Under the pieces are notes generated by a model. It saw only the letters and a list, made by a program, of their open reading frames with translations. It was not told the DNA's origin and did not search any database. The position numbers and the translations under genes were made by a program. A DNA stretch of 64,000 nucleotides. Origin: Burkholderiales bacterium. Lineage in GTDB: Bacteria; Pseudomonadota; Gammaproteobacteria; Burkholderiales; Burkholderiaceae_C. The stretch covers positions 1-64,000 of the forward strand of contig JAFKGE010000032.1 in assembly GCA_017307865.1 (NCBI GenBank), read 5' to 3'. Shown here in pieces: positions 1 to 64,000 of the stretch. Positions within the stretch are counted from its first letter, which is position 1. The number at the start of each line of letters is the position of its first letter.

Positions 1-950
1 TCGATCACGTCCATCTGTTCGAGCTTGAGGCCTGTGAGCTGCAGCACCTTGCGCACGGCGGGTGCGGGGCCGAAGCCCATGATGCGCGGGGCCACGCCGG
101 CAGTCGCCATGCCGAGCACCCGGGCCCTGGGGGTCAGGCCGTATTGTTTGGCGGCTTCTTCATTGGCCAGCAGCAGGGCGCAGGCACCGTCGTTGACGCC
201 GGATGCGTTGCCGGCGGTGACACTGCCGTCGGGGCGCACCACGCCTTTGAGCTTGGCCAGCGCTTCCAGCGTGGTCTTGCGCGGGTGCTCGTCGGTGTCG
301 ACGACGATGGCGTCGCCTTTTTTCTGCGGGATGGTGACGGGGCAGATTTCCTGGGCCAGGTGGCCGGCGGCGATGGCCGCGGCGGCCTTGTGCTGGCTGG
401 CCAGGGCCATACGGTCCTGGGCTTCGCGTTCTACATGGAAGTCCGTGGCAACGTTTTCGGCGGTCTCGGGCATGGAGTCGACGCCGTACTGGGCTTTCAT
501 CAGCTTGTTGACGAAGCGCCAGCCGATGGTGGTGTCGTAGACGGCATTGCTGCGGCTGAAGGCGCTCTCGGCCTTGGGCATGACGAAGGGGGCGCGGCTC
601 ATGCTTTCGACGCCGCCGGCGATCATCAGGCGCGCTTCGCCGGCCTTGATGGCGCGCGCGGCGCTGCCGACGGCGTCGAGACCCGAGCCGCACAGGCGGT
701 TGATGGTGGCGCCGGGCACCTCGGTGGGCAGGCCGGCCAGCAGGGCCGACATGCGCGCGACGTTGCGGTTGTCTTCGCCGGCCTGGTTGGCGTTGCCGTA
801 CAGGACATCCGTCACGGCAGCCCAGTCGACCTTGGGGTTGCGCGCCATCAGGGCCTGGATGGGGATGGCGCCCAGGTCGTCGGTGCGCACGCTGGCCAGG
901 GCGCCACCGTAGCGGCCGAAGGGGGTGCGGATGGCGTCGCAGATGAGGGC
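1..950 (-). CDS. pcaF: Beta-ketoadipyl-CoA thiolase PcaF, truncated by the window edge and missing its normal start
   Basis: The thiolase cleaves 3-oxoadipyl-CoA to succinyl-CoA and acetyl-CoA, the last step of the beta-ketoadipate pathway. About 316 codons are readable without a stop. They begin at ALICDAIRTPFGR, the usual thiolase N-terminus, and carry the nucleophile motif INRLCGSG at about residue 87. The C-terminal quarter, with the second catalytic Cys and the His, lies beyond base 1. No start codon sits where the family begins. The only nearby in-frame ATG is at 1004, inside pcaJ, and would add 18 unrelated residues. The gene follows pcaI-pcaJ in the order usual for this operon. Identity is firm to family; PcaF versus another acetyl-CoA acyltransferase rests on the neighbours. 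Confidence 0.85.
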
Positions 951-1555
951 TGGGGCGGCAGGCCGTCGACCCGGTCGATCAGGCGCAAACCTTGCGGCGT
1001 GCATTCGAAGGTCGCCAGGTCGGTGTAGATGCGCTTGACGCAGCCGATGGCCGTCAGCGGGTAGCTGCACTGGGCGACGATCTTGCTCGCGCCCTGCTTG
1101 GTCAGCAGGTCCATCATGACCCAGGTCTGCTTGGCGCCCACCGCCAGGTCCATGGCACCGCCGACGGCCGGGATGGCGCCGGGCTCGCCGGTGCTCCAGT
1201 TGGCCAAATCGCCCGTGGTGGACACCTGAAAGGCGCCCAGCACGCACACGTCCAGATGGCCGCCGCGCATCATGGCGAAGCTGTCGGCGTGGTGAAAGAA
1301 GGCGCCGCCCGGCAGCAGCGTCACGGGCTGCTTGCCGGCGTTGATGAGGTCGTAGTCCTCGCTGCCCGCGGCCGGCGCCGGGCCCATGCCCAGGATGCCG
1401 TTCTCCGAATGCAGGATGAGCTCGCGCCCGGCCGGAATGTGGTTGGCCACCCCCGTCGGCTGGCCGATGCCGAGGTTGACGTACGAGCCGTCCGGGATGT
1501 CCTGCGCCACGCGCCGGGCGAGTTCGTTTTTACTGCGTTTTTGATAGCTGCCCAC
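848..1555 (-). CDS. pcaJ: 3-oxoadipate CoA-transferase subunit B, with an aberrant C-terminus
   Basis: This is the beta subunit of succinyl-CoA:3-oxoadipate CoA-transferase, which activates 3-oxoadipate before thiolysis. The family SENGILGMGP motif holds the catalytic Glu at residue 51. Homology is good from MGSYQKRSK to LIDRVDGL (about residue 199, near base 960). The last dozen or so family residues are then absent, and the frame runs about 36 codons out of phase through pcaF before stopping at 848. This looks like a small deletion that removed the end of pcaJ and the start of pcaF, either in the organism or in the assembly. It lies 27 nt downstream of pcaI in one operon. Confidence 0.85.
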   Translation of the reverse strand: MGSYQKRSKNELARRVAQDIPDGSYVNLGIGQPTGVANHIPAGRELILHSENGILGMGPAPAAGSEDYDLINAGKQPVTLLPGGAFFHHADSFAMMRGGHLDVCVLGAFQVSTTGDLANWSTGEPGAIPAVGGAMDLAVGAKQTWVMMDLLTKQGASKIVAQCSYPLTAIGCVKRIYTDLATFECTPQGLRLIDRVDGLPPQPSSATPSAPPSAATVAPWPACAPTTWAPSPSRP

Positions 1556-1582
1556 GCTGATTTTCCTTGAGCCGGGGGCCGA

Positions 1583-2299
1583 TCAGGCTGCATTCTTGAA
1601 ACCGCCAGCCTGGGTCGCCACGCGCGCGATCCTGACCACCTTGGTGACGAAGATACCCGGGGTGACGATGGCTTCGGGGTCGAGCTGACCCAGCTCGACG
1701 ATCTCGTGCACCGTGGCCACGGTGAATTTGGCGGCGGTGGCCATCACCGGGCCGAAATTGCGCGCCGCCATGCGGTAGCTCAGATTGCCCCAGCGGTCGC
1801 CGCGTTCGGCCTTGACCAGGGCCACGTCGCCGTGGATCGGGTATTCGAGCACGTGGTCGCGGCCGTCGATGCGGCGCGTTTCCTTGGTGCTGCCGTCGGC
1901 GTTCTTCGCCAGCTCGGTGCCGAAGCCGGTGGGCGTGAAGAAGGCGCCGACGCCGGCACCGGCGGCGCGCAGGCGCTCGGCCAGGTTGCCCTGCGGCACC
2001 AGTTCCAGCTCGATCTTGCCGCTGCGGTACAGGGCGTCGAACACGTGGCTGTCGGCCTGGCGCGGAAAGCTGCAGATGATCTTGCGCACGCGCCCGGCCG
2101 CCAGCAGCGCCGCCAGGCCGGTGTCGCCGTTGCCGGCGTTGTTGTTGACGACGGTCAGATTCTTGGCGCCCTGCGCGATGAGGCCGTCGATCAGTTCACC
2201 CGGAATGCCGGCGGTGCCGAAGCCGCCGATGAGCACCGTGGCGCCGTCTTGCACGCCGGACAGCGCGTCGGCCACCGAGGCGGCGATCTTGTCGATCAT
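1583..2299 (-). CDS. pcaI: 3-oxoadipate CoA-transferase subunit A
   Basis: This 238-residue alpha subunit pairs with PcaJ to move CoA from succinyl-CoA to 3-oxoadipate. It has the GGFGTAGIP glycine loop at residues 25-33 and the usual class I CoA-transferase length. The frame stays open upstream of 2299, but the ATG at 2299 is preceded by a good AGGAGA ribosome-binding site and matches the family start (MIDKIAASV). It is the first gene of the minus-strand pcaIJF operon and is divergent from an IclR regulator. The 169-nt gap between them holds palindromic operator-like sequence. The assignment is strong; acetoacetate CoA-transferase is the only close alternative and fits the neighbours less well. 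Confidence 0.9.
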   Translation of the reverse strand: MIDKIAASVADALSGVQDGATVLIGGFGTAGIPGELIDGLIAQGAKNLTVVNNNAGNGDTGLAALLAAGRVRKIICSFPRQADSHVFDALYRSGKIELELVPQGNLAERLRAAGAGVGAFFTPTGFGTELAKNADGSTKETRRIDGRDHVLEYPIHGDVALVKAERGDRWGNLSYRMAARNFGPVMATAAKFTVATVHEIVELGQLDPEAIVTPGIFVTKVVRIARVATQAGGFKNAA

Positions 2300-2394
2300 G
2301 GAAAAGCTCTCCTGTGGGCGGCGGCCGCGCCGCCATGAACATCGGAACCGACTCGGCCAGCGAGCCGCCCGGTGGCGAATCTCTCGACGCGCCA

Positions 2395-2440
2395 AATGTT
2401 CGATTAGTGAACATTTGTTCGTATAATGAATTGAATTATA
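2395..2440. promoter_or_regulatory. Divergent promoter/operator between pcaI and the IclR regulator
   Basis: A perfect inverted repeat AATGTTC-N7-GAACATT spans 2395-2415. A second near-palindrome, TTCGTATAATGAA, follows at 2419-2431 and contains a TATAAT -10 hexamer (2422-2427) for the plus-strand regulator gene. Another TATAAT reads on the minus strand at 2435-2440. The AT-rich patch is conspicuous in this GC-rich region. By analogy with PcaR/PcaU sites, it is a likely IclR operator controlling both directions. Binding is inferred. Confidence 0.6.
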
Positions 2441-2468
2441 GGCGCCCAACGCCCAAAGGCCAAGCCCC

Positions 2469-3287
2469 ATGCGCGACACCCCGCCCCCGATCGCTGCCCT
2501 GACCATCGACCACGCGCCCGCCCCGCGCCCCGGCGACAGCTATGTGCAGTCCTTCGCGCGCGGGCTGGAGGTGATCCGCTCCTTCAGCGCTGCGGCGCCG
2601 CAGCAGACGCTGTCCGAGGTCGCCGCCCGCACCGGCCTGACGCGCGCCGGCGCACGGCGCATCCTGCTCACACTGCAGACGCTGGGCTACGTGCAGAGCG
2701 ACGGCAAGCAGTTCCGCCTGACGCCGCGCATCCTGGACCTGGGCTTCGCCTACCTGTCGTCGATGCCGATGTGGAACCTGGCCGAATCGGCCATGGAGCA
2801 GTTGGCCGAACAGGTGCAGGAATCCTGCTCGGCCGCGGTGCTGGACGGCGCCGACATCGTCTACGTGCTGCGCGTGTCCACGCACAAGATCATGAGCATC
2901 GGCCTGGGCACCGGCTCGCGCCTGCCGGCGTACTGCACCTCGATGGGCCGGGTGCTGCTGGCCGGCCTGCCCGAGGACGAAGCGCGCGCGCTGCTCGACG
3001 CCCATCCGCGCCCCACCCACACGCGCCACACCCTCACCGACGTCGATGCGCTGATGGCGCGCGTGCAGAAGGCGCGCAGCCAGGGCTGGGCACTGGTCGA
3101 CCAAGAACTGGAGGAAGGGCTGATCTCCGTCGCCGTGCCCATCACCGATCGCCAGGGGCGTGTGATCGCGGCCTTGAACGTTTCCGGCCAGGCCAACCGC
3201 ACCAGCGCGCGCGTGATGCAGGCCGAGTTCCTGCCGCCCCTGCTGCTGGCCGCGCGCCAAATTTCTGCGCTGCTGGCGGGGCGCTGA
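2469..3287 (+). CDS. IclR-family regulator of the pca genes (PcaR/PcaU-like)
   Basis: This 272-residue transcription factor has an N-terminal winged helix (about residues 25-90, with TLSEVAARTGLTRAGARRIL as the helix-turn-helix) and a C-terminal IclR effector domain (about 100-265). The phrase SYVQSFARGLEVIRSF and the overall layout match the PcaR/PcaU/PobR branch, which senses aromatic-catabolism intermediates such as beta-ketoadipate. It is divergent from pcaIJF across a palindromic intergenic region, the usual arrangement for this regulator. Start at 2469 gives a typical length. The specific effector cannot be read from the sequence. Confidence 0.85.
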   Translation: MRDTPPPIAALTIDHAPAPRPGDSYVQSFARGLEVIRSFSAAAPQQTLSEVAARTGLTRAGARRILLTLQTLGYVQSDGKQFRLTPRILDLGFAYLSSMPMWNLAESAMEQLAEQVQESCSAAVLDGADIVYVLRVSTHKIMSIGLGTGSRLPAYCTSMGRVLLAGLPEDEARALLDAHPRPTHTRHTLTDVDALMARVQKARSQGWALVDQELEEGLISVAVPITDRQGRVIAALNVSGQANRTSARVMQAEFLPPLLLAARQISALLAGR

Positions 3288-3448
3288 ACTGGGTGGCCGC
3301 TCGACAGGCACCGGAAGGCTCGTCTGCGGCGCAGCGGATGGTTCACCTGAGTGCGTCGAACCCGATGCGGCCTTGCCTGCCGCACCGTGCTCATGGGCGG
3401 CTCTCGGGGCGACCGGGCAATGGCCGGCCGGGTGATACCCTTGCTCCC

Positions 3449-3883
3449 ATGTTCGCCCCTTCACAAGAGCAAGTCCGCCGCTTTTTCTGTACCGCGTGGG
3501 CCAAACAGCAGGCGGGCCAGCCGATGGAAGCCATCGAGCAGCTGGCCGCCGGCTGGATCGCCGAGCACCCGGAGTGGCACGCCGACTTCAGCGACGCCGA
3601 GGCCGCCGTGGCGCGCGACTATGGTGACGGCGCGGTGGGTGGCAACCCGTTTTTGCACCTGTCGATGCACCTGTCGATCAGCGAGCAGTGCAGCATCGAC
3701 CAGCCGCGCGGCATCCGCCAGGCGGTGGAGCTGCTGGCGCACCGCCGCGGCGACCTGCATGCCGCCCACCACGAGGTGATGGAATGCCTGGGCCAGATGC
3801 TGGCCGACGCCCAGACCAGCGGCCGTCCACCCGACGGCGAGGCCTACGTGGCCGCGGTGCAGCGCCGCGCCACGCGCGATTGA
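3449..3883 (+). CDS. DUF1841 family protein
   Basis: This is a 144-residue protein of unknown function, conserved in beta- and gammaproteobacteria. It begins MFAPSQEQVRRFF and contains the family core NPFLHLSMHLSISEQ followed by HHEVMECLG. The frame is open far upstream, but the family start and length agree with the ATG at 3449. It is probably cytoplasmic: no signal peptide or membrane segment is visible. The 161 nt between the IclR gene and this one shows nothing recognisable. A dispersed repeat follows the gene. Confidence 0.75.
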   Translation: MFAPSQEQVRRFFCTAWAKQQAGQPMEAIEQLAAGWIAEHPEWHADFSDAEAAVARDYGDGAVGGNPFLHLSMHLSISEQCSIDQPRGIRQAVELLAHRRGDLHAAHHEVMECLGQMLADAQTSGRPPDGEAYVAAVQRRATRD

Positions 3884-3902
3884 AGCGTGCGATTTACACT
3901 CT

Positions 3903-3950
3903 ATTTTTGATAGCTGCTCGCGCTTGTCAGACGGGCGCCAGAGGCCAAAA
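3903..3950 (+). repeat. Dispersed GATAGCTG repeat, copy 1
   Basis: It has the pattern TTTTGATAGCTG, then GCGCTTG, a short spacer, and GGGCGCCAGAGGCC. It lies between the DUF1841 gene and the convergent CocE hydrolase gene. At least eleven related copies occur in the window. Confidence 0.75.
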
Positions 3951-3971
3951 ACACATCAAACTTCAGGGCGC

Positions 3972-5693
3972 TCAGGCGCGCGGCTTGGTGAACGGCAGCA
4001 CCAGGCGCGATGGGTGGAGCGCATCGCGGTAGATCTTGTGCGTCACCGGCCGGCCCACCGGCAGGTGGTAGGCGTCGGGCGGCAGCAAGGCGTTGTGTTC
4101 ATCGGCCATCGGCTCGTTGCACATCAGCTCGACCACCAGCTTGTGGCCCGGCAGAAAGGTTGCCGCGAACGGATACAGGCGCAGCACGTACTCCTCGATC
4201 TGGCCGGGTTCGACCGGCACGGCGCGGGTGTGCGGGTGGTGCGGGTTGCCCTCGGTGCTGCGCTGCTCGTCCAGCTCGCGGTGCGAGGCCTTGAGCAAGC
4301 CCGTGGTGATCAGCTGGCGCTTGCCGGCCGGCGCCTCGTCCCAGAGCCGGAGGATGAAGTTGGTGTCGGGCTGGTCGATCTCGGCGAACAGGTGGGCGGC
4401 GCCGGTGCCGATCATTTCGGTCGGCTCCTCGAACGGCGCGGTCGTCCAGCTGATCTTCTCGACCTGGTCGGTGACCGTGAGCGGCGCCTGGTAGAAGCCG
4501 TCCGGCGCGGCGTGCTCCGGCCCCATGAGTTCCGGCTCCGGCGACAGCTTGCGCCGCGGCCTGAGGTACAGCGGCCGGTACTCGATGTCCCTGGGCGGCC
4601 ACTGTCCGCCTGTCGCCACCTCGCGCGTGCCTTCGACGAAGACCTGCACCGCCGGCTCGTCCATGATGCCGTTGTCGATGCCCTTGAGCCAGTGCTCGTA
4701 CCAGCGGAACATCTTGTCGTGCTCCTCGATCCAGGGGCGCGACTGCATGGGCGGGTAAGCGCCGATGTCGAGCTTCTTGGGCCCCTTGAGCACGTTGAAC
4801 AGGTCGATGTGGCCATCGACCGTCCAGCCCCGGCCCTGGTCGATCTGGAGGTAGACGGGGATGTCGATGTTGGCCGCCAGCGTGATCGGATTGCGTTCCT
4901 TGTACCAGGGGCCGTCCAGCTCGTTCATCACGATGTCGAACCAGAACTCGCGGTTCTTCGGGTACTTGAGCACGTGCACCAGGTTCGGCCACGCCGCCAC
5001 ATCCGGGTCTTGCAGCCGCGCTTCGACGAGCTGCTTCAGTTCCTCGGGGGCATGCACCTCCTGCATGCGCGAGCGGATGTTGGTGTGCGCGATGCCGGAA
5101 TCACCGCCGCGCCCTTCGCGGGCGGCACGCGGCATGAACCACATGACGCCGCCGTGGTAGGTGGTCTCGTAGAAGTCGAAATGGCCGCCGCTGACGAAGA
5201 TGGCCTTCAGGTGCGGCGGCCGCTCGGCCGCCGCCAGCACTTGCATGGAGCCGAAATAGGAGATGCCGATCATGCCGACGTTGCCGTCGCACCAGGGCTG
5301 CGCCGCGACCCATTCGATCAGGTCGTACAGGTCCTGCCCCTGCGACACGCCGCCGAAGTTGTAGTTGCCGATCATGACGCCGCCGGAGTCGCCGGTGCCG
5401 CGCACATCGCCGATCACGTGCACGTAGCCCTCGCGCACCACGCGCGCGATGTCGCCGGCCTCGATGCAGCCGTCCCACATCGGGCTGGGCCGGCGCTGCG
5501 GCGGCATGGTGAGCGCCAGCGCCTGCAATTCCTTGCCGTAGGCGCTCATGGCGATCAGCGCCGGGCGCGGCCGGTTCTCCTCGCCCTGATACGCGTCCAC
5601 CGCCAGTTCGACGCCGTCGCGCATCGGCACCCGGAGGTCCTTGAGAATCTCGATGCGCTCGCCGCCGGCGCTCCACGTTTGCTGTCTGCTCAT
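3972..5693 (-). CDS. CocE/NonD family alpha/beta hydrolase (peptidase S15 type)
   Basis: This 573-residue protein is of the X-Pro dipeptidyl-peptidase/cocaine-esterase family, which hydrolyses esters or acyl-proline bonds. The alpha/beta-hydrolase part has the oxyanion-side motif IGDVRGTGDSGG (residues 94-105) and the nucleophile motif GISYFGS with Ser145. The C-terminal half is the beta-sandwich typical of CocE. Three ATGs lie in tandem at 5699, 5696 and 5693. An AAGGA motif is correctly spaced only for 5693, so that start is chosen. No signal peptide is seen. It sits 20 nt downstream of a Bug receptor gene on the same strand, which suggests hydrolysis linked to uptake of a carboxylate. The substrate is unknown. 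Confidence 0.8.
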   Translation of the reverse strand: MSRQQTWSAGGERIEILKDLRVPMRDGVELAVDAYQGEENRPRPALIAMSAYGKELQALALTMPPQRRPSPMWDGCIEAGDIARVVREGYVHVIGDVRGTGDSGGVMIGNYNFGGVSQGQDLYDLIEWVAAQPWCDGNVGMIGISYFGSMQVLAAAERPPHLKAIFVSGGHFDFYETTYHGGVMWFMPRAAREGRGGDSGIAHTNIRSRMQEVHAPEELKQLVEARLQDPDVAAWPNLVHVLKYPKNREFWFDIVMNELDGPWYKERNPITLAANIDIPVYLQIDQGRGWTVDGHIDLFNVLKGPKKLDIGAYPPMQSRPWIEEHDKMFRWYEHWLKGIDNGIMDEPAVQVFVEGTREVATGGQWPPRDIEYRPLYLRPRRKLSPEPELMGPEHAAPDGFYQAPLTVTDQVEKISWTTAPFEEPTEMIGTGAAHLFAEIDQPDTNFILRLWDEAPAGKRQLITTGLLKASHRELDEQRSTEGNPHHPHTRAVPVEPGQIEEYVLRLYPFAATFLPGHKLVVELMCNEPMADEHNALLPPDAYHLPVGRPVTHKIYRDALHPSRLVLPFTKPRA

Positions 5694-5713
5694 CATCATC
5701 CTTGGTCTGCCCG

Positions 5714-6712
5714 TCAGTCGAGCGTGATGCCGATCTTGCGGACCACGTCGCCCATGCGCACGTATTCCTTCTTCACGAAGTCGGCGAATTCCTGGCGCGA
5801 CATCGGGGTCAGCGTGTAGCCACGCTCCTTCATGGTCTGCACGAACTCGGGTTGCGCGAGCGCCTTGTTCACCGCGTCGTGCAGCTTGTCCAGGCGCGCG
5901 GCAGGCGTGCCCTTGGGCGCGAACACCCCGTCCCACGAGAAAATCTCGTAGCCCGGCACCGTCGCCGCGATGGTCGGCGTGCCCGGCAGCGCCGCCAGGG
6001 GCTGCCTGGTCGACACCGCGATGGCCCGCAACTTGCCGCCATTGAGCTGCGGCGCCAGCGGCGGCATGACGTCGATCATGAACGACACCCGACCGGCCAT
6101 CATGTCGATGTAGGCCGCCGACGAACTCTTGTACGGCACATGGCTGAACTGGGCACCGGTCATCTGCTGCAGCAGCGCACAGGCCAGGTGGGAGACGGTG
6201 CCGTTGCCGCCCGAAGCACAGGTCACTTCGCCGGGCTTTTGCTTGGCGCGCGCGATGATGTCGCCCACGCTGTGGAACGGCGAGTCCTTGGCGACCGCCA
6301 GCGCCAGCGCGGTGGTGCCCATCAGCGCCACCGGTTCGAAGTCGTTGATCGAGTAGCCCGGCTTCTTGTAGAGGGCGTGGTTGGTGCCCATCGTGCCCAT
6401 GGTGCCGAACACGATGGTGTTGCCATCAGCCGGCGCCTTGGCCGCCCAGGCGGTGCCGATGTTGCCGCCCGCGCCGGCCCGGTTCTCGACGATGAAGGTC
6501 GTGCCCAGCACCTTGCTGAACTCGTTGGCGAACAGGCGGGTCAGGGTGTCGCCGCCGCCGCCGGGCGAGAACGGCGCCACGAAAGTGATGGGCCCCTTGG
6601 GCCAGTCGGCCGGCTGCGCGAGCGCGACGGGAAGCGCCGCCACAGCGGCGACGGCGACAGCCGCTTGGCCGACACGGCGGGTGAAAGATGCAAGGCGTTG
6701 CCGAATGAACAC
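5714..6712 (-). CDS. Bug/TctC-family periplasmic solute-binding receptor
   Basis: This 332-residue extracytoplasmic receptor belongs to the tripartite tricarboxylate transporter class, greatly expanded in betaproteobacteria. It has an N-terminal signal peptide (hydrophobic stretch around residues 15-30 ending ALAQ). The family motifs ITFVAPFSPGGGGDTL, VENRAGAGGNIG and HVPYKSS, and a C-terminal FVKKEYVRMGDVVRKIGI, are all present. Such receptors bind small organic acids with high affinity. No TctA or TctB membrane subunit is nearby, as is common for Bug proteins. It is upstream of, and probably cotranscribed with, the CocE hydrolase, and divergent from a LysR regulator. The ligand is unknown. 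Confidence 0.88.
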   Translation of the reverse strand: MFIRQRLASFTRRVGQAAVAVAAVAALPVALAQPADWPKGPITFVAPFSPGGGGDTLTRLFANEFSKVLGTTFIVENRAGAGGNIGTAWAAKAPADGNTIVFGTMGTMGTNHALYKKPGYSINDFEPVALMGTTALALAVAKDSPFHSVGDIIARAKQKPGEVTCASGGNGTVSHLACALLQQMTGAQFSHVPYKSSSAAYIDMMAGRVSFMIDVMPPLAPQLNGGKLRAIAVSTRQPLAALPGTPTIAATVPGYEIFSWDGVFAPKGTPAARLDKLHDAVNKALAQPEFVQTMKERGYTLTPMSRQEFADFVKKEYVRMGDVVRKIGITLD

Positions 6713-6904
6713 GGTTTGTCTCCTGCGGATGGATGACGGATGGAACGGCCGCCCGGCACGGGAGGCGACCGCAAGAAAGAACCCCGATGCGCCTGTACGC
6801 CCAAGATGGGCATCGAACGCAAGGATGGAAGTCCATCGTAGAGATCACGGATTCATGTGTCCAATTGATAATCATCATCCGTAAAATGAACTGATTTCAT
6901 ACTG
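6713..6904. promoter_or_regulatory. Divergent intergenic region between the Bug receptor gene and the LysR gene
   Basis: This 192-nt region is AT-rich next to the LysR gene. It contains ATGAA-N5-TTCAT (6886-6900), a palindrome of the T-N11-A size that LysR proteins favour, and TTGATAATCATCATC just upstream. It is the expected place for autoregulation and receptor-operon control. Function is inferred from position. Confidence 0.45.
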
Positions 6905-7885
6905 ATGGCGCTCGCACCGGCATCGACGCGCCCTCGTCCGATGAACCTCGACAACTTCGACCTCAACCTGATCCGCGTCTTCCTGGCGATTGCCAAGCAT
7001 CGCAACGTCACCGAGGCCAGTCGGGAATTGCACCTGACACAATCCAGCGTCAGCCACGCGCTGGCGCGCTTGCGCAGCCTCTGCAACGACCCCTTGTTCG
7101 TGCGCTCCAGCGGCGCGATGGCGCCCACCGTCGCGGCCCAGGCCATGATCGAGCCGCTGGAGCAGGCGCTGAAGTCGGTCCGTCAAAGCCTGGGCCATGC
7201 CACGCCGTTCGACCCGCGCACGAGCGAGCGCCGCTTCAATCTGCTGTTGACCGACGTCGGCCAGACCGCCTACTTACCGGCGCTGCTGGCGTACCTTGGC
7301 GAACACGCGCCGTCCATCGGCATCGACGTGCTGCATCTGCCGATGGACGGCTACCCCAAGGCCTTCGCCGATGGCGTGGCGGACCTCGCGGTCGGCTACA
7401 TGCCCACGCTGTACGGCGGCTTTCACCACCAGGTCCTGTTCACGACACCGCAGGTCTGCATGCTGCGCGCTGACCACCCCGACATCCGGCAAAGCATCTC
7501 GCTCGAACAGTACCTGGCTGCCACGCATGTGGTCGTCGAACCGCCGGGGCGCGGTCCGGGCGTGGTGGAAAAAGCCCTGGGCAAGGCCAGACTGCAGCGC
7601 AAGATTGCCGTCCGCCTGCCCAACATCTCGGCCGGGCCACTGATCGTGCGCCGGACCCGTCACATCATGACCGTGCCGGCCCAGATCGACGTATTCCAGG
7701 GCGGTCTGACGGGTATCGTGTTTCTCCCGCTGCCATTCGACGTTGAGGTCATGGACATCGGCATGCTCTGGCACGAGCGAACCCACAACGATCCGGCCAA
7801 CCGCTGGCTGCGCGATGCCATGGTCGAGATTTTTTCGGATGCCGGCGCCGACTCAGCAGCCACCGAAGCCGGTCACAATCCCTGA
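6905..7885 (+). CDS. LysR-family transcriptional regulator
   Basis: This 326-residue regulator has a LysR winged helix at about residues 13-75 (NLDNFDLNLIRVFLAIAKHRNVTEASREL, then TQSSVSHALARLR). A PBP2-type effector domain of the NahR/NodD/DntR branch follows (LLLTDVGQTAYLPALLAYL). The ATG at 6905 or an internal ATG at 6941 could be the start. Neither has a clear ribosome-binding site, and the family usually begins near the second. It is divergent from the Bug receptor and CocE hydrolase genes, so it probably controls them in response to their substrate. Confidence 0.85.
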   Translation: MALAPASTRPRPMNLDNFDLNLIRVFLAIAKHRNVTEASRELHLTQSSVSHALARLRSLCNDPLFVRSSGAMAPTVAAQAMIEPLEQALKSVRQSLGHATPFDPRTSERRFNLLLTDVGQTAYLPALLAYLGEHAPSIGIDVLHLPMDGYPKAFADGVADLAVGYMPTLYGGFHHQVLFTTPQVCMLRADHPDIRQSISLEQYLAATHVVVEPPGRGPGVVEKALGKARLQRKIAVRLPNISAGPLIVRRTRHIMTVPAQIDVFQGGLTGIVFLPLPFDVEVMDIGMLWHERTHNDPANRWLRDAMVEIFSDAGADSAATEAGHNP

Positions 7886-7950
7886 AGCTCTCGCCCTCGC
7901 CTGATCTGGACTGCGTGCGCCGGCGCGCCACGCGAGACTGAATAAGCTAT

Positions 7951-8015
7951 TTTATTGATAGCTGTTCGTGATTGATCGACGGGGGCTACAAGCCCGTTTG
8001 GCTTGCAATTGAAGC
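7951..8015 (+). repeat. Dispersed GATAGCTG repeat, copy 2
   Basis: A TTGATAGCTGTTCG block is followed by GATTGATCGACGGGGGC and TTTGGCTTGCAATTGAA. It lies between the LysR gene and the terminator of the convergent cytochrome gene. Confidence 0.7.
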
Positions 8016-8020
8016 ACCCC

Positions 8021-8047
8021 AACAAAAAACCCGCCAGCGGCGGGTTT
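8021..8047 (-). terminator. Intrinsic terminator of the cytochrome c4 gene
   Basis: A 9-bp stem AAACCCGCC / GGCGGGTTT (8027-8035 and 8039-8047) with an AGC loop is followed, reading on the minus strand, by a run of T residues. It sits 24 nt past the stop of the cytochrome gene. Confidence 0.8.
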
Positions 8048-8070
8048 CTTGTTGGTTGAGCGCGTCACCC

Positions 8071-8739
8071 TCAGCGAAAACGCCCCTGCGGCACCGTGCG
8101 GATGTCGCCCGGCAGCGAGCCGATGTAGTAGGCGATGGCCTTCAGCTCGGCGTTGGTGAACTGCTTGGCCATGCCGGCCATGATGGGGTTGCCGCGGCCC
8201 CAGGTGGCGTGGGTGTCGTCCTTGTAGGCCGTGAGCGCGGCGTACAGGTAGTCGGGGTACTGGCCGGCGATCTTGGGGTAGGCCGGATCGATCGGCTTGT
8301 TGAAGTTCTCGCCGTGGCAGGACACGCAGGCGCCCTTTTGCAGCAGGGCCGCCACGTCGGCACGGGCCGCGCGCGGCGTGGCCGGCACCTCGGGCGCGTC
8401 CTTGACCTCGCCCAGCGCCGTGTAATAGGCGGCCACATCGGCCATGTCCTGCTCGGTCAGCGAGCCGGCGATGCCGCGCATGCTGGGATGCTTGCGGTTG
8501 GCCTTCTTGTACTCGGTGAGCGCGGCTTCCAGGTACTTGGGGTTCTGGCCGGCGATCTTGGGGACGTGGTAGACCTCGGGGAAGTTGGTCTTGTAGTCCG
8601 TGATGCCGTGGCAGCCGATGCACATGGCCACCTTGCCCGCACCCGCCTCGACGTTGCCCGTGACCTGGGCCTGGGCGGTCGTCGCCAGGCCGGCGGCGGC
8701 GATGAGGGCAGCGAACATCGGGGACAGGTTCGGTTTCAT
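8071..8739 (-). CDS. Diheme cytochrome c4-type protein
   Basis: This 222-residue periplasmic electron carrier has a signal peptide (MKPNLSPMFAALIAAAGLAT, cleavage after AQA). Two class I cytochrome domains each carry a CxxCH heme site: CIGCH at 40-44 and CVSCH at 138-142. The repeated KIAGQ-P-YL and GIAGSL/GMAKQF motifs with distal Met ligands are typical of cytochrome c4, which donates electrons to terminal oxidases. An in-frame ATG at 8757 adds six residues; 8739 gives the cleaner signal peptide. It is monocistronic, with a strong terminator. Assignment to family is firm. Confidence 0.88.
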   Translation of the reverse strand: MKPNLSPMFAALIAAAGLATTAQAQVTGNVEAGAGKVAMCIGCHGITDYKTNFPEVYHVPKIAGQNPKYLEAALTEYKKANRKHPSMRGIAGSLTEQDMADVAAYYTALGEVKDAPEVPATPRAARADVAALLQKGACVSCHGENFNKPIDPAYPKIAGQYPDYLYAALTAYKDDTHATWGRGNPIMAGMAKQFTNAELKAIAYYIGSLPGDIRTVPQGRFR

Positions 8740-8849
8740 TTTGCGCGCACAATCCATGTTGTTTGATCCAGATCAGCGGCCGATTGTAATCAAGCTTATC
8801 CGCCCGCTGAACGCCATCTCCCCATGACCGCCACAGGCCACCATTCAGC

Positions 8850-9692
8850 ATGAAATTCCAGGGCACCGATTCCTACGTCGCCACGCAAGACCTGATGCTT
8901 GCCGTGAACGCCTCCATCACCCTCAAGCGCCCGCTGCTGGTCAAGGGCGAACCGGGCACCGGCAAGACCATGCTGGCCGAGGAAGTGGCCAGCGCGCTGA
9001 AGCTGCCGCTGCTGCAGTGGCACATCAAGTCGACCACCAAGGCGCAGCAGGGCCTGTACGAGTACGACGCCGTGAGCCGCCTGCGCGACAGCCAGTTGGG
9101 CGACGACCGCGTCAAGGACATCCACAACTACATCGTCAAGGGCGTGCTGTGGCAGGCCTTCACGGCCGACGAGCCGGTGGCGCTGCTGATCGACGAGATC
9201 GACAAGGCCGACATCGAGTTTCCCAACGACCTGCTGCGCGAGCTGGACCGCATGGAGTTCCACTGCTACGAGACGCGCGAGACCATCAAGGCCAGGCATC
9301 GCCCGGTGGTGTTCATCACCTCCAACAACGAAAAAGAGCTGCCCGACGCCTTTCTGCGCCGCTGTTTCTTTCACTACATCAAGTTCCCCGAGCCGGAGAC
9401 GATGAAGCAGATCGTCGACGTGCACTTCCCCGACCTCAAGAAGGACCTGCTGGCCGCCGCCATGAAGGTGTTCTTCGACGTGCGCGGCCTGCCGGGGCTG
9501 AAGAAAAAGCCCTCCACCAGCGAGCTGCTCGACTGGCTGAAACTGCTGGTGGCCGAGGACATCCCCGCCGAGGCCCTGCACAGCAAGGACGACAAGGTGG
9601 CGGTGCCGCCGCTGGTCGGCGCGCTGCTGAAAAACGAGCAGGACACCACGCTGTTCGAGAAGCTGGTGTTCATGAACCAGCGCAACCGCTGA
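8850..9692 (+). CDS. MoxR-type AAA+ ATPase
   Basis: This 280-residue AAA+ chaperone-like ATPase has Walker A GEPGTGKT (33-40), Walker B LLIDEID (112-118) and the sensor motif FITSNNEKELPDAFLRRC. MoxR proteins work with von Willebrand factor A proteins to mature or load metal cofactors, or to remodel complexes. The partner VWA protein is encoded at 10559-11746 in the same direction, the standard pairing for CoxD/CoxE-like modules. Two small unrelated genes lie between them. The client of the pair is unknown, since no cox molybdoenzyme genes are visible here. Confidence 0.88.
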   Translation: MKFQGTDSYVATQDLMLAVNASITLKRPLLVKGEPGTGKTMLAEEVASALKLPLLQWHIKSTTKAQQGLYEYDAVSRLRDSQLGDDRVKDIHNYIVKGVLWQAFTADEPVALLIDEIDKADIEFPNDLLRELDRMEFHCYETRETIKARHRPVVFITSNNEKELPDAFLRRCFFHYIKFPEPETMKQIVDVHFPDLKKDLLAAAMKVFFDVRGLPGLKKKPSTSELLDWLKLLVAEDIPAEALHSKDDKVAVPPLVGALLKNEQDTTLFEKLVFMNQRNR

Positions 9693-9695
9693 GCC

Positions 9696-9908
9696 ATGCC
9701 CGCCCTGCTGGTCAAGATCCTGTCCGACGTCGTCGGCTTCGTCGGCGGCGCGCTGGCTGGCTACTGGCTGGCGCGCGCGGCCGGCATCGACGTGCTGCGC
9801 GATTTGCACAGCAACGCCAGCGTGCTCGGCATCGCGGCCATCGGCCTGGGCGGCGGCATCGGCCTGGCCGCGGCGCGCCGCTGGCGCCAGGCGCGCGACG
9901 CGGGTTGA
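9696..9908 (+). CDS. Small membrane protein, unknown
   Basis: A 70-residue protein begins 3 nt after moxR. It has two hydrophobic stretches (about 5-27, rich in Gly/Ala, and 42-60) and a basic C-terminus (RRWRQARDAG), so it is probably a small inner-membrane protein. No family is recognised. Its tight spacing suggests cotranscription and translational coupling with moxR. Confidence 0.5.
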   Translation: MPALLVKILSDVVGFVGGALAGYWLARAAGIDVLRDLHSNASVLGIAAIGLGGGIGLAAARRWRQARDAG

Positions 9909-9937
9909 GACGACCCACGCCAGCCAGGAGCCCGCCG

Positions 9938-10540
9938 ATGAGCTTCGTCCAACCCGTCACCCTGCGCGAGCGCGGCATCCGCCTGGAGCCGCTGGCGCCG
10001 GCGCACGAGGCCGGCCTGCGCGCCGCCGCCGCCGACGGCCAGTTGTGGACCATCCGCGTCACCAGCGTGCCCGAGCCCGAGCAGACGCGCGCCTACATCG
10101 ACACCGCCCTGCAGATGCGCGAGCAGGGCAGCCGCTTGGCCTTTGCCGTCGTCGACGAGGCCAGCGCGCGCGTGCTGGGCTCCACCAGCTTCCACGACAT
10201 CCTGCCGGCCGTGCAGCGCGTCGAGATCGGCTGGACGTGGTATGCGCACAGCGTGCAGCGCAGCCACGTCAACACCACGTGCAAGCTGCTGATGATGGGC
10301 CACGCCTTCGACACCCTGGGCTGCCAGGTGGTGGGCTGGCGCACCGACAACTACAACTTCGCCAGCCAGCGCGCCATCGAGCGCCTGGGCGCCAGGAAGG
10401 ACGGCGTGATCCGCCACCACGCACTGCGCCGCGACGGCACCGTGCGCGACACCGTGATGTACAGCATGACGGCCGCCGAGTGGCCCGAGGCGCGGGCCCA
10501 GCTGCTCTATTTATTGAAGCGCCGTGCGCAGACCCCATAA
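9938..10540 (+). CDS. GNAT family N-acetyltransferase (RimJ/RimL-like)
   Basis: This 200-residue acetyltransferase resembles the RimJ/RimL branch: an N-terminal VTLRERGIRLEPLAPAHEAGL, a central LGSTSFHDILPAVQRVEIGWTW core, and the DNYNFASQRAIERLGARKDG acetyl-CoA/substrate segment. A good AGGAG site lies 7 nt before the ATG at 9938. The family acetylates protein N-termini or small amines using acetyl-CoA. It sits between moxR and its VWA partner, 18 nt before the latter, so it is probably part of the operon. Whether it modifies their client is unknown. Confidence 0.8.
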   Translation: MSFVQPVTLRERGIRLEPLAPAHEAGLRAAAADGQLWTIRVTSVPEPEQTRAYIDTALQMREQGSRLAFAVVDEASARVLGSTSFHDILPAVQRVEIGWTWYAHSVQRSHVNTTCKLLMMGHAFDTLGCQVVGWRTDNYNFASQRAIERLGARKDGVIRHHALRRDGTVRDTVMYSMTAAEWPEARAQLLYLLKRRAQTP

Positions 10541-10558
10541 GCGCTGGAGGCCGAAATC

Positions 10559-11746
10559 ATGCTGATCGACTTCTTCTACACGCTGCGCGCGGCCAAGCTG
10601 CCCGTGTCGGTCAAGGAATTTCTCACCCTGCTCGAAGCCCTGCAGGCCGACGTGGTCGGCCCGCGCCAGCCCGACGCCTGCACCATCGACGACTTCTACT
10701 ACCTGTCGCGCACCGCGCTGGTCAAGGACGAAAAACACTTCGACAAGTTCGACCGCGCCTTCGCCGCCTACTTCAAGGGCGTGGAGATGCTGACCGACTT
10801 CACCAAGGAAATCCCGGCCGACTGGCTGCGCAAGGTGCTCGAAAAGGAACTCACGCCCGAGCAGAAGGCCGCCATCGAGAAGATGGGCTGGGACGAGCTG
10901 ATGGAGACGCTGAAAAAGCGCCTGGAAGAGCAAAAGGGCCGCCACGAGGGCGGCAGCAAGTGGATCGGCACCGGCGGCACCAGCCCCTTCGGCCACGGCG
11001 GCTACAACCCGCAGGGCGTGCGCATCGGCGGCAAGGGCGGCAACAAGAGCGCCGTCAAGGTGTGGGAAAAGCGCGCCTACCGCGACTACGACGACAGCCA
11101 GGAGCTGGGCACGCGCAACATCAAGGTCGCGCTGCGCCGCCTGCGCAAGTTCGCGCGCACCGGCAGCGACCTGGAACTGGACCTGCCCGACACCATCAAG
11201 AGCACCGCCGCCAACGCCGGCTGGCTCGACATCAAGATGGTGCCCGAGCGCCACAACGCGGTGAAGGTGCTGCTGCTGATGGACGTGGGCGGCACCATGG
11301 ACGAGCACATCCAGCGCGTGGAAGAGCTGTTCTCGGCCACCAAGGCCGAGCTCAAGCACCTGGAGTTCTACTACTTCCACAACTGCGTGTACGACTTCGT
11401 CTGGAAGAACAACCGGCGCCGCTTTGCCGAGAAATTCCCGACCTGGGACATCATCCGCAAGTACAACAAGGACTACAAGCTGATCTTCGTCGGCGACGCG
11501 ACGATGAGCCCCTACGAGATCCTGCAGCCCGGCGGCAGCGTCGAATACAACAACGAAGAGCCCGGCGCCGAATGGCTGCAGCGCCTGACGCACGCCTTTC
11601 CCAAGTTCGTCTGGATCAACCCCGAGCCGCCCGGCGTGTGGCAATACCGCCAGAGCATCGCCATCGTGCAGCAGCTGATGGGCCAGCGCATGTTCCCGCT
11701 CACGCTCAAGGGGCTGGAGGATGCGATGCGGACCTTGTCCAAGTAG
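10559..11746 (+). CDS. VWA domain (CoxE-like) protein, partner of the MoxR ATPase
   Basis: This 395-residue protein has an N-terminal CoxE-like helical region (MLIDFFYTLRAAKLPVSVKEFL) and a C-terminal von Willebrand factor A domain. The metal site reads MDVGGTMDEH (residues 241-250), a variant of the DxSxS MIDAS motif that is common in this subfamily. A GGAGG ribosome-binding site precedes the ATG at 10559. It is cytoplasmic, with no signal or membrane segment. With the upstream MoxR ATPase it forms a standard MoxR-VWA pair. Confidence 0.85.
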   Translation: MLIDFFYTLRAAKLPVSVKEFLTLLEALQADVVGPRQPDACTIDDFYYLSRTALVKDEKHFDKFDRAFAAYFKGVEMLTDFTKEIPADWLRKVLEKELTPEQKAAIEKMGWDELMETLKKRLEEQKGRHEGGSKWIGTGGTSPFGHGGYNPQGVRIGGKGGNKSAVKVWEKRAYRDYDDSQELGTRNIKVALRRLRKFARTGSDLELDLPDTIKSTAANAGWLDIKMVPERHNAVKVLLLMDVGGTMDEHIQRVEELFSATKAELKHLEFYYFHNCVYDFVWKNNRRRFAEKFPTWDIIRKYNKDYKLIFVGDATMSPYEILQPGGSVEYNNEEPGAEWLQRLTHAFPKFVWINPEPPGVWQYRQSIAIVQQLMGQRMFPLTLKGLEDAMRTLSK

Positions 11747-11849
11747 GGCCGACACCGAACCCACCCGAGCCCGCCCCGACACAAGCCTCACATAAGGATA
11801 CGCAGGCGCCCCCTAAACTCGCCCGGTGCCTCTGCAACCCCTCCGGTCG

Positions 11850-13715
11850 ATGTTCCTGCGCGCCGCCCTGTGGCTGGCGCTGGCCTTGCTGTTGCCCGGC
11901 TGCGCGCTGCTGCCGGGTGGCGATGCCGCGGCCACCGACGCGGCGGCCACGTCGGCCGGCCCTTCTGGCACCGAGTCGGCCGCGGTCGATGCGCCCGCCT
12001 TCGACATCCGCGTCGACTGCGCCGACCCCGATCTGCGCCAGCTGGTCGAGCGCTTCAACAGCCTGCGGCGCTACCGCGCGGTGAGCGACCTGGACGCGTT
12101 CGAGCTCGAGCGCCTAATGGCGCTGGCCGAGCGCGACACGCGCGAGCTGCTGGGCACCGAGGGCTACTTCGCGCCCCGCGTGCAGGTGCGCCGCGAGGGC
12201 GCCGCCGGCGCGCGGCCCACGGTGGTGATCGCCATCGAGCCGGGCCCGGCCACCACGGTGCGGCAGGTGGAGCTGGACTTCGCCGGCGACATCGCCCACG
12301 ATGCGGACGCCGACGCGCAGGCACAGCGCGCCGCGATCACGGAGGGCTGGAGCCTGCCGGCCGGCCGGCGCTTCACGCAGCAGCGCTGGTCCGACGCCAA
12401 GACCGACGCCCTGCGCCAGCTGCTGGCCCAGCGCTACCCGCGCGGGCGCATCGCCGCCAGCCAGGCCGACATCGACGCCCCGGCGGCGCAGGCGCGGCTG
12501 CACGTGCAGCTCGACTCGGGCCCGCTGTTTCGCCTGGGCACGGCCAGCGTGCTGGGCGCCAGCCGCTACCCGCCCGAGCTGGCCGAGCGCCTGTCCTGGC
12601 TGCAGGCGGGCCAGCCGTACGACCAGAAGGCGCTGGTCGATGCCCAGCAGCGCCTGACCGAGAGCGGCTACTACGACGGCGCTTCGATCACGATCGACCC
12701 CGAGGGCGACGCCGCCGCCGCGCCCGTGACCTACACCGTGACCGAGGCCAAACGCCACAAATTGCAGCTGGGCGTGGGCTACAGCACCGACAGCGGCCCG
12801 CGCCTGTCGCTGGAGCACCGCGACAACACGGCCTTGGGCAGCAGCTGGCGCAGCGACACCACGCTGCAGCTCGACCGCAAGGCGCCGCTGGTGCAGCTGG
12901 AGCTGCATTCGCTGCCCGACGCCGACCACTGGCGCACCGCGCTGTTCGCGCGCCACATGCGCCAGGACGACGGCGCGCTGGTCACCACCTCGCAAACCCT
13001 GCGCGCCGGCCGCCTGCAAAGCGGGCCGCGCTTCGACCGCAACGTCTACGTGCAGTACGAGCAGGCCAACGTCACCGGCGCGGCCAGCGTGGTCGCGCCC
13101 GACGCGCTGGTCGGCGACGGCGCCGCGCTCAGCCTCAACGCCGCGTGGACGGGGCGCTACTTCGACTCGCCCACCCTGCCCACGCGCGGCTACGGCCTCA
13201 GCGGCGAGATCGGCGCGGGCGTCACCACCATGGGCGTGCGCAAGCCCTTCACGCGCCTGACGGGGCGCTGGCTGGGCATGGTGCCGCTGGGCGCGGGCGA
13301 CAGCCGGCTGGCGCTGCGCGCCGAGGGCGGCGCCGTCATCGGCGCGCGCCAGGCGCGCCTGCCCGCCACGCAGCTGTTTCGCACCGGCGGCGACGCCACC
13401 GTGCGCGGCTATGCCTATCGCAGCATCGGCATCCCGCTGGGTGGCAACTGGGTCGGCCCCGGCCGCCTCATGGCGCTGGGCAGCGTCGAATGGCAGCGCC
13501 CCATTGCCCAGCAGCGCTGGCCCGGCCTGCTGGAGCACGTGCTGTTCGTCGACGTCGGCAGCGTGGCCAACCACGCCAGCGACCTGCGCGCCCACTGGGG
13601 CGTGGGCACCGGCCTGCGCCTGATCACGCCCGTCGGCCCGATGGAGCTGGACCTGGCCTATGGCCTGCAGTCGCATGAAGTGCGCCTGCACATGCGCGTG
13701 GGGTTCAACTTCTGA
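11850..13715 (+). CDS. tamA: TamA-like outer membrane Omp85 protein
   Basis: This 621-residue Omp85 protein would work with TamB to insert autotransporters and deliver lipids to the outer membrane. It has a signal sequence, POTRA-like segments (about 55-325; e.g. GPLFRLGTASVLG, then YDQKALVDAQQRLTESGYYD), and a 16-strand-type barrel ending in VRLHMRVGFNF with the C-terminal Phe signal. The barrel motif FRTGGDATVRGYAYRSIG is the conserved loop-6 VRGY/F motif. The signal ends LLPGC (Cys18), a lipobox-like site unusual for TamA. A GTG at 11826 is an alternative start. The stop overlaps the tamB start by one base. Confidence 0.87.
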   Translation: MFLRAALWLALALLLPGCALLPGGDAAATDAAATSAGPSGTESAAVDAPAFDIRVDCADPDLRQLVERFNSLRRYRAVSDLDAFELERLMALAERDTRELLGTEGYFAPRVQVRREGAAGARPTVVIAIEPGPATTVRQVELDFAGDIAHDADADAQAQRAAITEGWSLPAGRRFTQQRWSDAKTDALRQLLAQRYPRGRIAASQADIDAPAAQARLHVQLDSGPLFRLGTASVLGASRYPPELAERLSWLQAGQPYDQKALVDAQQRLTESGYYDGASITIDPEGDAAAAPVTYTVTEAKRHKLQLGVGYSTDSGPRLSLEHRDNTALGSSWRSDTTLQLDRKAPLVQLELHSLPDADHWRTALFARHMRQDDGALVTTSQTLRAGRLQSGPRFDRNVYVQYEQANVTGAASVVAPDALVGDGAALSLNAAWTGRYFDSPTLPTRGYGLSGEIGAGVTTMGVRKPFTRLTGRWLGMVPLGAGDSRLALRAEGGAVIGARQARLPATQLFRTGGDATVRGYAYRSIGIPLGGNWVGPGRLMALGSVEWQRPIAQQRWPGLLEHVLFVDVGSVANHASDLRAHWGVGTGLRLITPVGPMELDLAYGLQSHEVRLHMRVGFNF

Positions 13716-16700
13716 TGGCCGCCGCACCGTCTCCTGCCACCTCGGCGAAAACCCCTGATTCGATAGCTGCCGGCGCTGATCCGACGGGCGCCAGCGGCCA
13801 ATCCGGCTCAGATACCGCCGCACCTGCCCGCCATCACCCCTGGCGCCGCGCCGCGCGCGCGGCGGCGCTGGGTACCGTGCTGGGGCTGGCCCTGCTGGCC
13901 GGCGGCGCGGGCTGGCTGTGGCACTGGGCCGGCAGCGAAGGCTCGCTGGCCAGCACGCTGCATTGGGTGGGCGCGCGCTGGCCACTGAGCAGCCAGCAGG
14001 TCAGCGGCTCGCTGCTGCACGGCGGCCACGCGAGGCAGATCGTATGGCAGCAGGACGGCCTGCGCGTGCAGGTCGACGACGCCACGCTGCGCTGGGCGCC
14101 GGCCGCGCTGCTGCGGCGCACGCTGCACATCCAGCAGCTGGCGGCCGCGCGCGTGCGCATCGACGACCAGCGCCCGCCCAGCCCGTCCACCGGCGCGCCA
14201 CCGGCCGCGCTCGGCCTGCCGCTGCACGTGCGCATCGACGCCCTGCGGGTCGATGAACTGGCCTGGGCCGGCCCGCCGGCGCTGAGCCTGCACGAGGTGG
14301 CGGGCGCCTATGCCTTCGATGGCGCGCGGCACACGCTCGATCTGAGCCACGCGCGCTTTCAGGACGGGCGCTACCAGGCGCGCGCCACGCTGGGCGCCCA
14401 GGCCCCCATGCCGCTCGATGTGGCCCTGGCCGGCGCGCTGCGCACCGAGGTGCCGGGCGGCGGCGCGCCCACGGCGCTGCGCCTGCGGGCGCGCCTGCAC
14501 GGCCCGCTGGCCGAGCTGCAAGCCCAGGCCGTGGCGCTGGCCGCCGCCGACGCGGCCACACCGACGCTGCCCGCCCTGCCCGCCGCCGACACGCCGCTGG
14601 CCCTGCCCACCGACGCCGACGGCGCCCAGGCGCAGCTGAGCGCCCGCATCACCCCCTGGGCCGCCCAGCCCCTGCCCGAGGCCCAAGTTCAGCTGCAGGC
14701 CATCGACGCGCGCGCCTTCTGGCCCAGTGCGCCGCACACGCGGCTGAGCGGCCAGGCCGAGCTGGCGCCGCTGGCCGGCGCGCCCGGCTGGCGCATCACC
14801 GCCGATCTGCGCAACGCCGACGCCGGCCCCTGGGACCGCCAGCGCCTGCCGGTCGAGGCCCTGCAGGCCGACGGCCAGTGGCAGGACGGCACCGCCACCA
14901 TCGAGCGCCTGCAGGCCCGCCTGGCCGGCGGCACGCTGCAGGCCAGCGGTCGCTGGGCCAGCGCCGCCGACGCGCGCTGGCAGCTCGACGCGCGCGCCAC
15001 CGACATCGACCCCGCCCGCCTGCACAGCCAGCTGGCGGCCGCGCCCATCGGCGGCAGCGCGCAGCTGCAGGGCCAGGGCGCGGCACTGGACTTCACGCTG
15101 GCGCTGCAGGCCCGGCCGGCCCCCGCCGCGTCCGCCAGCAGCCTGCGCGCGCTCGACCTGCGCAGCGCCCACGCGCGCGGCCGCTGGGCCGAGGGCTGGC
15201 TCACGCTGCAGCAGCTGGATGTGCGCGCCGGCAGCGCGCACCTGGCCGGCAACGCGCGCCTGCACCTGCTCGACCTGCGCGCGCCCAGCGGCAGCGCCGA
15301 CCTCACGCTCACCGCCCCCGGCCTGCAGGCCCACGTGCAGGGCAATCTGGGCGCCACGCGCGGCGAGGGCAAGGCCCAGCTCGATGTGAGCGACGCCGCG
15401 CGCACCCTGGCCTGGGCGCAAACCCTGCCCGGCGCCGCACCGCTGCTGACGGGCACGCAAGCCAGCGGCAGCGCCACCCTGAAGGCCAGCTGGCGCGGCG
15501 GCTGGCAAGACCCCGAGCTGCACGCCCGCCTGAGCGCCCCCAGCCTGCAGGCGCAGCGCGCGCAAGACGCCGCGCCCTGGCTGCTGCAAAACGCCGAACT
15601 CACGCTGGACGGCCGACTGGCCCAGGCCCACGCGGCGCTGAAAGGCGCGCTGCAGCAGGGCCCGCGCCAGATCGATCTGCAGGCCACGGCCGACCTGGCC
15701 CGCAGCACGCTCAAGGCCACGCTGGCCGCATCCACGTGGCGCGTGCAGCTGCAGCAGCTGCAGGCCAAGGTAAGCGACCCGGCGCTGGGCGCCGGCGTTT
15801 GGCAACTGGCCAGCACCCAGCCTTTCACGCTGCAAGGCATACCCGATGCGCGCGGGCCACTGCAAGTCAGCACTGGCGCGCTCACGCTCACCTCGCCCGC
15901 GCCGGTGCAGCAGGCGCGGCTGGACTGGGGCCCGCTGCGCTGGCAGGGCGGCGCGCTGACCAGCACCGGGCGCCTCACCGGCCTGCCGCTGCAATGGGCC
16001 GAGCGCCTGGCCGGCGTCAAGCTGGCCGACTACGGCATCGAAGGCGCGCTGTTGTTCGATGGCCAGTGGGACCTGAACTGGGACGACCGCCTGCGCCTGC
16101 GCGCCGAGCTGGCGCGCGCCAGCGGCGACCTGACCCTGGTGGCGCGCGACACCGACACCGGCCTCGCCGCCCGCGTGCCCGCCGGCCTGCGTCAGGCGCG
16201 CCTGCAACTGTCCAGCGACGGCCCGGCTGTCACCGCGCGCCTGGACTGGGACAGCGCCGAGGCCGGCCAGGCGCAGGGCGAGCTGCGCACCCAGCTGTCG
16301 GCCACGCCCGACGGCCAGGGCGGCACGCGCTGGAGCTGGCCCGCCAGTGCGCCGCTGGGCGGCCAGTTGCAGGCGCGCTTGCCGCGCATCGCCGCCTGGT
16401 CGGCGCTGGCGCCGCCGGGCTGGCGCCTGCGCGGCGCGCTGGCGGCCGACGTGCGCGTGGCCGGCACGCGCGGGCAGCCGCAGGTGACGGGCACGCTCAG
16501 CGCCGACGACCTGGCCCTGCGCTCGGTGGTCGACGGCTTCGCGCTCGGCCGCGGGCGCCTGCGCGCGCGGCTGGACGGCACGCAGCTCATCGTCGACGAA
16601 CTGCTGCTGCACGGCCCCGACGGCGGCGGCAAAGGCGCGCCGGCCGACGCCGGCGGCACGCTGCGCGCCAGCGGCGCGGCCGGCTGGCAGGACGGGCGCG

Positions 16701-17683
16701 CGCAGGCCCGGCTGGACGTGACCCTGACGCGCCTGCACGCCAGCGTGCGCGCCGACCGCGACCTCACCGTCTCGGGTCAGGTGCAGGCCGCGCTGGCGGG
16801 TCGCCAGATCACCGTGGGCGGCGACCTGCGCGTGGACCGCGGGCGCATCGAGCTGCCCGACGACAGCGCGCCCAGCCTGGGCAGCGACGTGGTGGTGCAC
16901 GGCGCCAAGACCGCCGCCAGCGCCCCCGCCGCAGCCCCACCGCCCGCATCGCCGCTGACGGTCGACGCCAGGGTGCAGCTCGACCTGGGCGAGGACCTGC
17001 GCGTGCGCGGCCAGGGCCTGGAGACGCGCCTGGCCGGCAGCTTGCAGCTGAGCGCGCAAGACCCCATCGGCACGCCGCCGCAGCTGGCCGGCACCATCCG
17101 CACCGTGGGCGGGCGCTTTCATGCCTACAGCCAGAACCTGGACATCGCGCGCGGCGCCATCAGCTTCAGCGGCGCGGTCGACAACCCGCGCCTGGACATC
17201 GTTGCCCTGCGCCCCATCTTCACCGCCGACCAGCGCGTGGGCGTGCAGGTGGCCGGCAGCGCCCTGCTGCCGCGCGTGCGCCTGTACAGCGAGCCGCCGC
17301 TGCCCGACAACCAGGCCCTGGCCTGGCTGCTGCTGGGCCGCGCCGCACCGGCCACCGGCGCCGAATCGGCCATGCTGCAGTCGGCCGCCGTGGCCCTGCT
17401 GGGCGGGCGTGAGGGGCGTGGCCTGGCGGCGCGCTTCGGCCTGGACGAGCTGAGCTTTGCGCGCGGCAGCGACAGCGCCAGCCCCGACGGCAGCGTGGGC
17501 GGCGCCAGCGTCACGCTGGGCAAGCGCCTGTCCGAGCGCCTGTACGCCGCCTACCAGCACAGCCTGGCCGGCACCAGCGGCGCGCTGCTGATCTTCTACG
17601 AGCTGTCGCGCCGCTGGAGCCTGCGCGCGCAAGCCGGCGAAAACGCCGCGCTGGACCTGATCTACCGGCTGTCCTTCGATTGA
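13715..17683 (+). CDS. tamB: Translocation and assembly module inner membrane protein TamB
   Basis: This 1322-residue protein spans from the inner membrane towards TamA. It has one N-terminal membrane helix (about residues 48-68, ALGTVLGLALLAGGAGWLW), a very long beta-rich periplasmic body, and the C-terminal DUF490/TamB domain with GGRFHAYSQNLDIARGAISFSG and PDNQALAWLLLGRA. The ATG overlaps the tamA stop, so translation is coupled. The first 45 residues include a stretch encoded by a dispersed DNA repeat (13756-13803), which appears to have lengthened the cytoplasmic tail in frame. Codon use matches the neighbours. Confidence 0.9.
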   Translation: MAAAPSPATSAKTPDSIAAGADPTGASGQSGSDTAAPARHHPWRRAARAAALGTVLGLALLAGGAGWLWHWAGSEGSLASTLHWVGARWPLSSQQVSGSLLHGGHARQIVWQQDGLRVQVDDATLRWAPAALLRRTLHIQQLAAARVRIDDQRPPSPSTGAPPAALGLPLHVRIDALRVDELAWAGPPALSLHEVAGAYAFDGARHTLDLSHARFQDGRYQARATLGAQAPMPLDVALAGALRTEVPGGGAPTALRLRARLHGPLAELQAQAVALAAADAATPTLPALPAADTPLALPTDADGAQAQLSARITPWAAQPLPEAQVQLQAIDARAFWPSAPHTRLSGQAELAPLAGAPGWRITADLRNADAGPWDRQRLPVEALQADGQWQDGTATIERLQARLAGGTLQASGRWASAADARWQLDARATDIDPARLHSQLAAAPIGGSAQLQGQGAALDFTLALQARPAPAASASSLRALDLRSAHARGRWAEGWLTLQQLDVRAGSAHLAGNARLHLLDLRAPSGSADLTLTAPGLQAHVQGNLGATRGEGKAQLDVSDAARTLAWAQTLPGAAPLLTGTQASGSATLKASWRGGWQDPELHARLSAPSLQAQRAQDAAPWLLQNAELTLDGRLAQAHAALKGALQQGPRQIDLQATADLARSTLKATLAASTWRVQLQQLQAKVSDPALGAGVWQLASTQPFTLQGIPDARGPLQVSTGALTLTSPAPVQQARLDWGPLRWQGGALTSTGRLTGLPLQWAERLAGVKLADYGIEGALLFDGQWDLNWDDRLRLRAELARASGDLTLVARDTDTGLAARVPAGLRQARLQLSSDGPAVTARLDWDSAEAGQAQGELRTQLSATPDGQGGTRWSWPASAPLGGQLQARLPRIAAWSALAPPGWRLRGALAADVRVAGTRGQPQVTGTLSADDLALRSVVDGFALGRGRLRARLDGTQLIVDELLLHGPDGGGKGAPADAGGTLRASGAAGWQDGRAQARLDVTLTRLHASVRADRDLTVSGQVQAALAGRQITVGGDLRVDRGRIELPDDSAPSLGSDVVVHGAKTAASAPAAAPPPASPLTVDARVQLDLGEDLRVRGQGLETRLAGSLQLSAQDPIGTPPQLAGTIRTVGGRFHAYSQNLDIARGAISFSGAVDNPRLDIVALRPIFTADQRVGVQVAGSALLPRVRLYSEPPLPDNQALAWLLLGRAAPATGAESAMLQSAAVALLGGREGRGLAARFGLDELSFARGSDSASPDGSVGGASVTLGKRLSERLYAAYQHSLAGTSGALLIFYELSRRWSLRAQAGENAALDLIYRLSFD
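13756..13803 (+). repeat. Dispersed GATAGCTG repeat, copy 3, inside the tamB coding sequence
   Basis: The consensus GATAGCTG-CCGGCGC-N-GACGGGCGCCAGCGGCC is intact and read in frame as residues of the N-terminal tail (SIAAGADPTGASGQ) before the membrane helix. Confidence 0.7.
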
Positions 17684-17700
17684 GCCTGTCGCGCCGATTT

Positions 17701-17753
17701 GTAGTCAAACAGGCCTCCAGCGCCCGCCCATCAAGCGCGGGCAGCTACGATTT
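17701..17753 (-). repeat. Dispersed GATAGCTG repeat, copy 4
   Basis: An inverted copy (GTCAAACAGGCCTCCAGCGCC, then TCAAGCGCGGGCAGCTA) lies between tamB and the tRNA-Arg gene. Confidence 0.7.
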
Positions 17754-17792
17754 CAGGATCGACGGCGCCACGGCCCCGCGCCCACGCGCCGA

Positions 17793-17798
17793 TACAAT
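17793..17798 (+). promoter_or_regulatory. Putative -10 box of the tRNA-Arg gene
   Basis: TACAAT stands 11 nt before the tRNA in otherwise GC-rich DNA. No convincing -35 hexamer is visible. Confidence 0.4.
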
Positions 17799-17809
17799 GC
17801 CCCCACCCC

Positions 17810-17884
17810 GCCGCCGTAGTTCAATGGATAGAACGGGCGCCTCCTAAGCGCCAGATGCAGGTTCGATTCCTGCCGGGGGCGCCA
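17810..17884 (+). tRNA. tRNA-Arg (anticodon CCU)
   Basis: This 75-nt cloverleaf has a D arm (TAGTTCAATGGATAGAAC), an anticodon stem-loop GGGCGCCTCCTAAGCGCC with anticodon CCT, a T arm GCAGG-TTCGATT-CCTGC, and an encoded CCA. The acceptor stem pairs GCCGCCG with CGGGGGC, leaving one G-G mismatch at pair 4. Its 3' end is the attachment site of the downstream element. After integration, the 3' half of the tRNA is the copy supplied by the element. Confidence 0.93.
17862..17884 (+). other. attL core of the integrated element (tRNA-Arg 3' end)
   Basis: TTCGATTCCTGCC-GGGGG-CGCCA at the tRNA 3' end recurs at 29116-29137 with one G fewer. The integrase gene starts 174 nt inside this site. This is the classic tRNA 3'-end target of P4-type integrases. 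Confidence 0.85.
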
Positions 17885-17938
17885 TTTATAAATTCCATGA
17901 GCCGCCATATTCGGTCAAAACTCATTCGGAATCAATAA

Positions 17939-17957
17939 GTTAAAGCGGTTTAACCGC
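17939..17957. repeat. Overlapping palindromes between attL and the integrase gene
   Basis: GTTAAA-GCGG-TTTAAC (17939-17954) overlaps GCGGT-TTA-ACCGC (17945-17957). Both are perfect inverted repeats. They lie where an excisionase, AlpA or integrase accessory site would be expected. Confidence 0.45.
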
Positions 17958-18010
17958 CACGTGCCACCACAAGGCACCATTGCAGCGCACCCGATTAGGG
18001 GGCACACTGC

Positions 18011-18057
18011 GGGGGAACAAGGGCTTTTTGCCCTGATTTTGTGGAGATTGTTCCCCC
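18011..18057. promoter_or_regulatory. Long inverted repeat abutting the integrase start codon
   Basis: Perfect 10-bp arms GGGGGAACAA (18011-18020) and TTGTTCCCCC (18048-18057) enclose a small GGGC-TTTTT-GCCC hairpin. The second arm ends directly at the integrase ATG. Related GGGGAAC motifs occur beside attR, so these may be integrase arm sites that also allow autoregulation. Confidence 0.5.
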
Positions 18058-19293
18058 ATGCTGACCGAAATCCAGTGTAGAAATTCGGCCTGTCCGCCCG
18101 ACAAGGCCCGCGCCCGCTTCACCGACGCCGGCGGCCTGTATCTTGAAGTCGCACGGACGGGTTCCAAGCGCTGGTTCTGGAAGTTCCGTCAGAACAACAA
18201 GGAGAAGCGTCTCGCGCTGGGCAGCTACCCCGACACCACGTTGAAGGCCGCCCGCTTCGCCCGTGACGATGCCCGCCGCATCCATGCGAAGGGCGTTGAT
18301 CCGGTGCAGCAGCGCCAGATGGAAAAGGCTACGGCCAGGGTGAACAGCGGCAACACCTATGAGGCCGTCGCCCGAGAGTACCGTCAGCACAAAGAACGCG
18401 AATGGAGCGCCGCCCACGGCGACAAGTGGCTGAGGATGCAGGAACTGAACCTGTTCCCCTACCTGGGCGCCCTGCCGGTAGCGGACATTCCCCCAATGCT
18501 GATGCTGGACACCATCCGCCGCGTGGAAAAGCAAGGCAAGCATGAAACCGCCCACAGCATGCGCCAGTACGCGGGCCAGGTGTTCCGCTATGCCATCGCC
18601 ACGGGACGGGCCACCAACGACCCTACCGCACCGCTCAGGGGCGCCCTGAAGGCCGTGCTGGTGCGCCACATGGCCGCCGTGCTGACCCCGCCCGAAGCCG
18701 GGCACCTGCTGCGCGACATTGACATCTACAAAGGCAGTCCGGTCACGCGCGAGGCGCTGCTGCTGTCGGCCTACACGTTCCAGCGTCCCGGCGAGATTCG
18801 GCAGATGGAATGGGCCGAAGTGGATTTGGAGCAGGCGCTATGGACGATCCCCGCCATCAAGATGAAGCGCCGCAAGCAAGCCAAGATCAACGGGCGCCCG
18901 CACCTTGTCCCGCTGGCCCAGCAGGCCGTCGAGTGCCTGACCCGCCTCAAGCCCCTGACCGGGCACCACAAGTATGTTTTCCCGTCCCTGCTGGGTGAAG
19001 GCCGGTGCATGAGCGAGAACACCGTCAACACCGCGCTGCGCCGCATGGGCTACGACAACGAGACCATGACCGCCCACGGGTTCCGGGCCATGGCGCGCAC
19101 CCTGATCGTCGAGAACCTGGACTTTCCCCCGGACGTGATCGAAGCGCAATTGGCGCACGGCAAAAGCGGGCCGCTGGGCATGGCCTACGACCGGGCGCAA
19201 TACATGGAGCAGCGCCGGGACATGATGGCGAAGTGGGCGGATTACTTGGACAAGCTGCGCGCTGGTGCAGACGTGGTGCAGCTGCGGGCGTGA
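18058..19293 (+). CDS. int: P4-type tyrosine integrase (DUF4102 and catalytic domain)
   Basis: This 411-residue tyrosine recombinase has an N-terminal DUF4102 arm-binding domain (residues 1-90; GGLYLEVARTGSKRWFWKFR, then KEKRLALGSYPDTTL), a core-binding domain (about 97-190) and a C-terminal catalytic domain. The catalytic residues are visible: Arg243 in FQRPGEIR, His340-Gly-Phe-Arg343, His367 in QLAHGKSG, and a Tyr at 377 or 382 in AYDRAQYMEQRR. It integrates the element into the 3' end of the upstream tRNA-Arg. The ATG at 18058 lies at the edge of a long inverted repeat; GGAG at 18043 is a distant ribosome-binding site. Confidence 0.93.
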   Translation: MLTEIQCRNSACPPDKARARFTDAGGLYLEVARTGSKRWFWKFRQNNKEKRLALGSYPDTTLKAARFARDDARRIHAKGVDPVQQRQMEKATARVNSGNTYEAVAREYRQHKEREWSAAHGDKWLRMQELNLFPYLGALPVADIPPMLMLDTIRRVEKQGKHETAHSMRQYAGQVFRYAIATGRATNDPTAPLRGALKAVLVRHMAAVLTPPEAGHLLRDIDIYKGSPVTREALLLSAYTFQRPGEIRQMEWAEVDLEQALWTIPAIKMKRRKQAKINGRPHLVPLAQQAVECLTRLKPLTGHHKYVFPSLLGEGRCMSENTVNTALRRMGYDNETMTAHGFRAMARTLIVENLDFPPDVIEAQLAHGKSGPLGMAYDRAQYMEQRRDMMAKWADYLDKLRAGADVVQLRA

Positions 19294-19394
19294 GAAACCG
19301 GCAGGCCCAGCGCCGGCCTGAGCTGGGCATCAAGGCGACGGCCAGGACGTAGGAGCGCCCTGACCGTCTGACCATCATCAAACTGGAGTTGACA

Positions 19395-19760
19395 ATGGCT
19401 GGAGAAATTATCCCTGCAAGAGAGAACGCGCCTCGCAAGCTGGCGTTCACGCCGATACAGCCCTGGACACCGCCGAAGATGACCAACACCGAGGCGCGGC
19501 GCTTAATCGGAGAACTGCAATGCTGGGTTGAGCAGTTCAACCATCCGGACGCCAGAAAACTGGGCGAGGCGTTGGACGACGTAGAGCGCTTATTTATTCG
19601 TGTATGGACGGAAATTGACGAAGCCCTTAGCCAATTGATCCACGCTGACTATCTGGAAAGTAAAGGCCATCATGCCGCTGCGATTGAAGCGAGGAAGTTT
19701 GCCATGGACTATATGCACCGCTGGCAAGATCGAGGCGGCAAAATCGGCAACGCAGGCTAA
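19395..19760 (+). CDS. Hypothetical protein in the satellite accessory region
   Basis: This 121-residue protein of unknown family is probably soluble. It has a proline-rich start, then an alpha-helical body (EARRLIGELQCWVEQFNHPD, LGEALDDVERLFIRVWTEIDEALSQL). The ATG at 19395 follows GGAG by 6 nt; a TTG two codons earlier is less likely. It lies between int and alpA, where phage satellites usually carry accessory or anti-phage cargo. Nothing in the sequence shows its role. Confidence 0.6.
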   Translation: MAGEIIPARENAPRKLAFTPIQPWTPPKMTNTEARRLIGELQCWVEQFNHPDARKLGEALDDVERLFIRVWTEIDEALSQLIHADYLESKGHHAAAIEARKFAMDYMHRWQDRGGKIGNAG

Positions 19761-19846
19761 CCCATTCGCCAGCCCTAGGCTGATCCCCGAAAACCCGTTT
19801 CCCTGACGGGCTGGGCTGGCACCTTTTCAGGGGCGTGAGGGACGCA

Positions 19847-20347
19847 ATGAAAATCACTGATGATCATTTGATTCTAGAATCAGACGAAGAGATAAGAGAG
19901 TTTGAGAAACTTGTAAATCTAGCCAAAACACTAGAGGACAAAAAAAAGCAGAAAGCCGAACGGGTGTTTTCTCAATTTTTGTCCGGTCAATTACCATATG
20001 AAGGCGATGACTCCGCCGAACAAATTTATGACGCAAACGAATGGGCAAATACCACGGATGCGCTGATTCATGAAAATCTAGACCATTCTAGTCTTGGGTA
20101 TTTTGTCGAATTGGTTTTGGAACACCACGAGAGAGCGTCCCAAGCGGCGCGTGCGCACGCAAGACATGCCGAAAACTACGCGATGCGTAAAGACGTATTT
20201 GATTGGCTCGATAAAAATCCACCCAAGCCCAGAGGCAAAGACGCAGCAGCACAAGCCATCGCCGGCAAGGTTGTCCCCATCTCATTCCGCGCTGCACGCA
20301 AGTGGATAGACGAATGGGAAAAACTACGCTCTACCGGCACAACGTAA
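19847..20347 (+). CDS. Hypothetical AT-rich protein in the satellite accessory region
   Basis: This 166-residue protein of unknown family is probably soluble and helical, with a charged N-terminal region (EEIREFEKLVNLAKTLEDKKKQ). Its base composition is clearly more AT-rich than the rest of the element, which suggests a separate origin as cargo. GAGG stands 6 nt before the ATG at 19847; an in-frame GTG at 19835 is possible. The final codons run into a tandem DNA repeat at 20331-20370. It could be a defence or interference gene, but that is a positional guess. Confidence 0.6.
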   Translation: MKITDDHLILESDEEIREFEKLVNLAKTLEDKKKQKAERVFSQFLSGQLPYEGDDSAEQIYDANEWANTTDALIHENLDHSSLGYFVELVLEHHERASQAARAHARHAENYAMRKDVFDWLDKNPPKPRGKDAAAQAIAGKVVPISFRAARKWIDEWEKLRSTGTT

Positions 20348-20379
20348 TTTCTACCGGCACGCTGTAATTTGTGCCGGTA
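20331..20379. repeat. Tandem 20-bp repeat plus inverted arm upstream of alpA
   Basis: Two adjacent copies of CTACCGGCAC-N3-GTAATTT (20331-20350 and 20351-20370) differ only in three middle bases. GTGCCGGTA (20371-20379) then completes a 9-bp stem with the second copy. It lies about 65 nt before alpA. It may be an operator, a replication iteron or a terminator-like hairpin. Confidence 0.6.
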
Positions 20380-20444
20380 AACCGGCTTCAAATAGATCGG
20401 CAGCGCCCCGACGATAGCACCCGTGTTCTATCACGAGGTGCTAA

Positions 20445-20702
20445 ATGCAACCCAATACCACCCCCGGCGCTCCGAAGAGCCGCCCCCGCCGCATCGCAGT
20501 CCAAACCCTGGACAGCCTCAAAATCCCCGAGGCACTGCTGAAGATTCAGACGGTTGTCGCAGTAACCGGCCTGTCTGAATCGTCCATCCGCCGCAAGGTG
20601 GCCAGCGGCGATTTTCCCGCCCCCGTCAAAGATGGCAAGCGCTGCACCCGCTGGGTTTCGGCCAAAGTCCAAAATTGGCTGCGGGCCAAGGGGGCGCAGT
20701 AA
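20445..20702 (+). CDS. AlpA-like helix-turn-helix regulator
   Basis: This 85-residue small DNA-binding protein of the AlpA/MerR-like excisionase type has the core LLKIQTVVAVTGLSESSIRRKVASGDFPAPVK, then GKRCTRWVSAKVQNWLRAKG. In P4-like elements and Gram-negative PICIs, AlpA proteins activate excision and satellite genes. GAGG lies 6 nt before the ATG. The stop codon overlaps the next gene's start by one base (TAATG), so it leads a coupled three-gene operon. Inverted repeats upstream are candidate binding sites. Confidence 0.85.
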   Translation: MQPNTTPGAPKSRPRRIAVQTLDSLKIPEALLKIQTVVAVTGLSESSIRRKVASGDFPAPVKDGKRCTRWVSAKVQNWLRAKGAQ

Positions 20703-21583
20703 TGGGACGCGGCAAATCTGCCAAAACCCTGCAACTGATCGACGCCAGTCGGCGCATTCTGGAAGAAATCCAGCCGGCTACCGTTCGCGCAGTCTGCTAT
20801 CGCCTGTTCACCGAGGGCCTGATCCCGAACATGGGAAAGAGCGCCACGGGAGGCGTATCCAAACAACTGGTGTACGCGCGCGAAAACGGCCTGATCCCCT
20901 GGGATTGGATCGTGGACGAAACCCGCGAAGCCGAGCGCATCAGTTCATGGGACAACCCCGTCCAAATCCTGCGCGCCACGGTCAACCAATACCGCAAGGA
21001 CTATTGGCAGTTTCAGCGTTACCGGGTTGAAGTGTGGAGCGAGAAGGGCACCGTGCGCGGCACCGTCGCCCCGGTGCTGAACAAGTACGGCGTCACCTTC
21101 CGCGTGATGCACGGCTACGGCAGCGCGACCGCCCTCTACGACGTCGCCCAAGAATCGGTGGAGGTGGACAAACCGCTGATCGTGCTCTACATCGGAGACT
21201 GGGATTGTTCCGGCCTGCACATGTCGGAAATCGACCTGCCCGCCCGCCTGGCACGCTATGGCGGCGAGGCGTCAATCCAGCGTATCGCACTGACCGCCGA
21301 AGACGGGCCGGGCCTGCCATCGTTCCCGGCATCGGACAAAGCCAACGATTCGCGCTACGCATGGTTTGTTGAACGCTACGGTGATCGCTGCTGGGAGGTT
21401 GATGCACTGTCCCCGGTGATCTTGCGCCAGCGCCTGGAGGCCCATATCCGCGCCTACCTGGACACCGACGCATGGGAGCACGCGGTCAAGATCGAGCAAG
21501 CCGAGATCGCATCCATGCGTGAGCACTTCACCGCCATGGAAAGTATTTTGAGTCCTGCCGCGAAATACTCGGGAGGCACCTGA
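20702..21583 (+). CDS. Spo11/topoisomerase VI-A-like Toprim domain protein
   Basis: The 293-residue protein has an N-terminal winged-helix-like part (about 5-75; IQPATVRAVCYRLFTEGLI, then SKQLVYARENGLIPWDWI) and a Toprim-like fold. The expected acidic residues are Glu114 in VEVWSEKGTV and the DxD pair Asp166/Asp168 in LYIGDWDCSGLHMSEIDLPA. This pattern is that of the TopoVI-A/Spo11 superfamily. Tyr33 in VCYRLF is a candidate catalytic tyrosine. Start and stop overlap alpA and the primase-like gene by one base each. A nicking or DNA-end role in replication is plausible but not shown. Confidence 0.65.
   Translation: MGRGKSAKTLQLIDASRRILEEIQPATVRAVCYRLFTEGLIPNMGKSATGGVSKQLVYARENGLIPWDWIVDETREAERISSWDNPVQILRATVNQYRKDYWQFQRYRVEVWSEKGTVRGTVAPVLNKYGVTFRVMHGYGSATALYDVAQESVEVDKPLIVLYIGDWDCSGLHMSEIDLPARLARYGGEASIQRIALTAEDGPGLPSFPASDKANDSRYAWFVERYGDRCWEVDALSPVILRQRLEAHIRAYLDTDAWEHAVKIEQAEIASMREHFTAMESILSPAAKYSGGT
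21542..21569. repeat. 28-bp palindromic repeat, copy A
   Basis: AGTATTTT-N12-GAAATACT lies in the 3' end of the Toprim gene. Its reverse complement shares its first 16 bases (AGTATTTCGCGGCAGG) with copy B at 22713-22740, just after the primase gene. Confidence 0.6.
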
Positions 21584-22713
21584 TGGACGCCCCCATCTTC
21601 GAGCGCATCCCGCCCGAGCTGGCCGGCCTAGACCGCTGGCTACTGTGGCGCGCCGATGGCGGCAAGAAGGTGCCCTACAAGGCCGCAGAGCCGCGCAAGC
21701 GGGCATCCAGCACCGACCCTGCCACCTGGGCCGGGTTTGACGCCACACGGGCCGCCTACAAGCCTGGGCGAGACGCTGGTGTCGGCTTCGCCCTCGTTCC
21801 CGAAGATGGCCTGACCGTGATCGACATTGACGGCAACACCAGCCCCGCCGCCGTGGGCCTGCTGGAAGACGTCGGCTGTCAGTATGTCGAGACGTCGCCC
21901 TCGGGCAACGGCCTGCACGGCTGGGGTTTTTTCGCTGGCGAGCTGCCCCGCAAGAAGGGCATCTACAACGGCATCAACGTCGAGATTTACAACGTCGGGC
22001 GCTACATGAGCGTGACCGGCAACGCGACCCGCTCAGGGCCGTTTTCGCACCTTCACGGCGTGCTCGATTTGTCGCGCAGCATCGGCGGTTCACCAGCAGA
22101 AAAAAAGCCGCCGCCCGCCTGCCCTACACAAGAGACACAAGAATCTCAGGAATCACATGAGACACAGGAATCTCAAGTCATGGGGGGGTTGTGTGGGGGT
22201 GTGGAGCCGGCGCGCTTTTTGCCGACAACGACCGGCAACCGCAACAAGCGGCTGTTCGATCTGGCGCGGCACGTCAAAGCCATCAAGCCCGAGGCCACGA
22301 AGGACGAACTGCGGGCCATCGCGCAGGAGTGGCACGAGCTGGCGCTACCCATCATCGGGACAAAGCCCTTCACCGACACCTGGGGCGATTTTTCGCGCGG
22401 CTGGGAGGCGGTGAAATTCCCCGAAGGGACGCTACTGGCCAAAATCCTGGACAACCTGGACGGCGACCCCATCCCGCCCATGCCCAGCGGCTACGGCGAG
22501 GACGAGGCGCGGCTGATTCGTGTGTGCATTCGCCTGCAACAGCACGCCGGCAACGCGCCGTTCTTCCTGAGCGCGCGCACGGCTGGCGATCTGATCGGCC
22601 TGCACTTCACCAGCGCCAGCAACATGCTTTACGGCCTGGTGGCAGACGGCGTGCTGGAGCTGGTGGAGCGTGGCAAGCGACCCAAGGCCAGTAGCTACCG
22701 CATCGCCTGCTGA
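21583..22713 (+). CDS. Primase-polymerase (AEP)-like replication protein
   Basis: This 376-residue protein has an N-terminal bifunctional primase/polymerase-like domain. Asp81-Ile-Asp83 in VIDIDG, Ser107-GNGLH112, and VEIYNVGRYMSVTG (133-146) match the three archaeo-eukaryotic primase motifs. A low-complexity linker follows (about 175-205, repeats of TQES), then a C-terminal winged-helix-like part (EDEARLIRVCIRLQQHAG). There is no helicase domain, unlike the larger P4 alpha or Pri-Rep proteins. It probably initiates satellite replication. The ATG overlaps the Toprim stop by one base. Confidence 0.75.
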   Translation: MDAPIFERIPPELAGLDRWLLWRADGGKKVPYKAAEPRKRASSTDPATWAGFDATRAAYKPGRDAGVGFALVPEDGLTVIDIDGNTSPAAVGLLEDVGCQYVETSPSGNGLHGWGFFAGELPRKKGIYNGINVEIYNVGRYMSVTGNATRSGPFSHLHGVLDLSRSIGGSPAEKKPPPACPTQETQESQESHETQESQVMGGLCGGVEPARFLPTTTGNRNKRLFDLARHVKAIKPEATKDELRAIAQEWHELALPIIGTKPFTDTWGDFSRGWEAVKFPEGTLLAKILDNLDGDPIPPMPSGYGEDEARLIRVCIRLQQHAGNAPFFLSARTAGDLIGLHFTSASNMLYGLVADGVLELVERGKRPKASSYRIAC

Positions 22714-22740
22714 GTATTTCGCGGCAGGTCACGAAATACG
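22713..22740. repeat. 28-bp palindromic repeat, copy B
   Basis: AGTATTTCG-N10-CGAAATACG begins on the last base of the primase-like gene's stop codon. It shares 16 consecutive bases with the reverse complement of copy A at 21542-21569. The pair brackets the primase gene. Confidence 0.6.
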
Positions 22741-22748
22741 CACCATCC

Positions 22749-22800
22749 CGGCCCCCTCATAACGTGCTGGCACGGTAAACCGCTGGGCCGCCCATTTTTT
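22749..22800 (+). terminator. Possible terminator after the replication operon
   Basis: CGGCCC (from 22749) can pair with GGGCCG (22785-22790) around an internal CGTGC-TG-GCACG hairpin. It is followed by CCCATTTTTT. The long loop makes this weak. Confidence 0.35.
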
Positions 22801-22884
22801 GCATCATGGTCACAATCAATTGGCCCTACTGAGCGTTGCCATGCAACCCGCGCGCGATGGCACGTTTTCGCCACACTGGCAAAT

Positions 22885-22918
22885 AGTATTTGACAATCGC
22901 ATGGATACTGGCTATATA
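22885..22918 (+). promoter_or_regulatory. Sigma-70-type promoter of the head/packaging operon
   Basis: TTGACA (22890-22895), a 17-bp spacer and TATATA (22913-22918) form a near-consensus promoter upstream of the capsid gene. AGTAT (22885-22889) and ATACT (22905-22909) flank the -35 as an inverted pair. They use the same half-sites as the two 28-bp palindromes, so an element regulator may bind here. Confidence 0.65.
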
Positions 22919-22954
22919 TCCAGCACCTAGGACTTTTTGCAAAAACCCCTGACC

Positions 22955-24181
22955 ATGAAACTGAACGACCTGCGCGAAGCCCGCGCCCTGAAAGTGACCG
23001 AAGCCCGCGCCCTCGTTGACGGCAACGCGACGTTGACCGCCGAACAGCAAGCCGCTTTCGACAAGCTGAAGACCGAGATCAAGGCGCTCGAAGCCGACGA
23101 AGCCCGCCAGCAGTTTCTCGAAGACGCCGAACGTCGGGCCGCTGGTGCGCCGGTGGACAAGAAGCAGCGCGAGTTCGAGTCGGGCGTCAACGTCCTGGAC
23201 GCCATCCGCGCGCAGGTCGAGCAGCGCAGCGTTACCGGTGCCCTGGCTGAGTTCCAGCAAGAAGCCAAACGTCAAGGTATCGAGCCCAAGAAAGGCGGCC
23301 TGCTGGTGCCCGCTTCGATCTTCGAGAAGCGCACCACCCAAACCACCACCACGGCCGACAAGATCGTCCCCGACGATTACAAGGCGTCCGAGTTCATCGG
23401 CCTGCTGCGCAACAGCCTGATCGTCCGCAGCCTGGGTGCTCGGGTTCTATCCGGCCTGCGCGGCGACGTGGTGATCCCCAAGCAGACGGCGGCCTCGACG
23501 GCCTACTGGCTGAACGAGGGTGATTCGCTGACCGAGAGCAATCCGACCTTCGACACGATCAGCCTGTCCCCGAAGCACGTCGGAGCCCTGTCGAGCCTGT
23601 CTCGCCAGTTGATCCAGCAAAGCAATCCCGCCATCGAGCAGCTTGTTCGGGACGATTTTGTCCAAGTGGTATCCGCCGCCGTGGACAAGGCCCTGATCCA
23701 CGGCACCGCCGCCGCCAAGCAGCCGGTGGGCATCCTGGGCACCACTGGGGTTCAGACCGGCAGCCTGTCCACCCTGAGCTGGGCCAACCTGCTGGGCCTG
23801 CTGGAAAAGCTGGCCCTGGTGAACGTCACCCCGAACGCGGCATTGATCCATCCCAAGGTGGCAACGAAGCTGGCCAGCACCTTGAAGGACAGCACCGTCG
23901 GAGCCGAGTACCTGCTGACCGGTGGGCGTGTGGCCGGTGTATCCGCCTACAGCACGAACCAGTTGGACGCCAAGACCGGCACCCCCGACAAGGGCCGGCT
24001 GATCCTGGGCGACTTCACGCAACTGGTGATCGGTGAATGGGGCGCGACGGAGATTCTGGCCAACCCCTACGCCGCCACCTACTACGAAGCCGGCGCGGTT
24101 CAGTTGCGCATCCTGCACACCATGGACGCCGCCGTCCGCCACCCCAAGGCGTTCGTCACGGTGGAAGACATCGGCATCTAA
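22955..24181 (+). CDS. HK97-fold major capsid protein
   Basis: This 408-residue protein has an N-terminal coiled-coil scaffold (delta) domain of about 110 residues (LNDLREARALKVTEARALVDG, then AFDKLKTEIKALEADEARQ). The HK97 capsid fold follows (GDVVIPKQTAASTAYWLNEG, LSSLSRQLIQQSNPAIEQLV, and the C-terminal RILHTMDAAVRHPKAFVTVEDIGI). The delta domain is removed by the protease encoded next. ATG at 22955 is preferred; TTG at 22937 preceded by AGGA is an alternative adding six residues. It is first in the packaging operon. Confidence 0.92.
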   Translation: MKLNDLREARALKVTEARALVDGNATLTAEQQAAFDKLKTEIKALEADEARQQFLEDAERRAAGAPVDKKQREFESGVNVLDAIRAQVEQRSVTGALAEFQQEAKRQGIEPKKGGLLVPASIFEKRTTQTTTTADKIVPDDYKASEFIGLLRNSLIVRSLGARVLSGLRGDVVIPKQTAASTAYWLNEGDSLTESNPTFDTISLSPKHVGALSSLSRQLIQQSNPAIEQLVRDDFVQVVSAAVDKALIHGTAAAKQPVGILGTTGVQTGSLSTLSWANLLGLLEKLALVNVTPNAALIHPKVATKLASTLKDSTVGAEYLLTGGRVAGVSAYSTNQLDAKTGTPDKGRLILGDFTQLVIGEWGATEILANPYAATYYEAGAVQLRILHTMDAAVRHPKAFVTVEDIGI

Positions 24182-24191
24182 GGGACAGCGA

Positions 24192-24725
24192 ATGTTGGAA
24201 GTCCGCTCTACTGGCGAGCTGCGCAGCGACGGCAAGAAGCTGACGGGCTACGCCGCGATCTTCAACAGCGAAACCGACCTGGGCGGGTTCGTCGAGGTCA
24301 TCCGCAATGGTGCCTTTCGCAAGTCCCTGGAAAGCGGCTCCAACATTCGCGCCCTGTACCACCATGAAGGCAATGCCCTACTCGGCACCACGCGCAGCAA
24401 AACCTTGAAGCTGCGCGAAGACCCGCACGGCCTGGCCTTCGAGCTGGATCTTCCGTCCACCACGCACGGCAAAGACCTGGCCATCCTCGTTGAACGTGGC
24501 GACGTGGCCGGCTGCTCCTTCGGGTTCCGTGTCCGAGACGGTGGCGACCGCTGGGAGCAAAGAGGGGCGCAACTGGTGCGCGAGCTGCTGGACGTGGAGC
24601 TGAGTGAAGTCACCCTGACCGCCGATCCCGCCTACGCCGATACCAGTGTTGCGCTGCGCACGCGCAAGAACATCATCAACAACGACACCCGCCGCCTGTG
24701 GCTTGAGACTTGTCTATGGGACTGA
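24192..24725 (+). CDS. HK97-family prohead protease
   Basis: This 177-residue serine protease of the phage prohead family matures capsids by cleaving the scaffold domain. The catalytic His (57 or 58, in RALYHHEG) and Ser109 (in DVAGCSFGFRV) are in place, as is ELSEVTLTADPAYADTSV near the C-terminus. AGGGA precedes the ATG at 24192 by 6 nt. It begins 11 nt after the capsid gene and overlaps the portal gene by 10 nt. Capsid then protease then portal is the reverse of the usual phage order. Confidence 0.9.
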   Translation: MLEVRSTGELRSDGKKLTGYAAIFNSETDLGGFVEVIRNGAFRKSLESGSNIRALYHHEGNALLGTTRSKTLKLREDPHGLAFELDLPSTTHGKDLAILVERGDVAGCSFGFRVRDGGDRWEQRGAQLVRELLDVELSEVTLTADPAYADTSVALRTRKNIINNDTRRLWLETCLWD

Positions 24726-25960
24726 TCGAACGCCTGGCCAGCCGCATGGGCTACGAACGTCGGGCGTACAACCCGAACGACACCTGGGCCGCGTTTCAAG
24801 CCCTGCGGACTGGCACCAGTGAGCCCGAGGGAATCAGTGCTGTCTATGCCTGCGTGCAAGCGATCAGCGAGACCGTGGCCAGCCTGCCCCTGATCCTCTT
24901 CAAGCGCGACGGCGAAGACAGAACGAGGGCCAGCGAGCACCCGCTCTACCGTGTGTTGCACGATCAGGCCAACGAGCACCAGACCGCCCTTGAGTTCCGC
25001 GAGCTGCTGCAGGCCAACGTCCTGCTGAGGGGCAATGCCTATGCTCGAATCGAGTTCGACAGCGCCGGGCAAGTATCTGCCCTGTGGCCCATCAACCCCG
25101 ACCGCGTGAGCGTGATTCGCAACGGCGACAAGCTGGCCTACGAATACACCGATGGCGACGGCAAGCTGATCCGCCTGCTGTCTCACGAAGTCCTGCATCT
25201 TCGCCATCGCCTGGGGCCCGACGGTGTGCTGGGCGTGAGCCCCATTCAAGCCGCCCGAGGCGTGATTGACCTGGCGCAGTCGGAGCAAGAGCATGGGCTG
25301 GGGACATTCAACAACGGCACCAAGCTATCCGGTGTGTTGAAGTTCCCCGGCATGTTGAAGCCCGAGCAGCGCATTGCCATCCGCGACAGCTGGGCCAGCC
25401 AACATGCGGGAGGAAGCAATGCCGGCAAGACCGCCATCCTCGAAAGCGGTGTGGAGTTCCAGCAGGTGAGCATGACGCTCGAAGATGCCGAATGGATTGC
25501 AGCGCGGCAATTCTCAGTCGAGGAAGTGGCCCGCCTGTTCCGCGTGCCCCCGACCGTGATCGGTGATCTTCGCCATGGCAACTACAGCAATTCGGTGGAG
25601 ATGGCGAGGCAGTTTGTCACCCTGTCCCTACGCCGGCACCTGGTGGCATGGGAGCAAGCCATTGCATCCAAGCTGCTGACCGAAGCCGGCAGACGAATCT
25701 ACTTTGCCGAGCACCAAGTCGAGGGACTGCTGCGCGGTGATTCAGCGACAAGGGCCTCGTTCTATTCGAGCGGCATCCGAGACGGCTGGATGCTCAGAAG
25801 CGAAGCCAGGAAGCTAGAGAACCTGCCCGCCGTGCAAGGCATCGACAACGCCCCGCTAGGCCCCGCCCCCGCCGCCCCTGGCGACTACCCGAGCAAGCGC
25901 TACGCCAATGCTGCCCGCAAGCCGACCAATCATGAAGACGCTCAAACAACGGCAGATTGA
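24716..25960 (+). CDS. Phage portal protein (HK97 type)
   Basis: This 414-residue portal forms the dodecameric DNA gate at one capsid vertex and the terminase docking site. Family motifs include SAVYACVQAISETVASLPLIL, VLLRGNAYARIEFD, HRLGPDGVLGVSPIQAARG and VARLFRVPPTVIGDLRHGNYSNSVE. The ATG at 24716 lies inside the end of the protease gene; a TTG at 24710 is possible. Its 3' end overlaps the HNH gene by 29 nt. It is full length and intact. Confidence 0.92.
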   Translation: MGLIERLASRMGYERRAYNPNDTWAAFQALRTGTSEPEGISAVYACVQAISETVASLPLILFKRDGEDRTRASEHPLYRVLHDQANEHQTALEFRELLQANVLLRGNAYARIEFDSAGQVSALWPINPDRVSVIRNGDKLAYEYTDGDGKLIRLLSHEVLHLRHRLGPDGVLGVSPIQAARGVIDLAQSEQEHGLGTFNNGTKLSGVLKFPGMLKPEQRIAIRDSWASQHAGGSNAGKTAILESGVEFQQVSMTLEDAEWIAARQFSVEEVARLFRVPPTVIGDLRHGNYSNSVEMARQFVTLSLRRHLVAWEQAIASKLLTEAGRRIYFAEHQVEGLLRGDSATRASFYSSGIRDGWMLRSEARKLENLPAVQGIDNAPLGPAPAAPGDYPSKRYANAARKPTNHEDAQTTAD

Positions 25961-26309
25961 GACGGGCCGCACCCTCGCCCTGAACGGCAAGGCATGGGGC
26001 CTGCTGCGCGCTCGTGTGCTCAATGGTGAACCGCTGTGCCGCATGTGCGCCCCCGCCTGTCTCAGACCGGCTACGGACGTTGACCACATCGACAACGACC
26101 CGACGAACAACAGCATAGACAACCTGCAGCCGCTGTGCCACGAATGCCACAGCAGGAAGACGCAAGCCGACATGGGCAAGGCAGTTTGCTATGGTTGTGA
26201 TAGCAATGGCTGGCCGCTTGACCCGGCAAGTCATTGGCAGAAATCGCCGGCAACCGATTCGCCAGAACCGCCCTGTTCCCTCAATTTCAACGCTAACTCA
26301 CTGCCATGA
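25932..26309 (+). CDS. HNH endonuclease of the packaging module
   Basis: This 125-residue HNH nuclease has zinc ligands Cys36/Cys39 (LCRMC) and Cys69/Cys72 (PLCHECH), with the catalytic Asp51-His52 (DVDHIDNDPT), Asn64 and His73. HNH proteins next to terminase genes are needed for cutting at cos sites in HK97-type phages and cos-packaging satellites, acting with TerL. Its ATG lies within the portal gene, and its stop overlaps terS (ATGA). This suggests the satellite packages unit genomes by a cos mechanism. Confidence 0.9.
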   Translation: MKTLKQRQIETGRTLALNGKAWGLLRARVLNGEPLCRMCAPACLRPATDVDHIDNDPTNNSIDNLQPLCHECHSRKTQADMGKAVCYGCDSNGWPLDPASHWQKSPATDSPEPPCSLNFNANSLP

Positions 26310-26764
26310 AGTCCACTGCCCGCCGCCTGCGCTCCGACAGCGCCCACGCTGCCGCTGAGGCTTACCAGAATGCCGCACAAGCGCCTATCGAGCCGCCCCT
26401 GTGTGTCACCCTGCGCGAGCAAGATCAACCGTTCTGGACGCGCATTGTCGAGTCCAAAGCTAGAAGCACCTGGACGGCCACCGACCTCGTTTCTGCTGCC
26501 CATCTGGCCCGCGCCATGGCCGATATGGAAACGCTGCAGGCGCAACTGGACGTCGAGGGCTACATCGTGGGCGACAAGATCAACCCGACCGCCAAAGCCC
26601 TGGAAATGCTGTCCAAGCGCGTTGTCATGATTGCCCGCGCCGTCCAAGTCCACGCGCTGGCCACGGTGGGCGATGCACGCGACGCCGGCAAGTCGGCCAC
26701 GGCTGAACGCGAAGCACGCGAGCAAGAAGACGATCCGCTACTGCCCAAGCTGTACGTGCTATGA
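26306..26764 (+). CDS. terS: Small terminase subunit
   Basis: This 152-residue protein sits between HNH and the large terminase, where TerS is expected. It has a helical core (TATDLVSAAHLARAMADMETLQAQL), GDKINPTAKALEMLSKRVVMIARAVQVHAL, and an acidic end LPKLYVL, in keeping with the P27-like small-terminase family. TerS recognises the element's own cos or pac site, which makes packaging satellite-specific. Four-base ATGA overlaps couple it to both neighbours. Assignment relies partly on position. Confidence 0.8.
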   Translation: MKSTARRLRSDSAHAAAEAYQNAAQAPIEPPLCVTLREQDQPFWTRIVESKARSTWTATDLVSAAHLARAMADMETLQAQLDVEGYIVGDKINPTAKALEMLSKRVVMIARAVQVHALATVGDARDAGKSATAEREAREQEDDPLLPKLYVL

Positions 26765-28260
26765 CCCGCGCCGAGCTGGTGATCCAGTTCATTGAAAAAT
26801 TCTGCCGCGTGCCCGAGGGCGCACTGGTGGGCAAACCGCTGGTGCTGGCTGAGTTTCAGAAAGACTTCATCCGCGCCGTCTACGACAACGAACACGGCAC
26901 GCGCCGCGCCATCCTGAGCATCGCCCGCAAGAACGGGAAGACCGGCCTGATTGCGGGTTTGCTGCTGGCGCATCTGGTGGGGCCTGAAGCCAAGCCGAAT
27001 GCTCAGATTGTCTCGGGCGCAATGTCGAGGGATCAGGCCGCCCTCGTGTTCAACCTGGCGTCAAAAATGGTGCAGCAGTCCCCCGAGCTGGCAAAGCGGG
27101 TGAGGATCGTCCCCTCGGGCAAAAGGCTGATCGGCCTGCCGCTGAACACCGAATATCGAGCCCTGGCAGCAGACGGCCAGACCGCGCATGGACTATCCCC
27201 CGTGCTGGCAATCCTGGACGAAGCCGGGCAAGTCAGAGGCCCCCGCTCAGACTTCATCGACGCGATTACGACCAGCCAAGGCGCACACGACAACCCGCTG
27301 CTGATCGTCATATCGACGCAAGCGGCAACGGATGCTGATTTGCTGAGTCTGTGGATCGACGATGCTTTGACCGGCGCGGACAAGAAAACCGTCTGCCACC
27401 TTCACGCCGCCCCGAAGGACTGCGAGCTGGTGGACACCGAAGCATGGGCCGCAGCAAACCCCGCCATAGGCCTATTCCGAAGCCTGGAAGACGTGCGGGA
27501 GCAAGCCCAGCAGGCGCAGCGCCTACCCAGTGCCGAGGCCACGTTTCGATGGCTGGTGCTCAATCAGCGGGTATCGGCGGTGAACCCGTTTATCAGTGCC
27601 GACGTGTGGAAGTCCTGCGGCACCGAGCCCGAGCCCTTCGACGGGCCTGTCTTCGGCGGGCTGGATTTGTCGGCAAGGACGGACTTAACCGCCCTGGTGC
27701 TGGTGGGCCAGGTTGAAGGCGTGTGGCACGTCCGCCCGTACTTTTGGACGCCCGAGCAAGGCATTGCAGATAGGTCGAAGCGGGATCGCGTCCCCTATGA
27801 CCTGTGGGCGCAGCAAGGCCACCTACGGACAACCCCCGGCGCTTCGGTGGACTATGAACACCTGGCGAGCGACGTGCTCGAAATCCTGGACGGCCTGGAC
27901 GTGCGTGCTATTGCCTTTGACCGCTGGCGCATGGACGTGCTCAAGAAAGAGCTGGATCGCCTGGGAGCCGATTTACCGCTGGTGCCATGGGGACAAGGCT
28001 TTCAATCAATGTCGCCCGCCCTGGACGCCCTCGAAGCTGAATTGCTCAATGGACGCATGGCCCATGGCAATCACCCGGTGCTGACCATGTGCGCGGCCAA
28101 TGCGGTGATCGAACGAGATCCCGCGGGCAACCGCAAGCTGACGAAAGCCAAGAGCACCGGACGAATCGACGGCCTGCAGGCCCTTGCCATGGCCATGGGC
28201 GCGGCCAGCACCAGCGAAGAAATCCAGACCTATGACTCCGACAGCTTCATGTTCGTTTAA
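26761..28260 (+). CDS. terL: Large terminase subunit
   Basis: This 499-residue packaging motor has an N-terminal ATPase with a variant Walker A SIARKNGKT (53-61) and Walker B VLAILDEAG (148-156), plus motif III VISTQAATD. The C-terminal RNase H-like nuclease begins FGGLDLSARTDLTALV with Asp302. Later acidic residues are in AFDRWRMD and GRIDGLQALAMAMG. This is the Terminase_1 family used by HK97-like phages. It is full length. The 149-nt gap after its stop has no gene. Confidence 0.93.
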   Translation: MTRAELVIQFIEKFCRVPEGALVGKPLVLAEFQKDFIRAVYDNEHGTRRAILSIARKNGKTGLIAGLLLAHLVGPEAKPNAQIVSGAMSRDQAALVFNLASKMVQQSPELAKRVRIVPSGKRLIGLPLNTEYRALAADGQTAHGLSPVLAILDEAGQVRGPRSDFIDAITTSQGAHDNPLLIVISTQAATDADLLSLWIDDALTGADKKTVCHLHAAPKDCELVDTEAWAAANPAIGLFRSLEDVREQAQQAQRLPSAEATFRWLVLNQRVSAVNPFISADVWKSCGTEPEPFDGPVFGGLDLSARTDLTALVLVGQVEGVWHVRPYFWTPEQGIADRSKRDRVPYDLWAQQGHLRTTPGASVDYEHLASDVLEILDGLDVRAIAFDRWRMDVLKKELDRLGADLPLVPWGQGFQSMSPALDALEAELLNGRMAHGNHPVLTMCAANAVIERDPAGNRKLTKAKSTGRIDGLQALAMAMGAASTSEEIQTYDSDSFMFV

Positions 28261-28409
28261 CCCCAGCCGGGAGGGCCGCAAGGAGAGCCCGGACGCGGAT
28301 CAGTCGGACAGTGCCGCGCATTTAGAAAAACCCCGACAGCCGGCAGCGCGGTTTCAACCATCTGGTTCTTTCGCTGCGCGTGGCCGGCACCCATTCATGA
28401 AGGACTGAC

Positions 28410-28679
28410 ATGCCCACACTGACGCAAGCAAAGCAGCATCTTCGGGTTGACCACACCGACGAAGACACCTTAATCGAGGGCCTGATCGACGCCGCGCAGC
28501 AGACCGTGAAGCTGTATCTCAACGTCGAGACGCTGCCCGCCGAAGCGCCGGTGGACATAGCTGTCCTGATGCTGACCGCCGCCCTGTACGAGCAACGCGA
28601 AAGCGTGGTGGATCGTCCCCTGTCGGATAACCACCTGTACGCCCGCCTGCTGGCCCCGTATCGGGCCATGGAGGCGTGA
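28410..28679 (+). CDS. Head-tail connector protein (gp6-like)
   Basis: This 89-residue protein of the phage gp6-like connector family begins MPTLTQAKQHLRVDHTDEDTLIEGLIDAA and has VDIAVLMLTAALYEQRESVV in the middle. The connector forms a ring under the portal and prepares the head for tail joining. GGA lies before the ATG. It overlaps the adaptor gene by 4 nt (GTGA). Its presence in an element without tail genes suggests the heads are made ready for tails supplied by another phage. Confidence 0.85.
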   Translation: MPTLTQAKQHLRVDHTDEDTLIEGLIDAAQQTVKLYLNVETLPAEAPVDIAVLMLTAALYEQRESVVDRPLSDNHLYARLLAPYRAMEA

Positions 28680-28999
28680 TCGTGCGCGCCGGCACCCTAG
28701 ACCAGCGTATCGAGCTGCAAGAGCTTGTAGAGGGCTTTGACGACTACGGCCAGCCCCTGAGCGAATGGCAGACCGTCCTGTCGGCCTGGGCCGCCGTGGA
28801 GCCCCTGACGGGCCGGGAATATCTTGCAGCCATGCAAAACCAGTCCGAGACGACCATGCGCGTGAGGCTTCGCTACAGACCCGGTATCAAGTCCGCCATG
28901 CGCGTGAAGCATGGGGCCCGGCTGTACGGCATTCAATCGGTGATCGACGTGAAGAGCACGGGCCGCGAGCTGGTGCTCATGTGTACGGCCAGCGGGTAA
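28676..28999 (+). CDS. Head-tail adaptor / head closure protein
   Basis: This 107-residue protein of the phage head-tail joining family begins MIVRAGTLDQRIELQELVEGFDDYGQ. It continues with AWAAVEPLTGREYLAAMQNQSETTMRVRLRYR and ends in SVIDVKSTGRELVLMCTASG, a typical small barrel. The GTG start overlaps the connector stop. It is the last gene of the element: no tail completion or tail tube gene follows. This protein would form the interface to the borrowed tail, so it should match the helper's tail connector. Confidence 0.87.
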   Translation: MIVRAGTLDQRIELQELVEGFDDYGQPLSEWQTVLSAWAAVEPLTGREYLAAMQNQSETTMRVRLRYRPGIKSAMRVKHGARLYGIQSVIDVKSTGRELVLMCTASG

Positions 29000-29042
29000 A
29001 CTGGAGTCGAACGAACGGACGCCGGTTCGCGTCCCGATTCGT

Positions 29043-29062
29043 GGGGAACAACACGGGGGAAC
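29043..29062 (+). other. Candidate integrase arm sites near attR
   Basis: TGGGGAACAA and GGGGGAACC lie side by side 55-75 nt inside attR. They match the GGGGGAACAA arms found next to the integrase gene at the other end of the element. Confidence 0.45.
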
Positions 29063-29115
29063 CCTGAAAAACCAAACCGCTGAAACCCAGCATTGATGCG
29101 CCCGTCATAGCTCTT

Positions 29116-29137
29116 TTCGATTCCTGCCGGGGCGCCA
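29116..29137 (+). other. attR core of the integrated element
   Basis: TTCGATTCCTGCC-GGGG-CGCCA repeats the tRNA-Arg 3' end, including CCA, with one G missing relative to attL. It marks the displaced chromosomal tRNA end. Host genes resume with gspF 25 nt later. Confidence 0.85.
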
Positions 29138-29161
29138 CCCACGCTGCCCCGCCCCACGCAC

Positions 29162-30379
29162 GTGCCCGCCTATTCCTTCGAAGCCCTGCAAGCCGACGGC
29201 CAGACCCGCAAGGGCGTGATCGAGGCCGACACGGCGCGCCTGGCGCGCGCGCTGCTGCGCGGGCAGGCGCTGGTGCCGCTGGCGGTGGAGCCGGTGACGG
29301 GGCGCTCCGACAGCCTGCTGACCCGGCCGATCGCCGGCGGGCGCGCCTTCGGCGGCACGCGGCTGGCGATCTTTACGCGCCAGCTCGCCGGGCTGGTGGG
29401 CTCGGGCCTGCCGCTGGAGCGCGCGCTGTCGGCGCTGGCCGACGAGGCCGAGGACGACAAGCAGCGCAACCTGATCGCCGGCCTGCGCGCCGAGGTCAAC
29501 GCCGGCGCCCCGCTGGCGCGCGCCATGGCGCAGCAGCCGCGCGAGTTCTCGCCGGTCTACACGGCGGTGATCGCCGCCGGCGAGCAGGGCGGCCACCTGG
29601 GCGCCGTGCTGGAGCGCCTGGCCGACGACCTGGAAGAGCGCCAGGCGCTCAAGTCCAAGCTGATCGGCGCCGCGCTGTACCCGGCCATCGTCACGCTGGT
29701 GGCGATCGTCATCGTGGTGTTTCTGGTCAGCTACGTGGTGCCGCAGGTGGCCACCGTGTTTGCCGGCACCCAGCACGCGCTGCCGACGCTGACGGTGGCC
29801 ATGCTGGCCATCAGCGCCTTCGTGCGCAACTGGGGTTGGTGGCTGCTGGGCGCCATCGTTTTGATAGCTGCCGGCGCACGCTGGGCGCTGACGATCGGCA
29901 CTTTTCGTCAAAAATTCGACGCCGCCTGGCTGCGCCTGCCGCTGGTCGGGCGGCTGGCGCGCGGCTACAACGCGGCGCGCTTCGGCGCCACGCTGGCCAT
30001 GCTGGCGGGGGCCGGCGTGCCCATCCTGCGCGCGCTGCAGGCCGCCAGCGAAACGCTGAACAACACGGCGATGCGCGCCGACGCCGAGGACGCGCTGGTG
30101 ATGGTGCGCGAGGGCGCGCCGCTGGCGGCGGCGCTGGCGCAGAAAAAGCGCTTTCCGGGCCTCTTGGCCATGTTCGCCCGCTTGGGCGAGCAGACCGGCC
30201 AGCTGCCGCTGATGCTGCAGCGCGCCGCCGTGCAGCTGTCCACCGAGGTGCAGCGCCGCGCCATGCAGCTGGCCACCATCCTGGAGCCGCTGCTGATCGT
30301 CGTCATGGGCGTGGTGGTGATGCTGATCGTGCTGGCCGTGATGCTGCCGATCATCCAGCTCAACCAGTGGGTGAAGTAG
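29162..30379 (+). CDS. gspF: Type II secretion inner membrane protein GspF (or PilC-like)
   Basis: The 405-residue platform protein has two GspF domains (about 68-191 and 272-392; FTRQLAGLVGSGLPLERALSAL and FGATLAMLAGAGVPILRALQAASETL) and membrane helices near 170-190, 220-242 and 370-395. The N-terminus PAYSFEALQADGQTRKGVIEAD is typical of GspF. The start is a GTG at 29162 without an obvious ribosome-binding site. No other gsp gene lies beside it: the upstream neighbour is the integrated element, which may have separated it from an operon. A repeat-like sequence is embedded in the second helix region. Confidence 0.85.
   Translation: MPAYSFEALQADGQTRKGVIEADTARLARALLRGQALVPLAVEPVTGRSDSLLTRPIAGGRAFGGTRLAIFTRQLAGLVGSGLPLERALSALADEAEDDKQRNLIAGLRAEVNAGAPLARAMAQQPREFSPVYTAVIAAGEQGGHLGAVLERLADDLEERQALKSKLIGAALYPAIVTLVAIVIVVFLVSYVVPQVATVFAGTQHALPTLTVAMLAISAFVRNWGWWLLGAIVLIAAGARWALTIGTFRQKFDAAWLRLPLVGRLARGYNAARFGATLAMLAGAGVPILRALQAASETLNNTAMRADAEDALVMVREGAPLAAALAQKKRFPGLLAMFARLGEQTGQLPLMLQRAAVQLSTEVQRRAMQLATILEPLLIVVMGVVVMLIVLAVMLPIIQLNQWVK
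29857..29905 (+). repeat. Dispersed GATAGCTG repeat-like segment, copy 5, within gspF
   Basis: TTTTGATAGCTGCCGGCGC followed by GGGCGCTGACGATCGGC matches the first half of the repeat. It encodes IVLIAAGARWAL in a membrane helix. It may be a remnant or a chance match. Confidence 0.4.
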
Positions 30380-30393
30380 CGCCGGCCGGCGTC

Positions 30394-30413
30394 ATGTAGT
30401 AACATTGCTACAT
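30394..30413. promoter_or_regulatory. Palindromic operator of the toxin-antitoxin operon
   Basis: ATGTAG-N8-CTACAT, palindromic at 16 of 20 positions, stands 21 nt before the antitoxin start in an AT-rich patch. Phd/YefM-type antitoxins repress their own operon at such sites. Confidence 0.55.
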
Positions 30414-30434
30414 TCATCGATTGCGGAGGCTGCC

Positions 30435-30683
30435 ATGCAAACCCTCACCTCGCGCGAATTCAACCAGGACACGGCCCGCGCCAAGCGCGCCGCCAACGAC
30501 GGGCCGGTGTTCATCACCGACCGGGGCAAGCGCGCCTATGTGCTGATCACCAACGACGAGTACGAGCGCCTGACCCGCAAGCGCCAGTCGATCATCGAAG
30601 CGCTGGCCATGCCCGGTGTGGAGGACATCGAGTTCGATCCGCCGCGCATGGGTGACTTCGCGCGCGCGGCCGAGTTCGACTGA
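30435..30683 (+). CDS. Phd/YefM-family antitoxin
   Basis: This 82-residue antitoxin has an N-terminal Phd-type DNA-binding fold (LTSREFNQDTARAKRAANDGPVFITDRGKRAYVLI, then NDEYERL) and a C-terminal tail that would wrap the toxin (EDIEFDPPRMGDFARAAEF). GGAGG precedes the ATG at 30435. It is 4 nt upstream of a PIN toxin gene and follows a palindromic operator. The pair would neutralise the RNase and repress its own transcription. Confidence 0.87.
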   Translation: MQTLTSREFNQDTARAKRAANDGPVFITDRGKRAYVLITNDEYERLTRKRQSIIEALAMPGVEDIEFDPPRMGDFARAAEFD

Positions 30684-30687
30684 ATCC

Positions 30688-31107
30688 ATGTTCCTGCTCG
30701 ACACCAACGTCGTCTCCGATTTGCGTCGCACCGACAAGGCGCCGGCCCCGTTGCTGGCTTGGTCGCGCAGCGTGAATGCGCACGATCTCTACATCTCCTG
30801 CATCACGCTGTTCGAGCTGGAGTTGGGCGTGCGCCTGCGCGAGCGGCGCGACGCAGCGCAAGGCCGTGTGCTGCGACAGTGGCTTGAAACCCGCGTCGTG
30901 CCGGAGTTCGAGGGACGCGTGCTCGACATCGACGCCACCATCGCGCGCCGCTGCGCGGTCATGCATGTGCCCAACCCGGCGCCGGAGCGCGACGCCTGGA
31001 TCGCCGCCACCGCCCTGGTCCACGGCCTGACGGTGGTCAGCCGCAACACACGCGACTTCGCCGCCTGCGGGGCGCAAGTGCTAAACCCCTGGCAAGCGCC
31101 CGTCTGA
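30688..31107 (+). CDS. PIN domain RNase toxin (VapC/FitB-like)
   Basis: This 139-residue PIN nuclease has the acidic metal-binding set Asp5 (FLLDTNVVSDL), Glu43 (TLFELELG), Asp102 (ERDAWIAATA) and Asp123 (SRNTRDF). Such toxins cleave tRNA or rRNA when free of antitoxin. The NVVSDLRR start and SRNTRDFAACGAQVLNPW end match the FitB-like branch. All catalytic residues are intact. It follows the antitoxin by 4 nt. A dispersed repeat starts at its 3' end. Confidence 0.88.
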   Translation: MFLLDTNVVSDLRRTDKAPAPLLAWSRSVNAHDLYISCITLFELELGVRLRERRDAAQGRVLRQWLETRVVPEFEGRVLDIDATIARRCAVMHVPNPAPERDAWIAATALVHGLTVVSRNTRDFAACGAQVLNPWQAPV

Positions 31108-31130
31108 CGGGCGCCACCAGCTATCATTTT
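31091..31130 (-). repeat. Dispersed GATAGCTG repeat, copy 6
   Basis: An inverted copy (GGCAAGCGCCCGTC, then GGGCGCCACCAGCTATCA) overlaps the end of the PIN toxin gene and reaches the next start codon. It may supply the last codons of the toxin. Confidence 0.65.
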
Positions 31131-31134
31131 CGAT

Positions 31135-32079
31135 ATGCCTGCCACCCTCGACGACAAGCTCGTGGTCGCGATCTCCTCGCGCGCCCTGTTCGACCTGGAG
31201 GAAGAAAACCAGGTCTTCGATGCCGGCGACGCGCAGGCCTACATGCAGCTGCAGCTGGAGCGCCTGGACGTGCCGGCGCGCCCCGGCGTGGCGCATTCCA
31301 TGGTCCGCAAGCTGCTGCGCTTCAACGAGGACGGCGTGGCGCGCGTGGAGGTCGTCATCCTCTCGCGCAACGACCCGGTGTCGGGCATGCGCATCTTCAA
31401 CTCGGGCGCGGCGCAGGCGTTGCGGCTGGAGCGCGGCGTGTTCACCCAGGGTCGCGCGCCCTTCGGCTACCTGCGGCCGCTGCACGCCGACATCTTCCTG
31501 TCGGCCAACGCGCAGGACGTGCACGAGGCGCTGGCGGCGGGCTTTCCGGCCGCGCACGTGATGGTGGGCGCGCGCCCGGCCGGCAACGGCTACCCCGACG
31601 AGCTGCGCATCGCCTTCGACGGCGATGCCGTGCTGTTCTCCGACGAGGCCGAGCAGGTGTTTCAAAAGAAGGGCCTGGCCGCCTTTCAGCAGCACGAAAA
31701 GCGCAAGGCCGACGAGCCGCTGCCGGCCGGCCCCTTCAAGCCCTTCCTGGAGGCCCTGCACCGCCTGCAGCACGCCGGCCCGCCGGGGCTGCGCATCCGC
31801 ACCGCGCTGGTCACCGCGCGCGGTGCGCCGGCGCACCGCCGCGCCATCCAGACGCTGATGCGCTGGAACATCCGCGTCGACGAGGCGATGTTCCTGGGCG
31901 GCCTGCCCAAGGGCGAATTCCTGCGCGAGTTCGAGCCCGACTTCTTCTTCGACGACCAGAGCGGCCACATCCAGCAGGCGGCCGGCTTCGTGCCGGCCGG
32001 CCACGTGGCGGCGGGCGTTACAAATGCGCCGGCGTCCCAGGCAACCCCAAGGCCGCGCCGGCGTTCCAATCGGGCATGA
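31135..32079 (+). CDS. 5'-nucleotidase (NT5C1-like family)
   Basis: This 314-residue protein resembles the cytosolic 5'-nucleotidase family that dephosphorylates nucleoside monophosphates. Recognisable segments are LVVAISSRALFDLEEENQVF, VILSRNDPVSGMRIFNS, IAFDGDAVLFSDEAEQVF with the acidic catalytic-type motif, and FFFDDQSGHIQQA near the end. The C-terminal tail is basic and low in complexity. No signal peptide is seen. The stop overlaps the start of the EF-hand gene (ATGA). Substrate preference cannot be told. Confidence 0.78.
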   Translation: MPATLDDKLVVAISSRALFDLEEENQVFDAGDAQAYMQLQLERLDVPARPGVAHSMVRKLLRFNEDGVARVEVVILSRNDPVSGMRIFNSGAAQALRLERGVFTQGRAPFGYLRPLHADIFLSANAQDVHEALAAGFPAAHVMVGARPAGNGYPDELRIAFDGDAVLFSDEAEQVFQKKGLAAFQQHEKRKADEPLPAGPFKPFLEALHRLQHAGPPGLRIRTALVTARGAPAHRRAIQTLMRWNIRVDEAMFLGGLPKGEFLREFEPDFFFDDQSGHIQQAAGFVPAGHVAAGVTNAPASQATPRPRRRSNRA

Positions 32080-32480
32080 CCTTGCTTTTTCGCCTTCGCG
32101 CCGCCGCGGCGCTGCTGACCGGTGCGCTCGCCGCCGGCGCCGCGCTGGCCCAGTCCGCCCCCGCCGCGCCGGCCGCGCCCGCATCCGCGCCACCGGCCAC
32201 CGCCGCCCAGACGCCCGGCAAGGGCGAGGCGCAGGCGCTCAGGCTGTTCAAGCTGCTGGACGCCAACGGCGACGGCCGCATCTCGCGCGCCGAAGCCGAC
32301 GTGGCCATCCGCATCAAGCCCTCGCTGGCCGAGCTGTTCGAGCGCACCGACACCAACCACGACGGCTACCTGACGCAGGACGAAATCCGCGCCGAGGCCG
32401 CGCGCGCGAAGGCCGAGCGCCAGGCCCGCCGCGAGCGCGAGGCCGCTGCGGCCGGCACCGGCGCCATGTCGCGCCCGTAA
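32076..32480 (+). CDS. Secreted EF-hand calcium-binding protein
   Basis: This 134-residue protein has a signal peptide (residues 1-26, ending ALAQ), an Ala/Pro-rich linker (28-48) and two EF-hand loops: DANGDGRISRAE (62-73) and DTNHDGYLTQDE (92-103). Each has the expected Asp, Asn and Glu ligands. A charged helix follows (AARAKAERQARREREA). It is probably periplasmic and binds calcium. It overlaps the nucleotidase gene by 4 nt and precedes the DUF1800/DUF1501 pair; a functional link is not shown. Confidence 0.8.
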   Translation: MTLLFRLRAAAALLTGALAAGAALAQSAPAAPAAPASAPPATAAQTPGKGEAQALRLFKLLDANGDGRISRAEADVAIRIKPSLAELFERTDTNHDGYLTQDEIRAEAARAKAERQARREREAAAAGTGAMSRP

Positions 32481-32574
32481 AGTTTGTAAAGCCGGTCGGC
32501 GCGGCAGCGGCGGCGCCCGTTGGCAGGATCACACTGGGCGGCCGTTTTGCGGCACGCCCCGCGGGGTCAACACC

Positions 32575-34140
32575 ATGCCATCGTCTTCCCGTCTGCTGTC
32601 ACGCCGCCACGCGCTGCGTCTGGCCGCCTGGGGCGCCGCCGCCGTGGCGGCGCCTTGGGCCCGCGCCAGCAACCCGCCCGCAAACACCACCGACACCGCC
32701 GCCACCTGGCGCGCGCTCTCGCGCTTGGGCTACGGCCCCACGCCGGCGCTGATCGCGCAGGTGCAGCAGGCCGGCGGCGCGCAGGCCTGGGCGCTGTCCG
32801 CCATCGACGCCGCCTTCGCCGCCAGCCAGGCACCCATCCAGCTCGGCGGCCTGCCGGGCGACTTCGACGCCCCGCTGCCCGAAATCTTCGAGCGCACCGC
32901 GGCCGAGCGCAAGGCGCGGCGCGAACAGCGCGAGGCCAGGACGAACGCCGCCGAGACGCCCGCCGCGCCCGCGCCGACGATGACCGCGCCCGCCCCCACC
33001 GCGCCACCCGCGCCCGCGCCCTCGGCCCTGCGCGTCACCGAGCCCATGCGCTACATCGCCGCCGTGGCGCGCCAGTCCGCCGCCTGGAAGCTGCTGGCCG
33101 CCAGCCGGCCCGATCTGGAACACCCGCTGCTGGCGCGCATGAGCGAGTTCTGGTTCAACCACCTCAACGTCTCGATCGACAAGGGCACGGTGCGCCCCTT
33201 TGCCGGCCACTACCAGGCGCAGGCCATCCGCGGCCACGCGCTGGGCCGCTTCGAGCATCTGCTGCTGGCCAGCGCGCGCCATCCCGCCATGCTGTACTAC
33301 CTGGACCAGGTGCAGAGCGTGGCCGAGGGCACCCTGCAGGGCAATCAGCGCCGCGGCCTGAACGAAAACTACGCGCGCGAGCTGATGGAGCTGCACACCC
33401 TGGGCGTCAACGGCGGCTACACCCAGAGCGACGTGCGCGAACTGGCGCGCGTGCTCACCGGCTGGACGGTGGGCCCGCGCCAGCCCGACGGCTTTCGCTT
33501 TGCACCGCGCGGGCACGACACCGGCGTCAAGACCGTGCTGGGCCAGCGTTTTGGCGGCAACCCCGACCCGCGCACCGGCGAGGCCGAGGGCGTGGCGGCC
33601 ATCCGCATGCTGGCTGCCCACCCCGCCACCGCGCGCCGCATCGCGCTGCGCCTGGCGCAGTGGTTCGTGGCCGACGCGCCGCCGCCCGCGCTGGTGGGCG
33701 AGCTGGCAAGCAGCTTTCAGGCCAGCGGCGGCGACACCCGCGCCCTGCTGCGCACCCTGGTCGGCTCCAGCGCCTTCTGGGACCCGGCCCACAGCCTGTT
33801 CAAGACGCCCTACGACTACGCCAGCTCGGCCCTGGCCGCCACCGGCGGCCCGCAGGACGAGCGCGAAATCAACCAGACCCTGGGCCTGCTGCAAAACGCC
33901 GGCCAGGGCGTGCTGCGCTGGCCCACGCCCGACGGCTACAAGACCGACCGCGCCACCTGGCTGGCGCCCGAGGCGCTGACCCACCGCGCCGACTACGCGC
34001 TGGCACTGGCGCGGCGCCGGCCGGCAGTCGACTTCCTGGACGCCTTCATGCAGCCGGCCACGCTGCGCCAGATCGACGCCCAGCCGCCCGCCTTGCGCGC
34101 CGGCCTGCTGCTGGCCAGCCGAGAATTCATGTCGAAATAG
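32575..34140 (+). CDS. DUF1800 family secreted protein
   Basis: This 521-residue DUF1800 protein has an N-terminal twin-arginine-like signal (SRRHALRLAAWGAAAVAAPWARA). Family motifs are LSRLGYGPTPALI, EFWFNHLNVS, YLDQVQS, GLNENYARELMELHTLGVNGGYTQSDV and ELARVLTGWTV. An Ala/Pro-rich insert lies near residues 125-148. DUF1800 genes are nearly always next to a DUF1501 gene, as here (52 nt downstream). The pair has no settled function; export of a folded protein by Tat is inferred. Confidence 0.87.
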   Translation: MPSSSRLLSRRHALRLAAWGAAAVAAPWARASNPPANTTDTAATWRALSRLGYGPTPALIAQVQQAGGAQAWALSAIDAAFAASQAPIQLGGLPGDFDAPLPEIFERTAAERKARREQREARTNAAETPAAPAPTMTAPAPTAPPAPAPSALRVTEPMRYIAAVARQSAAWKLLAASRPDLEHPLLARMSEFWFNHLNVSIDKGTVRPFAGHYQAQAIRGHALGRFEHLLLASARHPAMLYYLDQVQSVAEGTLQGNQRRGLNENYARELMELHTLGVNGGYTQSDVRELARVLTGWTVGPRQPDGFRFAPRGHDTGVKTVLGQRFGGNPDPRTGEAEGVAAIRMLAAHPATARRIALRLAQWFVADAPPPALVGELASSFQASGGDTRALLRTLVGSSAFWDPAHSLFKTPYDYASSALAATGGPQDEREINQTLGLLQNAGQGVLRWPTPDGYKTDRATWLAPEALTHRADYALALARRRPAVDFLDAFMQPATLRQIDAQPPALRAGLLLASREFMSK

Positions 34141-34145
34141 CCTCT

Positions 34146-34180
34146 CGCGCCCGTCTGGCAAGCGCAGGCAGCTATTTATT
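34146..34180 (-). repeat. Dispersed GATAGCTG repeat, copy 7 (short)
   Basis: GCGCCCGTCTGGCAAGCGCAGGCAGCTATT fills most of the gap between the DUF1800 and DUF1501 genes, just before the ribosome-binding site of the latter. Confidence 0.55.
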
Positions 34181-34192
34181 CAGGAGCTAATC

Positions 34193-35419
34193 ATGAGTAC
34201 CCCGCTCTCCCGCCGCCACCTGCTGGGCGCCGCCGCCACGCTGGCGCTCGGCCCGCGCGCCTTTGCCCAGGCCGCGCCCGGCGCGCGCGGCGACGGCCGC
34301 CTGGTCGTCGTCTTTCTGCGCGGCGCGGTCGACGGCCTGTCGCTGTTCGTGCCCTGGTCCGACCCCGACTACACCCGCCTGCGCTCCAGCATCGCCCTGC
34401 CCGCGCCCGACGGCACGGATCAGGCCGCCATCAAGCTGGATGCGCGCTTTGCCCTGCACCCCGCGCTGGCCGAGCTGCTGCCGCTGTGGCAGCAGGGCCG
34501 CCTGGCCGTGATCCCCGCCGCCGGCTCGCCCGACCCGACGCGCTCGCACTTCGACGCCCAGTACTACTGGGAAACCGCGCGCCTGGGCCGCAGCGGCGAT
34601 GCGCCCGGCTGGCTCAACCGCCTCGCCGGCCTGGGCGGCAACGGCGGCGCGGTGCATGCGCTGGGCGTGGGCGAATCCAACCCGCGCATCCTCGAAGGCC
34701 GCGCCGAAGTCAAGCTGGTGGCCCACGGCAAGGCCGCGCAGCGCCCCGGCGCCCTGCAGAACGCCCAGGCGCGCGAGGCCCTGCTGGCGCTGTACGACGG
34801 GCAGGACAGCCTCTCCAAGGCCTTTCGCCAGGGCGCCGACAGCCGCCTGCGCACCGCGCAAGACCTCACGCGCGAGATGCAGGCCGCCGACAACGGCGCC
34901 GCCGCGCCCGCCCTGCTGGTGCAGGACGCGCGCAACCTGGGCACCCTGATGCGGCAAGAGCGCCGCCTGCGCATCGGCTTTCTGTCGGCCGGCGGCTGGG
35001 ACACGCACGCAAACCAGGGCGCCGTTGTCGGCCAGCTGGCCGGCAACCTGCGCAACCTGGGCGCGGCGCTGGCGCAGCTGGCGCGCGACTTCGACCAGCC
35101 GGGCGACGTGATCGTGATGGCCAGCGAATTCGGCCGCACCGCAGCCGAGAACGGCACCCGCGGCACCGACCACGGCCACGGCAACGCCATGTGGCTGATC
35201 GGCCCGGGCGTGGCCGGCGGCCGCTGGTGGGGCGAGTGGAGCGGCCTGGCCGCGGCCAACCTGCACGAGCAGCGCGACGTGCCCGTGCACCACGACTTTC
35301 GCGCCGTGCTGGCGCAGCTGCTGCGGCCCGGCTTCGGCCTCAGCGACAAGCAGCTGGCCGACGTGCTGCCCGACACGCGCTGGGATGCGCGGCTGGACGG
35401 CCTGCTGCAGCAGGCTTGA
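34193..35419 (+). CDS. DUF1501 family secreted protein (sulfatase-like fold)
   Basis: This 408-residue DUF1501 protein has a Tat signal peptide (SRRHLLGAAATLALGPRAFA). Motifs are LVVVFLRGAVDGLSLFVPW, SHFDAQYYWE, GGWDTHANQG and MASEFGRTAAENGTRGTDHGHGNAMWLIG, the last typical of the alkaline-phosphatase-like fold with His/Asp metal positions. CAGGAG precedes the ATG at 34193. It pairs with the upstream DUF1800 gene. Its stop is 1 nt from the stop of the convergent MgtC-like gene. Function is unknown. Confidence 0.87.
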   Translation: MSTPLSRRHLLGAAATLALGPRAFAQAAPGARGDGRLVVVFLRGAVDGLSLFVPWSDPDYTRLRSSIALPAPDGTDQAAIKLDARFALHPALAELLPLWQQGRLAVIPAAGSPDPTRSHFDAQYYWETARLGRSGDAPGWLNRLAGLGGNGGAVHALGVGESNPRILEGRAEVKLVAHGKAAQRPGALQNAQAREALLALYDGQDSLSKAFRQGADSRLRTAQDLTREMQAADNGAAAPALLVQDARNLGTLMRQERRLRIGFLSAGGWDTHANQGAVVGQLAGNLRNLGAALAQLARDFDQPGDVIVMASEFGRTAAENGTRGTDHGHGNAMWLIGPGVAGGRWWGEWSGLAAANLHEQRDVPVHHDFRAVLAQLLRPGFGLSDKQLADVLPDTRWDARLDGLLQQA

Positions 35420-36742
35420 TCAAGCCCCGCCCCGGCGCACCAGATCGATCACCTGCTCGACCCAGGGCTCGGCCCAGTGGCTGGCCAGCAGGCCCACCAG
35501 GCCGGCCGCGCCGACCGCCACCATCGACGCCGCCAGCGTGCGGATCAGCGGCCGGCTGCGCGTGCGCAGCACGAAGCTGAGGCTGAACACCAGGCTGGTG
35601 AACGAGGCCAGCACCGCGCCCACGCCGGCCGTGAAGGGCTCGATGTTGCCCTGCTCGGCCAGGGTGGCGGCGGCGGCCACCGCGCTGGCGCTGGACAGCA
35701 GGCCGCCCACCACGCTGACGACGTAGAAGCCCGCGTCGCCGAAGTGCCGCTGCGTGAGCGCCCCCACCACGTGCAGCACCAGGAAGATGGCGCCGTACTT
35801 GAGCGCCTGCGACAGCGAGAACGGCAGCTCCAGGTTGATCTCGGGCGTGGCCTCGGCCGGCGCGCCGCGGCGCTGGCGCATGCTGCTGAGCACCAGCGAC
35901 ACGCTGACCAGCGCCATCAGCCCGAAGGCCGACAGCGCCCCCACCAGCGCCTGCGGCGCCAGAATCAGCAGCAGCGTGGCATTGCGCGCCACCATGGCGG
36001 TGGTGGCCAGCAGGATGCCGCGGTAGGCTGTCGGCACGAAGGCGGCGCCCACCTCGCGCACGCGCTCGGACAGCTCGATGACGGTGAAGTTGCTGTTGAT
36101 CAGGCCGCCGAAGAAGCCCGACAGCTCGGTGCCGCGCGTGCCGTACATCTTCCACAGCACATAGTTGAAAAAGCCGATGCCGGCGATCAGGATCACCGTC
36201 ACCCAGGCGTAGCGCGGCTCGATCAGGTTGCCCGGCCCCACCGTGCCGGTGGGCAGCGCCGGGTAGATCACGATCGCCAGGATGGCCAGCAGCAGCGCCG
36301 AGCGGACCTCGCTTTCGGACAGGCCCATCGAGAAGTCGGCCAGCCGCTCCTTCCAGGCCAGCAGCGCGGTGGCGATCACCATCACCGCCGCCGGCGGCAG
36401 CGTGTGGCCCTGCCCACACAGGATGCCCGACATGCAGGTCACCAGCATCGCCGCCGAGGTGGTCAGCTCGGTGCCCTGATTGGCGCGCAGCGACGACAGG
36501 TTGAGCAGCACCGCCAGCAGGCCGGTGAGCGCCAGCGCCGCCAGCCCGTAGGCCATGCCCAGCGCACCGCCGATGGCGCCCAGCATGCCGATGAAGCCGA
36601 AGGTGCGCACTCCCGCCTCCTTGCCGCGGCGCTCGCGCTCCAGCCCGATCAGCAGGCCCAGCGCCAGCCCCAGCGCCAGCCGCATCAGGCTTTGCGCATA
36701 GGGCCAGTCGGCCTGCGGCAGGGTCAGGATCGGGTCGGGCAT
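35420..36742 (-). CDS. MgtC/SapB N-terminal domain and DUF4010 membrane protein
   Basis: This 440-residue inner membrane protein has an N-terminal MgtC-like domain (residues 15-140; MRLALGLALGLLIGLERERRGKEAGVRTFGFIGMLGA) with four helices, and a C-terminal DUF4010 domain with seven or more helices (GFFGGLINSNFTVIELSER, VVGGLLSSASAVAAAATLAEQG). Proteins of this fusion are widespread; roles in ion or small-molecule transport are suspected but unproven. It is convergent with the DUF1501 gene and divergent from the ABC exporter gene. Confidence 0.85.
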   Translation of the reverse strand: MPDPILTLPQADWPYAQSLMRLALGLALGLLIGLERERRGKEAGVRTFGFIGMLGAIGGALGMAYGLAALALTGLLAVLLNLSSLRANQGTELTTSAAMLVTCMSGILCGQGHTLPPAAVMVIATALLAWKERLADFSMGLSESEVRSALLLAILAIVIYPALPTGTVGPGNLIEPRYAWVTVILIAGIGFFNYVLWKMYGTRGTELSGFFGGLINSNFTVIELSERVREVGAAFVPTAYRGILLATTAMVARNATLLLILAPQALVGALSAFGLMALVSVSLVLSSMRQRRGAPAEATPEINLELPFSLSQALKYGAIFLVLHVVGALTQRHFGDAGFYVVSVVGGLLSSASAVAAAATLAEQGNIEPFTAGVGAVLASFTSLVFSLSFVLRTRSRPLIRTLAASMVAVGAAGLVGLLASHWAEPWVEQVIDLVRRGGA

Positions 36743-36860
36743 CGGCGGCGTGCGGGGCGGTATTTCGGATGGCGGGGTTTCAGTTCAGTATAGGCCGCGC
36801 CCGGCGCACCTTGGCGGGTCGCTACCATGCGCGCTGCCACCCACTCGTGAAAGTTTCCCC

Positions 36861-38678
36861 ATGATCTGGTTCGACAAACTGGCCCGCGTCCGGCGCTTCC
36901 TGCGTCAGGTGCTGCACCTGTCGGCGCCGTACTTCGGCTCCGAGGAAAAGTGGCGCGCGCGCGGCCTGCTGGCGGCCATCATCGCGCTGAACCTGGCCGC
37001 CGTGTACATGCTGGTGCTGCTCAACGAGTGGAACCGAACCTTCTACGACGCGCTGCAAAACAAGAACGCCGCCGTGTTCTGGACGCAGCTGGGGCGCTTC
37101 ACCTACCTGGCGCTGATCTTCATCGTCATCGCGGTCTATCGCTTCTACCTCACGCAGCTGCTGCAGCTGCGCTGGCGTGCCTGGATGACGCGCGACCTGA
37201 TGCGCCGCTGGCTGACCGACCATGCCTTCTACCGCATGGAGCTGGGCCGCTACGCCAGCGCCGCGCCCGCCGAGCCGGCCGACGTGACCCACCTGCCCGA
37301 GCCCGGCCAGCGCGTGCCCGACAACCCCGACCAGCGCCTGCAGGAGGACGTGAACCTGTTCACCGCGCAGACCGTGGGCCTGTCGATGGGCTTTCTGAAC
37401 GCGGTGGTCACCCTGGTCAGCTTCGTCGGCATCCTGTGGGGGCTGTCGGGCAACTTCGCCTTCCAGCTGGGCGGGCACGCCTTCGACATCCCCGGCTACA
37501 TGGTGTGGATGGCGGTGGCCTACTGCACCGTGGGCAGCGTGCTGACGCACTACATCGGCCGCCCGCTGATCGGGCTGAACTTCGAGCAGCAGCGGCGCGA
37601 AGCCAACTACCGCCACCACCTGGTGCGCGTGCGCGAATACAGCGAGTCGATCGCGCTGGACCAGGGCGAGGCGGTGGAAAACCGCAACCTGGACACGCGC
37701 TTCTCGGCCGTGCTGGCCAACTACCTGCGCCTCATCAACAAGCAAAAGCAGCTGGTGGCCTTTACCAACCTGTTCGGGCAGGCGGCCGTCGTCTTTCCCT
37801 TCATCGTCGCGGCGCCGCGCTTTTTCTCGGGCGCCATCCAGCTGGGCGAGCTGATGCAGATCGCCAGCGCGTTCGGCCAGGTGCAGGGCTCGCTGTCCTG
37901 GTTCGTCGACAACTACGACGGCCTGGCCGCCTGGCGCGCCACCACCGAGCGTCTGACCAGCTTCGAGGCCGCGCTGTCGCGCCCGCAGGGCGCGCCCAGC
38001 CGACTCGAAACCGTGCACGACGCCGGCGCCAACACCCTGGCGGCCGACGCGCTGACCGTGTCCCTGCCCACCGGCGCCACCCTGGTACAGGGCGCCACGC
38101 TGGCCATGCGCCCGGGCGAACACACCGTGCTGCAAGGCCCCTCGGGCAGCGGCAAGAGCACGCTGTTTCGCGCGCTGGCGGGCATCTGGCCCTGGGCCGA
38201 GGGGCGCGTGGCGCTGCCGGCGCACAGCATGTTCATTCCGCAGCGGCCGTACTTTCCGGACGGCAGCCTGCGCGACGCGCTGGCCTATCCCGAGCCGGCC
38301 GCCAACTACAGCGACGAGCAGCTGAGGCAGGCGCTGCAGGACGCCCTGCTGCCGCGCCTGGCCGAGCGCCTGGACGAGCGCGACAACTGGACGCAAAAGC
38401 TCAGCGGCGGCGAGCAGCAGCGCCTGGCCATCGCCCGCGTGCTGCTGAAAAAGCCCGCCTGGGTGCTGGCCGACGAGGCCACCAGCGCGCTCGACCCCGA
38501 GGCCGAGCGCACGCTCTACGAGCGCCTGCGCGCGCTGACCGAGCACGCCGGCGGCGCCCTGCTGTCGATCGCCCACCGCGCCAGCGTGGCGCAGTTTCAC
38601 CGGCGGCGCTGGCAGCTGGTGGCGCAGGGCGACGCGGCGCCGGCGCGCTATCGCATCGAGAGCAGTCCCGTCAGTTGA
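36861..38678 (+). CDS. SbmA/BacA-YddA type ABC transporter (fused permease and ATPase)
   Basis: This 605-residue half-transporter has an N-terminal SbmA/BacA-like membrane domain (about 1-380; LNEWNRTFYDALQNKN and LRWRAWMTRDLMRRWL are characteristic, then FVDNYDGLAAWRATTERL). The C-terminal ABC ATPase has Walker A GPSGSGKST (426-434), signature LSGGEQQR (from 514), and Walker B VLADEATSALD (Asp538-Glu539). The frame extends upstream, but the ATG at 36861 fits the family. Relatives move peptides, vitamin B12 or very-long-chain acyl compounds. The substrate here is unknown. Confidence 0.87.
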   Translation: MIWFDKLARVRRFLRQVLHLSAPYFGSEEKWRARGLLAAIIALNLAAVYMLVLLNEWNRTFYDALQNKNAAVFWTQLGRFTYLALIFIVIAVYRFYLTQLLQLRWRAWMTRDLMRRWLTDHAFYRMELGRYASAAPAEPADVTHLPEPGQRVPDNPDQRLQEDVNLFTAQTVGLSMGFLNAVVTLVSFVGILWGLSGNFAFQLGGHAFDIPGYMVWMAVAYCTVGSVLTHYIGRPLIGLNFEQQRREANYRHHLVRVREYSESIALDQGEAVENRNLDTRFSAVLANYLRLINKQKQLVAFTNLFGQAAVVFPFIVAAPRFFSGAIQLGELMQIASAFGQVQGSLSWFVDNYDGLAAWRATTERLTSFEAALSRPQGAPSRLETVHDAGANTLAADALTVSLPTGATLVQGATLAMRPGEHTVLQGPSGSGKSTLFRALAGIWPWAEGRVALPAHSMFIPQRPYFPDGSLRDALAYPEPAANYSDEQLRQALQDALLPRLAERLDERDNWTQKLSGGEQQRLAIARVLLKKPAWVLADEATSALDPEAERTLYERLRALTEHAGGALLSIAHRASVAQFHRRRWQLVAQGDAAPARYRIESSPVS

Positions 38679-38715
38679 GCCTTCTCAACGATCCATGACG
38701 CTGCGATTCAACTGC

Positions 38716-38735
38716 AGCGAGTGGAGCAACGGGGG
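38716..38735 (-). repeat. Fragment of the second dispersed repeat family
   Basis: GCAGCGAGTGGAGCAACGGG matches the end of the longer copies at 43098-43262 and 57008-57170. It sits between the convergent ABC exporter and PagL genes. Confidence 0.55.
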
Positions 38736-38747
38736 TGGTATTTCACA

Positions 38748-39329
38748 TCAAAATCGGTAGCGATACACCAGCTGCCAGAAGTTCATGCCCGGGTTGGGCT
38801 CCTTGATGCTGGCGTTGGACAGGTGCTGCAGGCGCAGCCCCAGGGTGTGGCGCCCCTGCTCGCCCCACTGCCAGCCCAGGCCCAGCTGGTCGGAGAACTG
38901 AAAGGCCGTGCTCAGCTCGTGCCCGGCCACGCGGGTGCGCGACAGCAGGCGCACGCCGATCGAGCCTTCCAGAAAAAACACCGCGCTGGAGCCGGCCAGC
39001 GGCCGCTCGAAGCGCAGCACGGGCGAATAGCCCAGCTCCAGCACATTGGGCGCATCGGGCACGCGCCACTGGGCCAGCTCGCCCTCGTGGCGCAGCATCA
39101 GGCGCCACTGCGTGCCCTGCCACAGCGGGTCGGGGCGCGTCCAGCCCAGCACCAGGCCGTACTTGTGCACGTGGTACTTGCCGCTGCCGGCCGTCAGGGC
39201 CAGATCCAGGCCCTGGGCCGCCTGCGCCGCGGGCGCCGTCAAGCCCAGCGCGGCCGCCAGCGCCAGCGCAGCGCCGACGGCCCAGCGCGGGCTGCGCGGG
39301 CATGAAATGTTGAATCGGTGAAAAAGCAT
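38748..39329 (-). CDS. PagL-like lipid A 3-O-deacylase (outer membrane)
   Basis: This 193-residue protein has a signal peptide (hydrophobic 19-36, ending AQA) and a small beta-barrel. The PagL active-site signature is present: His169 and Ser171 in RLQHLSNASIKEPNPG, with Glu177 as the likely third member. It ends in Phe (VYRYRF), the barrel-assembly signal. PagL removes the 3-O acyl chain of lipid A and so alters endotoxin and membrane properties. The gene is monocistronic on the minus strand. Family assignment is strong from the catalytic motif. Confidence 0.85.
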   Translation of the reverse strand: MLFHRFNISCPRSPRWAVGAALALAAALGLTAPAAQAAQGLDLALTAGSGKYHVHKYGLVLGWTRPDPLWQGTQWRLMLRHEGELAQWRVPDAPNVLELGYSPVLRFERPLAGSSAVFFLEGSIGVRLLSRTRVAGHELSTAFQFSDQLGLGWQWGEQGRHTLGLRLQHLSNASIKEPNPGMNFWQLVYRYRF

Positions 39330-39404
39330 GCGCCGCAGTATCCGACTGTGGCGCCTTTGCCGCTGGCGGGCGGCCGATTGCCGTATGCCAGTCCGGGGGT
39401 TTGC

Positions 39405-39926
39405 TCAACCGCCGCCGCGCATGTCCGGCCCATCCGGGTCGGGGCCGATCTCGCTGCGCTCCACGCGCATGTCGGGGTCGAAGTACACGTTGAAGGCCTT
39501 GGTCTCGCTGGGCGGCTCCAGGAACTTCCAGGTCCAGACGGTCTGGTTCTTGAGCGGCAGGGGCAGCTGCTGCGCGGGCTTGCCCAGCATGCGGCGCACG
39601 TCCTCCACGCCCTGGCCGGGCTGCACGCGGGCGAAGTTCTCGGGCGTCAGCACCTGGCGCAACGCGCTCATCTTGCCGTCGGCGCCGATGGTGATCATGT
39701 AGTTGCGCAGGCCGGCGGGCTGGCGGTTGTACTCGTAGGTCTTGGCGCCGCCGGCCTCGGGCCACACGCGCTCGGGCTGGCCGAAGCGCTGCACCACGTC
39801 GGCCTCGGTCGAGACGCCTTCCTCCAGTTCCTTGATGGCCTGCGGGTCGCAGGCGCCCAAGCCCAGGGTGGCGCCCAGCAGCGCGGCCAGGCCCCAGCGG
39901 TGGGTGCGGCGGGTGAGGTTTTTCAT
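39405..39926 (-). CDS. BamE/SmpA-like outer membrane lipoprotein
   Basis: This 173-residue predicted lipoprotein has a signal sequence ending LGLGAC (lipobox Cys26). An SmpA/OmlA-type fold follows (EGVSTEADVVQRFGQPERVWPEAGGAKTYEYNRQP), then a second similar repeat (VQPGQGVEDVRRMLGKPAQQLPL, NQTVWTWKF). This two-repeat form is a BamE relative found in Burkholderiales, not necessarily BamE itself. The ATG at 39926 matches the signal peptide start. The nearest upstream gene is divergent. Confidence 0.78.
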   Translation of the reverse strand: MKNLTRRTHRWGLAALLGATLGLGACDPQAIKELEEGVSTEADVVQRFGQPERVWPEAGGAKTYEYNRQPAGLRNYMITIGADGKMSALRQVLTPENFARVQPGQGVEDVRRMLGKPAQQLPLPLKNQTVWTWKFLEPPSETKAFNVYFDPDMRVERSEIGPDPDGPDMRGGG

Positions 39927-40021
39927 CGTGATCGGGCCCCGGTAAAATCGACAGAACGCGTTTGTAACGCACGGCGCCCGTGCCGCGCGCACGCCGCCCC
40001 TCGATTCAACCGTAAAAATCC

Positions 40022-40273
40022 ATGTCGCTCGCCAAGCTGTTCGCCCGCCCGCACTACACCTCCGAGGCCACCAATTTCATCCAGTCGCTCAAGCAGCAGC
40101 GCCCCGAGCTGGAGCAAAGCCAGCGCCAGGGTCGTGCGCTGCTGTGGGACAAGCGCATCGACCTGCAGCAGCAGGCCGACCTGCGCGCCGGGCGCGTGCC
40201 GCAGACCGCCTACGTCTACTACGCGTATGCGCCCAAGCCCGGTGCGCATCCCGACGCGCTCGACGCGGAATGA
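40022..40273 (+). CDS. DUF3460 family protein
   Basis: This 83-residue small protein is typical of betaproteobacteria. It begins LAKLFARPHYTSEATNFIQSLK and carries RALLWDKRIDLQQQADLRAGRVPQ, followed by YVYYAY. It is cytoplasmic and of unknown function. It is found upstream of scpA in this lineage, here by 28 nt, so probably cotranscribed with it. Confidence 0.8.
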   Translation: MSLAKLFARPHYTSEATNFIQSLKQQRPELEQSQRQGRALLWDKRIDLQQQADLRAGRVPQTAYVYYAYAPKPGAHPDALDAE

Positions 40274-40301
40274 GCGCCTGAGAGCCTGAGCCCGTCCGGG
40301 C

Positions 40302-41156
40302 ATGAGTACCCCCGACACCGCCGAGCTGCTGGCCGACGCCGGCAGCGCCACGCTGCTGCCCGACACGGTGGACCACGTGGCGGTGGCGCGCCTGTACGGC
40401 GAGCCGCTGTTCGCGCTGCCGCAGGATTTGTACATCCCGCCCGACGCGCTGGAAGTCTTTCTGGAGGCCTTCGAGGGCCCGCTGGATCTGCTGCTGTACC
40501 TGATCCGCAAGCAGAACTTCAACATCCTCGACATCCCGATGGCGGCGGTCACGCGCCAGTACCTCAGCTACGTCGACGAAATCCGCAGCCGCAACCTGGA
40601 GCTGGCGGCCGAATACCTGCTGATGGCGGCCATGCTGATCGAGATCAAGTCGCGCATGCTGCTGCCGCCGCGCAAGACGGCCGAGGGCCAGGAGCCCGAG
40701 GACCCGCGCGCCGAGCTGGTGCGCCGCCTGCTGGAGTACGAGCGCATCAAGCTGGCCGCCGCGCGCCTGGCCGAGGTGCCGCAGTTCGGCCGCGACTTTC
40801 TCAAGGCGCAGGTGTACGTCGAGCTGGCGCTCACGCCGCGCTTTCCCGACGTCGCGCTGGCCGACCTGCAGGGCGCCTGGGCCGACATCCTGAAGCGCGC
40901 CCGGCTGGTGCAGCACCACAAGATCTCGCGCGAGGAGCTGAGCGTGCGCGAGCACATGTCGATCGTGCTGAAAAAGCTGCAGGGCCGGCGCTTCGCCCCG
41001 TTCGAGGACTTGTTCGACCCCGCGCGCGGCGTGCCGGTGCTGGTGGTCACGCTGATCGCGCTGCTGGAGCTGGCCAAGGAGACCCTGGTCGAGGTGACGC
41101 AGGCCGAGGCCTACGCGCCCATCTATGTGCGGCTGGCCTTCATGCCGGCCGCGTGA
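40302..41156 (+). CDS. scpA: Segregation and condensation protein A
   Basis: This 284-residue kleisin subunit of the SMC-ScpAB condensin compacts and segregates the chromosome. It has the family start FLEAFEGPLDLLLYLIRKQNFNILDIPMAAVTRQYLSY and the helical AAEYLLMAAMLIEIKSRMLLPP. The C-terminal winged-helix region includes LLELAKETLVEVTQAEAYAPIYVRL. The first 45 residues are a non-conserved extension, common in Comamonadaceae. scpB is not adjacent. A dispersed repeat follows the stop. Confidence 0.9.
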   Translation: MSTPDTAELLADAGSATLLPDTVDHVAVARLYGEPLFALPQDLYIPPDALEVFLEAFEGPLDLLLYLIRKQNFNILDIPMAAVTRQYLSYVDEIRSRNLELAAEYLLMAAMLIEIKSRMLLPPRKTAEGQEPEDPRAELVRRLLEYERIKLAAARLAEVPQFGRDFLKAQVYVELALTPRFPDVALADLQGAWADILKRARLVQHHKISREELSVREHMSIVLKKLQGRRFAPFEDLFDPARGVPVLVVTLIALLELAKETLVEVTQAEAYAPIYVRLAFMPAA

Positions 41157-41163
41157 TGCTCAT

Positions 41164-41220
41164 CATCTGATAGCTGCTAGCGCTTGCTGCACGCCGGCCA
41201 GCGGCCAGTTTGGCTATAAA
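41164..41220 (+). repeat. Dispersed GATAGCTG repeat, copy 8
   Basis: CTGATAGCTGCTAGCGCTTG, then GGCCAGCGGCCAGTTTGGCT, lies between the convergent scpA and gpsA genes. The gpsA stop codon (41214-41216) falls inside its distal end. Confidence 0.75.
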
Positions 41221-42239
41221 AGCTCGCCCTTGGGGTCGCGCCCCATCAGCGCCGCCACCGCCTCCACCGGCTTGAGCTGGCCGTCCAGCAGCGCCACCAC
41301 GCACTCGGTGATGGGCATGTCCACGCCCAGGTGGTGCGCGCGCTGCAGCACGGTGTGGGCGCTGTACACGCCCTCGGCCACGTGGCCCAGCGACTGCACG
41401 GCCTGCTGCGTGGTCTTGCCGGCGGCCAGCAGCAGGCCGACCCGGCGGTTGCGGCTCAGGTCGCCCGTGGCCGTCAGCACCAGGTCGCCCAGGCCCGACA
41501 GGCCCATGAAGGTCTCGGCCTGCGCGCCCAGCGCCACACCCAGGCGGGCGATCTCGGCCAGGCCGCGCGTGATCAGCGCGGCGCGCGCATTCAGCCCCAG
41601 GTTCAGGCCGTCGGCCAGGCCGGTGGCAATGGCCAGCACGTTCTTCACCGCGCCGCCCACTTCCACGCCCACCCAGTCGTCGCTGGCGTACACGCGCAGC
41701 GTGGGGCCGTGAAAGGCCTCGACCATGGCGCGCCGCACCGCGGGCGAGCGGCTGGCAGCCACCAGCGCCGTCGGCTGGCCGCGCGCCACCTCCTGCGCGA
41801 AGCTGGGGCCCGACAGCACGCCGGCCGGCAAGTCGGGCGCCACCTGGCGCGCGATCTCGTGCGGCAGCAGGCCGAAGGGGCGCGGCGCGGTCGGGTCCTG
41901 CGCCGGCTCGAAGCCCTTGCACAGCCAGGCCAGCGGCACGCGCACGCCCTGCAGCAGCGCCAGGGTGGGGCGCAGGCCGGCCACCGGGGTAGCGACGATG
42001 ATCAGGTCGGCCTGCGCCGCCGCGTCCAGCAGCGTGGCGACGTCGCCGCCGCGCAGGGCCAACTCGCGCGGTAGCGGAATGCCGGGCAGGTAGCGCGCGT
42101 TCTCGCGCGTGCGCTCCAGCGCCTCGGCCTGCGCGCCGTCGCGCGCCCACAGCACCACCTGGTGGGCGGTGGGGTTGCGCGCCGCGTTGACGGCCAGGGC
42201 GGTGCCCCAGGCGCCGGCACCGATAACTATGATTTTCAT
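41214..42239 (-). CDS. gpsA: NAD(P)-dependent glycerol-3-phosphate dehydrogenase
   Basis: This 341-residue enzyme reduces dihydroxyacetone phosphate to sn-glycerol 3-phosphate for phospholipid synthesis. It has the Rossmann motif [12 protein letters not shown] (residues 5-16), [13 protein letters not shown], the catalytic Lys in [21 protein letters not shown], and [26 protein letters not shown]. Both the start and the stop codon lie within copies of the dispersed repeat. It is downstream of secB, 49 nt away, the common secB-gpsA arrangement. Confidence 0.93.
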
Positions 42240-42290
42240 AGCTGTTCGCGCTTGATCGGTGGGCGCCAGAGGCCGATTTGGCTTGAAATT
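42233..42290 (+). repeat. Dispersed GATAGCTG repeat, copy 9
   Basis: TTTTCATAGCTGTTCGCGCTTG, then GGGCGCCAGAGGCCGATTTGGCTTGAAATT, fills the secB-gpsA gap. It covers the gpsA start codon and the secB stop. Confidence 0.75.
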
Positions 42291-42738
42291 ACTGCGTGGT
42301 GGCGGGCGCCGCCGCCTGCGCGGCCTGCTGCTGCTCGTACATGGCCTGGAAGTTGATCTCGGCCAGGTGCACGGGCGGAAAGCCGCCGCGCTGGATCAAG
42401 TCGGCCACGTTGCTGCGCAGGTAGGGGTAGACGATCTGCGGGCAGGCCACGCCGATGACGCCGGCCATCTGGTCCTCGGGCACGTTGCGGATCTCGAAGA
42501 TGCCGGCCTGCTTGCACTCGGCCAGGAACACCGTCTTCTCGCCGATCTTGGAGGTGACGGTGGCGGTGACGGCGACCTCGAAGATGCCCTCGGCCACGTT
42601 CTCGGCGTTCACGCCCAGGTTGATTTCCAGCGCGGGCTGTTCGGCGTCGAGCAGGATGGCGGGCGAATTGGGCTGCTCCAGCGATGCTTCCTTCAGATAG
42701 ACGCGCTGGATGTTGAACACGGGGTCCTGATCGGCCAT
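42289..42738 (-). CDS. secB: Protein-export chaperone SecB
   Basis: This 149-residue chaperone keeps preproteins unfolded and delivers them to SecA. It shows the family features [51 protein letters not shown], and [35 protein letters not shown]. The tail is Gln/Ala-rich. It lies between grxC and gpsA on the minus strand, the order usual in beta- and gammaproteobacteria. Confidence 0.95.
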
Positions 42739-42824
42739 GGAAAGTCTCGGTTAAAGGGGAAAAAGAAAAGGGGGAAAGGCGGCGACCGCCGTTGGACCGG
42801 TGCGCCGCGTGTCGCCGGATTATC

Positions 42825-43094
42825 TCAGGCGCTCAGCAGCGGCCGCAGGCCGCCGGCGGCGTCCAGCGCCATCAGCTCGTCGCAGCCGCCCACGTGGGTG
42901 GCGCCGATGAAAATCTGCGGCACCGTGCGCCGGCCGCTGCGCTCCATCATGGCCAGGCGCTGCTCGGGCTGCAGGTCGACGCGGATTTCTTCGTACTCGG
43001 TCACGCCGCGCGCGGCCAGCAGCTGCTTGGCGCGAATGCAATAGGGGCAGCTGCCGGTGGTGTAGAGGGTGATGTGGGGCATGGCGGTGCTCAT
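42825..43094 (-). CDS. grxC: Glutaredoxin 3
   Basis: This glutaredoxin of about 89 residues has the active site TTGSCPYCIRAK, the cis-Pro motif RRTVPQIFIG, and the glutathione-binding GGCDELMALDAAGGL. It reduces protein and mixed disulfides with glutathione. Possible starts are the ATG at 43094 or at 43082 (MPHITLY). Neither has a clear ribosome-binding site, and the family begins near the second. Upstream lies a copy of the second dispersed repeat, through which the frame also stays open. Confidence 0.9.
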   Translation of the reverse strand: MSTAMPHITLYTTGSCPYCIRAKQLLAARGVTEYEEIRVDLQPEQRLAMMERSGRRTVPQIFIGATHVGGCDELMALDAAGGLRPLLSA

Positions 43095-43097
43095 TTC

Positions 43098-43262
43098 AGT
43101 TTTCCATGGCGCCGCGCACCACCAACAGGGCAAAAACCCCGAGGGCCGAACGGCCGCGGAGCAGGCCAAGCCAGCAATCGCCGTGGCCGGGGTCTCCCCG
43201 GTCACTGGCGATGCCCCCTGGAGGGGGGAAGCGCAACATCGCGCAGCGAGTGGAGCAACGGG
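43098..43262 (-). repeat. Second dispersed repeat family, long copy
   Basis: The inverted copy includes GCGGAGCAGGCCAAGCC, CACTGGCGATGCCCCCTGGA with a CCCCC-GGGGG hairpin, and GCGCAGCGAGTGGAGCAACG. It fills the 174-nt gap between the grxC and rhodanese genes. The sister copy is at 57008-57170. Confidence 0.7.
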
Positions 43263-43268
43263 GGGGGT

Positions 43269-43673
43269 TCATTTCTCGATCGGCAGGTTGGCGTCGCGCC
43301 AGCTCTTCATGCCGCCGGCCAGCACCTCGGCCTTTTCGTAGCCCAGCTTGCGCGCGATGGCCACCGCGCGGCGCGCCCGCACGCCCGAGGCGCACACCAT
43401 CACCAGCGGCGTGGCCTTGTTCTTGACCGCGCCGGGCAGCTTGGCCTCCAGCTCGCTCATCGGGATGCTGCGCGCGCCGCCGACGTGGCCGGCGGCGAAT
43501 TCCTCGGGCTGGCAGACGTCGATCACCACCGCCTTCTCGCGGTTGATGCGCTGCACCGCCGCCGCCGGCGACAGGCCGGCGCCGCCGCCGCCCTGCAGCA
43601 GCGGCCAGGCGAGCATGCCGCCCGAAACCAGGGCCAGCAGGATCAGGGCCCAGTTGGCAATCACGAAATCCAC
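43269..43673 (-). CDS. Membrane-anchored rhodanese-like sulfurtransferase
   Basis: This 134-residue protein has one N-terminal membrane helix (residues 5-25) and a rhodanese domain (35-130; KAVVIDVCQPEEFAAGHVGGARSIP). The active-site loop VMVCASGVRA carries Cys94. Such anchored rhodaneses are encoded beside grxC and secB in many proteobacteria and probably handle sulfane sulfur or thiol stress. The predicted active loop faces the cytoplasm or periplasm depending on topology, which cannot be settled here. Confidence 0.85.
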   Translation of the reverse strand: MDFVIANWALILLALVSGGMLAWPLLQGGGGAGLSPAAAVQRINREKAVVIDVCQPEEFAAGHVGGARSIPMSELEAKLPGAVKNKATPLVMVCASGVRARRAVAIARKLGYEKAEVLAGGMKSWRDANLPIEK

Positions 43674-43828
43674 GTTGAAAATCCTTTGAACAGGGAGCGC
43701 CTTTCGGGGCGGCGGAGCACCGGCCGGCGGCGCAGGGACAATCCGGCATTTTAAAATGGCGCATGGCCATCGTCCGCAGACCCGGCGATGGCCTTTTCCT
43801 TGCGCCGCCTTCTGCCCCCATCCGCCCC

Positions 43829-44572
43829 ATGCACAAGATTGTCCTGATCCGCCACGGCGAATCCACCTGGAACCTGGAAAACCGCTTCACCGGCTGGACC
43901 GACGTCGACCTGACGCCCACCGGCGCGGAGCAGGCGCGCCAGGCCGGCCGCCTGCTGAAGGCCGAGGGCTATGCGTTCGACCTGGCCTGCACCAGCGTGC
44001 TCAAGCGCGCCATCCGCACCCTGCACCTGACGCTGGACGAGATGGACCGCCTGTGGCTGCCCTCGCAAAAGCACTGGCGCCTGAACGAGCGCCACTACGG
44101 CGCGCTGCAGGGCCTGAACAAGGCCGAGACGGCCAAGAAATACGGCGAGGCGCAGGTGCTGACCTGGCGGCGCAGCTACGACACGCCGCCGCCCGCGCTG
44201 ACACCGGACGATCCGCGCTGCGAGCGCAGCGACCCGCGCTATGCCCACCTGCAGCCCAGTGACGTGCCGCTGACCGAGTGCCTGAAGGACACCGTGGCGC
44301 GCGTGCTGCCGTACTGGAACGCGGTGCTGGCGCCCGAGATCCGCGCCGGCCGCCGCCTGGTGGTGGTGGCGCACGGCAACTCGATCCGCGCGCTGGTCAA
44401 GTACCTGGACGGCATCTCCGACGCCGACATCGTGGGGCTGAACATCCCCAACGGCATCCCGCTGGTGTACGAGCTGGACGACGCGCTGCGCCCCCTGCGC
44501 CACTATTACCTGGGCGACGCGCAGGCGGCCGAGCAGGCGGCGGCGGCGGTGGCGCGGCAAGGCCGCGGCTGA
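43829..44572 (+). CDS. gpmA: 2,3-bisphosphoglycerate-dependent phosphoglycerate mutase
   Basis: This 247-residue glycolytic mutase interconverts 3- and 2-phosphoglycerate through a phosphohistidine. It has [18 protein letters not shown] with the catalytic His8-Gly-Glu, [38 protein letters not shown], and the second catalytic His in [18 protein letters not shown]. The ATG at 43829 is the family start; the frame is open 22 codons further up. It precedes ctpA in the same direction. Confidence 0.94.
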
Positions 44573-44672
44573 GCGCCGCGCGGCGGAACTTACTCCCCGG
44601 CGGGCCACACCAAATCAAGCCGCCACCCGAACCCTGTATATTGAGCGCTTGCGCCAAGAAAGCCCCGTCATC

Positions 44673-46106
44673 ATGAGTCAGAAATCCAAGATCGCCGGCT
44701 GGATCGCCGTCGGTGCGCTGGCCGGCGCGTTGACCACCGTTTCGCTGCAAACGGTGGCGCGCGGCACGCTGGCGCCGCTGCCGCTGGAGCAGCTGCAGCA
44801 ACTCGCCGCCGTGTTCAGCCTGATCAAGACCGACTACGTCGAGCCGGTGGACGAGAAAAAGCTCATCACCGATGCCATCTCGGGCATGGTGTCGGGGCTG
44901 GACCCGCACTCGCAGTATTTCGACAAGAAGTCGTTCAAGGAATTCCGCGAAGGCACCACCGGCCGCTTCGTCGGCGTGGGCATCGAAATCACGCAGGAAG
45001 ACGGCCTGGTCAAGGTGGTGTCGCCCATCGAGGGCTCGCCCGCCGACAAGGCCGGCCTGAAGTCGGGCGACCTGATCACCAAGGTGGACGACACCGCCGT
45101 CAAGGGCATGTCGCTGAACGACGCCGTCAAGCGCATTCGCGGCGAGCCGGGCACGCAGGTGCGCTTCACCGTCTGGCGCCGCGACGAGGACCGCACCTTC
45201 CCGGTCACCATCACGCGCGAAGAGATCCGCACCCAGTCGGTCAAGGGCAAGGTGATGGAGCCGGGCTATGCCTGGATCCGGGTGTCGCAGTTCCAGGACC
45301 GCACGGTGGAGGACTTCGTCGCCAAGCTGGACGAGATCTACAAGAAAGACCCCAACCTGAAGGGCCTGGTGCTCGACCTGCGCAACGACCCGGGCGGCCT
45401 GCTGGACGCCGCCGTGGCGGTGTCGGCCGCCTTCCTGCCCGAAGGCGCGACGGTGGTCACCACCAACGGCCAGATCGAGGAAAGCAAGGCCATCTACAAG
45501 GCCCTGCCCGAGGACTACATGCGCCGGCGCGGCGCCGACCCGCTGGCCAGCCTGCCGGCGGCGCTCAAGAAGGTGCCGCTGGTGGTGCTGGTCAACGGCG
45601 GCTCGGCCTCGGCCAGCGAGATCGTGGCCGGCGCGCTGCAGGACAACAAGCGCGCCGTCATCATGGGCAGCCAGACCTTCGGCAAGGGCTCGGTGCAGAC
45701 CGTGCGCCCGCTGGGCCCCGACACCGCGCTCAAGCTGACCACCGCGCGCTACTACACGCCCAGCGGCCGCACCATCCAGGCCAAGGGCATCGTGCCCGAC
45801 ATCATGGTCGACGACACCGCCGAGGGCAGCCCCTTTGCGGTGCTGCGCATGCGCGAGGCCGACCTGGAGCACCACCTGTCGGGCAGCGGCCCCGAGGTCA
45901 CGGACCCGGCCCTGGCCAAGGAGCGCGAGGACGCCCTCAAGAAGCTCGAGGCCGATGCCCGCAAGCCCGCCGCCGAGCGCCGCCCGCCCGAGTACGGCAG
46001 CGACAAGGACTTCCCGCTGGAGCAGGCGCTGGCCAAGCTCAAGGGCCAGCCGGTCAAGGTCAGCACCACGCTGGTCGAGCGCAAGGAAGAGTCGAAGACG
46101 GAATAA
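44673..46106 (+). CDS. ctpA: Carboxy-terminal processing peptidase (S41, CtpA-like)
   Basis: This 477-residue periplasmic serine protease has an N-terminal membrane anchor or signal (residues 8-30), a PDZ domain (about 95-175; GVGIEITQEDGLVKVVSPIEGSPADKAG) and the S41 catalytic core. The Ser-Lys dyad is Ser313 in GGSASASEIVAGALQD and Lys338 in TFGKGSVQ. Such enzymes trim periplasmic and peptidoglycan-related proteins after their C-termini. ATG at 44673 is chosen; a TTG at 44649 is in frame. It lies between gpmA and a moeB-like gene. Confidence 0.92.
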   Translation: MSQKSKIAGWIAVGALAGALTTVSLQTVARGTLAPLPLEQLQQLAAVFSLIKTDYVEPVDEKKLITDAISGMVSGLDPHSQYFDKKSFKEFREGTTGRFVGVGIEITQEDGLVKVVSPIEGSPADKAGLKSGDLITKVDDTAVKGMSLNDAVKRIRGEPGTQVRFTVWRRDEDRTFPVTITREEIRTQSVKGKVMEPGYAWIRVSQFQDRTVEDFVAKLDEIYKKDPNLKGLVLDLRNDPGGLLDAAVAVSAAFLPEGATVVTTNGQIEESKAIYKALPEDYMRRRGADPLASLPAALKKVPLVVLVNGGSASASEIVAGALQDNKRAVIMGSQTFGKGSVQTVRPLGPDTALKLTTARYYTPSGRTIQAKGIVPDIMVDDTAEGSPFAVLRMREADLEHHLSGSGPEVTDPALAKEREDALKKLEADARKPAAERRPPEYGSDKDFPLEQALAKLKGQPVKVSTTLVERKEESKTE

Positions 46107-46127
46107 GCCGCGGGGCCGCCGCCGCCC

Positions 46128-46901
46128 ATGGACGACTCGCAACTGCTGCGCTATTCGCGCCATGTGCTGCTCGATGACATCGGCATCGAAGGCCAGCAAA
46201 AGCTGCTGGCCGCGCATGCGCTGATCCTGGGTGCGGGCGGGCTGGGCTCGCCGGTGGCGCTGTACCTGGCCAGCGCCGGCGTGGGGCGGCTGACGATCGT
46301 CGACGACGACACGGTCGACCTGACCAACCTGCAGCGCCAGATCATCCACACCGAGGCCAGCGTCGGCCGACCCAAGGTCGACTCGGCGCGCCAGGCCATT
46401 GCCGCGCGCAACCCCGGCGTGCAGGTGCACACCGTGGCGCGCCGCGCCGACGCCGCGCTGCTCGATGAACGTGTGCAGTCCGCCGACGTGGTGCTGGACT
46501 GCGGCGACAACTACGCCACGCGCCACGCGCTCAACGCCGCCTGCGTGCGCCACCGCAAGCCGCTGGTGTCGGGCGCGGCGATCCGCTTCGACGGCCAGGT
46601 GTCGGTGTTCGATGCGCGCCGCGCCGACTCGCCCTGCTACGCCTGCGTGTTTCCGCCCAACCAGCAGGTGGAGGACGTGGCCTGCGCCACCCTGGGTGTG
46701 CTGGCGCCGCTGGTGGGGCTGGTCGGCAGCATCCAGGCCACCGAGGCGATCAAGCTGCTGTGCGGCATCGGCGAGCCGCTGGTCGGGCGCCTGCTGATGA
46801 TCGACACCCGCCAGGGCGAGTTCACCACCCTGCGCGTGTCACGCCAGGCCGACTGCCCGGTGTGCGGCGCCGACGCGCGGCCGGCGCACAATGGCCCATG
46901 A
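46128..46901 (+). CDS. moeB: MoeB/ThiF-type adenylyltransferase (HesA/MoeB/ThiF family)
   Basis: This 257-residue E1-like enzyme activates the C-terminal Gly-Gly of a small sulfur carrier (MoaD or ThiS) by adenylation. It has the nucleotide motif LGAGGLGSPVALYLASAG (34-51), Arg/Asn in TNLQRQIIHTEASVGRPK, and DCGDNYATRHALN. Two CxxC zinc pairs are visible: SPCYACVF and CPVCG. It begins 21 nt after ctpA. MoeB and ThiF cannot be separated safely here. The frame ends beside a small DUF883-like gene. Confidence 0.87.
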   Translation: MDDSQLLRYSRHVLLDDIGIEGQQKLLAAHALILGAGGLGSPVALYLASAGVGRLTIVDDDTVDLTNLQRQIIHTEASVGRPKVDSARQAIAARNPGVQVHTVARRADAALLDERVQSADVVLDCGDNYATRHALNAACVRHRKPLVSGAAIRFDGQVSVFDARRADSPCYACVFPPNQQVEDVACATLGVLAPLVGLVGSIQATEAIKLLCGIGEPLVGRLLMIDTRQGEFTTLRVSRQADCPVCGADARPAHNGP

Positions 46902-46945
46902 ACCGGCGCGCCCATCCCGAGCGCGCTTCTGACTGGAGTGGTCCC

Positions 46946-47272
46946 ATGAACCCCGAATCCCCCGAAGAATTCACCAACCCCGACACCCCGCGCACCCGCG
47001 TGGGCGAGGCGCTGGACAAGGCGCAGGCCCGCCTGCACCGCCTGCGCGAAGACGTGCTGCCCAGGCTGGAATCGCTGTCGGCGCAGATGGACGAGCTGGG
47101 CACGCGCGGCAAGGCCGCCGCCCGTTCGGCCAACCGGCAGGCGCGGCAGAAGCTGTCCAGCGCCGCCGACCAGACCAGCGCCTACGTGGCCGAAAAGCCC
47201 CTGCAGTCCATGGCCATCGCCGCCGCCGCGGGTGCGGCGCTGGCCCTGCTGCTGGGCCGGCGCCGGCGCTGA
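46946..47272 (+). CDS. DUF883/ElaB-like small membrane-anchored protein
   Basis: This 108-residue protein has a charged helical body (VGEALDKAQARLHRLREDVL, then LESLSAQMDELGTRGKAAARSANRQARQKL) and a C-terminal hydrophobic segment LQSMAIAAAAGAALALLLG followed by RRRR. The layout is that of ElaB/YqjD-like tail-anchored proteins, some of which bind ribosomes. GGAG lies 7 nt before the ATG at 46946. The family call rests on architecture, so confidence is moderate. Confidence 0.65.
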   Translation: MNPESPEEFTNPDTPRTRVGEALDKAQARLHRLREDVLPRLESLSAQMDELGTRGKAAARSANRQARQKLSSAADQTSAYVAEKPLQSMAIAAAAGAALALLLGRRRR

Positions 47273-47335
47273 CGCAAGCCTGCGCGCGCCCGATGCCGGC
47301 ACACCCGCCGCCATCGCGGCCGCACCGAAAATCTC

Positions 47336-47392
47336 ATTTTGATAGCATTCAGCGCAGTCCCTGTGTGCGCTGGAGGCTGATTTGGCTTGAAG
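47336..47392 (+). repeat. Dispersed GATAGCTG-type repeat, copy 10 (diverged)
   Basis: CATTTTGATAGCATTCAGCGCAGTCC, then GCGCTGGAGGCTGATTTGGCTTGAAG, lies upstream of the FAD dehydrogenase operon. Confidence 0.65.
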
Positions 47393-47424
47393 TTCGCGCC
47401 GACTGTCTCAGGAACCACCACACC

Positions 47425-47970
47425 ATGCCGCACACCCCCACCTTCCCGGCCTTCGGCCTGCAACGTCGTCAGCTGCTGGGCGGCTTGGTGGCGGTCGGCG
47501 CCGCGCAGTTGGCACCCTGGGCACTGGCTGCGACGCCAGCACCCACGCCTGCGGCCAGCCCGGGCTTCATGGCCTTGTCGCGTTATCTGACCGAGCGCGA
47601 GGATTTGAACCCCGGCCTGGCCGCCCGCCTGCAGGCCGCCTGGCAGGCGCTGGACGACAAGTTCGGCGCCCAAGTCGACGGCCTGTGGCAGTGGGTGCAG
47701 ACCAATCAGGTCGCCCTGGCGGATCTGAACACCCGCATCAAGGCCGACAAGCCCGAGCTGGCCCATGTGCCCGGGCAGCTCATGCAGGGCTGGTGGCTGG
47801 GCATTGCCGGCAGCGGCCACGACACCCGCGTGGTGGCCTACGAATTCGCACTCAACGCCCAGCTGGTGGCCGGCAAGCTGCGCCCGCCCTCCTACCTCTA
47901 CGGCCTGCACGGCAGCTGGACCAGCAATCCCACGACATTCGACATCCGGCTCGTCAACCGGCCGCGCTGA
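47425..47970 (+). CDS. Small (Tat-exported) subunit of a three-component FAD dehydrogenase
   Basis: This 181-residue protein has a twin-arginine signal (LQRRQLLGGLVAVGAAQLAPWALA) and a helical body ending TRVVAYEFALNAQLVAGKLRPPSYLYGLHGSWTSNP. This resembles the small subunits of fructose, sorbitol or gluconate dehydrogenase, which carry no cofactor and escort the FAD subunit through the Tat pathway. It is first in an operon with the GMC flavoprotein (41 nt downstream) and the triheme cytochrome. The upstream 152 nt hold a dispersed repeat. Confidence 0.8.
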   Translation: MPHTPTFPAFGLQRRQLLGGLVAVGAAQLAPWALAATPAPTPAASPGFMALSRYLTEREDLNPGLAARLQAAWQALDDKFGAQVDGLWQWVQTNQVALADLNTRIKADKPELAHVPGQLMQGWWLGIAGSGHDTRVVAYEFALNAQLVAGKLRPPSYLYGLHGSWTSNPTTFDIRLVNRPR

Positions 47971-48011
47971 GCCTCCATCCACAACAAGAAGCAACCCACA
48001 GGGCACACCCC

Positions 48012-49655
48012 ATGGCCGACTCCCAACTCTCCGCCGACTACGTCATCGTCGGCTCCGGCATCGTCGGCGCCATGCTGGGCGCCAAGCTGGCCCGCTCCGG
48101 CGCCTCGGTCTTGATGCTGGAGGCGGGCGGCGCCTCGGACCGTGGCGTTTTCGTGGCGCGCTTTCGCAACGCCTCGCGCCGGGGCGACTGGATGACGCCG
48201 TATCCATCGATTCCCAGCGCGCCGCACCCCATCTACCGCCCCGACGACAACGGCTACCTGGTGCAGGCCGGCCCCTATCCCTACCCGGCCGAGTACGTGC
48301 GCCAGGTGGGCGGCACCAGCTGGCACTGGGCGGCGCACGCCTGGCGCAACCTGCCCAACGACTTCAGGATCCGGTCGCTGTACGGCGTGGGCGTGGACTG
48401 GCCCTTCGACTACGACGACCTGGAGCCCTACTACCAGGAGGCCGAGGAGATCATGGGCGTGGGCGGCTCGACCGAGACCGGCTCGCCGCGCAGCAAGCCC
48501 TTTCCCATGGAGACCGTGGCCGAGCCCTACGCCATGGCGCGCGTGCGCGAGCGCCTGGCCGGCACCTACAAGGTGCTGGCCAATACCGTGGCGCGCAACA
48601 GCCGCTCCTTCGATGGCCGGCCGCCCTGCGGCGGCGCCAACAACTGCCAGCCGATCTGCCCCATCGACGCCCAATACCACGGCGGCATTGCCGTGCAGCA
48701 GGCGCTCAAGGCCGGGGTCAAGCTGCAGATCCACGCCAACGTGTTCCAGCTGGAACACGACGCGCAGGGCCGCATCGTCGCCGCCAACTACTACGACGTG
48801 GACAAGAACGTGCACCGCGTCACCGGCAAGACCTTCATCGTGGCGGCCAACGGCATCGAATCGCCGCGCCTGCTGCTGCTGTCCAAGAGCGACAAGTTCA
48901 AGCGCGGCCTGGCCAACGAATACGACCAGGTCGGGCGCCACCTGATGGACCACCCCAGCACCTCGCTGAGCTTCGATGCCGACGAGGACGTGTGGCTCGG
49001 CCGTGGCCCGCAAAGCCCCAGCTCCATCAACCACATGCGCGATGGCGCCTTCCGCGGCGAGCACGCGCCCTACCGCCTGGACTTCACCAACATCTCGCGC
49101 GTGGACGGCGCCACCAACGCGCTGCTCAAGGCCGGCGTCTACGGCCAGGAATTTGCCGACAAGCTGCGCCACGCGGCGGCCCGCGAAATGAACGTGAAGA
49201 CGGTGCTGGAGGTGCTGCCCCACCCCGACAACCGCATCGACCTGGCCGACGAGAAGGACAGCATGGGCATCCCCAAGCCGCGTGCCCACTACCACATCGA
49301 CGACTACACCTTCAAGGGCCACAAGCGCGGCCAGCAGGACTTCGCCAAGATCGCCGAGCTCATGGGCGGCAGCAACCTGCGCTACAGCAAGGACACGGAC
49401 TTCGCCAACAACCAGCACATCTGCGGCACCCTGAGCATGGGTGCCGACCGCAAGCTGTCGGTGTGCGACCCCTACGGCCGCGCCTGGGACCACGAAAACC
49501 TGTTCCTGGCCTCCACCGGCGTGCTGCCGACCTCGGCGACCTGCAACTCCACGCTCAACGCCATTGCCGTGGCGCTGCGCACCGGCGCCCACATCATCGC
49601 CGGCAACGGCGGGCCGGCCATGCTGCCGCGCAGCCACACGCTGGACAAGGCCTGA
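48012..49655 (+). CDS. GMC-family FAD dehydrogenase large subunit with an iron-sulfur motif
   Basis: This 547-residue catalytic subunit has the FAD dinucleotide motif VIVGSGIVGAMLGAKLARSG, LEAGG, VGGTSWHWAAHAWR, and the C-terminal GMC region DHENLFLASTGVLPTSATCNSTLNAIAVALR. Cys206, Cys212 and Cys216 (C-x5-C-x3-C) match the 3Fe-4S ligands of FAD-glucose and fructose dehydrogenases. It would oxidise a sugar, polyol or sugar acid in the periplasm and pass electrons to the cytochrome encoded next. It has no signal of its own, so export by the small subunit is expected. The substrate is unknown. Confidence 0.87.
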   Translation: MADSQLSADYVIVGSGIVGAMLGAKLARSGASVLMLEAGGASDRGVFVARFRNASRRGDWMTPYPSIPSAPHPIYRPDDNGYLVQAGPYPYPAEYVRQVGGTSWHWAAHAWRNLPNDFRIRSLYGVGVDWPFDYDDLEPYYQEAEEIMGVGGSTETGSPRSKPFPMETVAEPYAMARVRERLAGTYKVLANTVARNSRSFDGRPPCGGANNCQPICPIDAQYHGGIAVQQALKAGVKLQIHANVFQLEHDAQGRIVAANYYDVDKNVHRVTGKTFIVAANGIESPRLLLLSKSDKFKRGLANEYDQVGRHLMDHPSTSLSFDADEDVWLGRGPQSPSSINHMRDGAFRGEHAPYRLDFTNISRVDGATNALLKAGVYGQEFADKLRHAAAREMNVKTVLEVLPHPDNRIDLADEKDSMGIPKPRAHYHIDDYTFKGHKRGQQDFAKIAELMGGSNLRYSKDTDFANNQHICGTLSMGADRKLSVCDPYGRAWDHENLFLASTGVLPTSATCNSTLNAIAVALRTGAHIIAGNGGPAMLPRSHTLDKA

Positions 49656-49671
49656 GCGGGAGGACGGCACG

Positions 49672-51048
49672 ATGAAACACGCACTCACCACCTCCCTCTT
49701 GGCCGCCGCCCTGCTCGGCGCCATGCCCGCCCGCGCGGCCGACAACGCGGCGGACAGCGCCCTGGTCGAGCGCGGCCGCTACCTGGCCACCGCCGGCGAC
49801 TGCGTGGCCTGCCACACCGCCCCGGGCGGCAAGGCCATGGCGGGCGGCCTGGCGCTGGCCAGCCCGGTGGGCGCGATCTACTCGACCAACATCACGCCGT
49901 CCAAGACCCACGGCATCGGCAACTACACGCTGCAGCAGTTCAGCAACGCGGTGCGCCACGGCAAGCGCGCGGACGGCGCCAACCTGTTCCCCGCCATGCC
50001 CTACACCTCGTACGCCAAGACGTCGGACGAGGACGTCGCGGCCCTGTACGCCTTCTTCATGCAGGGCGTGGCGCCCGTGGACGGGGCCGCGCCCGCCACC
50101 GCGCTGCCCTTCCCCTTCAACCTCGCCCGCCCCTTTCTGGGCGTGTGGAACGCCCTGTTCCTCGACGCCGCGCCCTACCAGGCCGACGCCGCGCAAAGCG
50201 CCGAGTGGAACCGCGGCGCCTACCTGGCCCAGGGCCTGGCCCACTGCTCGACCTGCCACACGCCGCGCAACCTGCTGATGGCCGAAGACCTCAAGCGTTC
50301 GCTGGGCGGCAGCGAGCTGGGCGGCTGGTATGCGCCCAACATCACGCCCGACGCCAACAGCGGCATCGGCAACTGGAGCGCGCCCGACCTGGTCCGCTAC
50401 ATGAGCGGCCAGCCCGTGCCCGGCAAGGGCTCGGCCGCCGGCCCCATGGTCGAGGCCATAGACCACAGCCTCAGGCACCTGACGCCCGCCGACCTGCAGG
50501 CCATCGCGGTCTACCTCAAGTCCGTGCCCGCCGTGGCCAATGCCGGTGCCAGGCAGCCGGCCGACAGCTATGGCAGCCAGACCGACGCCCTTGCCACCAT
50601 CCGCGGCGTGGCCCTGCCCAAGGAGCACGACGCCATGACCGGCCCGCAGCTGTACGACGCCTACTGCGCCGCCTGCCACCAGGCCCAGGCCCAGGGCAGC
50701 GACGACGGCAGCCTGCCCTCGCTGTTCCACAACGCATCGCTGGGCCACGCCGATTCCAACAACCTGGTGCAGGTCATGCTGCACGGCGTGCCGCGTTACG
50801 GCGTGGACTCGGTCATGCCCGGTTTTGCGCAGGAGCTGAGCGACACGCAGATCACCACCCTGGGCAACTACCTGCTCGCCAGCTACGGCGACCCGCAGGC
50901 CAAGGTGAGCCAGCCGCAGGTGGCCCGGCTGCGTGCGCCGCCCAGCGCCGACACCACCCTGGTGACCCTGGCCCGCGTGGGCCTGGCGCTGGGCGTCATC
51001 GTGGTGCTGGCCTTGCTGGCCTGGCTGCTGCGCCGGCGCAAGGCTTGA
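49672..51048 (+). CDS. Membrane-bound triheme cytochrome c subunit of the FAD dehydrogenase
   Basis: This 458-residue protein has a signal peptide (residues 1-22), three class I heme sites CVACH (44-48), CSTCH (192-196) and CAACH (332-336), and a C-terminal membrane helix (VTLARVGLALGVIVVLALLAWLLRRR). It accepts electrons from the flavoprotein and passes them to ubiquinone in the inner membrane. GGGAGG precedes the ATG by 9 nt. It ends the three-gene operon. Confidence 0.9.
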   Translation: MKHALTTSLLAAALLGAMPARAADNAADSALVERGRYLATAGDCVACHTAPGGKAMAGGLALASPVGAIYSTNITPSKTHGIGNYTLQQFSNAVRHGKRADGANLFPAMPYTSYAKTSDEDVAALYAFFMQGVAPVDGAAPATALPFPFNLARPFLGVWNALFLDAAPYQADAAQSAEWNRGAYLAQGLAHCSTCHTPRNLLMAEDLKRSLGGSELGGWYAPNITPDANSGIGNWSAPDLVRYMSGQPVPGKGSAAGPMVEAIDHSLRHLTPADLQAIAVYLKSVPAVANAGARQPADSYGSQTDALATIRGVALPKEHDAMTGPQLYDAYCAACHQAQAQGSDDGSLPSLFHNASLGHADSNNLVQVMLHGVPRYGVDSVMPGFAQELSDTQITTLGNYLLASYGDPQAKVSQPQVARLRAPPSADTTLVTLARVGLALGVIVVLALLAWLLRRRKA

Positions 51049-51109
51049 ATTCGCGGCGATGCGGGGGGCCTGCGCCGAACGCGACCACCCGGCCAACGAA
51101 GGAAGCGAC

Positions 51110-51874
51110 ATGTCTTTGATCCGCTATGAAGTCAAGGAACGGGTGGCCGAAATCGGGCTCGACAACCCGCCGGTCAATGCCCTCACCGAGGCCCTGCTGG
51201 ACGACCTTCTGGCCGCGCTGGAACGCGCGGCGCGCGACCCCGAGGTGCGCGCCGTCATCGTCGGCAGCCGGGTGCCGGGCCGCTTTTGCGTCGGGCTCGA
51301 TCTGGCGGCCGTGCATCAGGGCGCGCACCCGACCGTGCGCGCCCTGCTCGATCGCCTGTACGTGCGCATGACCGAGCTGCAGTTCCAGATGGGCAAGCCC
51401 ACCATCGCGGCCGTGGGCGGCACGGCGCGCGGCGGCGGCATGACCATCGCCATTTCCTGCGACCTGATCGTCGCCGCGTCGGACGCGACTTTCGGCTACC
51501 CCGAGATCGACGCCGGCGTGCTGCCCTCCATCCACTTCACGCATCTGCCGCGCATCGTCGGCAAGCACCGCGCCTTCGAGCTGCTGTTCACCGGGCGCGC
51601 CTTCGACGCCCACGAGGCGCAGTCCCTGGGCCTGGTATCACGCATCACCGAGCCCGGCCAGGCCCTGGCCGGCGCACGCGCGCTGGCGCAAACCCTGTGC
51701 GGCAAGTCGCCCGAGGTGGTGCGCCTTGGCCGCCAGGCCTTCATGCTGGCCAACGACAACGGCTACCGACAAGCCGTGGCGGCCGCGGCCGACAGCTTTT
51801 GCAGCGTGGCCATGACCGACTCGGCCCGCGAGGGCATCGCCGCGTTTGTCGAGAAGCGCAAGCCGCGCTGGTGA
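51110..51874 (+). CDS. Enoyl-CoA hydratase/isomerase family protein
   Basis: This 254-residue crotonase-fold protein has LDNPPVNALTEALLDDLLAAL, FCVGLDLAAVHQG in place of the usual AGADL, GTARGGGMTIAISCDLIVAASDATFGYPEIDAGVLPS, and HLPRIVGKHRAFELLFTGRAFDAHEAQSLGLVSRI. The two acidic residues of classical hydratases are only partly matched, so the reaction may be isomerisation or another crotonase chemistry. GAAGG lies before the ATG at 51110. It is convergent with ychF. Confidence 0.8.
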   Translation: MSLIRYEVKERVAEIGLDNPPVNALTEALLDDLLAALERAARDPEVRAVIVGSRVPGRFCVGLDLAAVHQGAHPTVRALLDRLYVRMTELQFQMGKPTIAAVGGTARGGGMTIAISCDLIVAASDATFGYPEIDAGVLPSIHFTHLPRIVGKHRAFELLFTGRAFDAHEAQSLGLVSRITEPGQALAGARALAQTLCGKSPEVVRLGRQAFMLANDNGYRQAVAAAADSFCSVAMTDSAREGIAAFVEKRKPRW

Positions 51875-51881
51875 GCGTCGG

Positions 51882-52976
51882 TCAGACGTTGAACAGAAAG
51901 TTCATCACGTCCCCATCCCTGACGACGTACTCCTTGCCCTCGGCGCGCATCTTGCCCGCGTCCTTGGCGCCTTGCTCGCCCTTGTACGTGATGAAGTCGT
52001 CGAAAGCGATGGTTTGCGCGCGGATGAAGCCGCGCTCGAAATCGCCGTGGATCACGCCCGCCGCCTGCGGCGCGGTGTCGCCGATGTGGATGGTCCAGGC
52101 GCGCACTTCCTTGACGCCGGCGGTGAAGTAGGTCTGCAGACCCAGCAGCTTGAAGGCAGCGCGGATCAGGCGGTTCAGGCCCGGCTCGTCCTGTCCCATC
52201 TCGGCCAGGAACAGCGCCTTGTCCTCGTCGCCCATGTCGGCCATGTCGGCCTCCAGCTTGGCGCAGATCGCCACCACGGGCGCGTTCTGGCTGGCGGCGT
52301 ATTCGCGCAGCTTGTCCAGCAGCGGGTTGCCCTCGAAGCCGTCCTCGGCCACGTTGCCGACGAACATCGCCGGCTTGGCGGTGATCAGGCACAGCGGCTT
52401 GATCAGCGCCTGCTCTTCTTTGGATAGCGCCAGCGTGCGCACCGGCCTGGCCTCGTTCAGCGCCGCCTGCACGGGGCCCAGCACCTTCAGCATGGCGGCG
52501 GCTTCCTTGTCGTTGCCGCTCTTGGCGGCCTTGCCGTAGCGCTGCACGGCTTTCTCGACCGTGCCCAGGTCGGCCAGGCACAGCTCGGTCTGGATCACCT
52601 CGATGTCGGCGATCGGATCGACCTTGCCGGCCACGTGAATGACGTTGGCATCCTCAAAGCAGCGCACCACGTTGACGATGGCGTCGGTCTCGCGGATGTG
52701 CGCCAGAAACTGGTTGCCCAAGCCCTCGCCCTTGCTGGCGCCGGCCACCAGGCCCGCGATGTCGACGAACTCGACGATCGCCGGCACGATGCGCTCGGGC
52801 GTGATGATGTCGGCGAGCTGCGCGAGGCGCGGATCGGGCACCTCGACCACGCCGGTGTTGGGCTCGATGGTGCAGAAGGGATAGTTTTCGGCGGCAATGC
52901 CGGCCTTGGTGAGGGCGTTGAAGAGGGTGGACTTGCCCACATTGGGCAGGCCCACGATGCCGCATTGCAGGCTCAT
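51882..52976 (-). CDS. ychF: Redox-regulated ATPase YchF (Obg-like)
   Basis: This 364-residue P-loop protein of the Obg family prefers ATP. It has G1 [18 protein letters not shown] (residues 9-26), G3 [25 protein letters not shown], and the C-terminal TGS-like domain ending [22 protein letters not shown] replaces the GTP-specific NKxD motif, as expected for ATP use. It binds ribosomes and is linked to translation and stress. Length and start are standard. Confidence 0.94.
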
Positions 52977-53053
52977 GGCGCAGGTCTCGTCTGGATTCGG
53001 GGGAAGCGCCGATTGTACCGGCGCGGCGGGGTTGCGCCGGTCGGCAGTTTATG

Positions 53054-53107
53054 AGTCAAATCAACCGCCAGCGCCCATCCATCAAGCGCGGACAGCTATT
53101 GATTTGA
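53054..53107 (-). repeat. Dispersed GATAGCTG repeat, copy 11
   Basis: The inverted copy GTCAAATCAACCGCCAGCGCC, then TCAAGCGCGGACAGCTATTG, lies between ychF and the MOSC gene. Confidence 0.7.
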
Positions 53108-53112
53108 TAGTT

Positions 53113-53982
53113 TCAATCGAACAGCCAATCGCCCTCCACCGCATCCCCCACGCGCAGCGTGCGCTCCACGCCGCCCAGGATGATGGCGTTCATGCCGAAG
53201 GTGAGCTGCCCGTCCACGCGCGCATCGGCGCGGTACTGGCTCAGCGTGGCCAGCACTTCGGGGCTGCTCTGGGCGGTCTGCGGGTCGATGTTGGGGATGG
53301 GGCAGCGCGCGCAGGGCTTGACGGGTTTGAGCACCACCGGGCCGTCGGCGGTGGCGATGCGCAGCTGGGCCAGGCGGTCTTCGTCGTGCGGCTCGACGCC
53401 GGCCAGCACCAGGTTGGGCCGCAGCCGCTCGATGCCCACCGGCGCGTGGCCGGCGGCCTGCAGGCGGCGGTTGAGCTCGGCCAGCGAGGCCTCGCTGGTG
53501 ACCAGGAAGGGGTAGCCGTCGACGAACTGGTTGACGGCCTCGATGCCGCCCGTCCACTTCAGGTTGGACAGACGCCGCACCTCGGGGTCGAAGCGCGCCA
53601 GGCGCAGGCCGGGCTGGCCCAGAAAATCGCTGAACCACTGGCCGGCGATGTCGCCCATGTCCCAGGCGTCGAGCTCGTCGTTCCACACGCGCACGTGCAG
53701 GGGGCGTTCGACCTCGTCGATGCCCAGGTGCAAGGCCAGCATGCCGGGTGCCCGCAGCACCACTTCGCTCAGGCGGATCTGCGGGCGCACCAGCGCCATG
53801 CGGGGCCACTCGCGCTGCGTCAAGAACTGGCCCTCGCCATCGACCACCATCCAGGCGCGGTCCAGGTCCAGCCCGGTCTCGGCCAGCAGCGCCTCGCCCA
53901 GCTCCACGCCCGCGCAGGACTTGACGGGGTAGACAAACAGGCGCGCCACGCGGGCGCGGACATCGGGTTCGGGCTGCTGCAT
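53113..53982 (-). CDS. MOSC domain protein (YcbX-like)
   Basis: This 289-residue protein has an N-terminal MOSC-associated beta-barrel (ARVARLFVYPVKSCAGVELGEALLAETGLDLDRAWMVVD) and a C-terminal MOSC domain with the molybdenum-cofactor Cys in KPCARCPIPNIDP. YcbX-like proteins use molybdenum cofactor to reduce N-hydroxylated compounds. The ATG at 53982 gives the family start; 54012 and 54084 are in-frame alternatives that overlap the divergent gene's upstream region. No [2Fe-2S] ferredoxin domain is attached. Confidence 0.85.
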   Translation of the reverse strand: MQQPEPDVRARVARLFVYPVKSCAGVELGEALLAETGLDLDRAWMVVDGEGQFLTQREWPRMALVRPQIRLSEVVLRAPGMLALHLGIDEVERPLHVRVWNDELDAWDMGDIAGQWFSDFLGQPGLRLARFDPEVRRLSNLKWTGGIEAVNQFVDGYPFLVTSEASLAELNRRLQAAGHAPVGIERLRPNLVLAGVEPHDEDRLAQLRIATADGPVVLKPVKPCARCPIPNIDPQTAQSSPEVLATLSQYRADARVDGQLTFGMNAIILGGVERTLRVGDAVEGDWLFD

Positions 53983-54089
53983 GATGATCAACGGGGCAAG
54001 ACAGGCCGCCATTGTCCGCGCAACGGCGCGCGGCCCCGCGCTACCATGGCCATGCACGCCCCCGCACGCTTCAGCCCACCGCACCGCCC

Positions 54090-55043
54090 ATGATCCGCAA
54101 ACTGTCCTGGCTCGTCGCCGCCCTGCTGCTGGCCCTGGCCGCCTACTGCGGCGGCATCGGCTGGCAGCTGTCCAGCGGCCTCAAGCAGATGGTGACGGTG
54201 GGCGGGCCGTTCACCAACCGCACGCTGCAAACGCGCGACCCGCTCACGCTGGACTACGACGGCGATCCGCAGCGCGCCTTCGGCTGGCCGTTCGAGTCCG
54301 TGTCCATCGCGTCCGAGCTCGGCCCGCTGCCGGCCTGGGTGATTCCGCCCGCAGCCGGCGCGGGCGACATCTGGATGGTCTACACCCACGGCATCGGCGG
54401 CCGGCGCGAGGACGGCTACCGCGTGGCCAGCGTGGCGCGGCCGCTGGGCATCACCACGCTGCTGTACGCCTACCGCAACGACGCCGGCGCGCCGCGCTCG
54501 CCCGACGGCATCTACAGCTTCGGCCTGACCGAATGGCACGACCTGGACGCCGCGGTCGAAACGGCGCGGCGCCATGGCGCCAGGCACATCATCCTGGCCG
54601 CGCAGTCGATGGGCGGCGCCATCGTGGGGCAATACCTGCGCCACGCGCCGCACACCGAGGACGTCGTCGCAGCGGTGCTGGACGCGCCGGCGCTGGACTT
54701 GCGCGCCACGCTGCAGCATTACGTCGAGGCCAAGCGCCTGCCGCTGAGCGGTGCCGTGACCTGGGTGGCGACGCAAATCACGCCCTGGCGCGTGGGCATC
54801 CGACTGGACGACACGCTGACCCTGCCGGTGTTCGCCACCCGGCCGCGCTTTTTGTTCGACGCGCACGGCGACACCGACGCGCTGGTGCCCATCGTCATCA
54901 GCGACGAGCTGAAGCGCCTGCGCCCGGACATGACCTATGTGCGCACCCATGCGCGGCACGTCGAGTCGTGGTCGGAAGACCCGGCGCGCTACCGGGCCGC
55001 GCTGCGCGGCTTCCTGGAAAAGGTGCTGGCCGCGGAGCATTAG
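54090..55043 (+). CDS. Alpha/beta-hydrolase with N-terminal membrane anchor
   Basis: This 317-residue hydrolase has an N-terminal hydrophobic segment (residues 5-24) and an alpha/beta-hydrolase fold. Visible motifs are VYTHGIGG for the oxyanion side, the nucleophile elbow AAQSMGGAIVG with Ser173, an acid in FDAHGDTDALVP, and a His in RTHARHVESW. It is probably an envelope-facing esterase or lipase of unknown substrate. It is divergent from the MOSC gene and 41 nt upstream of a flavin monooxygenase gene. Confidence 0.78.
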   Translation: MIRKLSWLVAALLLALAAYCGGIGWQLSSGLKQMVTVGGPFTNRTLQTRDPLTLDYDGDPQRAFGWPFESVSIASELGPLPAWVIPPAAGAGDIWMVYTHGIGGRREDGYRVASVARPLGITTLLYAYRNDAGAPRSPDGIYSFGLTEWHDLDAAVETARRHGARHIILAAQSMGGAIVGQYLRHAPHTEDVVAAVLDAPALDLRATLQHYVEAKRLPLSGAVTWVATQITPWRVGIRLDDTLTLPVFATRPRFLFDAHGDTDALVPIVISDELKRLRPDMTYVRTHARHVESWSEDPARYRAALRGFLEKVLAAEH

Positions 55044-55084
55044 CCCGCCCGACCGGTGCTGCGGCGCCTTCATACAATCGACGC

Positions 55085-56209
55085 ATGGCCTTCGAGCATG
55101 ACCTTTGCATCCGCGGTGCCGGCATCGTCGGGCGCACGCTGGCGCTGCTGGCCGCGCGCGATCGCCTGCGCGTGGCGCTGGTAGCGCCGCCCGCCGGCCC
55201 GCCGGCCACGGCCGACGTGCGCGCCTACGCCATCAGCCCCGCCGTGCAGGCCCTGCTGCAGTCGCTGCGCTGCTGGCCGGAGGGCGTGGCCGCCACCCCC
55301 GTGCTGGCCATGCAGGTGCAGGCCGACCAGCAGGGCGCCGTGCACTTCAGCGCCCAGCAGCAGGGCGTGGCCGCGCTCAACTGGATCGTCGACGTGCCGC
55401 GGCTGGAGCAGTTGCTGGCCGAGGCCGTGCGCTATCAGAGCGCCATCGACGTGATCGACGCGCCGGTGGCCGCACCGCTGACGGTGGTGTGCGAGGGCCG
55501 CGCCAGCGCCACGCGCGCCGAGCTGGGCATCGAATACGACAGCGTGCGCTACCCGCAGCACGCCCTGGCCACCCGGCTGGACTGCGAGCGCCCGCACGAG
55601 CAGGTGGCGCGCCAGTGGTTCACGTCCGAGGGCGACGTCCTGGCCTTTTTGCCCCTGGGCGGCCCGGGCGGGCGCGAGGTGGCGGTGGTCTGGTCGCTGG
55701 CCAGCGAGCGCGCCGCGCTGGTTGCCGCCTGGGACGACGCCACCCTGGCCGCGCACCTGCACGACATGAGCGGCGACGCCCTGGGCGCGCTGCAGGTGCA
55801 AGGCGCGCGCGCCAGCTGGCCGCTGGTGCTGGCGCACGCGCGCCGCTGGGTCGGCGCCATGCCGGGGCGCGTGGGTGAAAGCTTTGCGCTGGCCGGCGAT
55901 GCCGCGCACGCCATGCACCCGCTGGCCGGCCAGGGCCTGAACGTGGGCCTGGGCGACGCCGCCGAGCTGGCGCGCGTGCTGGCCGCGCGCGAGCGCTGGC
56001 GCCCCGTATCCGACCTGCGCCTGCTGCGCCGCTACGAGCGCGCGCGCCAGGGCCACTGGCTGCGCATGCGCTGGGCCACCGACGGCCTGCAACTGCTGTT
56101 CGGCCACCCCGGGCCGCTGGCCGGCCCGCTGCGCAACTGGGGCATGACCCTGTTCGACCACAGCGGCCCGCTCAAGGCGCGCGTCGCCCGCCTGGCCATG
56201 AACGTCTGA
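55085..56209 (+). CDS. UbiH/UbiF-like FAD-dependent monooxygenase
   Basis: This 374-residue flavoprotein of the UbiH/COQ6 family starts DLCIRGAGIVGRTLALLAARDRLRVALV (the FAD GxGxxG site is partly altered). It has FALAGDAAHAMHPLAGQGLNVGLGDAAELARVL, the conserved GD and ribityl-binding motif of ubiquinone hydroxylases, and ends in the usual helical tail. It probably hydroxylates a ubiquinone precursor ring. Which ring position is modified cannot be decided. dsbC lies 75 nt downstream. Confidence 0.85.
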   Translation: MAFEHDLCIRGAGIVGRTLALLAARDRLRVALVAPPAGPPATADVRAYAISPAVQALLQSLRCWPEGVAATPVLAMQVQADQQGAVHFSAQQQGVAALNWIVDVPRLEQLLAEAVRYQSAIDVIDAPVAAPLTVVCEGRASATRAELGIEYDSVRYPQHALATRLDCERPHEQVARQWFTSEGDVLAFLPLGGPGGREVAVVWSLASERAALVAAWDDATLAAHLHDMSGDALGALQVQGARASWPLVLAHARRWVGAMPGRVGESFALAGDAAHAMHPLAGQGLNVGLGDAAELARVLAARERWRPVSDLRLLRRYERARQGHWLRMRWATDGLQLLFGHPGPLAGPLRNWGMTLFDHSGPLKARVARLAMNV

Positions 56210-56284
56210 CGGGAACCGTCCGCGCCTTGGCGGTGTCCCAGTTCTTCATCCCTTTCGATCCACCCTTTTGACAAGAAGCCGTTC

Positions 56285-57001
56285 ATGAACCTCACCCCCA
56301 CCCCGCGCCGCTGGCTGGCCGTCTTGGCGCTGGCCCTGCTGCCGCTGCTGGCCGGCGCGCAGGAGGCCACCCTGCGCAAGACCCTGATGGACCGCATTCC
56401 GGGCCTGACGCAGATCGACGAGGTCAGCAAGACGCCCATGCCCGGCCTGTTCGAGGTGCGCATCGGCAACGACATCTTCTACAGCGACGCCGAGGGCAAC
56501 TACCTGATCCAGGGCGCGCTGATCGACACCCGCGCGCGCAAGAACCTGACCGAAGAGCGCATCGACAAGCTCACCGCCATCAACTTCAAGGACCTGCAGC
56601 TCAAGAACGCCTTCACCGTCGTGCGCGGCAACGGCAAGCGCAAGCTGGCGGTGTTCGAAGACCCCAACTGCCCCTACTGCAAGCGCTTCGAGGCCGACCT
56701 CGAAAAAATCGACAACGTCACCGTCCACACCTTCCTGATCCCCATCCTGGGGCCCGACTCGGTCGAGAAGTCCAAGCAGATCTGGTGCAGCACCGACAAG
56801 GCCAAGACCTGGGACGACTGGATGCTGCGCCACGTCGCGCCCAAGGGCGCGTCCAAGTGCGACACCGCCGCGCTGGACGCCAACGTGGCGTTTGCGCGCA
56901 AGTACAACATCACCGGCACGCCCACCTTGGTGTTCGTCGACGGCCACCGCGTGCCCGGCGCCATCAACGCGCAGCAGATCGAGCAACTGCTCGCCCGCTG
57001 A
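56285..57001 (+). CDS. dsbC: Thiol:disulfide interchange protein DsbC
   Basis: This 238-residue periplasmic disulfide isomerase has a signal peptide (residues 1-25, ending AGA), an N-terminal dimerisation domain (FEVRIGNDIFYSDAEGNYLIQGALID) and a thioredoxin fold with the active site Cys129-Pro-Tyr-Cys132 in FEDPNCPYCKRFE. A second disulfide pair (Cys168 and Cys192) and the cis-Pro in ITGTPTLVFVDG are also present. It reshuffles wrong disulfides in secreted proteins. A dispersed repeat follows the stop. Confidence 0.93.
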   Translation: MNLTPTPRRWLAVLALALLPLLAGAQEATLRKTLMDRIPGLTQIDEVSKTPMPGLFEVRIGNDIFYSDAEGNYLIQGALIDTRARKNLTEERIDKLTAINFKDLQLKNAFTVVRGNGKRKLAVFEDPNCPYCKRFEADLEKIDNVTVHTFLIPILGPDSVEKSKQIWCSTDKAKTWDDWMLRHVAPKGASKCDTAALDANVAFARKYNITGTPTLVFVDGHRVPGAINAQQIEQLLAR

Positions 57002-57007
57002 CATGAA

Positions 57008-57170
57008 CGACCCCCGTTGCTCCACTCGCTGCGCGATGTTGCGCCTCCCCCCTCCAGGGGGCATCGCCCGTGGCCGGTACAAGCCCGGCCATGGCGATCA
57101 CTGGCCCGGCCTGCTCCGCGGCCAGCGGGCTCTTGGAGTTTTGTGCGGCGCTGGTGCCATCCATTGCTGA
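57008..57170 (+). repeat. Second dispersed repeat family, long copy
   Basis: CGTTGCTCCACTCGCTGCGC, then a CCCCC-TCCA-GGGGG hairpin, GATCACTGGC and GCCTGCTCCGCGGCC lie in the 192-nt gap between dsbC and the M61 peptidase gene. It is the direct-orientation match of 43098-43262. Confidence 0.7.
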
Positions 57171-57193
57171 GCGCTCGCGCGTCTTCGATTTTC

Positions 57194-59017
57194 ATGGCTG
57201 TTGTCGCCCCCATCCACTACCGCGTCGAAGCGGCCGACCTGCACGGCCATCGCTACGCCGTCGAGTTGCGCATCGCCAAGCCGGCGGCCGAGCAGACGGT
57301 GTCGCTGCCGGTGTGGATTCCGGGCAGCTACCTGGTGCGCGAGTTCGCCCGCCACCTGAACGGCCTGACCGCGTGGCAGGGCGACGCCGCCTGCGCGCTG
57401 CGCCAAATCGACAAGTGCAGCTGGCGCGTCGACTGCGACCCGCGCCAGCCGCTGGTGTTGCGCTACGAGGTCTACGCCTTCGACGCCTCGGTGCGCACCG
57501 CCTGGCTGGACGCCGAGCGGGGCTTTTTCAACGGCACCAGCCTGCTGCTGCGCGTGCACGGGCAGGACGGCGACGCGCACCAGCTGACGGTGCCTGCGCC
57601 CAAGGCGGCGCCGCACTGGCAGCTGGCCACCGCCATGAAGCCGCGGCGCGTGGATGCGCGCGGCTTCGGCGACTACGTGGCGCGCAACTACGACGAGCTG
57701 GTCGACCACCCCATCGAGCTGGGCGCGTTCTGGAGCGGCAGCTTCGAGGCCTGCGGCGTGCCGCACCGCTTCGTCGTCGCCGGCGCGCCGGCTTCGTTCG
57801 ACGGCGCGCGCCTGCTGCGCGACGCGCAGACCGTGTGCGAGACGGCCATCCGCTTCTGGCACCCCGAGGGCGCGCCGCCGCACGATCACTACGTGTTCAT
57901 GCTCAATGCGGTCGAAGACGCCTACGGCGGCCTGGAGCACCGCGCCAGCACCGCCCTGATCTGCAAGCGCGCCGACCTGCCGCGCATCGGCGCGCCCGAC
58001 AGCGCCGTCGCCGCGGGCGAGGGCTACGTCACGCTGCTGGGCCTGATCAGCCACGAGTACTTCCACACCTGGAACGTCAAGCGCCTCAAGCCGGCCGAGT
58101 TCGCGCCCTACGACTACACGCGCGAGAACCCGACCGAGCTGCTGTGGTTCTTCGAGGGCTTCACCAGCTACTACGACGACCTGCTGCTGCGCCGCGCCGG
58201 CCTGATCGACGACGTGGCCTATTGCAAGCTGCTGACCAAGACCGCCAACCAGGTGCTGCAGGCGCCCGGGCGGCGCGTGCAGTCGGTGGCGCAGGCCAGC
58301 TTCGACGCCTGGCTGCGCTACTACCGCCCGGACGAGAACACGCCCAACAGCACCATCAGCTACTACACCAAGGGCGCGCTGGTGGCGCTGTGCCTGGACC
58401 TCACCCTGCGCGGCGAAGGCCGGGCGACGCTGGACGAGGTCATGCGCGCGCTGTGGCGGCGCTGCCAGGGCGGCCCGCTGCGCGAGGACGACGTCGCCGC
58501 CGTGCTGGCCGAGCTGGGCGGGCGCAGCTACGCGCCCGAACTGGCCGCCTGGGTGCACGGCACCGACGAGCTGCCGCTGGAGCGCCTGCTGACGGCGCAG
58601 GGCGTGCAGGTGCTGCAAGACCCGGCGCCGCTGGCGCAGGCGCTGGGCCTGCGCGTCGCCGAGCAGGCCGGCATCACCGTCAAGGTGGTGCTGGACGGCG
58701 GCCCTGCCGCCGCCGCCGGCCTGGCCGCCGGCGACGAATGGCTGGGCCTGGAGGTGCCCGACCCCGCGCCGCGCGGCGCGCGCCCGGCTCGCAAGGGTGC
58801 GGCCGCCTCAGCCTCAGCCTCAGCCTCCGCCTGGCGCCTGCGCCGGCTCGACGAGCTGCCCCTGTTTGCCGGCCCGCAGCGCCAGGTCACCGCCCTGGTC
58901 GCGCGCGAGCAGCACCTGCTGCGCCTGCCGCTCACCCTGCCCACCCCCACCACCACCTGGCGCCTGGCGCCGCGCCCGCCCACCGACAGCGCCGCCCCAT
59001 CGTGGCCCGGCGCCTGA
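57194..59017 (+). CDS. M61 family metallopeptidase (glycyl aminopeptidase-like, with PDZ)
   Basis: This 607-residue protein has an N-terminal M61 beta-domain (VSLPVWIPGSYLVREFARHLNGL) and a thermolysin-like catalytic domain with His287-Glu288-x-x-His291 (SHEYFHTWNVKRLKPAEF). The third-ligand Glu follows in TELLWFFEGFTSYYDDLLLRRAG. A C-terminal PDZ-like domain is present (ITVKVVLDGGPAAAAGLAAGDEWLGL) with a Ser/Ala repeat in its loop. M61 enzymes release N-terminal Gly or Ala. No signal peptide is evident. The 3' end overlaps the DUF3108 gene. Confidence 0.88.
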   Translation: MAVVAPIHYRVEAADLHGHRYAVELRIAKPAAEQTVSLPVWIPGSYLVREFARHLNGLTAWQGDAACALRQIDKCSWRVDCDPRQPLVLRYEVYAFDASVRTAWLDAERGFFNGTSLLLRVHGQDGDAHQLTVPAPKAAPHWQLATAMKPRRVDARGFGDYVARNYDELVDHPIELGAFWSGSFEACGVPHRFVVAGAPASFDGARLLRDAQTVCETAIRFWHPEGAPPHDHYVFMLNAVEDAYGGLEHRASTALICKRADLPRIGAPDSAVAAGEGYVTLLGLISHEYFHTWNVKRLKPAEFAPYDYTRENPTELLWFFEGFTSYYDDLLLRRAGLIDDVAYCKLLTKTANQVLQAPGRRVQSVAQASFDAWLRYYRPDENTPNSTISYYTKGALVALCLDLTLRGEGRATLDEVMRALWRRCQGGPLREDDVAAVLAELGGRSYAPELAAWVHGTDELPLERLLTAQGVQVLQDPAPLAQALGLRVAEQAGITVKVVLDGGPAAAAGLAAGDEWLGLEVPDPAPRGARPARKGAAASASASASAWRLRRLDELPLFAGPQRQVTALVAREQHLLRLPLTLPTPTTTWRLAPRPPTDSAAPSWPGA

Positions 59018-60165
59018 GCCATCGCCCACCCTCCGCCGCGCCCGACCCGGCGCAGCGCCGCCGCCGCGAGCGCCGCGCGCTCGGGCTCATCCTGATCGGC
59101 GTGCTGCTGGCGCACGCCCTGGTGCTGAGCTGGCTGCGCGGCCTGCTGCAGCCGCCCAGCCTGCTGGCCCAGGTGACCGCGCTCATGTACACGCGCACCA
59201 TCACCGTGCAGGCGCCGGCACCCGTGACCGCAGCGGCCGAGGCCGCTGCGCCGGTTTCAGTGCCAAACAGGCCGACAGCGCTCATCCACAAAGCGCCGGC
59301 AGCTATCAAAAACAAAGTCGCCAAGGCGCCGGCACAGCCCGCCAGCGCGCCGCCGCCGGCTGCCGCGCCCGAACCCGAAACCCTGCTGCCCGCACCGGAC
59401 GAGGTGGCCGTCGCGCCGGCCACCGAGCCAGCCGTCGCCGGTGCCGATGCCGCCAGCGCGCCGCAGGCGGCAGCCTCGGCGCCGGCAACAGCCGCCAGCG
59501 AGGCCGGCGGAACCGAGCCGGCCTTCCTGGCCGGCTGGCCCGGCGACACGCGCCTGGCCTACGCCCTGAGCGGCAACTACCGCGGCGAGCTGCACGGCAG
59601 CGCCCAGGTGCTGTGGCAGCACACCGGCACGCGCTACCAGGCGGCGGTGCAGCTCGACGTCGGCATCCTGCTGTCGATGCGCTTCACCAGCCAGGGCGAG
59701 ATCACCGCCCAGGGCCTGGCGCCCGAGGTGTACGAGGAGCAGGTGCGCCAGCGCCGGCGCGGCGTGCGCATCGGCGACACGGTGCGCCTGAACGACGGCC
59801 AGAGCGTGCCGCGCCCCGAGGGCGTGCAAGACACGGCCAGCCAGTTCGTCGAGCTGGCGCACCGCTTCGCCAGCGGCCAGATCGCGCCCACGCCCGGCAC
59901 CAGCATCCGCCTGTGGCTGGCGCGCCCGGGCGGCGTGGACGAATGGACCTACGACGTGGTGGGCGAGGACACGCTGCAACTGCCGCGCCTGGGCGCCGTG
60001 CCCGCGCTGCACCTGAAGCCCCGCCCGATCGACAAGCCGCGCGGCCCCATCAGCGCCGAAATCTGGTTCGCCCCCACGCTGCAATACCTGCCGGTGCGCA
60101 TCCGCCTGACGCAGGGGCCGGACACCTACATGGACCTGATGGTGGAGACCATCGAGCAGCAGTGA
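59002..60165 (+). CDS. DUF3108 domain protein
   Basis: This 387-residue envelope protein has a basic N-terminus, a membrane helix (LGLILIGVLLAHALVLSWL), a long Ala/Pro-rich linker (about residues 70-165), and a periplasmic DUF3108 domain (LAYALSGNYRGELHGSAQVLWQ, then YLPVRIRLTQGPDTYMDLMVE). The GTG at 59002, 16 nt inside the M61 gene, is the only start that keeps the membrane helix. Part of the linker is encoded by an inverted dispersed repeat. The function of DUF3108 is unknown. Confidence 0.78.
   Translation: MARRLSHRPPSAAPDPAQRRRRERRALGLILIGVLLAHALVLSWLRGLLQPPSLLAQVTALMYTRTITVQAPAPVTAAAEAAAPVSVPNRPTALIHKAPAAIKNKVAKAPAQPASAPPPAAAPEPETLLPAPDEVAVAPATEPAVAGADAASAPQAAASAPATAASEAGGTEPAFLAGWPGDTRLAYALSGNYRGELHGSAQVLWQHTGTRYQAAVQLDVGILLSMRFTSQGEITAQGLAPEVYEEQVRQRRRGVRIGDTVRLNDGQSVPRPEGVQDTASQFVELAHRFASGQIAPTPGTSIRLWLARPGGVDEWTYDVVGEDTLQLPRLGAVPALHLKPRPIDKPRGPISAEIWFAPTLQYLPVRIRLTQGPDTYMDLMVETIEQQ
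59257..59321 (-). repeat. Dispersed GATAGCTG repeat, copy 12, inside the DUF3108 gene
   Basis: The inverted copy (GTGCCAAACAGGCCGACAGCGC, then GCGCCGGCAGCTATCAAAAAC) is read in frame as part of the Ala/Pro linker (VPNRPTALIHKAPAAIKNK). Confidence 0.75.
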
Positions 60166-60192
60166 GGGTTGGGCCTTTCACCCACCACGACG

Positions 60193-61500
60193 TCATTTTT
60201 TCCGCAGATCCACCACCCGCCGCGCCTTGCCCACGCTGCGCTCGATGCCGCCTTCGGGCTTCAGTTCGATCTCGACGCTGCTGCCGACGTAGATCTTGAT
60301 CTCGTGCTGCAGCAGCTTGGCGGCGGCGCGCGCCTCGATGCCCATGGGGTCGAGCCCGGGCGCGGTCTCGACCGCGACCTTCAGGTTGTCCATGGGGCCC
60401 TCGCGCGTCAGCAGGCACTGGTAGTTGGGCGAGAGTTCGGGGCGCTTGAGGATCAGCTCCTCGATCTGCGTCGGGAACACGTTCACGCCGCGGATGATCA
60501 TCATGTCGTCGCTGCGGCCGGTGATCTTCTGCATGCGGCGCATGGTGCGCGCGGTGCCGGGCAGCAGGCGCGTGAGGTCGCGCGTGCGGTAGCGGATAAT
60601 GGGCAGCGCCTCTTTGGTCAGGCTGGTGAAGACCAGCTCGCCCTCCTCGCCGTCGGGCAGCACCGCGCCGGTGTCGGGGTCGATGATCTCGGGGTAGAAG
60701 TGGTCTTCCCAGATGGTGGGGCCGTCCTTGGTCTCCACGCACTCGTTGGCCACGCCGGGGCCCATCACCTCGGACAGACCGTAGATGTCCACCGCGTCGA
60801 TGCCGGCGCGCTGCTCGATGGCGTGGCGCATCTCGTTGGTCCAGGGCTCGGCGCCGAAGATGCCGATGCGCAGGCTGAGCGCCTTCGGGTCGAGTCCCAT
60901 GTGCTCGACCTGCTCGCAGATCGCCAGCATGTAGCTGGGCGTGACCATGATGATGTCGGGCCTGAAGTCCTGGATCAGCTGGATCTGCCGCTCGGTCTGG
61001 CCGCCGCCGAAGGGCACCACCGTCAGGCCCAGGCGCTCGGCGCCGTAGTGCGCGCCCAGGCCGCCGGTGAACAGGCCGTAGCCGTAGCTGACGTGCACCA
61101 TGTCGCCCGGCCGCGCGCCGCTGGCGCGAATCGAGCGCGCCACCACGTCGGCCCAGGTGTCGATGTCCTTGCGCGTGTAGCCCACCACCGTGGGCTTGCC
61201 GGTGGTGCCGCTGCTGGCGTGCACGCGCACCACCTGCTCGCGCGGCACGGCAAACATGCCGAACGGGTAGTTGTCGCGCAGGTCGTGCTTGGTGGTGAAC
61301 GGGAATTTGGCCAGGTCGGCCAGCGTGCGCAGATCGTCCGGGTGCACGCCGGCGGCGTCGAACTTGGCCCGGTACACCGGCGAATGCGCATAGGCGTGCC
61401 CCAGCGACCACTTCATGCGCTGCAGCTGCAGGGCGCGCAACTCGTCGATGCTGGCCTTTTCGATCGGCTCCAGCGCAAAGGTCTTGGTGCTCGCGTTCAT
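60193..61500 (-). CDS. paaK: Phenylacetate-CoA ligase
   Basis: This 435-residue adenylate-forming enzyme activates phenylacetate to phenylacetyl-CoA with ATP. It has the AMP-binding motif HASSGTTGKPTVVGYT, DIYGLSEVMGPGVANEC, the hinge TGRSDDMMIIRGVNVFPTQIEE and the C-terminal VGKARRVVDLRK. Length and motifs are typical of PaaK. It is last in a minus-strand operon paaG-paaI-paaK; its start overlaps the paaI stop by 4 nt. Confidence 0.94.
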   Translation of the reverse strand: MNASTKTFALEPIEKASIDELRALQLQRMKWSLGHAYAHSPVYRAKFDAAGVHPDDLRTLADLAKFPFTTKHDLRDNYPFGMFAVPREQVVRVHASSGTTGKPTVVGYTRKDIDTWADVVARSIRASGARPGDMVHVSYGYGLFTGGLGAHYGAERLGLTVVPFGGGQTERQIQLIQDFRPDIIMVTPSYMLAICEQVEHMGLDPKALSLRIGIFGAEPWTNEMRHAIEQRAGIDAVDIYGLSEVMGPGVANECVETKDGPTIWEDHFYPEIIDPDTGAVLPDGEEGELVFTSLTKEALPIIRYRTRDLTRLLPGTARTMRRMQKITGRSDDMMIIRGVNVFPTQIEELILKRPELSPNYQCLLTREGPMDNLKVAVETAPGLDPMGIEARAAAKLLQHEIKIYVGSSVEIELKPEGGIERSVGKARRVVDLRKK

Positions 61501-61964
61501 GCGTGCGTCTCCTGGGGTTCGGTTTCATCGGGCAGCACGTGGCCCTTGATCTGCGCGCTCTTGCCGCGAAACAGCGCCACCACATGCCCGTGCTGGTCGG
61601 TCACGCGCATGTCGTACACGCCGTGGCGGCCGCTTTGCACCTGCTCGACGCCCTCGCAGGTCAGCACGTCGCCCTCGTGCGCGGGCCGCAAGAACTCGAT
61701 GCTGCAGCCGGCCGCCACCGCGCTGTGGTTGCGGCTGTTGCAGGCAAAGGCGAAGGTCGAATCGGCCAGGGTGAAGATGAAGCCGCCGTGGCAGATGCGG
61801 TGGCCGTTCAGGTGCCGGGCGTGCACCGTCATGCGCATGCGCGCGCGGCCGGGCTCGCAGGCCAGCAGCTCCATGCCCATGGTCTCGCGCGAGGCGCGAT
61901 CGGCGGCAAACATGGCCTCGCCCACGCGCCGCGCCAACGCCGTTGCTGCATCGCTCATGTTCAT
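61497..61964 (-). CDS. paaI: Hydroxyphenylacetyl-CoA thioesterase PaaI
   Basis: This 155-residue hotdog-fold thioesterase hydrolyses dead-end CoA esters of the phenylacetate pathway. It has the PaaI-type motif HLNGHRICHGGFIFTLADSTFAFACNS, with the HGG loop and catalytic Asp, then VLTCEGVEQVQSGRHGVYDM. Four-base overlaps with paaG upstream and paaK downstream show translational coupling. A second ATG two codons in is possible. Confidence 0.92.
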   Translation of the reverse strand: MNMSDAATALARRVGEAMFAADRASRETMGMELLACEPGRARMRMTVHARHLNGHRICHGGFIFTLADSTFAFACNSRNHSAVAAGCSIEFLRPAHEGDVLTCEGVEQVQSGRHGVYDMRVTDQHGHVVALFRGKSAQIKGHVLPDETEPQETHA

Positions 61965-62764
61965 TCACCCTTGAACCGCGCCGGGCGCTTTTGCAGAAAG
62001 GCCTGCACGCCCTCGATGTAGTCGTGCGTGAAGCCCAAGCGCGACTGCACGTCGCGCTCGATGTCCAGCTGCTCGTCCAGGCTGTGCGTGTGCGCGCCGC
62101 GCAACAGCTGGCGCGTGGCCACCAGCGCCTGCGTCGGCATGGCGGCCAGGCGCTCGGCCAGGGCCTTGGCGGCGCCCAGCGCGTCGTCCTGCACGTCCCA
62201 GATCATGCCCATGGCCTTGGCGTCGGGCGCACTCAGCTTGTCGCCCGTCAGGCACAGCGCCATGGCGCGCGCCAGGCCCACGCGCTGCGGCAAGAACCAG
62301 GTGCCGCCGCTGTCGGGCACCAGGCCGATCTTGCTGAAGGCCTGGATGAAAACCGCGGTGGACGCGGCGATGGTGATGTCGCAGGCCATCGCCAGCGAGG
62401 CGCCGGCGCCCGCGGCCACGCCGTTGACGGCACACACCGTGGGCACGCGCACCTTCATCAGCCGGCGCGTGGTGGGGTTGAAGGACTGCTCGATCAGCGG
62501 GCCGGGGTCGGCGCGCTTTTCCAGGTCGGGGCCCTCGGCAAAGTCGAACTCCGACAGGTCGGCGCCGGCGCAAAAGCCGCGCCCCGCCCCCGTCAGCACC
62601 AGGGCGCGGATGGCCTTGTTGGCCTCCACGTGGTCCAGCGCGGCCCACAGCGAGCGGTGCATGCTGCGCGTCAGGCTGTTGAGCGAGGCGGGCCGGTTGA
62701 GCGTGAGCACGGCGACGGCGCCGTGTTCCTCGTACAGGACGTCGTGGGAAGCGGTTTGATTCAT
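61961..62764 (-). CDS. paaG: Ring-oxepin-forming isomerase PaaG (enoyl-CoA isomerase family)
   Basis: This 267-residue crotonase-fold enzyme is closest to 1,2-epoxyphenylacetyl-CoA isomerase. It has [87 protein letters not shown] with the catalytic Asp, and [25 protein letters not shown]. It is first in the paaGIK operon. A TetR/PaaR-type palindrome lies 40 nt upstream, shared with the divergent hydratase gene. Confidence 0.9.
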
Positions 62765-62803
62765 GGGGCTTGGGTCTCCGAAACGTGGAATCTACCATTA
62801 ACC

Positions 62804-62819
62804 AACCGACGGGTCGGTT
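62804..62819. promoter_or_regulatory. PaaR-type (TetR) operator between paaG and the paaF-like gene
   Basis: The perfect inverted repeat AACCGAC-GG-GTCGGTT matches the kind of site bound by TetR-family PaaR repressors in Burkholderiales. It is placed to control both divergent genes. The repressor gene is not in the window. Confidence 0.65.
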
Positions 62820-62895
62820 AACCCGGCGGGGCCGGCGCACGCGGGCGCTCGCTATAGTCGCTGATTTCACCGCATCGAAGCACGAGGAACCGCCC

Positions 62896-63675
62896 ATGGC
62901 CTACGAATTCATCCAGGTACGCACCGAAGGCGAGCGCGTCGGCGTCATCACGCTCAACCGCCCCAAGCAGCTCAACGCGCTCAGCCCCGCGCTGATGGTG
63001 GAGCTGGGCCAGGCGCTGAAGGCCTTCGAAGCCGACGAAGCCATCGGCTGTATCGTCCTCACCGGCAGCGAAAAGGCCTTTGCCGCCGGTGCCGACATCG
63101 GCGCCATGGCCACCTACACCTTTGCCGACGTGTACGGCGACGACTACATCACGCGCGACTGGGAAACCATCCGCTCCATCCGCAAGCCCGTGATCGCCGC
63201 CGTCAGCGGCTTTGCCCTGGGCGGCGGCTGCGAGCTGGCCATGATGTGCGACTTCATCATTGCCGCCGACAACGCGCGCTTCGGCCAACCCGAGATCAAG
63301 CTGGGCATCATCCCCGGCGCCGGCGGCACGCAGCGCCTGCCGCGCGCCGTGGGCAAGTCCAAGGCGATGGACCTGGCGCTCACCGGCCGCATGATGAACG
63401 CCGACGAAGCCGAGCGCGCCGGCCTGGTCAGCCGCGTGGTGCCGCTGGACAAGCTGATGGACGAAGCCCTGGCCGCCGCGCTGACCATCAGCGGCATGGG
63501 CCGCCTGGCCGTGATGGCCGCCAAGGAATGCGTCAACCGCGCCTTCGAGGGCCCGCTGGCCGACGGCGTGATGTTCGAGCGCCGCCTGTTCCACGCCCTG
63601 TTCGCCACCGAAGACCAGAAGGAAGGCATGGACGCCTTCGTGGCCAAGCGCGCGCCGCAGTTCAAGCACCGCTGA
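62896..63675 (+). CDS. paaF: Enoyl-CoA hydratase (PaaF-like)
   Basis: This 259-residue enoyl-CoA hydratase has both catalytic glutamates in context ([47 protein letters not shown]) and the oxyanion GADIGAM loop. It is near-identical in pattern to classical short-chain hydratases such as PaaF or FadB1x. GAGG precedes the ATG. The shared PaaR-like operator and paa neighbours favour PaaF, hydrating 2,3-dehydroadipyl-CoA, but a general fatty-acid hydratase is possible. Confidence 0.88.
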
Positions 63676-63699
63676 CCTGGATCACGCCGATTTCCCCTT

Positions 63700-63705
63700 T
63701 ATAAT
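63700..63705 (+). promoter_or_regulatory. -10 box of the tRNA-Met gene
   Basis: A perfect TATAAT lies 11 nt before the mature tRNA. No clear -35 hexamer is seen. Confidence 0.6.
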
Positions 63706-63716
63706 CTTGCGCTTTG

Positions 63717-63793
63717 GGTGGTATAGCTCAGTCGGTTAGAGCGTGGGATTCATAACCCCAAGGTCGGTGGTTCGATTCCACCTACCACCACCA
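63717..63793 (+). tRNA. tRNA-Met (anticodon CAU, elongator type)
   Basis: This 77-nt cloverleaf has the acceptor stem GGTGGTA/TACCACC, D arm GCTCAGTCGGTTAGAGC, anticodon CAT in the loop ATTCATAA, T arm GGTGG-TTCGATT-CCACC, and an encoded CCA. The fully paired first acceptor position indicates an elongator rather than an initiator tRNA. Confidence 0.95.
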
Positions 63794-63804
63794 CGTGGTA
63801 CGAG

Positions 63805-63834
63805 AAAGCCAGTCCGGATGGGCTGGCTTTTTTC
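63805..63834 (+). terminator. Intrinsic terminator after tRNA-Met
   Basis: AAAGCCAG (63805-63812) pairs with CTGGCTTT (63823-63830) around a short CC/GG extension and is followed by further T residues. Confidence 0.8.
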
Positions 63835-63848
63835 TTGGTGCCAGCGCC

Positions 63849-64000
63849 TCATGGCACAGGTGTTTCCAGTGCGGCGCCTGCCGCTGCCGACGCCGCTTCC
63901 GGCTGGGTGCTCGGTGGTACCGCTGCGGCCCCACCCCCCGGCCACCGACGCACCACCCGTTGAAAAATCAGCGCATTGGGGATTTGCAGCAGGCGCCGCT
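63849..64000 (-). CDS. C-terminal end of an unidentified gene, cut by the window edge
   Basis: A minus-strand frame open from base 64000 stops at TGA (63849-63851). Its 50 codons read RRLLQIPNALIFQRVVRRW, then a Gly/Ala/Pro-rich tail ending LETPVP. The codon pattern fits the local GC-rich genes. The first part faintly recalls the IPNALxF segment of MscS-type channels, but too little is visible to assign a function. Confidence 0.4.
   Translation of the reverse strand, partial: RRLLQIPNALIFQRVVRRWPGGGAAAVPPSTQPEAASAAAGAALETPVP

Follow-up and report, generated by a model that had tools for sequence, protein, structure and literature searches.

Capsid-forming PICIs (cf-PICIs) average near 14 kb in size and have chiefly been reported in Enterobacteriaceae, Pasteurella, Morganellaceae and Gram-positive groups (PMC10803314), with three radiations of their capsids reported (PMC11389934). 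As described in PMC10690885, P4-like and classical PICI satellites use helper capsids, unlike the island presented here, while the Streptomyces satellites MulchRoom and MiniFlayer resemble it in encoding head and packaging genes but differ in having virulent helpers, no primase homologue and no significant homology to cf-PICIs. Among the papers listed on cf-PICIs or on satellites in Burkholderiales, none was found to describe the present family. The 11.3-kb island lies in a 64,000-nucleotide stretch of Burkholderiales DNA (the window) and is very probably a phage satellite that depends on a helper, produces its own heads and works like a cf-PICI with a capsid lineage of its own, presumably mobile and reliant on stolen tails.

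The island is inserted in a tRNA-Arg(CCT) gene (17810..17884, plus strand, as are all features below), the 3' end of which (17862-17878) forms the left att core. When 17810-17960 was compared with 28000-31000, the longest exact repeat was TTCGATTCCTGCCGGGG, found at 17862-17878 and 29116-29132; its 17 bp compare with a longest chance repeat of at most 13 in 500 plain shuffles of the right flank (301 bases). The tRNA call and this repeat bear out the preliminary description, which had set the island between two copies of the tRNA-Arg 3' end. Its right end at 29137 also stands as a coordinate, but not as the end of an exact match: the right copy (29116..29137) is identical over 17 bp and then reads CGCCA, with four G's before CGCCA against five in the tRNA. 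The flanking genes are tamB on the left and gspF on the right, and of 22 gspF loci in the same genus, 4 had an empty tRNA-Arg|gspF site, with 36-68 nt from tRNA to gspF. Given these repeats and empty sites, the integrase would recombine at the tRNA-Arg 3' end.

Fourteen open genes, all in one direction, lie between the att copies, and Pfam and PHROGs upheld the assignments first made from the letters alone. The tyrosine integrase (411 aa, 18058..19293; PF13356, PF22022, PF00589) is followed by two ORFs with no assigned function, orf2 (123 aa, 19389..19760; no Pfam over cut-off, no PHROG and no PADLOC match) and orf3 (170 aa, 19835..20347; weak phrog_31035 only, E=0.002), and by an AlpA-type regulator (85 aa, 20445..20702; PF05930, 39.6 bits). 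A Topo VI-A/Mini-A-like protein with a Toprim domain (293 aa, 20702..21583, ATG at 20702; phrog_6247) precedes a primase-like protein (376 aa, 21583..22713), which matched phrog_1829 (E=8e-25) and PDB primase chains (E ~1e-15) and had no Pfam match. The head genes comprise a major capsid protein of HK97 fold (22955..24181; PF05065, 125.6 bits), an S78 prohead protease (24192..24725; PF04586, 147.5 bits) and a portal protein (24710..25960; PF04860, 355.6 bits). Packaging genes encode an HNH endonuclease (25908..26309; PF01844, phrog_2323), a terminase small subunit (TerS, 26306..26764; phrog_5601, no Pfam match) and an HK97-type terminase large subunit (TerL, 26761..28260; PF20441, PF03354), and the set closes with a gp6-like head-tail connector (28410..28679; PF05135, phrog_40) and a head completion/closure protein (Hc1, 28676..28999; PF05521, phrog_25). 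Reading of the frames favoured the starts at 22955, 24192 and 20702 for the capsid, protease and Toprim genes. Gene overlaps had been put at 1-29 nt, which fails for portal and HNH (53 nt by longest frames). No tail, lysis or protein repressor gene was found in the island by Pfam and PHROGs, with orf2 and orf3 unassigned, in line with the earlier reading; nor did we find a cos site in the island or, by PADLOC among six island proteins, defence genes.

Calling the fifth gene a Toprim gene was correct as to the domain, though it is better described as Topo VI-A/Mini-A-like. Proteins of that family are marked by an N-terminal RxxxY, a Toprim E and DxD, and the Topo VI-A fold. RxxxY, E and DxD were invariant in an alignment of 16 Toprim-protein sequences, the final version of which omitted L152, L155, L156, L157, L264 and L273 (the coordinates used for L264 and L152 contain stops). 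The predicted structure (pLDDT 88) had as its best PDB match the Topo VI A subunit, 1d3y (E 6e-4, probability 1.00), with a TM score of only 0.34 and an rmsd of 17, while a sequence comparison with PDB gave no topoisomerase match. By its motifs and modelled fold, the product is a predicted Topo VI-A/Mini-A family protein.

A temperate helper induces a cf-PICI, which is packaged into heads of its own making and fitted with the helper's tails. The sole cf-PICI compared was an element of the EDL933 chromosome (NZ_CP008957, ~1680329-1694760), which we take to be EcCIEDL933. Like the island, it carries an integrase, an HTH regulator, capsid, protease, portal, HNH, TerS, TerL and neck genes and has no tail annotated. 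Its order is integrase, HTH regulator, DUF927 gene, capsid, protease, portal, closure, connector, HNH, TerS and TerL, so that portal and HNH flank the neck genes, whereas the island has its neck genes after TerL. Identity to the island was 34.5% for portal, 41% for protease and 27% for TerL. The EDL933 portal, with L084 and L011, joined the island portal family at 93/93; L011, first labelled a phage, is now read as satellite-like. The EDL933 capsid and TerL had other positions in the trees, on long branches, and the island capsid did not group with the EDL933 capsid. At E 0.1 no Rfam family matched the element, in contrast to the two Rfam RNAs of the island. Judged from sequence, the island is a distinct lineage of the cf-PICI kind, with its capsid apart from that of EDL933 (the only cf-PICI compared) and its neck genes after TerL. 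It has its own capsid, protease, portal and connectors, its own HNH, TerS and TerL, and an integrase, AlpA-type regulator, primase and att at a fixed site, and its 11.3 kb falls in the cf-PICI size range, somewhat below the average. With no tail or lysis gene found, and with empty sites seen, the island is best read as a cf-PICI-like satellite, as proposed from the outset.

The TerL is 62.5-63% identical to those of HK97-group phages (HK97, HK106, HK446; 62.5% to HK97 itself), which also share TerS-TerL, connector and closure genes with the island, and the island might thus be a remnant, left when an HK97-like prophage lost tail and lysis genes by deletion. We consider this very improbable. 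First, these are full phages with tails, their order is TerS-TerL-portal-protease-capsid, which differs from that of the island, and tail, lysis and lysogeny genes do not occur together in the island as they would in such a prophage. Second, their capsid and portal are distant: no matching phage record reached 60% identity in portal or capsid, the best among the matches listed being 43% and 35%, and 35 satellite rows formed a portal clade (support 100/98) apart from the phages sampled, where "phage" rows L005-L007, L009, L010, L082, L083 and L086-L089 were labelled by gene order only and row L196 had no annotation. Third, the same block recurs at other sites. Relatives inside full prophages had been named as evidence against a satellite, and the opposite emerged: among 129 IMG/VR portal relatives, 80 were kept for gene-order reading, and all 80 had their detected head genes in the order capsid-protease-portal-HNH-TerS-TerL (all six detected in 58), as did seven genome loci (L001-L004, L080, L081, L085) as far as their contigs extend. 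No tail was named among the best 25 PHROG families listed for other ORFs of the genome loci (L002 left out), and no tail or lysis gene in the best 25 of 62 families from 88 downstream ORFs of relatives or the best 25 of 89 from 122 upstream ORFs (of 205; 83 left out). Relatives adjoin tRNA-Thr, tRNA-Val, tRNA-Ala and tmRNA genes; 4 of 12 tested are bounded by att repeats of their own (14-45 bp) enclosing 10.2-10.9 kb, the other 8, several of them cut contigs, having none, and six elements, bounded or circular, are 10.2-11.3 kb long. These recurring att-bounded relatives largely refute the remnant, and, with open ORFs and a dN/dS of 0.08-0.30 in 7 head genes (island against L106), they support the earlier view of a maintained unit rather than a decayed prophage. 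L106 (IMGVR_UViG_3300026288_000014) is 86% identical in DNA over 22931-28696 (portal 92-93%, TerL 96%), but its integrase is only 30% identical, it lacks the int-alpA RNA, and its replication genes (Toprim_3/DUF7146 and DUF5906-D5) differ from those of the island.

Two RNAs were identified in the island. An int-alpA RNA (RF02996; 19768..19833, 49.5 bits against a gathering threshold of 35.8) covaries on 19 sequences; the claim that no repressor is present therefore stands for the proteins found and is qualified by this RNA between int and alpA. Among 399 genomes from the order to which the window belongs, 83 had it (80 over cut-off), as did 16 of 89 satellite sources. The 20 int-alpA regions read, some incomplete, either had no match or matched the integrase or AlpA of the window; none matched a head protein, and the RNA was rejected as a mark of capsid satellites. 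A Proteo-phage-1 RNA (RF03044; 28261..28341, 84.2 bits against 42) lies directly 3' of the TerL stop codon, with compensatory change in 13 of 17 pairs, pseudoknot included; since helices and pseudoknot covary, a cos site is not favoured there. With the R1 RNA model (19 sequences), 41 of 89 satellite sources had matches at E<=0.001 (42 in all), whereas 30 other loci (phage, prophage or otherwise TerL-bearing) had none. An IMG/VR pattern scan for this RNA yielded 76 stretches and 71 new loci, some on contigs already in the set; the model confirmed 35 of the 71, of which 20 carry this head family, and among the remaining 15 are several in which the RNA sits after a gene that by eye looks like capsid, portal or TerS. 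Four over-cut-off matches occurred in the 399 genomes, one (G007) outside any satellite. Because of G007 and the non-family IMG/VR loci, the RNA is not exclusive to satellites, and a satellite-only distribution of the Proteo-phage-1 type was rejected.

Members of the lineage came from genomes of the same order as the window, from Luteimonas, Pseudoxanthomonas and Stutzerimonas and from many IMG/VR contigs, and plasmid-like replicons carry the head cassette too. Portal matches were present in 8 of 369 class genomes, including the window's own, with full-length matches elsewhere at <=39%; E. coli DNA gave no match to the island capsid-portal, and the island TerL matched 9 of 5426 E. coli genomes, the three of these read being full prophages. 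The patchy occurrence among class genomes speaks against a head cassette that is domesticated or gene-transfer-agent-like and packs DNA of the host instead of its own, as domesticated systems are usually vertically kept. Heads without tails in a chromosome would suit that explanation, and an HNH-TerS-TerL motor could in principle pack other DNA; against it also stand the integrase, att repeats and primase-like gene, and we think it highly unlikely.

Head and packing-motor genes being present and no tail gene found, the satellite probably borrows its tails from other phages. With its own replication and head genes and two unassigned ORFs, the island could instead be a phage that is self-sufficient without a tail or that has its tail encoded elsewhere in the genome, which we regard as scarcely credible: no lysis gene was found in the island, and the connector and closure proteins are of the tailed-phage type and so imply a tail. 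As the PF10145 and PF13550 tail families and PF05876/GpA were unmatched in its genome, whose only PF20441 TerL is the island's, neither such a tail nor a resident siphophage helper was seen. In HK97, head closure is followed by a gp10-family protein and the tail terminator; the island gene set ends before that position, from which we infer that tails and lysis would come from a co-infecting siphophage. An integrase and alpA-type regulation are shared with P4-like and classical PICI satellites, and AlpA, perhaps with the int-alpA RNA, may control excision and the replication operon, which the primase-like and Topo VI-A-like proteins would serve. Going by their families, capsid, protease and portal would build an HK97-fold prohead, HNH-TerS-TerL would pack the island's own 11-kb DNA, and the connector and closure proteins would close the head.

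These results point to a separate capsid-making satellite lineage outside the groups from which cf-PICIs are primarily reported (PMC10803314). They place two Rfam families, int-alpA and Proteo-phage-1, in satellites, the family displays swaps of terminase and of replication genes, and its 129 portal relatives offer material for tests of the fit between satellite heads and foreign tails. More tentatively, as a reading less likely than not, we suggest that in this proteobacterial lineage the head-and-motor cassette itself moves onto plasmids and between islands whose integrases and replication genes are unrelated, that it swaps its terminase, and that the Proteo-phage-1 RNA acts in packing or late-gene control. 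If true, there would be "satellite plasmids" travelling in their own heads on borrowed tails.

The preliminary description had placed the island between two copies of the 3′ end of tRNA-Arg, and this was confirmed. ARAGORN located tRNA-Arg(cct) at 17810–17884, and 17 bases of its 3′ end recur exactly at 29116–29132, compared to chance repeats of at most 13 bases in 500 shuffles of the right flank. The island is flanked by tamB on the left and gspF on the right, on contig 44 of a 3.9 Mb genome in 91 contigs. Between the att copies are 14 genes, all on the plus strand. Pfam and PHROGs named the integration, regulation, replication, head, packaging and connector genes that had been read from the sequence (integrase, AlpA, topoisomerase-like, primase-like, capsid, protease, portal, HNH, TerS, TerL, connector and head closure) and found no tail or lysis family, as had been claimed. 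Two ORFs between int and alpA, orf2 and orf3, had no confident family assignment and no PADLOC match. The last gene of the island encodes head closure; HK97 differs in continuing there with a gp10-family protein and a tail terminator. Just past gspF, at 30405–31107, lies a gene pair of a Phd/YefM antitoxin and a PIN-domain protein.

Such a gene set might also be left by deletion from a prophage, and relatives of the island bear on this possibility. A TerL scan of genome contigs yielded 18 loci. The gene order of the window recurs, up to contig ends, at tRNA sites in Stutzerimonas, Pseudoxanthomonas, Luteimonas and a Burkholderiales MAG (L001–L004, adjoining tRNA-Thr, tRNA-Val and tRNA-Ala). 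TerL matched in 44 of 399 genomes of the order, with at least 70% identity only in the window, G098 and G267; both of the latter loci have the window's head order, that of G267 adjoining tmRNA, and another genome, G384, carries the same head genes with a different TerL. Portal matches were found in 8 of 369 class genomes, counting the window's own, outside of which full-length identity was at most 39% and two short pieces reached 41 and 44%. Of the 129 relatives by portal in IMG/VR, 80 were kept. All 80 have their detected head genes in the same order, and 58 have a detected copy of each of the six core genes; connector and head closure (the neck genes) followed TerL in 43 and preceded HNH in 2, neck or TerL being undetected in the other 35. 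Att repeats bounded four of 12 relatives tested (L003, 14 bp; L081, 17 bp; L163, 25 bp; L147, 45 bp), spanning 10.2–10.9 kb, and none were found in the other eight, several of these on cut contigs. Head genes of the window and a near relative from IMG/VR, L106, gave dN/dS of 0.08–0.30, indicating purifying selection. The constant order, the att-bounded relatives and the dN/dS values bear out the earlier reading of a maintained unit, and by these sequence comparisons the island is very unlikely to be a prophage deletion remnant.

In relatives, PHROGs was searched with ORFs on both sides of the capsid-to-TerL block: 88 from 31 loci on the downstream side of TerL, and 122 on the upstream side of the capsid gene, where 205 had been listed. 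The families listed (25 of 62 downstream and 25 of 89 upstream) include replication, integration, partition, recombination, methyltransferase and transporter families as well as unknowns, and none of those listed bears a tail or lysis name; ten ORFs scanned singly gave no tail name. At one locus on a 64 kb contig, L179, the satellite head module is followed at once by minus-strand genes.

A gspF-type match was present in 41/41 genomes. Empty sites, with tRNA-Arg(CCT) 36–68 nt ahead of gspF, were found in 4 of 22 same-genus gspF loci (L055, L058, L060, L065); the tRNA lay within about 1.5 kb of gspF in four more (L052, L053, L054, L059) and was absent from the fetched stretch in 14. The congener with the closest gspF, G416, has a gap of about 5.4 kb between tRNA-Arg and gspF holding three ORFs that, judged by eye, resemble a type I restriction-modification set (L094, 2113–7310), and G401 likewise has a gap, of about 5.6 kb, which shows reuse of the site.

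Two RNAs were assigned by Rfam. The int-alpA RNA (RF02996; 19768–19833) lies in a block of 68–100 bp that eight relatives share at 93–99% identity; a ninth has it at 85%, and in a tenth it is reduced to a 30-base match; the rest of the shared DNA upstream of capsid in these loci is about 67–77% identical or unalignable. The family matched in 83/399 genomes of the order and shows covariation; folding energy of the stretch alone gave no signal (z −1.2). Since the island at L080 has a C4 antisense RNA (RF01695; 15604–15693) between int and capsid, we guess by analogy that the int-alpA RNA may act as C4 RNA does in P4. A second int-alpA RNA in the window's genome (L237; G000:C1:8546–8614), accompanied by an alpA-like gene and an ORF of 986 aa, marks another island, perhaps a satellite.

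The Proteo-phage-1 RNA (RF03044; 28261–28341) directly follows the TerL stop. Rfam detected it in 13/13 satellite loci of one set and 6/10 of another, counting both L081 and L148, which are a single element, and in 0/6 phage loci. Our own model, built from 19 of the sequences, gave 40 satellite hits besides the window, likely duplicates L080/L137 and L081/L148 included; relative to the TerL stop, 35 begin at −3 to +19 nt, four begin 2–5 nt after neck genes, and that of L125 lies elsewhere. Compensatory changes occur in 13/17 pairs, including 4/5 pseudoknot pairs, and 0/500 shuffles reached this covariation, a control that leaves relatedness in. The RNA also occurs in other phage-like contigs, in some after capsid, portal or TerS (genes read by eye). 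Our tentative guess is a late-operon or packing RNA.

The Toprim gene product is predicted to be Topo VI-A-like: 16 sequences all share RxxxY, the Toprim glutamate and DxD, and a model of pLDDT 88 best matched the Topo VI A subunit (probability 1.00, TM-score low). Mini-A proteins have been described in phages (PMC7614492). Since relatives occur in other satellites (e.g. L265, 67%), the gene is not peculiar to the window's copy.

As a satellite, the island would excise, be induced by a helper and have its DNA packed, and tails would attach to its heads. According to a review (PMC11389934), HK106 and HK446 mobilise the cf-PICI of EDL933, and none of that strain's 17 prophages detectably does so; a missing resident helper is therefore not evidence against the satellite model.

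Some members are plasmid-like. L117 has an exact 127-bp terminal repeat, as in circular contigs, and its 10,742-bp unit encodes a serine resolvase and ParA alongside the head module, with no match to the window's integrase. On the 132 kb Acinetobacter plasmid NZ_CP044475 (L338), the series capsid-protease-portal-HNH-unnamed ORF-TerL-connector-closure lies two genes away from repM; the stretch shown, where the gene table may be incomplete, includes no tail gene.

TerL is at most 63% identical to HK97-group phages, and all portal and capsid matches in 50,697 phage records were below 60% (43% and 35% for the best listed). The portal tree unites 35 satellite rows in a single clade (support 100/98), within a set of 38 including the EDL933 element, L084 and the satellite-like L011 (93/93). 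The capsid tree groups satellites with L011 at modest support (83/82) but places the EDL933 capsid apart; in these trees the EDL933 rows are long branches, which makes their placement unsure. In the TerL tree, most satellites join phages on the HK97-type branch and seven have another TerL, showing that the packaging motor has been exchanged. The DNA match of L106 to the island starts at 22931, six bases ahead of the longest capsid frame, and its left-hand genes differ, which shows that the integrase and replication part has been exchanged as well.
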